Positions 1 to 33,410 of a stretch of DNA of 33,410 nucleotides are shown in pieces (positions within the stretch are counted from its first letter, which is position 1; every line of letters begins with the position of its first letter). The stretch lies in the NCBI GenBank assembly GCA_947647735.1, contig CANSLJ010000037.1, positions 1-33,410 of the forward strand. The letters run 5' to 3'. Below the pieces are notes generated by a model. That model was not told where the DNA came from. It did not search any database and was given only the letters and a program-made list of their open reading frames with translations. The stretch comes from an uncultured bacterium. Lineage in GTDB: Bacteria > Bacillota > Clostridia > Lachnospirales > Lachnospiraceae. A program made the translations under genes and the position numbers.

Positions 1-59
1 TGGATTCCCCTTAAAAAAATGAATGATGTGTTCAGGTAAGGTATGGCAGTGGGGACAGA

Positions 60-89
60 TTGATCGGGAATTGTAAAATGCATTATAAA
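60..89 (+). promoter_or_regulatory. sigma-A-type promoter for aroE
   Basis: TTGATC at 60-65 is followed by an 18-base spacer and TATAAA at 84-89. Transcription would start near base 96. That places the upstream TTG (91) outside the transcript and supports the GTG at 121 as the aroE start. Confidence 0.6.
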
Positions 90-120
90 TTTGCGGCTTT
101 TCAGAAAAAGGAGGACAACA

Positions 121-969
121 GTGAAAAATTATCGCGCAGAATTAACAGGCGTATTTGGTGATCCGGTGGATGACAATCCTACCGGCGTGGTGGAGGAAGC
201 AGCATTTGAGGCAAAAGGGTTAAACTACCGTTATCTGACAGTCAAGGTGCTGCCGGAGGATCTGGAGGCGGCAATGACCGGCGTCCGCGTGCTGGGGATG
301 AAGGGGATCAATCTTACCATGCCGCACAAGGTAAAGGTACTCGCCTGTCTGGACGAACTGAGTGAGGCAGCGTCGATCATCGGCGCTGTGAATACCGTCG
401 TTCACAGAGAGGGCAGGCTTTATGGCGAAAATACGGACGGAAAAGGATTTGTCACCGCTTTAAAAAATGAGGGAATGTCCCTGGAGGGAAAATATGTTAC
501 CATACTCGGGGCAGGCGGTGCTGCAAGGGCTATTTCTGTGGAATGTGCGTTGAACGGTGCGGAGCATATCACCATTATCAACAGAAATACGGAGCGCGGC
601 GGGGAACTGGCGGCGTTACTTTGTGAGAAGGCAGAATGTAAAGCGGAATTTCTGGCGTGGGAGAAGAGGATGAAGCTTCCAGAAAATACGGAAATCCTGA
701 TCAATGGTACTTCGGCAGGATTTTCCCCGAACGTGGAAGAGGGACCGGACATCGACTATTCCACTGTCACGGAAAAAATGTGTGTCTGCGATGTGGTTTT
801 TAATCCGGTGGAGACCGTCTTTCTGAAAGAGGCTGCAAAACGCGGCGCAAAGACAGTGACCGGATTGGGTATGCTTGTACAGCAGGCGGCGCTGAACTTT
901 ACGCTCTGGACCGGCGAGGAAGCGCCTGTGAAGGTGATGGAGGAAGCGCTGAGAAGAGAGTTTGAGTGA
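121..969 (+). CDS. aroE: shikimate dehydrogenase (AroE family)
   Basis: NADP-dependent reduction of 3-dehydroshikimate to shikimate in the cytoplasmic aromatic amino acid pathway. The 282-residue product has normal family length. Visible motifs are NLTMPHK, carrying the catalytic Lys, NTDGKGF with the catalytic Asp, the Rossmann loop GAGGAARA, NGTSAGFSP, and the C-terminal GLGMLVQQA with the substrate-contacting Gln. The GTG at 121 was chosen because AAAAAGGAGG lies six bases before it and because it fits the promoter at 60-89. Oddity: the N-terminal substrate loop reads GDPVDDNPTG, where the usual family form is G-x-P-x-x-H-S-x-S-P, so the two shikimate-binding serines are replaced by Asn and Thr. 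The gene stands alone, separated from the next by a terminator. The family call is firm; strict shikimate specificity is less certain because of the changed loop. Confidence 0.9.
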   Translation: MKNYRAELTGVFGDPVDDNPTGVVEEAAFEAKGLNYRYLTVKVLPEDLEAAMTGVRVLGMKGINLTMPHKVKVLACLDELSEAASIIGAVNTVVHREGRLYGENTDGKGFVTALKNEGMSLEGKYVTILGAGGAARAISVECALNGAEHITIINRNTERGGELAALLCEKAECKAEFLAWEKRMKLPENTEILINGTSAGFSPNVEEGPDIDYSTVTEKMCVCDVVFNPVETVFLKEAAKRGAKTVTGLGMLVQQAALNFTLWTGEEAPVKVMEEALRREFE

Positions 970-977
970 TGTAAAAT

Positions 978-1027
978 ATATCCCTGCTTTGTCATGAATG
1001 GATCGGTGCGGGACAAAGCAGGGATAT
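978..1027. terminator. stem-loop terminator after aroE
   Basis: A perfect 16-base stem (978-993 with 1012-1027) encloses an 18-base loop. Only a weak T stretch follows, so it may act as a bidirectional or modest terminator. It separates aroE from the toxin-antitoxin pair. Confidence 0.6.
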
Positions 1028-1074
1028 TTGAGTTTTAAAAACGTACTATTTTGTAATATAAGTTTCAAAAATGT

Positions 1075-1103
1075 TTGATTTTCGCCAGATAGTTGCATAT
1101 AAT
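1075..1103 (+). promoter_or_regulatory. sigma-A promoter of the AbiE-type pair
   Basis: TTGATT at 1075-1080, a 17-base spacer and a perfect TATAAT at 1098-1103. GAGGTG at 1112-1117 then leads into the ATG at 1123. The leader would be only about 15 bases, so the pair is transcribed independently of aroE. Confidence 0.7.
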
Positions 1104-1122
1104 AATACTATGAGGTGAAAAT

Positions 1123-1704
1123 ATGATAAAAACAACAGCAATGCTTTTAGAAGAATTAAGTCATTATTCAAGTCCAAAGTCAAAACTTTCCCGTATGGTA
1201 AAACAAGGTGATTATATACAGATCGTAAAAGGATTATATGAGACGGATAAAAGTACACCGGCACATCTGCTTGCCGGTAGTATTTATGGTCCCTCTTATC
1301 TTTCTTTTGAATATGCATTGAGTTATTATGGATTAATTCCGGAAGCAGTATATGTTATAACCTGTGCTGCTTTTGAAAAGAAAAAAAAGAAGAAGTATGA
1401 GACACCTTTTGGTACATTTACCTACCGGGATGTACCTTCTGAGGCATTTCCTTTGGGACTTAATCTCGTAAAAGAAAAAAATTATTTTTATCGGATAGCA
1501 TCGCCGGAGAAAGCTGTCTGTGACAAATTATATACAATGGAACCGGCAGGCAATATGAGAGAACTTTTCATATTATTAACAGAAGATCTGCGAATTGAGA
1601 GGGCGGAACTTCAAAAACTGGATTTATCGGTCATTGGAGAATTGAGCGATAAATATCATACCGGAAATATAAAAAAGCTATATTCACTTTTGAGGAGAAT
1701 TTAA
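1123..1704 (+). CDS. abiEi: AbiEi-family antitoxin of a type IV toxin-antitoxin system
   Basis: The 193-residue protein resembles AbiEi antitoxins. It has an N-terminal winged-helix-like segment (about residues 1-55, with SKLSRMVKQGDYIQIVKGLYE), the family motif G-x-S-Y-L-S-F-E-Y-A-L-S-Y-Y-G-L-I-P around residues 55-75, and a C-terminal region with ASPEKAVCDKLYT. In known AbiE systems the antitoxin binds its own promoter and offsets a cognate nucleotidyltransferase toxin without direct complex formation. The partner toxin follows one base after its stop codon. GAGGTG precedes the ATG. Base composition is clearly more AT-rich than the surrounding fab and aro genes, which suggests acquisition. 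A run of eight A within a poly-lysine stretch (around 1381) could be prone to slippage. Confidence 0.85.
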   Translation: MIKTTAMLLEELSHYSSPKSKLSRMVKQGDYIQIVKGLYETDKSTPAHLLAGSIYGPSYLSFEYALSYYGLIPEAVYVITCAAFEKKKKKKYETPFGTFTYRDVPSEAFPLGLNLVKEKNYFYRIASPEKAVCDKLYTMEPAGNMRELFILLTEDLRIERAELQKLDLSVIGELSDKYHTGNIKKLYSLLRRI

Positions 1705-1705
1705 A

Positions 1706-2572
1706 ATGAGTGCCGTCATTGAGCAGATGTTAAAAAGTTATGATATTGAAAATTTTTATGACAGGAAAAATGCCATGAAGGAGATTATGCAGGAGATTGT
1801 TTTATGCGGGCTGTCACGTGCCGGTTTTTTTAAAAAGGCGGCTTTCTACGGTGGAACGGCATTACGGATATTTTATGGGCTGGATCGATTTTCAGAAGAT
1901 CTGGACTTTTCTCTGGAGACAGCGGATCCGGGTTTTGATCTGGCTGAATATTTTCCGGTTCTCCAAAAAGAGATCAGATCGTTTGGTTTGAATGTTGTGA
2001 TCGTTGAAAAGGAAAAGAGCAGAAAAAGCAATATCCGTTCGGCTTTTTTGAAAGGAAATACGAAAGAGCATTTGTTACTATTTTTTGCCGATGAGCATGC
2101 GGCAGGTGAAACTGCAAAAAATGAAATGATCAAAATTAAATTTGAGGTTGATATCAATCCGCCAAAGTATGCTTCTTTTGAGCATAAATACAGGCTGCTT
2201 CCAATACCGTATGAGGTAAATATGTATGATATGCCGTCGCTTTTTGCGGGAAAAATTCATGCTGTTCTTTGTCGTGCATGGCTAAACAGGGTAAAAGGAA
2301 GAGATTTTTATGATTATGTATTTTATCTTTCTCGAAAAACAGCAGTGAATCAAAAGCATCTCAGGGAACGTCTTTTAGATTCGGGATATATTACAGAGAA
2401 TAATTCCTGTTCGTTAAGTGAAATAAAGCATATGCTGAATGAACGATTTGAAGCTGTTGATTTTTCGCAGGCGAAGCAGGATGTAGAGCTTTTTATTCAT
2501 GATGTATCCGCTCTAAATGTATGGAGTGCGGATTTTTTTAGGCAAATCACAGAAAATCTGACTGTTATATAA
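1706..2572 (+). CDS. abiEii: AbiEii/AbiGii-family nucleotidyltransferase toxin
   Basis: The 288-residue protein has the nucleotidyltransferase core of AbiEii toxins: YGGTALR, then RFSEDLDF carrying the D-x-D metal-binding pair (about residues 50-70). Further on are the KIHAVLCRAW helix and the KGRDFYDY motif (about residues 185-205). Such toxins transfer nucleotides to an RNA or protein target and halt growth, and several act in phage abortive infection. All key motifs look intact, so the toxin is probably functional. The ATG begins one base after the antitoxin stop, with TGAGGAG in the antitoxin's last codons as ribosome binding site, so the two are translationally coupled. It is AT-rich like its partner. 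The cellular target cannot be read from sequence. Confidence 0.88.
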   Translation: MSAVIEQMLKSYDIENFYDRKNAMKEIMQEIVLCGLSRAGFFKKAAFYGGTALRIFYGLDRFSEDLDFSLETADPGFDLAEYFPVLQKEIRSFGLNVVIVEKEKSRKSNIRSAFLKGNTKEHLLLFFADEHAAGETAKNEMIKIKFEVDINPPKYASFEHKYRLLPIPYEVNMYDMPSLFAGKIHAVLCRAWLNRVKGRDFYDYVFYLSRKTAVNQKHLRERLLDSGYITENNSCSLSEIKHMLNERFEAVDFSQAKQDVELFIHDVSALNVWSADFFRQITENLTVI

Positions 2573-2604
2573 ACAATCCACCGGTAATTTTGACAATCTT
2601 AAAT

Positions 2605-2695
2605 TTTGATTATAAAAATACTTGACATTCAAATAAAACGGCTATATACTTTGACTGTCAAACATAAATAAATTCAAAATATTTGATTGTTCAAA
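2605..2695 (+). promoter_or_regulatory. array of FabT-like operators at the fabH promoter
   Basis: Three TTTGA/TCAAA palindromes surround the promoter: TTGA-CAT-TCAA at 2622-2632 over the -35 box, TTTGA-CTG-TCAAA at 2650-2662 directly after the -10, and TTTGA-TTGT-TCAAA at 2682-2695. A degenerate copy, TTTGA-TTA-TAAAA, lies at 2605-2617. The known streptococcal FabT box has a TTTGA-N3-TCAAA core, and a FabT-like gene closes this cluster. Repression by occlusion is inferred. Confidence 0.7.
2622..2650 (+). promoter_or_regulatory. sigma-A promoter of the fatty-acid cluster
   Basis: TTGACA at 2622-2627 (perfect -35), a 17-base spacer and TATACT at 2645-2650. The predicted start near 2657 falls inside the second palindrome. 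The leader to fabH is about 120 bases. Confidence 0.8.
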
Positions 2696-2780
2696 CATTT
2701 TGGACGGGATTATGATTCATTGCACTAACAGAGAAAGCAAAGATTTTTTGTGCAAAATAAAATAAGAAAGTAGAGAGATT

Positions 2781-3743
2781 ATGTCGGCAGTGATTTGTGG
2801 AACGGGTTCGTATGCACCGGCTTATATCATGGATAATGATAAGATAGCGGAGCTGGTAGAGACAAACGATGCCTGGATAAGGGAGAGAACAGGAATAAGA
2901 CAGCGCCATATCGCAAAAACGGAAACCACCGTCTATATGGCGGCGGAGGCGGCGAAGCGGGCAATCGAGAACGCCGGGATATCCCCGGAGGAAATCGAAC
3001 TGATCATCGTGGCAACTCTTTCTTCCGATGTGATCCTGCCCTGCAGCGCCTGCGAGGTGCAAAAGGAGATCGGGGCGGACCGGGCGGCAGCTTTTGATAT
3101 CAATGCTGCCTGCAGCGGCTTTACGATCGCCTACAATATGGCGGACGCTTTTTTTGAGGCGGGGCAGTATCAGACAGCACTGATCGTGGCGGCAGAGAGC
3201 CTTTCTCATCTGACGGACTGGACGGACCGGGGCACCTGTATTTTGTTCGGTGACGGCGCCGGTGCGGCGGTGATGAAGAAAAAACAGGGGAGGCATTATT
3301 TTTCCGTCACCCATTCCGACGGGACAAAAGGCTGGACGCTGACCTGTAAGAACCGCCTTGAGACAGGTATGGGGCAGCTCCCCAGAGAATATTACATAGA
3401 TATGAACGGACAGGAGATCTTTAAGTTTGCGGTCCGCAAAGTCCCGGAACTGATCCGGGAAGTGTTGCAGAAGAACAACGTGAGGCAGGAAGAGATCACA
3501 TGGTTTGTGGTGCATCAGGCAAACAGCAGGATCCTGGAATCCGTGGCAAAGCATCTGGGAGAACCGTCATGGAAGTTTCCGATGAACCTGCAGCATTACG
3601 GCAATACTTCTTCCGCCAGCATCCCGCTTCTTCTGGATGAGCTGAACAGGCAGGGAAAGCTGAAAAAGGGCGATAAGATACTGCTTGCCGGCTTCGGCGC
3701 AGGGCTGACCTGGAGCGGCAATATCCTTGATTGGGGGATGTAG
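2781..3743 (+). CDS. fabH: beta-ketoacyl-ACP synthase III
   Basis: Starts fatty-acid chains by condensing acetyl-CoA (or a branched acyl-CoA) with malonyl-ACP. The 320-residue protein carries the full catalytic triad of the family: Cys111 in NAACSGF, His245 in VVHQAN and Asn275 in HYGNTSS. The C-terminal GFGAGLTW motif is typical. It is the first gene of the cluster, behind a promoter with FabT-like operators, so its expression should follow the acyl-ACP state of the cell. The Shine-Dalgarno is weak (AGAGAG before ATG 2781), but the N-terminus aligns with the family without extension. About 200 bases with no recognisable gene separate it from acpP. Confidence 0.97.
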   Translation: MSAVICGTGSYAPAYIMDNDKIAELVETNDAWIRERTGIRQRHIAKTETTVYMAAEAAKRAIENAGISPEEIELIIVATLSSDVILPCSACEVQKEIGADRAAAFDINAACSGFTIAYNMADAFFEAGQYQTALIVAAESLSHLTDWTDRGTCILFGDGAGAAVMKKKQGRHYFSVTHSDGTKGWTLTCKNRLETGMGQLPREYYIDMNGQEIFKFAVRKVPELIREVLQKNNVRQEEITWFVVHQANSRILESVAKHLGEPSWKFPMNLQHYGNTSSASIPLLLDELNRQGKLKKGDKILLAGFGAGLTWSGNILDWGM

Positions 3744-3940
3744 GTCCTGTTTCGGGATGACCGGTGCGTGGATGAAATACTTTTATCATACAAGCTGATA
3801 TCCGGAGGAGATCCGGTTTATCATAGAAAATCATACAGAGGCTGTCCGATGCATCTGCGGAGTTCGGTCTGCTGTCTGTGAAAGAAAAAGAGATCAGGAA
3901 GTAAAAGCTTCTGAAAAAATGAAACGTGGAGGAAAAAACA

Positions 3941-4168
3941 ATGGTAGAAAGAATCAGAGAGATCGCAGCAGAGAATTTAAATCTGGAAATGGAGGTTGTA
4001 ACAGCTACGGCAAAGTTCAAGGAGGATCTGGAGATCGATTCCCTTGATCTGTTTGAACTGGCAATGGCACTGGAAGAGGAATACAACATCGAGATTCCGG
4101 CGGAGGATCTGGAGAAACTCACCTGCATCGAGGATGTTGCAAAGTACATCGAAGAGCATCAGGCGTAA
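3941..4168 (+). CDS. acpP: acyl carrier protein
   Basis: A 75-residue acidic protein that carries growing acyl chains on a 4'-phosphopantetheine arm. The attachment serine is in the EIDSLDLFEL motif (about residues 34-43). The reading frame is open from a GTG at 3926, but ATG 3941 is the likely start because GGAGG at 3928-3932 lies just before it, and this gives the canonical ACP length. It sits between fabH and fabK. The 197-base gap upstream (3744-3940) holds no gene, clear promoter or terminator that I can see. It may be a site of differential expression, since ACP is usually needed in excess over the enzymes. Confidence 0.96.
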   Translation: MVERIREIAAENLNLEMEVVTATAKFKEDLEIDSLDLFELAMALEEEYNIEIPAEDLEKLTCIEDVAKYIEEHQA

Positions 4169-4182
4169 GGCGGAGGCTGTGA

Positions 4183-5121
4183 ATGAAAACGGAAATAACG
4201 AAGCTTTTGGGAATTGAATATCCGATCATTCAGGGCGGTATGGCATGGGTGGCGGAATACCATCTTGCATCAGCGGTTTCAAATGCCGGAGGGCTCGGAC
4301 TGATCGGGGCGGCAAACGCTCCGGCGGACTGGGTGCGGGATCAGGTACGAAAGATGAAGGAACTGACGGATAAACCATTCGGCGTCAATATCATGCTGAT
4401 GAGTCCTTATGCTGATGAAGTGGCGAAGGTGATGGTGGAAGAGAAGGTGCCGGTGGTGACTACCGGAGCCGGAAATCCGGAGAAATATATCGGCGCATGG
4501 AAGGAAGCGGGCATCAAGGTGATTCCTGTGGTGGCTTCCGTTGCACTGGCAAGGAGAATGGAGCGCGTGGGCGCTGACGCTGTGGTAGCCGAAGGAACGG
4601 AAGCCGGCGGACATATCGGGGAGAGCACGACCATGGTGCTTGTACCTCAGGTTGTGGACGCTGTGCAGATACCGGTCATAGCGGCAGGCGGCATCGCTGA
4701 CGGCAGAGGCGTGGTAGCGGCATTTATGCTGGGCGCAAAGGGCGTTCAACTGGGAACGCATTTTGTTGTCACCGAAGAATGTCAGGTCCATGAAAACTAT
4801 AAAGAGCGTATTTTAAAGGCGAAAGATATCGATACCAGAGTGACGGGAAGAAGCACCGGGCATCCGGTACGGGCGCTGCGCAATGAGATGACCAGAAAAT
4901 ATATGGAGCTGGAAAAGAACGGCGCATCTTTTGAGGAGTTGGAGCTGCTGGGCGTGGGCGGTCTGCGCAAGGCAGTGGTGGAAGGCGATATGAAAAACGG
5001 AAGCCTGATGGCAGGACAGATCGCCGGCATGGTGAAGGAATCCATGAGCTGTAAGGCACTCATCGAGAAACTGGTCTCCGAAGCGGACGCTCTGATGAAA
5101 GGAACAAATATCTATGAGTAA
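4183..5121 (+). CDS. fabK: FMN-dependent enoyl-ACP reductase II
   Basis: Catalyses the last reduction of each elongation cycle, using FMN and NAD(P)H in a TIM-barrel fold unrelated to FabI. The 312-residue protein shows PIIQGGMAW near the N-terminus, TTGAGNP, and AEGTEAGGHIGE with His144, the position of the catalytic His in pneumococcal FabK, as I recall it. AAGGIADGRG and a phosphate-binding GAKGVQLGT follow. CGGAGG lies six bases before the ATG. The last 8 bases overlap fabD, implying coupled translation. With a FabK and no fabI visible here, the organism may be insensitive to triclosan-type inhibitors. This is inference, since fabI could lie elsewhere. Confidence 0.95.
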   Translation: MKTEITKLLGIEYPIIQGGMAWVAEYHLASAVSNAGGLGLIGAANAPADWVRDQVRKMKELTDKPFGVNIMLMSPYADEVAKVMVEEKVPVVTTGAGNPEKYIGAWKEAGIKVIPVVASVALARRMERVGADAVVAEGTEAGGHIGESTTMVLVPQVVDAVQIPVIAAGGIADGRGVVAAFMLGAKGVQLGTHFVVTEECQVHENYKERILKAKDIDTRVTGRSTGHPVRALRNEMTRKYMELEKNGASFEELELLGVGGLRKAVVEGDMKNGSLMAGQIAGMVKESMSCKALIEKLVSEADALMKGTNIYE

Positions 5122-6028
5122 AGTGGCATATCTCTATCCGGGACAGGGCGTACAGACCGCCGGAATGGGAAAAGATTTTTATGAAAACAGCGTCCTTTCA
5201 AAGGAAGTATACGATAAGGCTTCCGAAGCGCTGGGGCTTGATATGAAAGAGCTCTGTTTTGAAAAAAATGACAGGCTGGATCTGACGGAGTACACACAGG
5301 CGGCACTGGTCACGACCTACCTTGCGATGACAAGGGAGCTGGAAGCGCGGGGCGTTCATGCGGATATCACGGCAGGCCTTTCCCTCGGGGAGTATGCGGC
5401 GATCGCGGCGGCGGGAGCGATGACGGATATGCAGGCGGTGCAGCTTGTCAGGAAGCGCGGCATCCTGATGCAGAATACGGTACCCGCCGGAGAGGGCGCC
5501 ATGTGCGCGGTGCTGGCGCTGGATGAAAAGATCATCGAGCAGGTTCTGGAAGGGATAGAGGATGTGACCATCGCGAATTATAACTGTCCGGGACAGATCG
5601 TGATCACCGGGAAGACCGCTCAGGTTGCAATAGCGAAGGAAAAACTGGAGGCAGCGGGAGCAAGGCGCTGTATCATGCTGAATGTCAGCGGTCCGTTCCA
5701 TTCACCGCTGTTGAAAGAAGCGGGAGATCAGCTCTTTGCAGAGATGGAAAAGATGGCATTCGGAGAACTTGCGATTCCCTATATCACCAATGTAACGGCA
5801 CAGAAAGTAACGGATGCACAGCAGATCAAACCGCTGTTGGCGAAACAGGTATCTTCGCCGGTGCAGTGGATGCAGAGCATGAAGGCTATGCTGGAAGAGG
5901 GTGTAGATACCTTTGTGGAGATCGGACCGGGCAGAACGCTGGCGGGCTTTATGAAGAAGATCGCGCCGGAAGTGAAGGTGCATCAGGTGGCAAAGTGGGA
6001 AGATCTGGAGAAGATAGAACTGAGATGA
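5114..6028 (+). CDS. fabD: malonyl-CoA:ACP transacylase
   Basis: Moves malonyl groups from CoA to ACP to feed elongation. The 304-residue protein has the N-terminal PGQGVQTAGMG oxyanion loop, the nucleophile Ser90 in GLSLGEYAA and the partner His196 in SGPFHSPLL, all in family spacing. The Leu in place of His before the nucleophile (GLSLGE rather than GHSLGE) also occurs in streptococcal FabD as I recall it. The ATG lies inside the last codons of fabK in the ATGAGTAA overlap. fabG starts ten bases after its stop. Confidence 0.96.
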   Translation: MSKVAYLYPGQGVQTAGMGKDFYENSVLSKEVYDKASEALGLDMKELCFEKNDRLDLTEYTQAALVTTYLAMTRELEARGVHADITAGLSLGEYAAIAAAGAMTDMQAVQLVRKRGILMQNTVPAGEGAMCAVLALDEKIIEQVLEGIEDVTIANYNCPGQIVITGKTAQVAIAKEKLEAAGARRCIMLNVSGPFHSPLLKEAGDQLFAEMEKMAFGELAIPYITNVTAQKVTDAQQIKPLLAKQVSSPVQWMQSMKAMLEEGVDTFVEIGPGRTLAGFMKKIAPEVKVHQVAKWEDLEKIELR

Positions 6029-6038
6029 GGATTTTTAT

Positions 6039-6779
6039 ATGTTGACAGGAAAAACAGCCGTGATAACCGGCGCATCCAGAGGAATCGGAAAAGCAGTTGC
6101 CGTTCATATGGCACAGCTTGGCGCGCAGGTGATCATCAATTATAACGGTTCGGAAGAAAAAGCGAAAGAAGTACAGAAAGAGATCATTGAGGCGGGCGGT
6201 AAGGCGTTTATCTACCAGTGCAATGTATCTGATTTCAAACAGTGTGAAAGCTTTGTGAAAGAGATCGTCGGCAAGTTTGGCAGGATAGATATTCTGGTAA
6301 ACAATGCGGGCATCACGAAGGACGGCCTGCTGATGAGCATGTCGGAGGAAGCCTTTGATCAGGTGATACAGGTCAATCTGAAAGGTGCTTTTAATATGAT
6401 CCGGTTTGTCTCCAGGCAGATGCTGAAACAGAGAAGCGGACGTATCATCAATATGGCGTCTGTGGTAGGCGTATCGGGCAATGCGGGGCAGGCAAACTAT
6501 GCGGCGTCCAAAGCCGGCGTGATCGGGCTTACCAAGTCGGCGGCAAAGGAACTGGCGCCCAGAGGCATCACGGTAAATGCTATCGCACCGGGCTATATCA
6601 GCACAGATATGACAGGGCAGTTAAAGGATGAGGTGAAGGCGGAGATCGCGTCAAGGATCCCGCTGGGCACGATTGGCGAACCGAAGCAGGTGGCTTATGC
6701 GGCAGCCTTTCTGGCATCTGATGAGGCAGACTATATCACAGGACAGGTGCTGCACGTAGATGGCGGAATGGTCATCTAA
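6039..6779 (+). CDS. fabG: 3-oxoacyl-ACP reductase
   Basis: NADPH-dependent reduction of 3-ketoacyl-ACP. A 246-residue short-chain dehydrogenase with the cofactor loop TGASRGIG (residues 10-17), the NNAG motif, and the catalytic residues Ser141, Tyr154 and Lys158 (Y-x-x-x-K in NYAASKAG). The C-terminus YITGQVLHVDGGMVI is typical of FabG rather than of other short-chain dehydrogenases. GATGAGG overlaps the fabD stop and serves as the ribosome binding site. Confidence 0.96.
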   Translation: MLTGKTAVITGASRGIGKAVAVHMAQLGAQVIINYNGSEEKAKEVQKEIIEAGGKAFIYQCNVSDFKQCESFVKEIVGKFGRIDILVNNAGITKDGLLMSMSEEAFDQVIQVNLKGAFNMIRFVSRQMLKQRSGRIINMASVVGVSGNAGQANYAASKAGVIGLTKSAAKELAPRGITVNAIAPGYISTDMTGQLKDEVKAEIASRIPLGTIGEPKQVAYAAAFLASDEADYITGQVLHVDGGMVI

Positions 6780-6796
6780 GATATATGGAGGTAACC

Positions 6797-8035
6797 ATGA
6801 AAAGACGAGTAGTTGTGACAGGGCTTGGGGCGGTGACACCGATCGGAAACACGGTGCAGGAGTTCTGGGATTCTGTGAAAAAAGGAACCGTGGGTATCGG
6901 TGAGATCACAAAATTCGATACCACAGATTATAAAGTGAAGCTGGCAGCAGAAGTGAAAGGTTTTGTCGCAAAAGACCGCATGGATCCGAGAGCGGCAAGG
7001 CGTATGGAACCCTTTTCCCAGTATGCGGTGGCGGCGGCGAAAGAGGCTTTTGAGGATGCCGGCATCGATATGGAACAGGAAGATCCCTACCGCGCGGGTG
7101 TGATCGTGGGCTCCGGCATCGGCAGCCTGCAGGAAGTGGAGCGGGAGTATGAAAAAATACTGACCAAAGGACCTGCCCGGGTAAATCCCCTGATGGTGCC
7201 CTTGATGATCTCCAACATGGCGGCAGGCAACATTTCCATTCAGCTTGGACTGAAGGGAAAATGCACCAACGTGGTCACAGCCTGCGCAACCGGTACAAAC
7301 TGTATCGGGGATGCACTTCGGGCGATCCAGTACGGGGATGCGGATGTGATGCTTGCAGGCGGTACGGAGAGCAGTATCTGCCCCACCGGCGTGGCAGGAT
7401 TCAGTTCCCTGACAGCGCTCTCAAAAGCGACGGATCCCATGCGGGCCTCCATTCCCTTTGACAAGGAGCGGGATGGCTTTGTACTTGGCGAAGGCGCCGG
7501 CGTCGTGGTTCTGGAGGAACTGGAACATGCGAAAAAACGAGGCGCGCATATCTATGCGGAGCTTGTGGGTTATGGTTCCACGGCGGATGCTTTCCATATC
7601 ACTTCCCCGATGGAGGACGGCAGCGGGGCGGCGAAGGCGATGGAAGCTGCCATGCAGGAAGCGGAAATAGAGCCGGCTCAGATCGATTATATCAACGCCC
7701 ACGGCACAGCTACCCATCACAACGATCTGTTTGAGACAAGAGCGATCAAGGCAGCTTTCGGGGATGCGGCAAAGAGCGTTCAGATCAATTCCACAAAGTC
7801 CATGATCGGACATCTGCTCGGCGCGGCAGGCGCGGTGGAGTTTATCGTTTCCGTCAAGAGCCTGCAGGATAATTTTGTGCATCAGACCATGGGAACAAAG
7901 GAGACAGAGGAAGAGTGCGACTTAAATTACACGCTGGGCGTGCCGGTGGAGAAAGAGCTTCACTATGTTATGAGCAATTCCCTCGGGTTTGGCGGACATA
8001 ATGCGTCGCTTGTGCTGAAGAAGTACGAAGAATAA
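6797..8035 (+). CDS. fabF: beta-ketoacyl-ACP synthase II
   Basis: Elongating condensing enzyme. With the start at ATG 6797 the product has 412 residues, and the catalytic Cys163 (TACATGTNC), His302 (NAHGTAT) and His339 (SMIGHLLGA) fall in the usual places. An in-frame ATG at 6785 is rejected because it forms part of the Shine-Dalgarno GGAGG at 6787-6791, five bases before the chosen start. It lies 17 bases after fabG and is followed by accB, the streptococcal gene order. Confidence 0.96.
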   Translation: MKRRVVVTGLGAVTPIGNTVQEFWDSVKKGTVGIGEITKFDTTDYKVKLAAEVKGFVAKDRMDPRAARRMEPFSQYAVAAAKEAFEDAGIDMEQEDPYRAGVIVGSGIGSLQEVEREYEKILTKGPARVNPLMVPLMISNMAAGNISIQLGLKGKCTNVVTACATGTNCIGDALRAIQYGDADVMLAGGTESSICPTGVAGFSSLTALSKATDPMRASIPFDKERDGFVLGEGAGVVVLEELEHAKKRGAHIYAELVGYGSTADAFHITSPMEDGSGAAKAMEAAMQEAEIEPAQIDYINAHGTATHHNDLFETRAIKAAFGDAAKSVQINSTKSMIGHLLGAAGAVEFIVSVKSLQDNFVHQTMGTKETEEECDLNYTLGVPVEKELHYVMSNSLGFGGHNASLVLKKYEE

Positions 8036-8061
8036 ATGGATCAGAGTGAGGAACATCATAT

Positions 8062-8469
8062 ATGGAAATGGATCATCTTATAAAACTCATTGAAACAGTA
8101 TCCCGTTCAGGGCTCTCCAGATTTGAATATGAAGAGTCCGGCATCAGGGTACATATGGAAAAGCCCGAATCTGTTCAGGTGAGCACAGTGCAGGCGCCGG
8201 CGGAAGCGGTGACAGAGATGGAGGAGAAGGCGGAAGATCAGGTGGTAACCTGTCCGCTTGTGGGCATTTTCTATGCGGCGCCGGAGGAGGGCGCGGAACC
8301 CTTTGTCAAAGTGGGAGACACTGTGAAGAAGGGACAGACGCTCGCTATCGTGGAGGCGATGAAGCTGATGAACGAGATCGAGAGCGAATACGACGGCGTT
8401 GTGACCGAAGTGCTGGCGGAGAACGGGAAAGCGGTGGAGTTCGGGCAGCCGCTGTTTAAAATCAAATAA
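8062..8469 (+). CDS. accB: biotin carboxyl carrier protein of acetyl-CoA carboxylase
   Basis: The 135-residue protein carries biotin for acetyl-CoA carboxylase. It consists of an N-terminal helical segment, a flexible Pro/Ala/Glu-rich linker (about residues 35-60) and a C-terminal biotinyl domain. The domain has CPLVGIFY and the biotinylation site Lys101 in EAMKLMNEI. ATG 8062 follows GTGAGG by about ten bases; an ATG two codons later is possible. It sits between fabF and fabZ, as in Streptococcus, which ties malonyl-CoA supply to the elongation genes. Confidence 0.95.
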   Translation: MEMDHLIKLIETVSRSGLSRFEYEESGIRVHMEKPESVQVSTVQAPAEAVTEMEEKAEDQVVTCPLVGIFYAAPEEGAEPFVKVGDTVKKGQTLAIVEAMKLMNEIESEYDGVVTEVLAENGKAVEFGQPLFKIK

Positions 8470-8490
8470 ATCAGCAGGAGTATATTTATT

Positions 8491-8919
8491 ATGAATCATT
8501 TGGATATCAGGCAGATACAGGAGATCATACCCCACAGGCATCCCTTCTTACTGCTGGACTATATAGAAGATTACGAACCGGGACAATATGCGGTGGGGTA
8601 TAAATGCGTATCCTACCGGGAGGAGTTTTTTGCGGGACATTTTCCGGAGGAGCCCGTCATGCCCGGTGTGCTGACAGTGGAGGCGCTGGCCCAGGCAGGG
8701 GCGGTGGCGATCCTCAGCATGAAGGAAAACCGCGGGAAGACCGCCTACTTTGGCGGCATCAAAAACTGCAGGTTCCGCGGGAAGGTGGTGCCCGGCGACA
8801 AGGTGCGTCTGGAGACAAAGATCATCAAGCAGAAAGGACCGCTCGGCATCGGGGAAGCCACGGCGAGCGTGGACGGCAAGGTGGTTGTCAGCGCGGAGTT
8901 GTCCTTTATGATCGGTTGA
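8491..8919 (+). CDS. fabZ: 3-hydroxyacyl-ACP dehydratase
   Basis: Hot-dog-fold dehydratase that makes trans-2-enoyl-ACP. The 142-residue protein has HRHPFLLLD at the N-terminus and the catalytic pair His50 (AGHFPEEPVMPG) and Glu64 (TVEALAQ). No second dehydratase/isomerase gene is visible in the cluster. Whether this FabZ also supports unsaturated fatty acid synthesis cannot be told from sequence. Spacing to accB (21 bases) and accC (29 bases) fits one operon. Confidence 0.96.
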   Translation: MNHLDIRQIQEIIPHRHPFLLLDYIEDYEPGQYAVGYKCVSYREEFFAGHFPEEPVMPGVLTVEALAQAGAVAILSMKENRGKTAYFGGIKNCRFRGKVVPGDKVRLETKIIKQKGPLGIGEATASVDGKVVVSAELSFMIG

Positions 8920-8948
8920 AAGATGGGAAAGAAAGGTGTGCTATCGAT

Positions 8949-10307
8949 ATGATCAGGAAAATTTTGATCGCAAACAGAGGAGAGATCGCAGTGCGCATTA
9001 TCCGCGCCTGCCGGGAGATGAGCATCGCCACGGTGGCGGTTTATTCGGAGGCGGACAGGGAAGCGCTCCATGCAAAGCTGGCGGATGAGGCGATCTGCAT
9101 CGGAGAAGCGCCGGCATCGGAAAGCTATCTGAGTATGGAACGCATCATCAGTGCGGCGGTGGTTTCGGGAGCGGACGCGGTGCACCCGGGGTTCGGTTTT
9201 TTGTCAGAAAACAGCAAGTTTGCGGATCTGTGCAGACAGTGCGGGATCACTTTTATCGGTCCCGATGCGGAGGTCATTGAAAAACTGGGCAATAAGCAGG
9301 AAGCCAGAAAGACCATGATAGAAGCCGGCGTTCCCGTGATCCCGGGGACGGAGGAAGCGCTGGAGGACTGGCAGGAGGCTTTCAAGGCGGCTAAGAAAGT
9401 CGGTTATCCGCTGATGATCAAAGCGGCGCTCGGCGGCGGCGGAAAAGGTATGCGGGAAGTGTATGATCCGGCGGGTTTTGAGGAGGCATTCCGGACTGCG
9501 CAGAAGGAGGCTGTAAGCGGCTTCGGGGACGGACGGATGTACCTGGAGCGCCTGATACAGAACCCCCGCCATATCGAATTCCAGATCCTGGCTGACAACT
9601 ACGGAAATGTGGTGCATCTGGGCGAGAGGGATTGTTCGATCCAGAGAAACCACCAGAAACTGATCGAGGAAGCGCCCAGCATGGTGCTGACGGAAAAAAT
9701 GCGGGAGAAGATGGGCGAAGCGGCGGTGAAGGCGGCGAAGGCTGCAGGTTATGTGAACGCCGGAACCATCGAGTTTCTGCTGGATAAGGGAAATCATTTT
9801 TATTTTATGGAGATGAACACCCGCATTCAGGTGGAGCATCCGGTGACGGAATGGGTGACGGGCGTGGATCTTGTCAAGGCACAGATCAAGATCGCGGCAG
9901 GCGAGAAGCTGGAATTTGCCCAGAAGGATATCAGGATTCAGGGGCATGCCATCGAGTGCAGGATCAATGCGGAAAATCCAGAGAAGGGGTTCAAGCCTTC
10001 TCCCGGGACGGTGCAGGATATGTATCTGCCCGGAGGAAAGGGAATCCGCATCGACACGGCGGTCTACAGCGGCTATACGATTCCGGTCTGGTATGATTCC
10101 ATGATCGCGAAACTGATCGTCTGGGGCAAGGGCAGGAAGGAAGCGATACGGAAGATGCAGAGCGCGCTGGGCGAGGTGATCATCGAGGGCGTGGACACGA
10201 ATGTGGATTATCAGTATGAGATCCTGCACGATCAGGATTATCTGGACGGAAACATCGATGTGGAGTTTATCCAGAGGTTTTCTGAAATGCAGGATAGCGC
10301 AAAATAG
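8949..10307 (+). CDS. accC: biotin carboxylase of acetyl-CoA carboxylase
   Basis: ATP-dependent carboxylation of the biotin on AccB. With ATG 8949 the product has 452 residues, the standard AccC length. It begins MIRKILIANRGEIA and shows the ATP-grasp glycine loop GGGGKGMRE, the ERDCSIQRNHQK segment, and MNTRIQVEHPVTE with the metal- and bicarbonate-binding residues. The frame stays open far upstream through fabZ, but that extension is unrelated sequence and AAAGGTG lies before the chosen ATG. A 115-base gap with a palindrome and a hairpin separates it from accDA. Confidence 0.96.
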   Translation: MIRKILIANRGEIAVRIIRACREMSIATVAVYSEADREALHAKLADEAICIGEAPASESYLSMERIISAAVVSGADAVHPGFGFLSENSKFADLCRQCGITFIGPDAEVIEKLGNKQEARKTMIEAGVPVIPGTEEALEDWQEAFKAAKKVGYPLMIKAALGGGGKGMREVYDPAGFEEAFRTAQKEAVSGFGDGRMYLERLIQNPRHIEFQILADNYGNVVHLGERDCSIQRNHQKLIEEAPSMVLTEKMREKMGEAAVKAAKAAGYVNAGTIEFLLDKGNHFYFMEMNTRIQVEHPVTEWVTGVDLVKAQIKIAAGEKLEFAQKDIRIQGHAIECRINAENPEKGFKPSPGTVQDMYLPGGKGIRIDTAVYSGYTIPVWYDSMIAKLIVWGKGRKEAIRKMQSALGEVIIEGVDTNVDYQYEILHDQDYLDGNIDVEFIQRFSEMQDSAK

Positions 10308-10345
10308 AATAACATTATGTATATGATATATACAGGAATATAAAG

Positions 10346-10365
10346 TTTGAAAGTAAACTTTCAAA
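10346..10365 (+). promoter_or_regulatory. FabT-like palindrome upstream of accDA
   Basis: TTTGAAAGT-AA-ACTTTCAAA is a perfect palindrome with nine-base arms, sharing the TTTGA...TCAAA ends of the fabH-promoter operators but with a longer centre. I see no strong promoter beside it, so it may be an internal operator or a transcript structure. Confidence 0.45.
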
Positions 10366-10382
10366 TCTACTGATTGAAGCAG

Positions 10383-10405
10383 TACCGCAAGCGCTGCTTG
10401 CGGTA
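10383..10405 (+). promoter_or_regulatory. GC-rich hairpin next to the accDA ribosome binding site
   Basis: Perfect ten-base arms (10383-10392 and 10396-10405) with a three-base loop. It ends only a few bases before the CAGGGGTG ribosome binding site (10409-10416), and no T run follows. A role in translation control or RNA processing is more plausible than termination. Confidence 0.5.
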
Positions 10406-10422
10406 TGCAGGGGTGTAAAAAT

Positions 10423-12117
10423 ATGAAGCTGGATAATATGTTCAAAAAGAATCAGGAGCTTGTGGCGGAGAGCAAGGATAACGAGCCGAAGTCGGAAGTG
10501 CCGGAAGGACTTTTGAGAAAATGCAATCTCTGCAAAAAAGTCATTTTGACGGAAGAGGTGGAGAACGGATATTACATCTGTCCCAAATGCGGCGGTTACT
10601 ATCATGTGCCCGCCATGCAGCGGATCGAGATGGTTGCCGATGCGGGCAGTTTTGAGGAATGGGACAGGGAGATGCGCCCGGTCAATCCCATGCGGTACAA
10701 AGGATATCTGGAAAAACTGAAACTTCAGCAGGAGAAGACAGGACTGAAAGAGGCGGTTGTCACAGGAAAGGCGAGGATCGATGGCGAGGAAGTGGTGCTG
10801 GGCGTCTGTGACGGACGTTTCCTGATGGCGAGCATGGGCGAAAATGTCGGCGAGAAGATAGCCCGTGCGGTGGAGAGAGCGACGGAGTTAAAGCTCCCTG
10901 TGATCATGTTCGCCTGTTCCGGCGGCGCCAGGATGCAGGAGGGGATCGTTTCTCTGATGCAGATGGCGAAGACCTCGGCGGCATTAAAGCGCCACAGCGA
11001 GGCGGGGCTTTTGTACATCAGTGTGTTCACCGATCCCACCACCGGCGGCGTGACGGCGAGTTTTGCCATGCTGGGGGATATCATCCTGGCAGAGCCCGGG
11101 GCGCTGATCGGTTTTGCGGGACCACGGGTGATCGAGCAGACGATCCGGCAGAAGCTTCCCAAAGGCTTCCAGCGTTCGGAATTTTTACTGGAACACGGTT
11201 TTCTGGATGGTATCGTGGAGAGAAAGGAACAGAAGGAGACGCTGGCGCGGATCTTAAAGCTTCATAAAAAACAGGAGATGTCGGGGGAGGCTTTGAAAAA
11301 ACCGGCGGTAAAGCTGATCGAGAAGAAGAAAAAGCGTCTGGAAGCCTGGGATCGGGTACTGAAATCCAGAAAGAGCGATCGCCCTTCCGGCAGTGATTAT
11401 ATCCGTGCGTTGTTTACGGATTTCATAGAGTTCCACGGAGACAGATATTACGGGGATGATGCGGCGATCGTGGGCGGCGTCGCCAGATTCCACGGCATGC
11501 CGGTGACTGTCATCGCGCAGGAAAAGGGCAGCAACACAAAGGAAAATATCCTGCATAATTTCGGCATGCCGAAACCGGAAGGGTATCGGAAGGCGCTGCG
11601 GCTGATGAAGCAGGCGGAAAAATTCGGCAGGCCTGTCATCTGTTTTGTGGATACGCCGGGGGCTTTTTGCGGTATCGAGGCGGAGGAGCGCGGACAGGGC
11701 GAGGCGATCGCCCGGAATATCTATGAGATGTCGGCGCTGAAGGTTCCTGTGCTTTCCGTGGTAGTGGGCGAGGGCGGCAGCGGCGGCGCGCTGGCTCTGG
11801 CGACCTCCGACGAGGTCTGGATATTGGAAAACGCGGTCTATTCGATCCTGTCGCCGGAAGGTTTTTCCAGCATTTTGTGGAAGGACAGCAGCAAGGCGAA
11901 GGAGGCCGCCAAGGTCATGAAGATGACGGCGGAAAATCTGTATAAGCAGCAGATCGTGGAACAGGTCTTTGAGGAGCCGGAGGAATTGACAGCGGAAAAT
12001 ATCGATGTTGTGACGGATAAGATGGATGCGGCGATGCTGGCGTTTTTCGGAAAATATGGAAAGTTGTCGGCGGAGGAACTGCAGGAGCACAGATATCAGC
12101 GTTTCAGGCAGATGTAA
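10423..12117 (+). CDS. accDA: acetyl-CoA carboxylase carboxyltransferase, fused beta and alpha subunits
   Basis: Transfers the carboxyl group from carboxybiotin to acetyl-CoA. One 564-residue chain holds AccD (about 30-275), with its zinc ribbon Cys34-x2-Cys37...Cys53-x2-Cys56, and then AccA (about 285-564), with FHGDRYYGDD, DTPGAFCG and GEGGSGGALA. In most bacteria these are two proteins of about 280-320 residues each. The AccA N-terminal helical region is shortened at the junction, where a Lys-rich linker follows. No stop or frameshift separates the halves, so this is a true fusion. ATG 10423 is preferred to ATG 10405 because CAGGGGTG lies six bases before it. Confidence 0.94.
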   Translation: MKLDNMFKKNQELVAESKDNEPKSEVPEGLLRKCNLCKKVILTEEVENGYYICPKCGGYYHVPAMQRIEMVADAGSFEEWDREMRPVNPMRYKGYLEKLKLQQEKTGLKEAVVTGKARIDGEEVVLGVCDGRFLMASMGENVGEKIARAVERATELKLPVIMFACSGGARMQEGIVSLMQMAKTSAALKRHSEAGLLYISVFTDPTTGGVTASFAMLGDIILAEPGALIGFAGPRVIEQTIRQKLPKGFQRSEFLLEHGFLDGIVERKEQKETLARILKLHKKQEMSGEALKKPAVKLIEKKKKRLEAWDRVLKSRKSDRPSGSDYIRALFTDFIEFHGDRYYGDDAAIVGGVARFHGMPVTVIAQEKGSNTKENILHNFGMPKPEGYRKALRLMKQAEKFGRPVICFVDTPGAFCGIEAEERGQGEAIARNIYEMSALKVPVLSVVVGEGGSGGALALATSDEVWILENAVYSILSPEGFSSILWKDSSKAKEAAKVMKMTAENLYKQQIVEQVFEEPEELTAENIDVVTDKMDAAMLAFFGKYGKLSAEELQEHRYQRFRQM

Positions 12118-12230
12118 GGAGCGCGGATACCGGCATTTCCGATGGATAGGAAAAGGGCAGGATAGCAATCGGGTACATGCAGGGCTTGAGAATATTCAGG
12201 CTGTGCGGTGGATTCAAAAAGGAAAAGGCT

Positions 12231-13295
12231 ATGAGCATAAAACCGTTAAAAATAGGGAACTTAATAATAGAAAAACCGATCATACAGGGCGGCATGGGAG
12301 TCGGCATCAGTCTCGGAGGCCTTGCCGGAGCCGTGGCAAAAGAGGGCGGCATCGGTATCATTTCCGCCGCGCAGATCGGCTATCGCGAGCCGGATTTTGA
12401 TAGAGATCCTCTGGCGGCAAATATCCGTGCCATCAAAAAGGAGTATGATAAGGCGAGGAAGATCGCGCCGGAGGGTGTGATCGGTTTTAATATCATGGTG
12501 GCGATGCGGCATTATGAGGATTACGTGCAGGCGGCAGTGGAGGCGGGAGCGGATATCATCATCTCAGGAGCGGGACTGCCGACGGAACTGCCCCGGCTGG
12601 CAGGCGGGAGCGAAGTAAAGCTTGCTCCCATCGTTTCCACCGGAAAATCCGCCGGCGTGATCCTGAAATTCTGGGACAAAAAATATAACAGAGTGCCGGA
12701 CCTGCTTGTGATCGAAGGACCGAAAGCCGGCGGGCATCTCGGTTTTACAAGGGATCAGCTCACAGAGTATCTGGAGACGGAAACAGGCGATTATGATGGA
12801 GAGATTCGGAAGATATTTGAAATAGTGAGAGAATATGAGGCGCGCTATCAGAAGAAGATTCCCGTTGCCGTGGCGGGCGGCATTGAGAACAGGGAGCAGG
12901 CGGATCATGCTTTTGCGCTGGGAGCGGATGCGATACAGGTGGCGACCAGATTTGTGACCACACAGGAGTGTGATGCGGATATCCGTTATAAGGAAGCTTA
13001 TCTGAGAGCGGAAAAGGGAGATATCGTGATCGTAAAAAGCCCGGTGGGTATGCCCGGGAGAGCGATCTGCAACGGTTTTATGAAAAAGGTGAATGCCGGG
13101 GAGAAGATACCGCATACGGCCTGTCACGGGTGCCTGCGGAAATGTGATCCGGCGGAGATTCCCTATTGTATCACAGATGCGCTGATCCATGCGGCGAAGG
13201 GAGAGGTGGAGGATGCTCTCCTGTTCTGCGGGGCTTACGCTTATAAGGCGGAGAAACTGGAGACGGTGAAAGAGGTTATGGATTCTCTGATTTAA
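12231..13295 (+). CDS. FMN-dependent nitronate monooxygenase / FabK-like protein
   Basis: A 354-residue TIM-barrel flavoprotein paralogous to fabK in the same cluster: PIIQGGMGVG, SGAGLPTE, IEGPKAGGHLGF (His169) and VAGGIENREQ. It differs from FabK in its C-terminus, which has Cys298-x2-Cys301-x3-Cys305-x7-Cys313 (CHGCLRKC...PYC) and another Cys at 333. This could hold a metal or iron-sulfur site. Databases usually name such proteins nitronate monooxygenase, but the position at the end of a fatty-acid operon makes an enoyl-thioester reductase or quality-control role possible. ATG 12231 follows a purine-rich AAAAGGAAAAGG; an in-frame ATG at 12177 is less likely because it lacks a good ribosome binding site and adds non-family sequence. 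Confidence 0.8.
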   Translation: MSIKPLKIGNLIIEKPIIQGGMGVGISLGGLAGAVAKEGGIGIISAAQIGYREPDFDRDPLAANIRAIKKEYDKARKIAPEGVIGFNIMVAMRHYEDYVQAAVEAGADIIISGAGLPTELPRLAGGSEVKLAPIVSTGKSAGVILKFWDKKYNRVPDLLVIEGPKAGGHLGFTRDQLTEYLETETGDYDGEIRKIFEIVREYEARYQKKIPVAVAGGIENREQADHAFALGADAIQVATRFVTTQECDADIRYKEAYLRAEKGDIVIVKSPVGMPGRAICNGFMKKVNAGEKIPHTACHGCLRKCDPAEIPYCITDALIHAAKGEVEDALLFCGAYAYKAEKLETVKEVMDSLI

Positions 13296-13304
13296 AAATA
13301 TCTT

Positions 13305-13333
13305 TTGACCGGAGGATGATTTTATTGTATACT
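13305..13333 (+). promoter_or_regulatory. sigma-A promoter for fabT
   Basis: TTGACC at 13305-13310, a 17-base spacer and TATACT at 13328-13333. This gives the MarR gene its own promoter after the long operon, with a leader of about 125 bases. I see no good TTTGA-TCAAA palindrome here, so autoregulation at this promoter is not evident. Confidence 0.65.
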
Positions 13334-13466
13334 CATACCATCTATTTGTAAAATAACCTTTGTTTTAGCAGGATCATGTGAAAATAAGGAGTATAAAGCA
13401 GATGGCGGGGTAATGGCGTTAGGAGGGTTCTGAAAAGGGGCCCGGACAGATAAGGACAGCGGGAAA

Positions 13467-13916
13467 ATGGAAGATGCATACAAAAAAATTAATTATATAC
13501 TGGTTCGGCTGGTAAACGAGATCTGGGAGCTGGAGGGAAAGACGATCATCACGGATGAGTTTAAGGATATCACAAACAATGATATGCATGTCATCGAGGC
13601 AATCGGGCTCGAGGGAGGAAAAAATATGTCTTCCGTGGCAAAGAGGCTGAACATTACGGTGGGCTCTTTGACTACAGCAGTCAATAATCTTGTGAAGAAA
13701 CAGTATGTGGAACGGAGCCGCAGTGAGGAGGACAGAAGGGTGGTTTTAGTGAAGCTGACGGAAAAAGGGATTGCGGCTTTTAAGCATCACGAGGAGTACC
13801 ACAGACAGATGACGGAGACAGTGCTGGAGAAGCTGAACGAGGAGGATCTGCCGGTCGTGATGAAGGTGCTGGATGGACTAAATGAGTTTTTTAAAGGGTA
13901 TGGGAAACAAAAATAA
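13467..13916 (+). CDS. fabT: MarR-family repressor resembling FabT
   Basis: A 149-residue winged-helix protein. It resembles streptococcal FabT in the segment EFKDITNNDMHVIEAIG (about 27-44), the recognition helix region NITVGSLTTAVNNLVKK, and the wing motif RSEEDRRVVLVKLTEKG. FabT represses fatty-acid synthesis genes, with binding enhanced by long-chain acyl-ACP. In streptococci the gene lies near the start of the cluster; here it lies at the end. The TTTGA-N3-TCAAA operators at the fabH promoter match the known FabT box, which supports the assignment. No effector-binding site can be read directly. It has its own promoter and a strong terminator. Confidence 0.85.
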   Translation: MEDAYKKINYILVRLVNEIWELEGKTIITDEFKDITNNDMHVIEAIGLEGGKNMSSVAKRLNITVGSLTTAVNNLVKKQYVERSRSEEDRRVVLVKLTEKGIAAFKHHEEYHRQMTETVLEKLNEEDLPVVMKVLDGLNEFFKGYGKQK

Positions 13917-13920
13917 AAAA

Positions 13921-13959
13921 ATGCTGAAAATCCATTATATGTAGATTTTCAGCATTTTA
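13921..13959. terminator. terminator between fabT and tRNA-Thr
   Basis: A perfect 12-base stem (13921-13932 with 13944-13955), flanked by A-rich sequence on the left and TTTTAT on the right, so it should work in both directions. It ends the fab region and also lies downstream of the minus-strand tRNA. Confidence 0.85.
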
Positions 13960-13963
13960 TATA

Positions 13964-14036
13964 AGCTGGAAAAGGGACTTGAACCCTCGACCTACTGATT
14001 ACGAATCAGTTGCGCTACCGACTGCGCTATTCCAGC
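13964..14036 (-). tRNA. tRNA-Thr (anticodon CGT)
   Basis: Reading the minus strand, 73 bases fold as a standard cloverleaf. The acceptor stem is GCTGGAA/TTCCAGC, the D stem GCGC/GCGC, the anticodon stem ACTGA/TCAGT with loop TTCGTAA, and the T arm is GAGGG-TTCAAGT-CCCTT. Anticodon CGT reads the Thr codon ACG. The discriminator base is T, and CCA is not encoded. Confidence 0.95.
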
Positions 14037-14060
14037 ATTTGTCTTTCAGACAACGATATT

Positions 14061-14089
14061 ATTATAATAGTTTTTTTATCATTTGGCAA
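14061..14089 (-). promoter_or_regulatory. sigma-A promoter for tRNA-Thr
   Basis: On the minus strand, TTGCCA (14084-14089) and a perfect TATAAT (14061-14066) are separated by 17 bases. The start would be about 18 bases before the mature tRNA 5' end. Confidence 0.75.
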
Positions 14090-14129
14090 GATGTAAATTT
14101 ATTTTTCTGTATTAGTTGAAGAAAATATA

Positions 14130-14159
14130 TTAGACTTCGTATTCTGAGTATGATATACT
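14130..14159 (+). promoter_or_regulatory. putative promoter for the small gene at 14204
   Basis: TTAGAC at 14130-14135, an 18-base spacer and TATACT at 14154-14159. The -10 is good and the -35 is weak. The region is strongly AT-rich. Confidence 0.45.
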
Positions 14160-14203
14160 ACTTATAACTTGATAATCAGTTTCTAAAGTCGGGAGGTGAT
14201 CAA

Positions 14204-14395
14204 ATGCCAAGTAATGGTGAAATTATAAAAGATGTAGTTGATCAGTTTCAAAAGGTACAATCACATATGAGAAATGCAAAAGAAGAAAACGCGACTAAAA
14301 CATATGATGGATTGAAAAAAGATTATCGGTCTTTGAAAGCGGTTTTGACTTCTTTAGGTGTAAACCTTACAGACATAGATGAGATTAAAGAATAA
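14204..14395 (+). CDS. small protein of unknown function (63 residues)
   Basis: I do not recognise this protein. It is 63 residues, charged, rich in Lys, Asp and Glu, with no Cys, no membrane segment and a likely two-helix build (KDVVDQFQKVQSHMRN and KKDYRSLKAVLTSLGV). Evidence that it is a real gene: a very strong ribosome binding site (GGGAGGTGATC) just before ATG 14204, a promoter-like sequence upstream and a stem-loop terminator starting 16 bases after the stop. It thus forms a single-gene unit between a tRNA and a two-component system. It is distinctly AT-rich compared with the flanking genes. Confidence 0.75.
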   Translation: MPSNGEIIKDVVDQFQKVQSHMRNAKEENATKTYDGLKKDYRSLKAVLTSLGVNLTDIDEIKE

Positions 14396-14410
14396 TTGAA
14401 TAATGAGCAG

Positions 14411-14454
14411 ATCAGGACGCAGGTTTATTTATATGGCTTACGTCCTGATTTTGT
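14411..14454 (+). terminator. terminator after the 63-residue gene
   Basis: Perfect nine-base stem ATCAGGACG (14411-14419) with CGTCCTGAT (14441-14449), a 21-base loop and a TTTTG tail. It lies across the upstream extension of the response-regulator frame, which argues against a start for that gene at 14403. Confidence 0.75.
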
Positions 14455-14477
14455 TATATGCGGAGATTACAGAACAA

Positions 14478-15149
14478 ATGCGGCAAAAACTTTTAATAGT
14501 AGACGACGAGCCCGGCATCGTAGATATGATGAAAAGCTTCTTCACACCGGAGTATGAGGTGCTGACCGCATACTCAGGCAGGGAGGCGCTTTTGCAGGCA
14601 GCTCACAACCCGGATCTGATCCTTCTGGATATCAATATGCCGGAGATGGACGGGCTTAGCGTCTGTCAGAGAATCCGGGAATATATGGCGTGTCCGATCC
14701 TGTTTTTGACGGCGCGGGTGGAATCTGCCGATAAGATAGAAGGGTTTCGGGCGGGGGCGGATGATTATATTGTAAAGCCCTTTGATCTGGAGGAGCTGCG
14801 GGCGCGGGTGAAAGCCCACCTTCGGCGGGAGATGCGCCATAAAAACAATAGTACAGTCCGTTTTTTCGGGGAGCTGACAGTGGATTACAGTGCCCGCAGG
14901 GTGAGCGTGCAGGGGGAGGAGATCTCCTTTTCCAGGCGGGAGTTTGATATCATTGAGCTGTTGTCTTTGAACGCCGGACAGGTTTTTGACAGGGAGCGCA
15001 TCTACGAGCGGATCTGGGGGCCGGATGGGGAAGGAAACAGCGATACCATCATGGAACATGTCAGGAAGATCCGCTCCAAGCTGGCGGAGCATACGAAAAC
15101 GCAGTATATCGAAACAGTCTGGGGGTGCGGCTATCAATGGAAGGGTTAA
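14478..15149 (+). CDS. OmpR/PhoB-family response regulator
   Basis: The 223-residue two-domain regulator has a receiver domain (about 1-117) with acidic residues DDE at 9-11, phospho-acceptor Asp51 in LLDINMPEMDG, Thr78 and Lys100 (IVKPF). It is followed by an OmpR-type winged-helix DNA-binding domain (about 127-223) with SRREFDIIELL and a terminal GCGYQW. The kinase gene follows five bases after its stop, then an ABC transporter pair that is the likely regulon. The frame is open from 14403, but that stretch contains the previous gene's terminator. ATG 14478, directly before RQKLLIVDDEP, gives a normal N-terminus. Confidence 0.92.
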   Translation: MRQKLLIVDDEPGIVDMMKSFFTPEYEVLTAYSGREALLQAAHNPDLILLDINMPEMDGLSVCQRIREYMACPILFLTARVESADKIEGFRAGADDYIVKPFDLEELRARVKAHLRREMRHKNNSTVRFFGELTVDYSARRVSVQGEEISFSRREFDIIELLSLNAGQVFDRERIYERIWGPDGEGNSDTIMEHVRKIRSKLAEHTKTQYIETVWGCGYQWKG

Positions 15150-15154
15150 AAAGC

Positions 15155-16237
15155 ATGAGCCTGAAAAAAGCCTTTTTTCTGCTCTCTTTCTGCGGTGTGC
15201 TGGCGTCTCTGGTTCTGGTGCTGCTGGTCTCTATGGCATGCGCGCGGACGATAAAGAAATATCCTTCCGGCGGTATCTCCATCGATGCGTCCGGGACGAT
15301 GACGTTACTGGAGGGGCCTTCGCCGGAGCAGGAGAGGAAGATCAGGGTGTTGAGTACGCTCCCCGTTCTGTCGGCGGTGCTGTTTCCCGTGATCGGGCTG
15401 GGCGGCGCGGGCGTTTTGTTTTACAGGTGGAAGCTGAGGCATTCCATCGCTCTTCTGCGGGAGGGGACGGAACGGATCAGGAACCATGACCTTGATTTTT
15501 CTTTTCCGGCGGTATCCGGGGATGAGTTGGGAGAAGTCTGCGCGGCTTTTGAGAGTATGAGGAGCGAACTGCAGAAGACAAATCAGGAATTGTGGCGGCA
15601 GAATGAGGAACGAAAACGATTGAATGCCGCGTTTGCCCATGACCTGAGAAATCCTGTCACGGTGCTGAAGGGGACCGTGAAGCTCTTAAAGGAAAACCGG
15701 CAGGATGAGCGGGCTCTGGAGCGGCTGGAGACCTATACCGGGCGGATAGAAAAGTATATTGAAGCGATGAGCAGTATACAGAGGCTGGAGCAGATGCCGG
15801 TGAAAACGGAGGAGGTTTCTCTGTCTGATCTGGGTGGGGAACTGGAGGAGACTGCCCGGCTGCTGGGCTCTGATCTGATGATAGCGATCTCCTGTCCGGG
15901 GACGGGGAGCGTTATGCTGGATCACGGGATATTTCTGACAGTGGCGGAGAATCTGGTCGGGAATGCGGTTCGCTTTGCGGAGGAAAGGGTGGAGATCGTT
16001 CTTACCCTGGAGGGGGAGCGGCTGATCCTCACGATATCGGACGACGGTCCGGGATTTCCGGATAAACTGCTAAAGAGCGGACCGAAACCCTTTGAAAAGG
16101 GTGAGGATGGCGGGGCACATTTCGGGATGGGACTCTATAGCTGCAGTTTGTTATGCTTGAAGCATGGGGGGAAGCTTAGTCTGAGAAACGGGACGGAAGG
16201 CGGTGCGGTGGCAGCGGCGGAATTCTTTTTACGATGA
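15155..16237 (+). CDS. membrane sensor histidine kinase
   Basis: The 360-residue kinase has transmembrane segments at about 7-29 and 67-91 flanking a short extracytoplasmic loop of roughly 37 residues. A HAMP-like linker follows, then the phospho-acceptor His162 in AFAHDLRNPVTVL, the N box NLVGNAVRFAEE, and ATP-lid glycine motifs DDGPGFPD and GMGLYSC. The small sensor loop suggests the signal comes through the membrane or the partner transporter rather than a large ligand domain. ATG 15155 lies nine bases after GGAAGGG; ATG 15137, inside the regulator gene, is an alternative. It pairs with the upstream response regulator. Confidence 0.9.
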   Translation: MSLKKAFFLLSFCGVLASLVLVLLVSMACARTIKKYPSGGISIDASGTMTLLEGPSPEQERKIRVLSTLPVLSAVLFPVIGLGGAGVLFYRWKLRHSIALLREGTERIRNHDLDFSFPAVSGDELGEVCAAFESMRSELQKTNQELWRQNEERKRLNAAFAHDLRNPVTVLKGTVKLLKENRQDERALERLETYTGRIEKYIEAMSSIQRLEQMPVKTEEVSLSDLGGELEETARLLGSDLMIAISCPGTGSVMLDHGIFLTVAENLVGNAVRFAEERVEIVLTLEGERLILTISDDGPGFPDKLLKSGPKPFEKGEDGGAHFGMGLYSCSLLCLKHGGKLSLRNGTEGGAVAAAEFFLR

Positions 16238-16276
16238 TCTTGAAAATAGGATATGGAATCTTGAGGATTTCTTGAG
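16238..16276 (+). promoter_or_regulatory. tandem TCTTGA repeats, putative response-regulator site
   Basis: TCTTGA occurs at 16238, 16259 and 16270, so the copies are about two turns and one turn of DNA apart, on one face of the helix. OmpR-type regulators bind such direct repeats. They lie in the 87-base gap before the ABC ATPase gene. No clear promoter could be assigned. Confidence 0.45.
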
Positions 16277-16324
16277 ATTTACAGAGTACACTCTTCTTAA
16301 ATGACATAAGGAGGGTGTATTTTT

Positions 16325-16996
16325 ATGCATATCAAAGCAAAACAGCTTTCAAAGATCTATGGAGAAGGGGAGGGGGAGGTGATCGCTTTAAACCGGGTGG
16401 ATCTGGAGATCCGGCAGGGGGATTTTATCTCCATCATGGGGCCATCCGGCAGCGGAAAAAGCACGCTGCTCCATCTGTTGTCGGGACTCGATGAGCCCAC
16501 ATCGGGGCAGCTCACCTATGACGGAAAGGATATCTACCGTCTCACCGACAGGGAACTGTCCGCATTCCGCCGGCAAAAGATCGGGTTTATCTTTCAGCAG
16601 TTTCATCTGCTGCCGGTGCTGACCGCCAGAGAGAATATGCTTATGCCGGTACTTCTGGACAGAAAGAAGCCGGATGAAGAATATATGGAGAGGATTGCCG
16701 GGCTGTTGGGCATTAAGGAACGCCTCTCCCACCTGCCCCATGAACTGTCGGGGGGACAGCAGCAGAGGGTGGCGATCGCCCGGGCGCTGATGGCAAAGCC
16801 GGAGGTGATCTTCGGGGACGAGCCCACCGGAAATCTGGACCGCAGGAGCGGCGCCGAGGTGATGGAGCTTTTGGGGGAGGTTCACAGAACTCTGGGAAAA
16901 ACGCTGGTCATCATCACCCACGACAGCGGGATCGCATCGATGGCTTCCCGGCGGTTTTCCATTGTGGACGGCATTCTGCAGGAGGTGGGGAGATGA
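16325..16996 (+). CDS. ABC transporter ATP-binding protein (LolD/MacB/BceA type)
   Basis: A 223-residue ATPase with Walker [10 protein letters not shown] (39-47), a Q-loop in IFQQFHLLP, signature LSGGQQQR (141-148), Walker B VIFGDEP (161-167) and H-loop ITHD. The LNRVDLEI...PTSGQ pattern and length match ATPases that work with FtsX-type permeases. AAGGAGGG lies nine bases before ATG 16325. Its stop overlaps the permease start (ATGA), so the two are coupled. With the regulator and kinase upstream it forms a sensing and export or detoxification module of the type used against antimicrobial peptides; the substrate is unknown. Confidence 0.93.
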
Positions 16997-19494
16997 TGAA
17001 AAGTTATCGGATCTTTGCCCTGAAAGAACTGCTGGCACAGCGGGTTACCTCTGTTTTATTGTTGATCGCCGTGATACTGTCCACCGTGATGACATCGGTG
17101 GTGGGACAGTCGGCGGGCATCCTTTCCGCCATGCGCCAGCGTCAGGCGATCTCCCTCGGCGGGGACCGCTATGCTACTTTTGTGCAGATGAGCGGGGAGG
17201 ATGTGGAGATTCTGAAAGGGGATTCCCGTCTATCCTTTGTGGGAGAATATGTTACGCTGGGAACAGCGGAGCTGAACGCGTCCCTGAAACTGGGCTTAAA
17301 TGAATATCAGGAGGATGTGGCAAAAGTCTATCCTGCCCGCGCCAGAGTAAAAGAGGGCAGGCTGCCAAAGGAGCCGATGGAGATCGCCCTGCCGGAGGAT
17401 GTGCTGGGTTATCTGCATTTTACCGGAGGGCTGGGGGACAGCATCCCGCTTTCTCTTTCCAAAGCGCTTCGGCACGGCGTGGAAGCCTCAAACTATGAGT
17501 TTGCCGGTGATTTTGTGTTGGTGGGGATTCTGGAGAGTGATTACCTGAATTATACCGCCGGCGCTGTGAACGGCATTGTGGGGGAGGGGACGGCAAAGGC
17601 GCTTTTGCCGGCGAATTATCTCTATTACAATGTGGACATCCGCACAGCGGATAAAAAGAATTTTCAGCGCACGATGGATTCTCTGATCGATTCCCTCAAA
17701 GTCCATGAACTGGATACGATGTACAACGCGGTTTATCTGGATGCACTGGGTATTTTCTATGAGGCGGAGAAGGGGGATGTGGAGGCTTCCGCGGAGGGAT
17801 TTTCCTTTCTGCTTCTGGCAGGTATTATGATAGGAGCACTGTTTTTGCTGGCGGCAGGGCTTGTGATCTACAATATCCTGAAGATCGCGGTGTCCCGGAA
17901 GATCGGGGAGTACGGCGTGCTCCGGGCGATCGGGGCGGAAAAAGGACAGCTTTATTTTCTGGTGGGAATGCAGGTGCTGCTTCTTTGTCTGCCGGGCATT
18001 CCGGCGGGACTTTTGATCGGGGCGCTGTCGGCAAAGGGCATTTTGACTGCCGCTACGGGCCTTCTGTCGCCGGAGATCTTTCTGGTGCAGGATGGGGAGG
18101 AATTAAACAGGCTGATCGCGGAAAACAGTGCGGGAAGCGGGGCATTTCTTCTGCTCAGCGCGGTCATCACTCTTGTTTTTGCGTTTCTGGCCGCCTTTCC
18201 TGCCACCCGGCATGCGGCGAAGGTATCGCCGGTGCGGGCGATGAGCGGCGTCAGGGTGAAAGTCAGGCGGAAAAACCGGAAAGCCAGGGAGATACAGCAT
18301 TTTGAGCGGTATTATGCGGGGCTGAATCTGAGGCGGGGCAGGGGACGTACCGTTTTGACTGTGCTTTCTCTTGTGATGAGTATCTCCGTGTTTATTGTTC
18401 TGCAGGGCAGCGTTTCTCTTTTCGATACGGCGGGCGGTACGACGGAACATCTGGGGGATTATTCGATCGTCAATGAGACGGCGGGGTTTTCACACGAGGA
18501 TCTGCTGGCGATGGAGGGGGATGAGCGCGTCTCGTCCGTGGCGGCGTTTCAGTTTACCCTCTATGAGAGCGACGGGGAGGGAGGCGCCGTGGGCATTGAT
18601 CCGGGGTTTGCGCTTGAACCCGGGGAGACCTTTCAGGTCGTCGGCATGAATGATGCTTATATGGAGAGGAGGCTTTCGGACTGCCTTTCGGAGGAAGAGC
18701 TGGAACAGTTGAGGGCGGGGGAGGGCTGTGTGGTGCGCAATCCGATCCCTCTTGTTCTGGATGGGGAGGAGGTTCCAAGGACGGAGTTTCATGCCGGGGA
18801 GGAGGTGACAGCGGCAGGAATCCCGCTTCCGGTGCTGCATACGCTGGACGGTTATGACAGATATTTTTCCGTGGGAAACAATGGGTTTGTCAACGGGGTG
18901 CAGGTGATCGTGAACGAGGAGTTGTACACTCTGCTGACCGGCGGGGAGCAATACCATGAATTTCTGCCGGTTCTGAAGGAGGGCGGGGAGCGGGATGCCT
19001 TCGATAAGGAGATAGAGGCGCTGGCGAAGCGGGTGCCGGGGACCACCTGGCTTTCCTATGAGGATACGGACAGGCAGCTTGCGGAGAGTTTTGCACAGAT
19101 CCGTCTGCTGGCGTGGGGGCTTATCCTGTTTGTGGGACTGATCGGGCTTTTGAACATCGTGAACACCGTCTATACGAATATTCATACGCGGGTGACGGAG
19201 ATCGGGATCCAGCGGGCGATGGGCATGAGCAGGGAGAGCCTGTACAAAGTGTTTTTGTGGGAAGGGGCTTATTACGGCATGATCGCGTCAGCGGCGGGCA
19301 GTGTGACAGGCTATATCGGACTGCTCTTTGTGGAGGCGGGGGGATCGGGTGCGCTGCAGTGGATTCCGCTTCCGGTGCTGCCGATCATGGAGGCGGCGCT
19401 GCTCGCTGTGGGGGCCTGCCTGCTGGCAACCTGTGTGCCTCTCGGGAGGATCGGCAGGATGCGTATCGTGGAGGCGGTGGAAAGCATGGAATAA
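16993..19494 (+). CDS. FtsX-domain ABC transporter permease
   Basis: An 833-residue permease built from two FtsX units. There is a first membrane segment at about 19-41, a large extracytoplasmic domain (about 50-270), and three more segments (about 275-300, 327-352, 385-405). A second copy of this plan follows, with a segment at about 453-475, a second large outside domain (about 480-700) and three final segments (about 703-815). This eight-helix arrangement resembles efflux permeases and differs from the ten-helix BceB type. It overlaps the ATPase gene by four bases. A terminator follows directly. It probably acts as the export or peptide-removal half of the two-component-linked module. Confidence 0.88.
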   Translation: MMKSYRIFALKELLAQRVTSVLLLIAVILSTVMTSVVGQSAGILSAMRQRQAISLGGDRYATFVQMSGEDVEILKGDSRLSFVGEYVTLGTAELNASLKLGLNEYQEDVAKVYPARARVKEGRLPKEPMEIALPEDVLGYLHFTGGLGDSIPLSLSKALRHGVEASNYEFAGDFVLVGILESDYLNYTAGAVNGIVGEGTAKALLPANYLYYNVDIRTADKKNFQRTMDSLIDSLKVHELDTMYNAVYLDALGIFYEAEKGDVEASAEGFSFLLLAGIMIGALFLLAAGLVIYNILKIAVSRKIGEYGVLRAIGAEKGQLYFLVGMQVLLLCLPGIPAGLLIGALSAKGILTAATGLLSPEIFLVQDGEELNRLIAENSAGSGAFLLLSAVITLVFAFLAAFPATRHAAKVSPVRAMSGVRVKVRRKNRKAREIQHFERYYAGLNLRRGRGRTVLTVLSLVMSISVFIVLQGSVSLFDTAGGTTEHLGDYSIVNETAGFSHEDLLAMEGDERVSSVAAFQFTLYESDGEGGAVGIDPGFALEPGETFQVVGMNDAYMERRLSDCLSEEELEQLRAGEGCVVRNPIPLVLDGEEVPRTEFHAGEEVTAAGIPLPVLHTLDGYDRYFSVGNNGFVNGVQVIVNEELYTLLTGGEQYHEFLPVLKEGGERDAFDKEIEALAKRVPGTTWLSYEDTDRQLAESFAQIRLLAWGLILFVGLIGLLNIVNTVYTNIHTRVTEIGIQRAMGMSRESLYKVFLWEGAYYGMIASAAGSVTGYIGLLFVEAGGSGALQWIPLPVLPIMEAALLAVGACLLATCVPLGRIGRMRIVEAVESME

Positions 19495-19500
19495 AAGGGA

Positions 19501-19528
19501 AGAGGGTGTTTTACAGCACCCTCTTTTT
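19501..19528. terminator. shared terminator of convergent operons
   Basis: AGAGGGTG (19501-19508) pairs with CACCCTCT (19517-19524), followed by a T run to 19528. The right arm also encodes the last codons of the minus-strand permease gene. Read in reverse, the stem is followed by a TTCCCTTTTA tract, so it may stop both operons. Confidence 0.85.
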
Positions 19529-20302
19529 ATACCAGTGTTCTGCGAATTGCAGAGCCAGATAGAGCAGCATGGCGATCACACAGAGAATGACGATGGAGGT
19601 GATGACCATGGACATCTTAAAGGTCTGGCTGCCGTAGATGATGAGGTAGCCGAGCCCGCGCCTTGCGGCGAGAAATTCCCCGATGATCACGCCCACGAGG
19701 GATAAGCCGATGTTGACTTTCATCGTGCTCAGGATCAGCAGGATGTTGGAGGGAAGGACAACCTTATTAAAGATCTGCTTTCTGTTGCCGCCCAGGGTGG
19801 TGATCAGTTTGCATTTTTCCGGTTCCGTCAGGGCAAAGCCGGTGTAGAGGCTGATGATGGCACCGAAAACGGCGACGGAGATGCCGGCAACGATGATGGT
19901 CTTTATGCCGGTGCCGAGCCAGACGATGAACAGCGGTGCCAGAGCTGATTTGGGCAGGGAGTTCAATACCACAAGGTAGGGCTCCAGCACGGCGGAGATC
20001 TTATCCGAGTACCAGAGCAGAGTCGCCGCCAGCATGCTGATACCGAAGACCAGCAAAAAGCTGAGGATGGTCTCCAGAAGCGTTATGCCGATATGCGTCA
20101 GCAGGCTGTTCTCCTGATACAGCGTGACAAAGCTTTTACAGACTCTGGAAGGACTGGAAAAGAAGAACGGATCGATCAGTCCTGTGTCTGCGGATATCTC
20201 CCAGACCAGAAGAAATACGACAATGATACAGAGCCTCGCCAGAAAGATCATCCGGTGGCTTCGTTTATGTTTTCTGATATATTGTTCCTGCAGTGTCATC
20301 AT
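19511..20302 (-). CDS. ABC importer permease (SsuC/TauC family)
   Basis: A 263-residue inner-membrane permease with about six hydrophobic segments. The cytoplasmic EAA-type loop lies around TLGGNRKQIFNKVVLPS, as in the nitrate/sulfonate/taurine/thiamine-precursor importers. Features such as SLPKSALAPLFIVWLGTG and GVIIGEFLAARRGLGYLI are characteristic of the SsuC/TauC group. GGGAGG precedes the ATG at 20302, which lies 38 bases inside the ATPase gene. No periplasmic-type binding protein gene adjoins, so the substrate cannot be told. Its last codons form part of the shared terminator hairpin. Confidence 0.9.
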   Translation of the reverse strand: MMTLQEQYIRKHKRSHRMIFLARLCIIVVFLLVWEISADTGLIDPFFFSSPSRVCKSFVTLYQENSLLTHIGITLLETILSFLLVFGISMLAATLLWYSDKISAVLEPYLVVLNSLPKSALAPLFIVWLGTGIKTIIVAGISVAVFGAIISLYTGFALTEPEKCKLITTLGGNRKQIFNKVVLPSNILLILSTMKVNIGLSLVGVIIGEFLAARRGLGYLIIYGSQTFKMSMVITSIVILCVIAMLLYLALQFAEHWYKKRVL

Positions 20303-21056
20303 GCAATTCCTCCCATAACAGATTAAAGTAGGTTTTAAATTCCGGCGCGTTTCTTGCCGCCAGCATGCTGTCGTCCGGCAGCGTCAGACGGATCGGGATC
20401 TGTATTTTCACAGAGGCGGGGCGGCTGGATAAGACGATGACTCTGTCGGAGATGGAGATGGCTTCCGACAGGTCGTGGGTGATCAGCAGCGCCGTTTTTT
20501 TCTCCGCCCGGATGATGCGGCAGATGTCCGCCGAGACCTGCAGGCGTGTCTGGTAATCCAGCGCGCTGAAAGGTTCATCCAGAAGCAGAAGCTCCGGCTC
20601 CAGCGCCAGCGTCCTGATCAGGGCGGCGCGCTGTTTCATCCCGCCGGAGAGTTCGCTGGGGCTTTTGTCACGGAAATCCCAGAGACCGTAGTCTTTCAGG
20701 TAGCTGTCCACCTTGGCGAGCTTTTCGGGGGTGCAGAGGTGGTTGATCTCCAGTCCGAGGATCACGTTTTTGTAGATGCTCCGCCACTCAAAGAGGTGGT
20801 CGTGCTGGAGCATGTAGCCGATCTTCGGACTTTCGTCTTTGGCGAGCATCGGGAAGAGGATCTTCCCGGATTCCGGCGTAAGGAGTCCTGCGATCAGGGA
20901 CAGCAGCGTGGATTTACCGCAACCGCTGGGTCCTACGATGGCAATAAATTCGCCTTTTTTCACAGAAAAGGATATATCGGTAAGCGCACAGGTCTCCCCG
21001 TGCATACCGTGGTAGGCGTAGGATAAATGGTCGAGGGAAAGATACGAGGTTTCCAC
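20265..21056 (-). CDS. ABC importer ATP-binding protein (SsuB/TauB family)
   Basis: The 263-residue ATPase shows Walker A GPSGCGKST, the Q-loop segment MLQHDHLFEWRS, signature LSGGMKQR, Walker B LLLLDEPF and the H-loop ITHDLSEA. The LFEWRS and DEPFSALD patterns fit the taurine/nitrate importer class. Translation probably begins at the GTG at 21056, with AAAGGAG eight bases upstream. It is the first gene of a two-gene minus-strand operon with the overlapping permease. The usual NMT1/THI5-like solute-binding protein gene is absent on both sides. Confidence 0.9.
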   Translation of the reverse strand: METSYLSLDHLSYAYHGMHGETCALTDISFSVKKGEFIAIVGPSGCGKSTLLSLIAGLLTPESGKILFPMLAKDESPKIGYMLQHDHLFEWRSIYKNVILGLEINHLCTPEKLAKVDSYLKDYGLWDFRDKSPSELSGGMKQRAALIRTLALEPELLLLDEPFSALDYQTRLQVSADICRIIRAEKKTALLITHDLSEAISISDRVIVLSSRPASVKIQIPIRLTLPDDSMLAARNAPEFKTYFNLLWEELHDDTAGTIYQKT

Positions 21057-21137
21057 AAAAAGCGCTCCTTTGTTTTAAAATGGTATATATTATTCTATGT
21101 GGAATGACGAAAAAGGTGTGGGGATTGTCGTTATTTG

Positions 21138-21167
21138 TTGGCGGGAGTGGAGATTGAGTGGTATACT
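21138..21167 (+). promoter_or_regulatory. putative promoter for the gene at 21204
   Basis: TTGGCG at 21138-21143, an 18-base spacer and TATACT at 21162-21167. The implied start near 21174 supports ATG 21204 as the gene start. Confidence 0.5.
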
Positions 21168-21203
21168 GGAAGCAGTTGTAAATATGGAAGAGAGGGAATT
21201 GGT

Positions 21204-21989
21204 ATGGGACTTGATATTTATGCGGGAACGCTTACGCGGTATTATGCGCAGAACTGGAAAACGGTTACACAGCAGTGGGCGGAGGAGAACGGATATTCTT
21301 TTAACAGGATCACGCCGGGCGGGGATGGCGGTTGCGAGGGAGATGAGGAGGCGATGTCCCCGGCTGAGATTCAGGAGTGCATGGAGCGCTGGCGGGATAA
21401 TATTGTCGGGGATATCAGTCGTATCAGGCAGGGTTCCTGTGCCTCCTGGCAGGAGGATAATGAGAAACCTTATTTTACGCAAAAGCCCGATTGGGATGCC
21501 TTTGGAGCCATGCTGTTAGTGGCGGCCTGCAGTGTCTATGGTGAGCCGGTTCCGGCTGTGATACCGAAAAATTTTCGGTTTACGGAGCATCCGCTTATCG
21601 TAAGGCTGGCGCAGGATGAGGAGAGGGTATGGTCGCTGGTCCGGGATACAGATTGGTGGCTTCCGCTGGAGGACAGCATTATGTTTGGAGCGACATTGCC
21701 CAATGGCAGTGAGGAGACGGTTGCCACGACGGGAGGGTTGCGCAGGGAGCTGGAAGCACTGAATGATCTGGCGTGGCAGGCGGATGAAAAAGAGATCCTC
21801 GACTGGAGCCGGAAGGAGGGGTATCCTGTGGATGGTGAGATAGGATCAGACGGCGGGTTTGTCATATCGGATGATTCGGAGCATACAGAATATGATACGC
21901 AGTCCCTGGCAAAATTTTCATTTTCGGTCTTTTATCAGGCATTGCTGTTTTCCGAGAAAAATCGTGTGCCGATCCTGTTGGATTATTAG
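21204..21989 (+). CDS. uncharacterised 261-residue protein beginning MGLDIYAG
   Basis: I do not recognise a named family. The product is a soluble, acidic, Trp-rich protein of 261 residues. It begins MGLDIYAGTLTRYY and has no signal peptide or membrane segment. Its middle reads PDWDAFGAMLLVAACSVYGEP, and its C-terminal part contains KFSFSVFYQALLFSEKNRVP. The start was set at ATG 21204 because GAGGGA lies six bases before it and the promoter-like site at 21138-21167 fits. The open frame extends upstream to 21135 without support. The zinc-ribbon gene starts 22 bases after its stop. The surrounding genes include a SUKH-type protein, so a role in contact-dependent immunity is possible but unproven. 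Confidence 0.75.
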   Translation: MGLDIYAGTLTRYYAQNWKTVTQQWAEENGYSFNRITPGGDGGCEGDEEAMSPAEIQECMERWRDNIVGDISRIRQGSCASWQEDNEKPYFTQKPDWDAFGAMLLVAACSVYGEPVPAVIPKNFRFTEHPLIVRLAQDEERVWSLVRDTDWWLPLEDSIMFGATLPNGSEETVATTGGLRRELEALNDLAWQADEKEILDWSRKEGYPVDGEIGSDGGFVISDDSEHTEYDTQSLAKFSFSVFYQALLFSEKNRVPILLDY

Positions 21990-22011
21990 GGTATGAATGG
22001 AGGAGACGAAC

Positions 22012-23124
22012 ATGGGAAGAGAACCACAGAAATGTAAACAGTGCGGGCGGACCATTTATTTTGACGGGATCTGTGTCAACTGCCGGACGGAGAATGAGCG
22101 GAACAGGATACTGGCGCTGTCGGGGGCGGAGATCGAGGCGGCGATCGGGCAGATTTGTAATGAAATAGAAGAGACAGGGGCGCTGAAAGAAGAGCGAGCG
22201 CTGTTTACAGAGCTGCTCAATTACAGGGACATTGATACGTCTAAGATAGCCCGGGCGGCCTTTCAGAAGGGTATTTTCCATCCCTGCGAAATATATAAGG
22301 ATGCGCCCGATGATGTGATCAGGGCAATGATGGAAATGCTGAAACAGGATGACACAGCGTCCATGCTGGCAAACAGCTTGCTGCGGTGCCTTGCAGTCTA
22401 CGGCGGTGAAGAGGTATTCCAGCTGTTTTTGGAATTGGAGAGGCATCCGAGAAAATGGGGCGGGAAACTGTATGTCGGGTCCGCCTATTATGCGGCGGCC
22501 GGGGGATGGACATTTGACAGAGAAGGTCGTTTTACTAAAACAAATTTTGACAAATGTTATCCTATGGTGAGAGGGACGCAGGAGGGGAAGGCGAAGAGCC
22601 CTGTGAAGATCGGCGCCAGAACAAAGGAAAAGTGCCCGAAATGCGGGTGCGGAATCGTTGATCTGATGGAGATCGATGGCAGGGATCCGAGGTTAGATTT
22701 TCTTGGGATCGCCGGTGTGATCAAAGCGAAATGCTGTCCGAACTGCATTGTCTTTTCGGAAGGGGATTTCTGCAGATATACGGTGGACGGGGAGAGCGAG
22801 ATCATCATCGACGAGGATCGCCCCAAAATGGAGGATTATCTGAGAGAGGAAGGGATCGAGGAACTGGCGTCCAATACATATGTTTTAGGGGAGCATCCTG
22901 TCACGCCGAGATATGCGGCGGACTGGGAGGGCGGTTCCTCCGTCGGCGGGTTTGCGTTCTGGATACAGGATTGTGAGATCAGGTTCTGTCCTGATTGCGG
23001 AAAGCCGATGAAATATCTTGCCCAGATCCAGTGGGATACGGTGCTGGACGGCATGGAGGGGAACGCTTATATTGAGATCTGTAAGGATTGTCATGTTATG
23101 GTGGTGCTGCATCAGCAGACATGA
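22012..23124 (+). CDS. uncharacterised protein with several zinc-ribbon motifs
   Basis: The 370-residue protein has three Cys-pair clusters. The N-terminal ribbon is Cys8-x2-Cys11-x9-Cys21-x2-Cys24. A central one has KCPKCGCG later joined by KCCPNC, and the C-terminal one has FCPDCGKP and CKDC. Between the first and second lies an alpha-helical stretch (about 35-150) that could form HEAT-like repeats. These ribbons probably bind zinc; no enzyme motif is seen. GGAGGA lies eight bases before ATG 22012, so the ATG at 21997 is rejected. It is likely cotranscribed with the preceding gene. Function unknown. Confidence 0.75.
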   Translation: MGREPQKCKQCGRTIYFDGICVNCRTENERNRILALSGAEIEAAIGQICNEIEETGALKEERALFTELLNYRDIDTSKIARAAFQKGIFHPCEIYKDAPDDVIRAMMEMLKQDDTASMLANSLLRCLAVYGGEEVFQLFLELERHPRKWGGKLYVGSAYYAAAGGWTFDREGRFTKTNFDKCYPMVRGTQEGKAKSPVKIGARTKEKCPKCGCGIVDLMEIDGRDPRLDFLGIAGVIKAKCCPNCIVFSEGDFCRYTVDGESEIIIDEDRPKMEDYLREEGIEELASNTYVLGEHPVTPRYAADWEGGSSVGGFAFWIQDCEIRFCPDCGKPMKYLAQIQWDTVLDGMEGNAYIEICKDCHVMVVLHQQT

Positions 23125-23152
23125 CGGAAGGTGATAAAAATTTCACCTTCCG
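23125..23152. terminator. stem-loop after the zinc-ribbon gene
   Basis: Perfect ten-base arms (23125-23134 and 23143-23152) with an AT-rich eight-base loop, starting right after the stop codon. There is no T run afterwards, so termination is uncertain; protection of the transcript end is an alternative. Confidence 0.5.
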
Positions 23153-23161
23153 GACTTGAGT

Positions 23162-23177
23162 GCCCGCTGAAGCGGGC
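23162..23177. repeat. small hairpin before the DUF1287 gene
   Basis: GCCCGC-TGAA-GCGGGC, a six-base GC stem with a tetraloop, ending five bases before the ribosome binding site of the next gene. It may affect translation there. Confidence 0.45.
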
Positions 23178-23191
23178 GGATGGGAGTTGTT

Positions 23192-23851
23192 GTGAAAAAG
23201 AGAGTGCGGAGGTTTCTTACGATATGTTTATGTGCGATATGCTACGTATGTGTTTATCTGGGCATCCGTTATCAGAATACTTCTGCCAGACGGCTTTCGG
23301 ACAGGTATGATCACGATGTGGAACAGGTACACAGTCTGGTGGATAAGGACGGGGATGGCGTTGACGATCAGGCGGATATTTTGCAGGGGGCGCTGGAATA
23401 TATTGCAGAGAGACCAAAATATAAGAGCAAATATTATGAGACAGGTTATCCTGATGATGAATACGGGGTGTGCACGGATGTCGTCGCGAACGCTTTGAAA
23501 AGTGCGGGATATGACCTGATGGAGCTGGTGCAGGAGGACATCGCGGAAAATCCGGGGGATTATCCTATAGAGGAGCCGGATCGCAATATTGACTTTCGGC
23601 GCGTGGAGAATCTGAAGGTGTTTTTTGCCCACACGGCGGTCAGTCTGACAACGGATGTGACGGAGATTGAAGAGTGGCAGGGCGGGGATATTGTCATTTT
23701 CAAAGGGCATATCGGTATTATTTCAGATCACAGAAATAAAAACGGGGTGCCTTATGTGATCCATCACAGCAATCCGCTTCAGGGTGCGTATGAGCAGAAT
23801 ATTCTGGAGATCTGGAAGGGAATCGTGGGGCATTACAGGGTGAGCGAGTAG
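23192..23851 (+). CDS. membrane-anchored DUF1287 protein
   Basis: The 219-residue protein has an N-terminal basic stretch and one hydrophobic segment (about 9-25), so it is exported and anchored or cleaved. A calcium-loop-like DKDGDGVDDQADI (51-63) follows, then the DUF1287 domain with CTDVVANALKSAGYD (Cys94), NIDFRRV, WQGGDIVIF, GHIGIISD (His173) and HHSNP. The Cys/His pattern resembles NlpC/P60-like cell-wall hydrolases, so a peptidoglycan role is inferred only. GTG 23192 with GGGAG five bases upstream is preferred; ATG 23180 in the same frame would add four residues. Two hairpins separate it from the previous gene. Confidence 0.82.
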   Translation: MKKRVRRFLTICLCAICYVCVYLGIRYQNTSARRLSDRYDHDVEQVHSLVDKDGDGVDDQADILQGALEYIAERPKYKSKYYETGYPDDEYGVCTDVVANALKSAGYDLMELVQEDIAENPGDYPIEEPDRNIDFRRVENLKVFFAHTAVSLTTDVTEIEEWQGGDIVIFKGHIGIISDHRNKNGVPYVIHHSNPLQGAYEQNILEIWKGIVGHYRVSE

Positions 23852-23861
23852 AGGTGAGCGT

Positions 23862-24246
23862 ATGTTCTGCCGGGATGACAGGTTTGATAAAGTGACCGCA
23901 GGGAATGTGATACACCTGTTGGAGGATATATCATGAGAATAAGAGGGTTCATTTTGAAGAATATGATCTGCCCGTAGATTCTTTTGACTTAAACAATGAA
24001 GATGAGGAAGCGGAGTGGGATAAAAGAGGAAAATGCAGATTCCATTTTGATATAGATATACAGAACGCTGTTGATGGAATAGTAACAGAGTTTTCTTTGT
24101 ATGAAAGCGGGAATGGCCGTATATTATATGAGAGGCATTGGGGTGAATTTCCGACAGAAGAATTTGAAAAGATGAAACAGTATGCATTTCGGCTGCAGGA
24201 GAATAACAAAAAGTATGATGAATTATTCTGCACTACCTTTTTATGA
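23862..24246 (+). pseudogene. frameshifted gene of unknown family
   Basis: A first frame begins at ATG 23862 (after GAGGTGAG) with MFCRDDRFDKVTAGNVIHLL and stops at 23934-23936. A second frame, shifted by +1, is open from 23911 to the stop at 24244-24246 (111 codons). It encodes a convincing acidic protein with EEYDLPVDSFDL, CRFHFDID and GRILYERHWGEFP but has no start codon near its 5' end. Joined across 23911-23933 they give about 125 residues. No slippery heptamer is seen, so this is more likely a single-base indel than programmed frameshifting. A sequencing error is also possible. The family is not recognised. Confidence 0.6.
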
Positions 24247-24270
24247 TTAAGATTTTGGGAGGAATAATAG

Positions 24271-24942
24271 ATGAGTATAGAAAGCCAGTTTAATCTGATC
24301 GCAGAGGAGTATGACGGCAATCGCAGAAAATTTATACCCTGTTTCGATGAATTTTATAAAGGTACGACAGAATTTATAGCATTCAATATAGAGGCTCCAA
24401 AGCGGATCCTCGATCTGGGAGCGGGCACAGGCCTGCTGACTTATTTCTGGTACCGGCAGTTTCCAGAGTCGGAATATGTGCTTGTGGACATAGCGGATGA
24501 GATGCTGAATGTTGCACGAAAAAGATTTGAAAGTATAAAAAATATATCATTTAAAATGGAGAATTATATCGATAAACTACCGGATGGCTCTTTTGATATG
24601 GTGATCTCCGCATTGTCGATCCATCATCTGGAAGACAAGGAAAAGGCAGAATTGTTTGCAAAGATATTTGACAGACTGCCGGAGGGCGGCATGTTTGTAA
24701 ATTATGATCAGTTTTGCGCTGGGGATTTGCGGATGAATGACTGGTTTGATACTTACTGGGAGAGCCAGTTTGCGGACAGAGGACTGACAGATGCAGATAT
24801 AGCGTTGTGGAAGGAGCGCAGGAAACTGGACCGGGAGTGTTCCGTTGAGGCGGAAGAGAGTATGCTGAGAGAAAGCGGGTTCCAGACTGTCAAATGTGTT
24901 TATTCCTGTCAGAAGTTTTCTGTGATCCTGGCGGTTAAATAA
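24271..24942 (+). CDS. class I SAM-dependent methyltransferase
   Basis: A 223-residue Rossmann-fold methyltransferase with motif I LDLGAGTGLLT (about 46-56), the acidic residue of motif II in VLVDIADEML, the SFDMVISALSIHHL segment (motif IV) and LPEGGMFVNYDQF. The N-terminal NLIAEEYDGNRRKFIPCFDEFY is common in small-molecule methyltransferases of Firmicutes. The substrate cannot be inferred. GGGAGGAA lies before ATG 24271. It follows the frameshifted gene and precedes a SUKH-type gene. Confidence 0.88.
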   Translation: MSIESQFNLIAEEYDGNRRKFIPCFDEFYKGTTEFIAFNIEAPKRILDLGAGTGLLTYFWYRQFPESEYVLVDIADEMLNVARKRFESIKNISFKMENYIDKLPDGSFDMVISALSIHHLEDKEKAELFAKIFDRLPEGGMFVNYDQFCAGDLRMNDWFDTYWESQFADRGLTDADIALWKERRKLDRECSVEAEESMLRESGFQTVKCVYSCQKFSVILAVK

Positions 24943-25007
24943 ATGTTGGAATGGGGTAAGGGCATATATATTGGCAGAAATACAAAGGAAGGCAAGGGAA
25001 AATAGTT

Positions 25008-25610
25008 ATGAGTATAGTGGAAAAGTATATTGACGGATTAAAGAAAGCGTACTATGAATACGGCGGGAAAGAACAGTGGGATGAATTTGAAAAGGCGGTA
25101 CATGGCGCAAGTGAGGAGGATCTGGCAGAGTTACAGTCACTATGTCCCGATATGCCTGAGAGCCTGCTTCAACTGCTGAAGATCGTGGACGGGACATATT
25201 GGAGGGAATATGCGGGGAAAAAGTTTGCTTTTTATTTTCTTGGCTCTGATGTGGAAGAGTATCCTTATTATCTGCTTTCCGCAAAGCAGATGTGCAAGAA
25301 AGGGGAGCTTGACTGGCTGAACAGTTATATTAACAGGGAATTCGGGGATGATGTTGCGATTGATGAAGAGATCATTGATAAAGCGGAGGAAATGTGTTGG
25401 CTTCATTTTTCAGACTGTATGAATAATGGAGGCACATCACAGCTGTTTATTGATTTTTCACCTTCGTCCAGGGGAGTGAAAGGGCAGATTGTCAGATTTC
25501 TGCACGATCCGGATGAGATCATAGTTATCGCGGACAGCTTTGATGAGTATCTGGAGATGCTGATGGAGTATGAGTATGATTTTATAAATGAGGATACGAT
25601 GGAGGAGTAA
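25008..25610 (+). CDS. SMI1/KNR4-like (SUKH superfamily) protein
   Basis: A 200-residue acidic protein with the SUKH pattern. The ASEEDLAELQSLCPDMPESLLQLLKIVDGTY-type segment (about 34-65) precedes FYFLGSDVEEYPYYLLSAKQM and WLHFSDCMNNGG, with a C-terminal DSFDEYLEMLMEYEYDF helix. In bacteria SUKH proteins are common immunity proteins against polymorphic toxins, although many stand-alone copies have unknown roles. No toxin gene is visible beside it, so it may be an orphan immunity gene. It is AT-rich compared with argH downstream. AAGGGAAA precedes ATG 25008. Confidence 0.8.
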   Translation: MSIVEKYIDGLKKAYYEYGGKEQWDEFEKAVHGASEEDLAELQSLCPDMPESLLQLLKIVDGTYWREYAGKKFAFYFLGSDVEEYPYYLLSAKQMCKKGELDWLNSYINREFGDDVAIDEEIIDKAEEMCWLHFSDCMNNGGTSQLFIDFSPSSRGVKGQIVRFLHDPDEIIVIADSFDEYLEMLMEYEYDFINEDTMEE

Positions 25611-25626
25611 CAGGAAGTGAAAATAA

Positions 25627-25655
25627 TTGTCAGATAAACAAATATGTGGTAAGAT
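25627..25655 (+). promoter_or_regulatory. putative promoter for argH
   Basis: TTGTCA at 25627-25632, a 17-base spacer and TAAGAT at 25650-25655. It leaves a leader of about 120 bases before argH, in which I see no clear ArgR box or T-box. Confidence 0.5.
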
Positions 25656-25784
25656 TATGCGGGATTGAAAATGGCGGACAGCGGCAGGCGGGATATCCGG
25701 AGAAGATATGGCATCATAGTATCCGGCAGGCGCAGACAGTAATTCGGTGTCCACAGAATTAAGAGAAAAGGACAGTGTGAAAAT

Positions 25785-27164
25785 ATGGCGCAGTTATGGG
25801 GCGGAAGATTTACAAAAGAAACAGATAAACTTGTCTATGCATTCAATGCCTCCATCGGCTTTGATAAACGGCTCTGGCAGCAGGATATCGAGGGCAGCAT
25901 CGCCCATGTGAAGATGCTGGGGAAGCAGGGCATTCTGACAACGGAGGAAATGCAGCGGATCATAGACGGGCTGGACTCTATCCGGGCGGATGTGGAGAGC
26001 GGGAGGCTTGTGATAGACGACAGTTTTGAGGATATCCACAGTTTTGTGGAGGCGGTGCTCACCGAGCGGATCGGGGATGCAGGGAAGAAGCTTCATACGG
26101 GGCGCAGCAGAAATGATCAGGTGGCGCTTGATATGCGGCTGTATACAAGGATTCAGGTGCAGATGACGGATGAATTGTTAAAGGAGCTGCTGTCTGTGAT
26201 CGTGAGGATCATGGAGGAGAATCTGGATACTTACATGCCCGGGTTTACCCACCTGCAGAAGGCCCAGCCGCTCACGTTGGCGCATCACTTAGGCGCTTAT
26301 TTTGAGATGTTTCGGCGGGACCGGCTGAGAATGCAGGATATTTTGAAACGCATGAACTACTGTCCGCTGGGAGCGGGGGCTCTGGCTGGAACGACCTATC
26401 CGCTTGACAGGGATTATACCGCAGAGCTTCTGGGCTTTGAGGGACCGACTTTGAACAGTATGGATTCCGTGTCGGACAGGGATTATCTGATCGAGTTTTT
26501 ATCGGCACTGAGCACTGTGATGATGCATCTGTCCCGGTTTTCGGAGGAGATCATTATCTGGAACAGTGACGAGTACCGGTTTGTCGAGATCGATGACGCG
26601 TATTCCACCGGTTCTTCGATCATGCCTCAGAAGAAAAATCCGGATATCGCAGAACTTGTCAGAGGAAAGACAGGACGGGTTTACGGGGATTTGATCGCAC
26701 TTTTGACTGTCATGAAGGGACTGCCGCTTGCTTATAATAAGGATATGCAGGAGGATAAGGAGACGGCTTTTGATGCCTTTGATACAGTGAAGGACTGCTT
26801 GATCTTGTTTACCGGGATGCTGGATACGATAAAATTCCGGAAGGACCGGATGGCGGAGAGTGCCATGAAAGGCTTTACCAACGCCACGGACGCGGCGGAT
26901 TATCTGGTAGGAAAGGGCGTGCCGTTCCGGGAGGCGCACAGCATCGTGGGCAGGCTGGTGTTATACTGTATTGAGAAAAATACGTCCATCGATGTGCTCC
27001 CTCTGGAGGAGATGAAGAAGATCAGCGGCAGGTTTGAGGAGGATATTTATGATGCGGTTTCCTTGAAGAGCTGCGTGGAGAAGCGGCTGACAACCGGGGC
27101 ACCGGGCAGGGGAGCGATGGAGAAGGTGCTGGCGGTTTATAAAGATTATTTGAACGGCAATTAA
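25785..27164 (+). CDS. argH: argininosuccinate lyase
   Basis: Last step of arginine synthesis: argininosuccinate to arginine and fumarate. The 459-residue protein is full length for the fumarase/aspartase superfamily. It has [13 protein letters not shown] (about 104-116), His156 in FTHLQKAQP, the signature loop [11 protein letters not shown] (277-287) with the catalytic Ser278, and a typical C-terminus. AAAAGGA lies before ATG 25785. argG is not in the window, so the gene is separate from the rest of the pathway here. A 151-base spacer with direct repeats separates it from asd. Confidence 0.97.
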
Positions 27165-27173
27165 AAACTTCGC

Positions 27174-27190
27174 ATATGCGGAACTTAAAA
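27174..27190 (+). repeat. 17-base direct repeat, copy 1
   Basis: ATATGCGGAACTTAAAA. An identical copy lies at 27283-27299, 109 bases downstream, just before the asd ribosome binding site. Confidence 0.85.
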
Positions 27191-27215
27191 AACAGCATAT
27201 GCCCGGACAGTGCAC

Positions 27216-27259
27216 GAAGTGATTTACGGGCGAGGCTTTCATCGACCGGAAATTACTTC
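27216..27259 (+). promoter_or_regulatory. long imperfect stem between argH and asd
   Basis: GAAGTGATTT (27216-27225) pairs with AAATTACTTC (27250-27259) through one G-U, and an inner CGG/CCG extends the stem. No T run follows. It lies between the two direct repeats. I match it to no known riboswitch. Confidence 0.4.
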
Positions 27260-27282
27260 AGGGTAATGTGTACTGGAAGGGT

Positions 27283-27299
27283 ATATGCGGAACTTAAAA
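27283..27299 (+). repeat. 17-base direct repeat, copy 2
   Basis: Exact copy of 27174-27190, ending three bases before the AGAGGAG ribosome binding site of asd. Confidence 0.85.
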
Positions 27300-27315
27300 T
27301 AAGAGGAGAAAAATT

Positions 27316-28401
27316 ATGAGCGAAAAATTACGTGTAGGAATCTTAGGCGGAACCGGTATGGTAGGGCAGAGGTTTATCTCCCTGCTGGAGAACCATCCCT
27401 GGTTTGAGGTGACAACGATCGCGGCGAGCCCCCGTTCAGCGGGCAAAACTTATGAGGAAGCCGTGGGCGGCAGGTGGAAAATGAAAACACCGATGCCGGA
27501 GGGTGTGAAAAACATTGTTGTCATGAATGTCAATGAAGTGGAAAAAGTGGCTTCTGAGGTGGACTTTGTCTTCTCGGCTGTGGATATGAGCAAGGACGAG
27601 ATCAAAGCGATCGAGGAGGCTTATGCCAAAACAGAGACCCCAGTTGTTTCCAATAACAGTGCCCACAGATGGACGCCGGATGTGCCCATGGTGGTGCCGG
27701 AGATCAACACAGAGCATTTTGAGGTGATCAAGGACCAGAGAAAGCGCCTTGGCACGGAGAGAGGCTTTGTAGCGGTAAAACCCAACTGTTCGATCCAGAG
27801 TTATGCGCCGGTGCTGACAGCATGGATGGAGTTCGAGCCCTATGAGGTGGTTGCGACAACCTATCAGGCGATCTCCGGTGCGGGCAAGACCTTTAAGGAC
27901 TGGCCTGAGATGGTGGAAAATGTGATCCCCTATATCGGCGGAGAGGAGGAAAAGAGTGAGAAAGAGCCTCTGCGTATCTGGGGCAAGGTGGAAGGCGGCG
28001 TGATCGTGCCGGCGGAGAGTCCTGTGATCACCTGTCAGTGTGTCCGTGTGCCTGTACTGGACGGCCATACGGCGGCAGTGTTTGTGAAGTTCAGGAAGAA
28101 CCCCACGAAGGAACAGCTGATCGAAAAGCTGAGAAACTTTACAGGGGAACCCCAGAAGCTGGAGCTGCCCAGCGCGCCGAAACAGTTTATCCAGTATCTG
28201 GAGGAGGACAACAGGCCTCAGGTGAAACTGGATGTGGATTATGAAAACGGCATGGGCGTCAGTGTGGGACGGCTTCGTGAGGACAGCGTCTATGACTGGA
28301 AGTTTATCGGCCTTTCTCATAATACAGTAAGAGGTGCGGCAGGCGGTGCCGTGCTCTGCGCGGAGATGCTGAAAGCGAAAGGATATATCGTAAGGAAATA
28401 A
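27316..28401 (+). CDS. asd: aspartate-semialdehyde dehydrogenase, archaeal/fungal-type
   Basis: Reduces aspartyl phosphate to aspartate semialdehyde, the branch point to lysine/diaminopimelate, threonine and methionine. The 361-residue protein has the NADP loop GILGGTGMVGQRF (8-20), the catalytic Cys158 in VKPNCSIQS and His251 in LDGHTAAVFV. The pattern SNNSAHRW and the extra KDWPEMVENVIPYIGGEEEK segment fit the longer archaeal/fungal branch rather than the E. coli type. AGAGGAG precedes ATG 27316. It is followed by topB after about 106 bases without a recognisable gene. Confidence 0.95.
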   Translation: MSEKLRVGILGGTGMVGQRFISLLENHPWFEVTTIAASPRSAGKTYEEAVGGRWKMKTPMPEGVKNIVVMNVNEVEKVASEVDFVFSAVDMSKDEIKAIEEAYAKTETPVVSNNSAHRWTPDVPMVVPEINTEHFEVIKDQRKRLGTERGFVAVKPNCSIQSYAPVLTAWMEFEPYEVVATTYQAISGAGKTFKDWPEMVENVIPYIGGEEEKSEKEPLRIWGKVEGGVIVPAESPVITCQCVRVPVLDGHTAAVFVKFRKNPTKEQLIEKLRNFTGEPQKLELPSAPKQFIQYLEEDNRPQVKLDVDYENGMGVSVGRLREDSVYDWKFIGLSHNTVRGAAGGAVLCAEMLKAKGYIVRK

Positions 28402-28507
28402 TAGAACGCAGCAGGAAGAAATCGGGCGTTCCCGGGCCGCAGGCAGCAGCCGGGCGGATCGGATATGCGGACTGTTTTGCAGCGGTTCGCTTTGTTGGAT
28501 GGTGTGA

Positions 28508-30565
28508 ATGGAGAAAAGTTTATATATTGCGGAAAAGCCCAGCGTAGCGCAGGAGTTTGCGAAGGCGCTGAAGCTGAACATGACCAGGAGGGACGGTTAT
28601 CTGGAATCGGAAGAAGCCGTTGTGACCTGGTGCGTGGGGCATCTTGTGACAATGAGCTACCCTGACGCATATGACGAGAAGTATAAGAGGTGGTCGCTGG
28701 AAACGATACCTTTTATACCGGATGAATATCTGTATGAAGTGATTCCGGGGGTGGCAAAGCAGTTCAAGATCGTCAGCGGGCTTTTGAACAGAAAAGATAT
28801 AACAACGATTTATGTCTGTACGGACTCCGGGCGGGAGGGTGAATACATATACCGACTGGTGGAACAGCAGGCAGGCGTAAAAGGAAAAACAAGAAAACGG
28901 GTGTGGATCGATTCCCAGACGGAGGAGGAGATCCTCCGGGGCATCCGGGAGGCAAAGGATCTGTCGGAGTACGACAATCTCTGTGCCTCCGCTTATCTGC
29001 GCGCTAAAGAGGATTATCTGATGGGTATCAATTTTTCCCGGGCGCTGACGCTGAAATTCGGTTATCCGGTGAAAAACTATATGCATACAGATAAGTGTGT
29101 GGTGTCTGTCGGGCGTGTCATGACCTGCGTGCTGGGCATGGTGGTGAGCAGGGAGCGTGAGATCAGGAATTTTGTGAAAACGCCGTTTTACCGGGTGCTG
29201 GCGGATGTGGATCTGGAGGGAAAACAGTTTTCCGGTGAGTGGAGAGTCTGGGAAGAGTCAAAATATGCGGGCTTTCCGGGATTGTATAAGGAAAACGGGT
29301 TTTTAAAGAAGGAGGACGCGGAAGGGCTGATCGGTCTTGTCAGCGGTGAGGACGGGATCGTTCATTCCGTTGAAAGAAAAAAGGAAGCGAAAAATCCGCC
29401 GCTTCTGTATAATCTGGCAGAGCTGCAGAATGACTGTTCCAGATATTTTAAGATCAGTCCGGATCAGACATTGCAGGTGGTGCAGGAATTATATGAGAAA
29501 AAGCTGGTGACTTATCCGAGGACCGATGCCAGAGTGTTATCCAGCGCTGTGGCGAAGGAGATAGCGAAGAATATCGGTGGATTGAGAAACTATACTGTAT
29601 GTGGCAAACTGGCGGAAGAGGTATTGACCGGGGGAAGCTATAAAAAGATCGCATCCACGAAATATACGAATGATAAGCAGATCACGGACCATTATGCGAT
29701 CATTCCCACAGGACAGGGACTGGCGGCGCTGAGAGGGCTTGCGCCTGTATCCCAGAAAGTCTATGAAGTCATCGTCAGGCGTTTTCTGGCTATTTTTTAT
29801 CCGCCGGCGGTGTACCAGAAGGTGTCGCTGGTGACGGAGGTAAAGAAAGAGCGGTTTTACAGCAGTTTTAAGGTATTGAAAGAGGAAGGATATCTGCCTG
29901 TGACGAAGTTTTCCTTCTGGAAGGACAAAAAGGCATCAGAATCAGGCGGATCAGCACCGGCTTCCGAGGACGGCAGCAAGGATGCCGGGAACGGTAAAGC
30001 TGTGGCGGAAGGAGAAGCTCAGGAAGAGAGCTGTGACGAAGCACTTCTCACGGCACTCTCCAAATTGAGGAAGGGAGACCGTATCAGTTATCACGGTTTT
30101 TCCATCAAGGCGGGCGAGACTTCTCCGCCGAAACGTTATAATTCCGGCAGCATGATACTGGCGATGGAGAATGCGGGACAGCTCATCGAGGATGAGGAGC
30201 TGCGGGCCCAGATCAAGGGTTCCGGCATCGGTACTTCCGCAACGAGGGCGGAGATCCTGAAAAAACTGGTCAATATCAAATATCTGATGCTGAATAAAAA
30301 GACGCAGATCATCACCCCCACCTTTCTGGGAGAGATTATCTATGAAGTGGTGGACAATGCGATGAAGCCGCTTTTGGACCCAAGGCTTACAGCGAGCTGG
30401 GAAAAGGGACTGACACAGGTGTCAGAAGGAACTATCACTTCGGAGGAGTATATGCGGAAGCTGGATGATTTTATCACAAGGCGGACGAATATCGTGAAGC
30501 AGGTCAGAAATCAGACGGCGCTCTATCCAGCATTTGATAAGTTTGCGGGGTACTATAAAGGGTGA
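28508..30565 (+). CDS. topB: type IA DNA topoisomerase, TopB-like (topoisomerase III)
   Basis: Single-strand passing topoisomerase, 685 residues. The Toprim domain has Glu9 (IAEKPSVA) and TDSGREGE (105-112; the second Asp of D-x-D is Gly, a form also known in Gram-positive TopB). The gate region VGRVMTCVLGMV departs from the usual GRVQTPTL. The active-site Tyr336 is in LVTYPRTD with Arg338. An unusual low-complexity Gly/Ser/Ala/Glu insert (about 476-508) precedes the last core segment with SGIGTSATRAEIL. No C-terminal zinc fingers are present. No conjugation genes adjoin, so this looks chromosomal rather than part of an integrative element. The ribosome binding site is weak (GGATGG). Confidence 0.92.
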   Translation: MEKSLYIAEKPSVAQEFAKALKLNMTRRDGYLESEEAVVTWCVGHLVTMSYPDAYDEKYKRWSLETIPFIPDEYLYEVIPGVAKQFKIVSGLLNRKDITTIYVCTDSGREGEYIYRLVEQQAGVKGKTRKRVWIDSQTEEEILRGIREAKDLSEYDNLCASAYLRAKEDYLMGINFSRALTLKFGYPVKNYMHTDKCVVSVGRVMTCVLGMVVSREREIRNFVKTPFYRVLADVDLEGKQFSGEWRVWEESKYAGFPGLYKENGFLKKEDAEGLIGLVSGEDGIVHSVERKKEAKNPPLLYNLAELQNDCSRYFKISPDQTLQVVQELYEKKLVTYPRTDARVLSSAVAKEIAKNIGGLRNYTVCGKLAEEVLTGGSYKKIASTKYTNDKQITDHYAIIPTGQGLAALRGLAPVSQKVYEVIVRRFLAIFYPPAVYQKVSLVTEVKKERFYSSFKVLKEEGYLPVTKFSFWKDKKASESGGSAPASEDGSKDAGNGKAVAEGEAQEESCDEALLTALSKLRKGDRISYHGFSIKAGETSPPKRYNSGSMILAMENAGQLIEDEELRAQIKGSGIGTSATRAEILKKLVNIKYLMLNKKTQIITPTFLGEIIYEVVDNAMKPLLDPRLTASWEKGLTQVSEGTITSEEYMRKLDDFITRRTNIVKQVRNQTALYPAFDKFAGYYKG

Positions 30566-30599
30566 TCACATCATAAGATATAGAAAGAAGGATAAAGAC

Positions 30600-31274
30600 A
30601 TGGTGAAAATGGAACAGGCAACAATTGCGGCATTGTATACGTTGGATGAGACGATCGCGAAGGAGCTTTTTGACGGGCTGACGTACCCCTGGGAGGCGCT
30701 GCCGCTGATCAAGGATTTTATTATAAAACTGGGACAGAGCCTGCCGGAAGACAGATATGAGCAGGTAAAAGAGAATGTCTGGGTGGCAAAGTCGGCGAAT
30801 GTGTATCCGTCCGCGTACATAAACGGTCCCGCTATCATTGACGAGGAGGCGGAGGTACGCCACTGTGCGTTTATCCGCGGGAATGCGATCGTTGGAAAGA
30901 AGGCGGTGGTGGGAAATTCCACGGAACTGAAAAATGTAGTGCTGTTCAATAATGTGCAGGTGCCCCACTATAACTATGTGGGCGACAGCATATTAGGTTA
31001 CAAGGCGCATATGGGCGCAGGCTCCATCACCTCCAATGTGAAGAGCGACAAGACACTGGTTGTGGTGAAGAACGGGGAGGAGCAGATTGAGACAGGACTC
31101 AAAAAGTTCGGTGCCATGGTCGGTGATAACGTGGAAGTGGGCTGTAACAGCGTGTTGAATCCGGGTACGGTGATCGGCAGGGAGACAAATATCTATCCGA
31201 CGTCCATGGTGCGCGGAGTGGTTCCGGAGCACAGTATTTTCAAGAGTGCAGGGAACATTGTGCAGAAACATTGA
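30600..31274 (+). CDS. left-handed beta-helix (hexapeptide) acyltransferase-like protein
   Basis: A 224-residue protein whose second half (about 65-224) is built of hexapeptide repeats such as VWVAKSANVYPSAYINGPAIID, FIRGNAIVGKKAVVGNS and GAMVGDNVEVGCNSVLNPGTVIG. This is the fold of GlmU C-termini and other acyl- or acetyltransferases. The N-terminal 60 residues are helical and lack a nucleotidyltransferase motif, so it is not a full GlmU even though such proteins are often named UDP-N-acetylglucosamine pyrophosphorylase. The start at ATG 30600 follows AAGAAGGA; the open frame from 30534 overlaps topB and is unsupported. Substrate unknown. Confidence 0.82.
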   Translation: MVKMEQATIAALYTLDETIAKELFDGLTYPWEALPLIKDFIIKLGQSLPEDRYEQVKENVWVAKSANVYPSAYINGPAIIDEEAEVRHCAFIRGNAIVGKKAVVGNSTELKNVVLFNNVQVPHYNYVGDSILGYKAHMGAGSITSNVKSDKTLVVVKNGEEQIETGLKKFGAMVGDNVEVGCNSVLNPGTVIGRETNIYPTSMVRGVVPEHSIFKSAGNIVQKH

Positions 31275-31303
31275 CAGAGATATCATTCTGCGGCATTAAA
31301 AAA

Positions 31304-31318
31304 TTACAATATTTGTAA
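31304..31318. promoter_or_regulatory. operator-like palindrome upstream of the NifU-like gene
   Basis: TTACAA-TAT-TTGTAA. A matching half, TTACAAATATT, lies at 31395-31405 and is the exact complement of AATATTTGTAA at 31308-31318. It may be a repressor site or a long-range RNA stem. No clear promoter could be assigned in this 154-base gap. Confidence 0.4.
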
Positions 31319-31369
31319 AGTGGGACTGGATTTTTTGTCGAATATATGCGAAAATAATAAGAGCGGTTA

Positions 31370-31397
31370 TAACAGGGGACAAGCACACCTCCTGTTA
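31370..31397 (+). promoter_or_regulatory. leader hairpin before the NifU-like gene
   Basis: TAACAGG (31370-31376) pairs with CCTGTTA (31391-31397), and inner GG/CC pairs past one bulged base. It lies 32 bases before the start codon and just ahead of the GAAGGAG ribosome binding site, so it may stabilise or regulate the transcript. Confidence 0.45.
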
Positions 31398-31428
31398 CAA
31401 ATATTTATATTATGGAAGGAGTTTTCAC

Positions 31429-32124
31429 ATGATAATCTATTCTAAAGAAGTTGAAGAAATGTGTACCGTGGCACAGGGCGTTCACCATGGCTGTGCTCCC
31501 ATCCCGGAAGAGGCAAAATGGGTGCAGGCTAAAAAAGTGGAAGATATTTCCGGTCTGACACATGGTGTTGGCTGGTGTGCACCGCAGCAGGGAGCATGTA
31601 AGCTGACTCTGAATGTCAAGGAAGGTATCATTCAGGAAGCACTGGTTGAGACGATCGGTTGTTCAGGTATGACACATTCCGCAGCTATGGCATCCGAGAT
31701 CCTGCCGGGCCTGACTGTAATGGAAGCATTGAATACTGACCTTGTATGTGATGCGATCAATACAGCGATGAGAGAACTGTTCTTACAGATCGTATACGGC
31801 CGTTCCCAGAGCGCATTCTCTGAAGACGGACTGCCTGTAGGCGCTGGTCTGGAAGACCTTGGCAAGGGCTTGAGAAGCCAGGTTGGTACAATGTATGGTA
31901 CATTAAAGAAAGGTCCTCGTTATCTGGAAATGGCGGAAGGATATGTAACAGGTATCGCTCTGGATGCAAATGATGAGATTATCGGTTATAAGTTCGTCAG
32001 TCTCGGCAAGATGACTGACTTTATCAAGAAGGGTGACGATCCTAATACAGCATGGGAAAAGGCAAGCGGACAGTACGGTCGTGTGGATGACGCTGTAAAG
32101 ATCATTGACCCGAGAAAAGAATAA
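31429..32124 (+). CDS. NifU-like iron-sulfur scaffold protein
   Basis: The 231-residue protein has an IscU/NifU N-terminal-like core (about 45-130): CAPQQGACKLTL, the following NVKEGIIQEALVETIGCSGMTHS and LPGLTVMEAL. The cysteines are Cys12, 22, 50, 57, 78 and 107. Compared with classical IscU, Cys57 and Cys78 match the first two scaffold cysteines, but the Asp beside the first and the usual third Cys in HCS are not seen. Additional cysteines occur at the N-terminus. This suggests a related but different cluster- or metal-binding role. It sits 20 bases before the GGGtGRT gene in one unit, and its codon choice differs from the flanking genes in a way typical of high expression. GAAGGAG precedes ATG 31429. 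Confidence 0.82.
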   Translation: MIIYSKEVEEMCTVAQGVHHGCAPIPEEAKWVQAKKVEDISGLTHGVGWCAPQQGACKLTLNVKEGIIQEALVETIGCSGMTHSAAMASEILPGLTVMEALNTDLVCDAINTAMRELFLQIVYGRSQSAFSEDGLPVGAGLEDLGKGLRSQVGTMYGTLKKGPRYLEMAEGYVTGIALDANDEIIGYKFVSLGKMTDFIKKGDDPNTAWEKASGQYGRVDDAVKIIDPRKE

Positions 32125-32144
32125 GGAATAGGAGGAATGTAAAA

Positions 32145-33155
32145 ATGGCATTATTTGAATCTTATGAAAGAAGAATTGACAAGATCAATTCCGTTTTAAA
32201 TGAGTACGGCATTTCTTCTATCGAAGAAGCTGAGAAAATTACAAAAGACGCCGGACTGGATGTTTATGATCAGGTTAAGAAGATACAGCCGATCTGCTTT
32301 GAGAATGCATGCTGGGCTTACACGGTAGGCGCAGCTATCGCGATCAAAAAAGGCTGCCGTAAAGCGGCGGATGCAGCAGCAGCGATCGGTGAAGGACTGC
32401 AGGCTTTCTGCATTCCCGGTTCCGTTGCAGATACCCGTAAGGTAGGCCTTGGACATGGTAATCTGGGCAAGATGCTTCTGGAAGAAGATACAGACTGTTT
32501 CGCATTCCTGGCAGGCCATGAGTCCTTCGCAGCAGCAGAAGGTGCTATCGGCATTGCAGAGAAGGCTAACAAAGTTCGTCAGAAACCGCTCCGTGTTATC
32601 TTAAACGGACTTGGAAAAGACGCAGCAAAGGTTATCTCCAGAATCAACGGATTTACTTTTGTTGAGACAGAATATGATCCTTACACAAACGAAGTAAAAG
32701 AACTGTTCAGAACCTCTTATTCCGAGGGACTTCGTGCAAAAGTAAACTGCTATGGCGCAAACTCCGTGCCGGAAGGCGTTGCGATCATGTGGAAAGAGAA
32801 CGTAGATGTTTCCATCACAGGTAACTCCACAAACCCGACAAGGTTCCAGCATCCTGTAGCAGGTACATACAAGAAAGAAAGAACAGAAGCAGGGAAGAAA
32901 TACTTCTCCGTAGCTTCCGGCGGCGGTACAGGACGTACTCTGCATCCCGATAACATGGCTGCAGGCCCCGCTTCCTACGGCTTTACCGACACATTGGGAC
33001 GTATGCACTCTGATGCACAGTTTGCAGGTTCTTCTTCCGTACCGGCTCACGTTGAGATGATGGGACTGATCGGTATGGGTAATAACCCGATGGTAGGTGC
33101 TACCGTTGCGGTTGCGGTTTCGATTGAGGAAGCAGCGAAAGAAGGCAAATTTTAA
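32145..33155 (+). CDS. GGGtGRT-family protein
   Basis: The 336-residue protein carries the family-defining GGGTGRT motif at 259-265 (VASGGGTGRTLHPDN). The family (named for this motif) has no assigned biochemical function and is found mostly in anaerobes. Other notable features are Cys51-x4-Cys56 (CFENACW), Cys71, Cys89, Cys118 and Cys202, the Gly/Ala-rich helices around 60-85, and GLGHGNLGKM (101-110). There is no signal peptide or clear membrane segment, so it is probably cytosolic. It lies directly after the NifU-like gene, as I recall from other gut anaerobes, which implies a joint role in iron-sulfur or metal handling. A strong terminator follows. GGAGGAAT precedes ATG 32145. Confidence 0.88.
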   Translation: MALFESYERRIDKINSVLNEYGISSIEEAEKITKDAGLDVYDQVKKIQPICFENACWAYTVGAAIAIKKGCRKAADAAAAIGEGLQAFCIPGSVADTRKVGLGHGNLGKMLLEEDTDCFAFLAGHESFAAAEGAIGIAEKANKVRQKPLRVILNGLGKDAAKVISRINGFTFVETEYDPYTNEVKELFRTSYSEGLRAKVNCYGANSVPEGVAIMWKENVDVSITGNSTNPTRFQHPVAGTYKKERTEAGKKYFSVASGGGTGRTLHPDNMAAGPASYGFTDTLGRMHSDAQFAGSSSVPAHVEMMGLIGMGNNPMVGATVAVAVSIEEAAKEGKF

Positions 33156-33200
33156 ATAATTTGTGTTCAAAAGAGTGAAAATAGAATAAAGTACGAAGAC

Positions 33201-33234
33201 AAACGCCATGATTCTTGTGAATTGTGGCGTTTTT
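33201..33234 (+). terminator. terminator of the NifU-like/GGGtGRT operon
   Basis: A 14-base stem (33201-33214 with 33219-33232) with two G-U pairs, a four-base TTGT loop and five T. It starts 45 bases after the GGGtGRT stop codon. Confidence 0.9.
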
Positions 33235-33325
33235 GCACACAATATCAATGCATTTTCTTTAAAAATTATTGGTTGGAGCGACAAAGGTGTATTTTGAGCT
33301 CCTACTATGGCAAAAGTGAGAAAAG

Positions 33326-33354
33326 CCTGAATCCATGTGGATTCAAGGGTTTTT
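33326..33354. terminator. second stem-loop near the window end
   Basis: CCTGAATCC (33326-33334) pairs with GGATTCAAGG (33339-33348) with one bulged A, followed by a five-T run. No gene end is visible between the previous terminator and this one, so its transcript is unclear. The rest of 33235-33410 holds no gene I can support. Confidence 0.6.
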
Positions 33355-33410
33355 CGTATGGGCTTTAGCCTGTTGAGGGCATTGGAGTTTTTCGTGTTCC
33401 GAAAAATGGA

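What the first reader, a model, noticed from the sequence alone, without database searches (positions are those of the whole stretch)
31429..33155. NifU-like scaffold plus GGGtGRT protein: a two-gene system with no known function
Seen: a two-gene unit (20-base spacing), an operator-like palindrome and leader hairpin ahead of it, a strong terminator behind it, and codon use suggesting high expression. The NifU-like protein lacks the Asp next to the first scaffold Cys and the usual third Cys, but has extra N-terminal cysteines. The partner has six cysteines and the GGGTGRT motif. Known: IscU/NifU scaffolds build Fe-S clusters, while the GGGtGRT family has no assigned role. Inferred: the pair could form an anaerobe-specific iron-sulfur or metal assembly or storage complex, with the GGGtGRT protein as client or carrier.
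Basis: partly seen in the sequence, partly recalled or inferred. Interest (0 to 1): 0.8.

Follow-up and report, generated by a model that had tools for sequence, protein, structure and literature searches.

The report
Likely missing enolase of gut anaerobes
Two neighbouring genes of unknown function, an iron-sulfur-scaffold-like protein and its constant partner, look like a second, unrelated, iron-dependent version of enolase, the sugar-burning enzyme that many gut and rumen bacteria were thought to lack.

Summary
The two-gene unit is real: NifU-like (31429-32124) and GGGtGRT (32145-33155). In 59 of 59 loci returned by GGGtGRT searches the NifU-like gene lies just upstream; in 398 genomes both profiles hit the same 31. 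Several lines suggest the pair performs the enolase reaction. (1) 18 of 398 genomes lack enolase, 11 of them among those 31; of 150 genomes of the window's family 24 lack enolase, 24 lack GGGtGRT, none lacks both. (2) In 9 of 9 pair-positive genomes of family f60 the order is gap-pgk-tpi-gpmI-pair; the window's own genome has gpmI-eno. (3) A fluoride riboswitch lies upstream of the pair in 6 of 44 loci. (4) Published data show the pair up and enolase down with iron in Clostridium pasteurianum, probably also in Bacteroides thetaiotaomicron. Enolase-less anaerobes are an acknowledged puzzle. Catalysis is not shown; the Fe-S mechanism is inferred. Ten sampled genomes lack both. The window's genome also has canonical enolase.

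The parts
31429..32124 (+). NifU-like gene (231 aa): IscU-like N-terminal half plus a C-terminal extension; invariant Cys50, Cys78, Cys107, His20, His45 in 36 sequences; proposed Fe-S subunit (or dedicated cluster donor) of the enzyme
32145..33155 (+). GGGtGRT gene (PF14057, 336 aa): proposed substrate-binding/catalytic subunit; many invariant His/Asp/Glu/Asn/Arg, no strictly invariant Cys in 32 sequences
31370..31397 (+). leader hairpin, 9-bp stem, ahead of the ribosome-binding site; like hairpins with different stems in some close relatives (by eye)
33201..33234 (+). terminator-like hairpin (14 pairs with G-U) and T run behind the unit; not listed by the terminator scan

Best explanation
The NifU-like protein and GGGtGRT together form an alternative, iron-dependent enolase (2-phosphoglycerate to phosphoenolpyruvate + H2O), unrelated in sequence to the universal Mg2+ enolase. 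Most likely way of working (inferred): the NifU-like subunit holds a [4Fe-4S] cluster on its three invariant cysteines (50, 78, 107), leaving one iron open; GGGtGRT binds the phospho-substrate through its conserved region 223-318; the open iron acts as Lewis acid on the C3 hydroxyl, as in aconitase-type dehydratases. Cells with iron use the pair; cells short of iron, and lineages without the pair, use the Mg2+ enzyme. Because classical enolase is poisoned by fluoride (recalled), the pair also serves as a fluoride-tolerant backup under fluoride riboswitches. Shown here: co-occurrence, adjacency, enolase complementarity, operon position, riboswitches upstream. Reported by others: the iron response. 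Inferred: the catalysis, the cluster, fluoride tolerance.
For: Pair constancy: 59 of 59 loci (the best of 41 and 32 matches) have the NifU-like gene upstream; the same 31 of 398 genomes carry both. Complementarity: in 398 genomes of the phylum 18 lack PF00113, 11 of them in the 31 pair-positive genomes and 7 in the 367 others (Fisher p 2.2e-9, not corrected for phylogeny); completeness figures predict 0.6 missing among the 31; the 11 lie in six families. In 150 genomes of the window's family: 102 have both, 24 only GGGtGRT, 24 only enolase, none neither (chance P 0.010; partial matches counted as present); in the 24 enolase-less ones the two genes are adjacent and open, with one shortened copy (G191 and G263 are L135 and L138). 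Of 33 enolase-less pair-positive genomes (of 35 in all samples) 31 keep phosphoglycerate mutase iPGM and 21 pyruvate kinase. Position: gap-pgk-tpi-gpmI-NifU-GGGtGRT in 9 of 9 pair-positive f60 genomes, pyk behind it in 2; gpmI-pair (L274, L092) or tpi-pair (L268) in other loci, L274 and L268 from enolase-less genomes of the window's family; the window's own genome has gpmI-eno (families of example genes checked). Fluoride: RF01734 upstream of the pair on the same strand in 6 of 44 loci scanned, directly before it in L241 (about 30 bases) and Vibrio L152 (112 bases); crcB follows the pair in L223, L226, L241 (Pfam) and L242 (by similarity). Iron: C. pasteurianum GGGtGRT 7.1-fold and NifU-related spots 2.4- and 3.7-fold higher with iron in early phase, enolase spots 4.1- and 4.8-fold higher without (PMC5395762); B. 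thetaiotaomicron BT0173-74 down 11 to 12.8-fold under iron depletion, the gene group containing eno up 2.0-7.7-fold (PMC10434189).
Against: No activity, cluster or structure is shown. B. proteoclasticus, which lacks enolase, gave only very low enolase activity in extracts (PMC2914790; the passages seen state no anaerobic assay, so an oxygen-sensitive enzyme could have been missed, but that is my reading); whether that strain has the pair was not tested here. One enolase-less, 100%-complete genome (G556, L275) has a GGGtGRT gene with an in-frame gap of about 32 residues in a conserved region. Ten genomes lack both families: 7 of 398 (completeness 90-97%) and 3 of 61 relatives (G015 96%, G028 67%, G031 60%). 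Canonical enolase is kept elsewhere in 7 of the 9 f60 genomes with the glycolytic position, in the four riboswitch-bearing genomes of the phylum (G441, G229, G144, G370) and in the window's genome. The B. thetaiotaomicron eno row has P 0.144. The family sample alone is only modestly significant because 126 of 150 have GGGtGRT. In Persicobacter L155 a 469-base gap separates the riboswitch-led channel gene from the pair. No fold or sequence match of GGGtGRT to a dehydratase or enolase. Pyruvate kinase is missing in 12 of 33 enolase-less genomes, so lower glycolysis is altered beyond this step.
Confidence: 0.8

Rival explanations
1. One reading: an Fe-S or metal assembly/storage module, NifU-like as scaffold and GGGtGRT as client or carrier.
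For: IscU-fold match, iron-dependent expression, suf operon nearby in Collinsella, three GGGtGRT cysteines kept in 90% or more.
Against: Does not explain enolase complementarity, glycolytic operon position or fluoride riboswitches. The window's genome has a separate canonical NifU beside a desulfurase-like ORF (named by eye). No GGGtGRT cysteine is invariant.
Confidence: 0.06
2. The pair works on 2-phosphoglycerate but not as an enolase: for example it makes pyruvate and phosphate directly, or passes through glycerate, bypassing PEP.
For: Pyruvate kinase is missing in 12 of 33 enolase-less genomes.
Against: 21 of 33 keep pyruvate kinase, and pyk follows the pair in L227 and L229, so PEP is probably made and used; PEP is also needed for biosynthesis (recalled).
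Confidence: 0.07
3. A different iron- and fluoride-related function; the enolase losses reflect another bypass (methylglyoxal shunt, as proposed for Butyrivibrio) and the association comes from shared anaerobic ancestry.
For: Losses cluster in clades rich in the pair; shunt genes are reported for B. proteoclasticus B316 and P. xylanivorans MA3014 (PMC2914790, PMC7523725).
Against: Six families, within-family contrast (f55: 2 of 2 pair-positive lack enolase, 4 of 4 pair-negative have it), operon position and reciprocal iron regulation are not explained; PMC11026938 says that B. proteoclasticus does not appear to encode the shunt and that it would cost ATP.
Confidence: 0.07

Closest known systems
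Enolase (PF00113/PF03952), Mg2+-dependent
   Same: proposed same reaction; same place behind gpmI; associated with fluoride riboswitches (for enolase, recalled); in the family sample each genome has at least one of the two
   Different: no sequence match; the GGGtGRT model gives no reliable PDB match; opposite response to iron; two proteins
IscU/NifU/SufU scaffolds (PF01592)
   Same: weak sequence match and matching fold over about 100 residues of the NifU-like protein
   Different: below the Pfam cut-off and far below the NCBIfam equivalog cut-offs; Asp lost, first Cys replaced, third not matched, own set Cys50/78/107; C-terminal extension; tied to GGGtGRT
GGGtGRT family PF14057
   Same: full-length member
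   Different: nothing; the family has no described function in the papers seen
[4Fe-4S] hydro-lyases (aconitase, L-serine dehydratase, dihydroxyacid dehydratase)
   Same: proposed chemistry: beta-elimination of water with an open cluster iron; L-serine is 2-phosphoglycerate with an amine in place of the phosphate ester (recalled)
   Different: no sequence or fold match found; cluster proposed on an IscU-like subunit

Membership tests
GGGtGRT (PF14057) | curated profile score | tested here: met
   629 bits against 27, residues 4-330
IscU/NifU scaffold (PF01592, NCBIfam NifU_clost/IscU/SufU) | curated profile score | tested here: not met
   20.2 against 22; 23.5 against 187.9
IscU/NifU scaffold | conserved Asp and three scaffold Cys at the canonical places (places recalled) | tested here: not met
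   only the middle Cys (Cys78) aligns; Gln and a gap at the first Cys/Asp
IscU/NifU scaffold | IscU fold | tested here: inconclusive
   Foldseek probability 1.00, E 2.3e-5, but model mean pLDDT 65, pTM 0.45
IscU/NifU scaffold | builds and transfers clusters | not testable with these tools
   needs biochemistry
Enolase (PF00113) | sequence family | tested here: not met
   no match for either protein
Enolase as a function | genomes without canonical enolase carry it | tested here: inconclusive
   24 of 24 in the family sample, 11 of 18 in the phylum sample, 3 of 6 among relatives; most exceptions are incomplete genomes
Enolase as a function | converts 2-phosphoglycerate to PEP | not testable with these tools
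   needs an anaerobic assay
[4Fe-4S] hydro-lyases | sequence or fold of a known family | tested here: not met
   no such match
[4Fe-4S] hydro-lyases | labile cluster with three Cys ligands | not testable with these tools
   three invariant Cys exist; the cluster is inferred

The most novel reading that the evidence does not exclude
A second, evolutionarily independent enolase exists: a two-subunit [4Fe-4S] dehydratase in which an IscU-type scaffold fold has become the catalytic cluster subunit and GGGtGRT the substrate subunit. It would be the main glycolytic enolase of many gut and rumen anaerobes under iron-replete conditions, exchanged for the Mg2+ enzyme when iron is short, and kept by other bacteria such as Vibrio as a fluoride-resistant spare.
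Probability: 0.5. Interest if true: 0.97.

Novelty: categorically new. Interest (0 to 1): 0.93.

Why it matters
[quoted passage not shown] A gene pair carried by most sampled members of the window's family, with or without enolase, could escape such a comparison. If right, this fills a hole in central metabolism, gives a function to a protein family reported as highly expressed in gut bacteria, links glycolysis in gut anaerobes to iron and fluoride supply, and can be tested with one anaerobic assay.

Tried and rejected
Operator palindrome as a conserved control site: rejected. Cysteine-ligated cluster within GGGtGRT: weakened, no invariant Cys, three kept in 90% or more. Other RNA elements: no Rfam match in window 28000-33410 up to E 1, so no fluoride riboswitch was found at the window's own copy; its regulator is unknown. 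Homology of GGGtGRT to a known enzyme: Pfam, NCBIfam, PDB sequence and Foldseek searches gave nothing reliable; the best Foldseek hits by probability, phosphofructokinases (E 0.04, TM 0.24), are too weak to use. Other neighbours: in 47 loci no cluster besides the pair occurs in more than 10 (the pair itself was masked by antisense ORFs in some); ABC ATPases (7 loci) and LysR-type regulators (5; both named by eye) were not followed up. In 152 loci searched for glycolytic genes 16 held any: the 13 told as evidence (9 f60, L274, L268, L092, and L286 for eno) and L079, L251, L255, where they lie 1.3 kb or more away. Replacement for phosphoglycerate mutase rather than enolase: rejected, iPGM is kept in 31 of 33. 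Census in Bacteroidota and other phyla: not possible; only single loci from 8 of the 10 plasmid records found. Literature: one search lists 9 papers with GGGtGRT, of which I saw passages of 8 and only the listing of PMC12014591; none of what I saw links it to enolase. Listings (15 of 32 papers shown; 12 of 310 shown) show no report of this enzyme; the library holds open-licence PMC papers only. Papers were seen as passages found by terms, except one whole section of PMC7523725. The phylum p value ignores phylogeny; no tree was made. No control scan of unrelated loci was made for the riboswitch count.

Full report
What is there. The window ends with two genes on the + strand, 31429-32124 (231 aa) and 32145-33155 (336 aa), 20 bases apart. 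The second is a full-length member of PF14057, GGGtGRT (629 bits, cut-off 27); the first matches NifU_N just below its cut-off (20.2 against 22) and lies far below the NCBIfam scaffold equivalogs. The window's genome has one canonical NifU elsewhere, beside a cysteine-desulfurase-like ORF (named by eye), so the NifU-like protein is probably not its general scaffold. The window's family, f1, is taken to be Lachnospiraceae from the titles of the nearest named records.

Constancy of the pair. The 59 loci returned by GGGtGRT searches (the best of 41 matches and of 32; weaker and partial matches got no locus) all carry the NifU-like gene upstream on the same strand, -1 to 155 bases away by alignment ends. 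In an even sample of 398 genomes of the phylum, GGGtGRT and a NifU-like profile (E up to 1e-10) hit the same 31 genomes; one of them, G249, has two copies of each. In the plasmid collection 10 records hold GGGtGRT; in the 8 opened the pair stands together: Parabacteroides, Bacteroides, Phocaeicola, two Persicobacter, Collinsella and Vibrio outside the phylum, and Subdoligranulum, a Clostridia record. The Vibrio GGGtGRT is still 67% identical to the window's, a level expected of a central enzyme.

Anatomy. Cys78 aligns with the middle IscU cysteine; the usual first Cys and its Asp are replaced by Gln and a gap (IscU roles recalled). The model (mean pLDDT 65, pTM 0.45) matches IscU structures with Foldseek probability 1.00 over about 100 residues. 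In 32 GGGtGRT sequences no cysteine is invariant (89, 118 and 202 are kept in 90% or more), but stretches 124-134, 153-161, 223-236 and 254-318 are wholly or almost so, with many His, Asp, Asn and Arg: this looks more like an active site than a metal store. Its model is good (pTM 0.81) except for residues 227-235 and 258-299, among the most conserved parts, which may need partner, cofactor or substrate to fold (the reason is inference, and a shallow alignment may also be to blame). No solved structure matches reliably.

The clue from neighbours. Across 47 loci there is no general neighbour, but two special contexts recur. In family f60 the pair follows gap-pgk-tpi-gpmI in 9 of 9 pair-positive genomes (L227, L229, L233, L236, L237, L246-L249) and is followed by pyruvate kinase in L227 and L229; gpmI also precedes it in L274 and L092, and tpi in L268 (Pfam checks of examples). 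L274 and L268 come from enolase-less genomes of the window's family. The window's own genome has gpmI followed by canonical eno (L286). So the pair can sit where enolase sits; 7 of the 9 f60 genomes nevertheless keep enolase elsewhere. Secondly, crcB fluoride-exporter genes follow it in L223, L226, L241 (Pfam) and L242 (by similarity), and a fluoride riboswitch (RF01734) stands upstream on the same strand in 6 of 44 loci scanned: directly before the NifU-like gene in L241 and Vibrio L152; before one or two genes and then the pair in L242, L223 and L238; and in Persicobacter L155 before a channel gene (PF00654) that ends 469 bases ahead of the pair. In L238 the NifU-like frame is short (143 aa; stops). 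The four riboswitch-bearing genomes of the phylum also have canonical enolase, as expected of a spare. Enolase is the classical target of fluoride and is itself found under such riboswitches (recalled).

Enolase complementarity. I then asked which genomes lack enolase (PF00113; present in 14 of 14 control genomes). Phylum sample: 18 of 398 lack it, 11 among the 31 with GGGtGRT and 7 among the 367 without (Fisher p 2.2e-9). Stated completeness predicts 0.6 enolase-less genomes among the 31; the 7 others have 90-97% completeness, so gaps could explain them, though two (G098, G138) share one family. The 11 come from six families and include a one-contig genome (G404). Window's family, 150 genomes (149 of at least 97% completeness, plus the window's own at 87%): 126 have GGGtGRT, 126 have enolase, 102 both, 24 only the one, 24 only the other, none neither; chance P 0.010. 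Partial matches count as present, for example a 41-residue GGGtGRT piece in G482 and a 45-residue enolase piece in G564; the 24 enolase-only genomes have near full-length enolase matches, and 23 of the 24 GGGtGRT-only genomes a full-length GGGtGRT match. Relatives sample, 61 genomes: 6 lack enolase, three with GGGtGRT (G013, G038, G053) and three without (G015 at 96%, G028 at 67%, G031 at 60%). The samples overlap in some genomes. In the 24 enolase-less family genomes the two genes are adjacent and open; in one, G556, GGGtGRT lacks about 32 residues in frame. Of 33 enolase-less pair-positive genomes (of 35 found; G038 and G053 not asked) 31 keep iPGM and 21 pyruvate kinase.

Iron. In C. pasteurianum (PMC5395762, passages seen) GGGtGRT is 7.1-fold (early) and 2.2-fold (late) higher with iron and two NifU-related spots 2.4- and 3.7-fold (early), while two spots of canonical enolase are 4.1- and 4.8-fold (early) higher without iron. 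In B. thetaiotaomicron (PMC10434189, passages seen) BT0173-74 falls 11 to 12.8-fold under iron depletion (P given as 0) and the group containing eno rises 2.0-7.7-fold (P 0.144). In the passages seen neither paper connects the two changes. This is the pattern of an iron-costly enzyme exchanged for an iron-free one, like PFOR and PFL in the first paper. GGGtGRT is reported as highly expressed in gut anaerobes in vivo (PMC11204068) and among changing proteins of rumen metaproteomes.

Why it matters. Enolase-less Butyrivibrio, Pseudobutyrivibrio, Prevotella, Lachnospiraceae and Oscillibacter are an open question (PMC2914790, PMC6118326, PMC3558957, PMC7523725, PMC10542786, PMC11026938, PMC11187502; passages seen). 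PMC3558957 considered an alternative enolase-like enzyme. The low enolase activity in B. proteoclasticus extracts is against the idea unless the enzyme died in air; the passages seen give no anaerobic handling of the assay.

Verdict. The pair most likely is, or makes, an iron-dependent enolase (0.8). That the NifU-like protein carries the catalytic [4Fe-4S] cluster is inference from its three invariant cysteines, its fold and the constant pairing (0.5); a dedicated cluster donor for GGGtGRT is the main alternative within the same reading. The window's genome also carries canonical enolase, so here the pair would be one of two.

Noticed in passing
L164, L165, L166, L172, L173, L178, L183, L147, L148, L169, L170, L171 (IMG/VR loci): Many viral contigs carry only about the last 20-60 residues of GGGtGRT. 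In 14 such loci looked at by eye, 12 have a tyrosine-recombinase-like ORF beside the piece; 4 of 4 tested are Pfam Phage_integrase. The 3' end of the gene seems to be a repeatedly used attachment site of prophages or integrative elements.
   Followed up: partly
L275 (G556), L238 (G370): A GGGtGRT gene with an in-frame gap of about 32 residues in an enolase-less genome, and a NifU-like copy cut short to about 143 aa in a genome that has enolase.
   Followed up: partly
G098, G138 (family f71); G015: Genomes of 93-97% completeness that lack both enolase and GGGtGRT; gaps or a third solution.
   Followed up: no
33 enolase-less genomes: Pyruvate kinase (PF00224) is missing in 12 of 33, so further replacement in lower glycolysis is likely, perhaps pyruvate phosphate dikinase (not searched).
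   Followed up: no
L153 7800-7991: In Parabacteroides a 63-aa ORF of unknown function lies between the two genes, with TlpA and OsmC family genes upstream and a nitroreductase family gene downstream.
   Followed up: no
L238 2301-6978: A fluoride riboswitch stands before two ORFs of 512 and 508 aa that look MutS-like (named by eye, not tested), followed by the pair; three more riboswitch matches lie in the same 13 kb.
   Followed up: no
L286 1678-3213: The window genome's own canonical enolase ORF is 512 aa long (mechanical start), with the best Enolase_N stretch starting only at residue 100; its Nc is 47.3 against 41 for the pair.
   Followed up: no
window 31370-31397: Like leader hairpins with quite different stem sequences stand at the same place in some close relatives (L031, L034; by eye), which points to a structural role such as 5' mRNA protection or attenuation.
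   Followed up: partly
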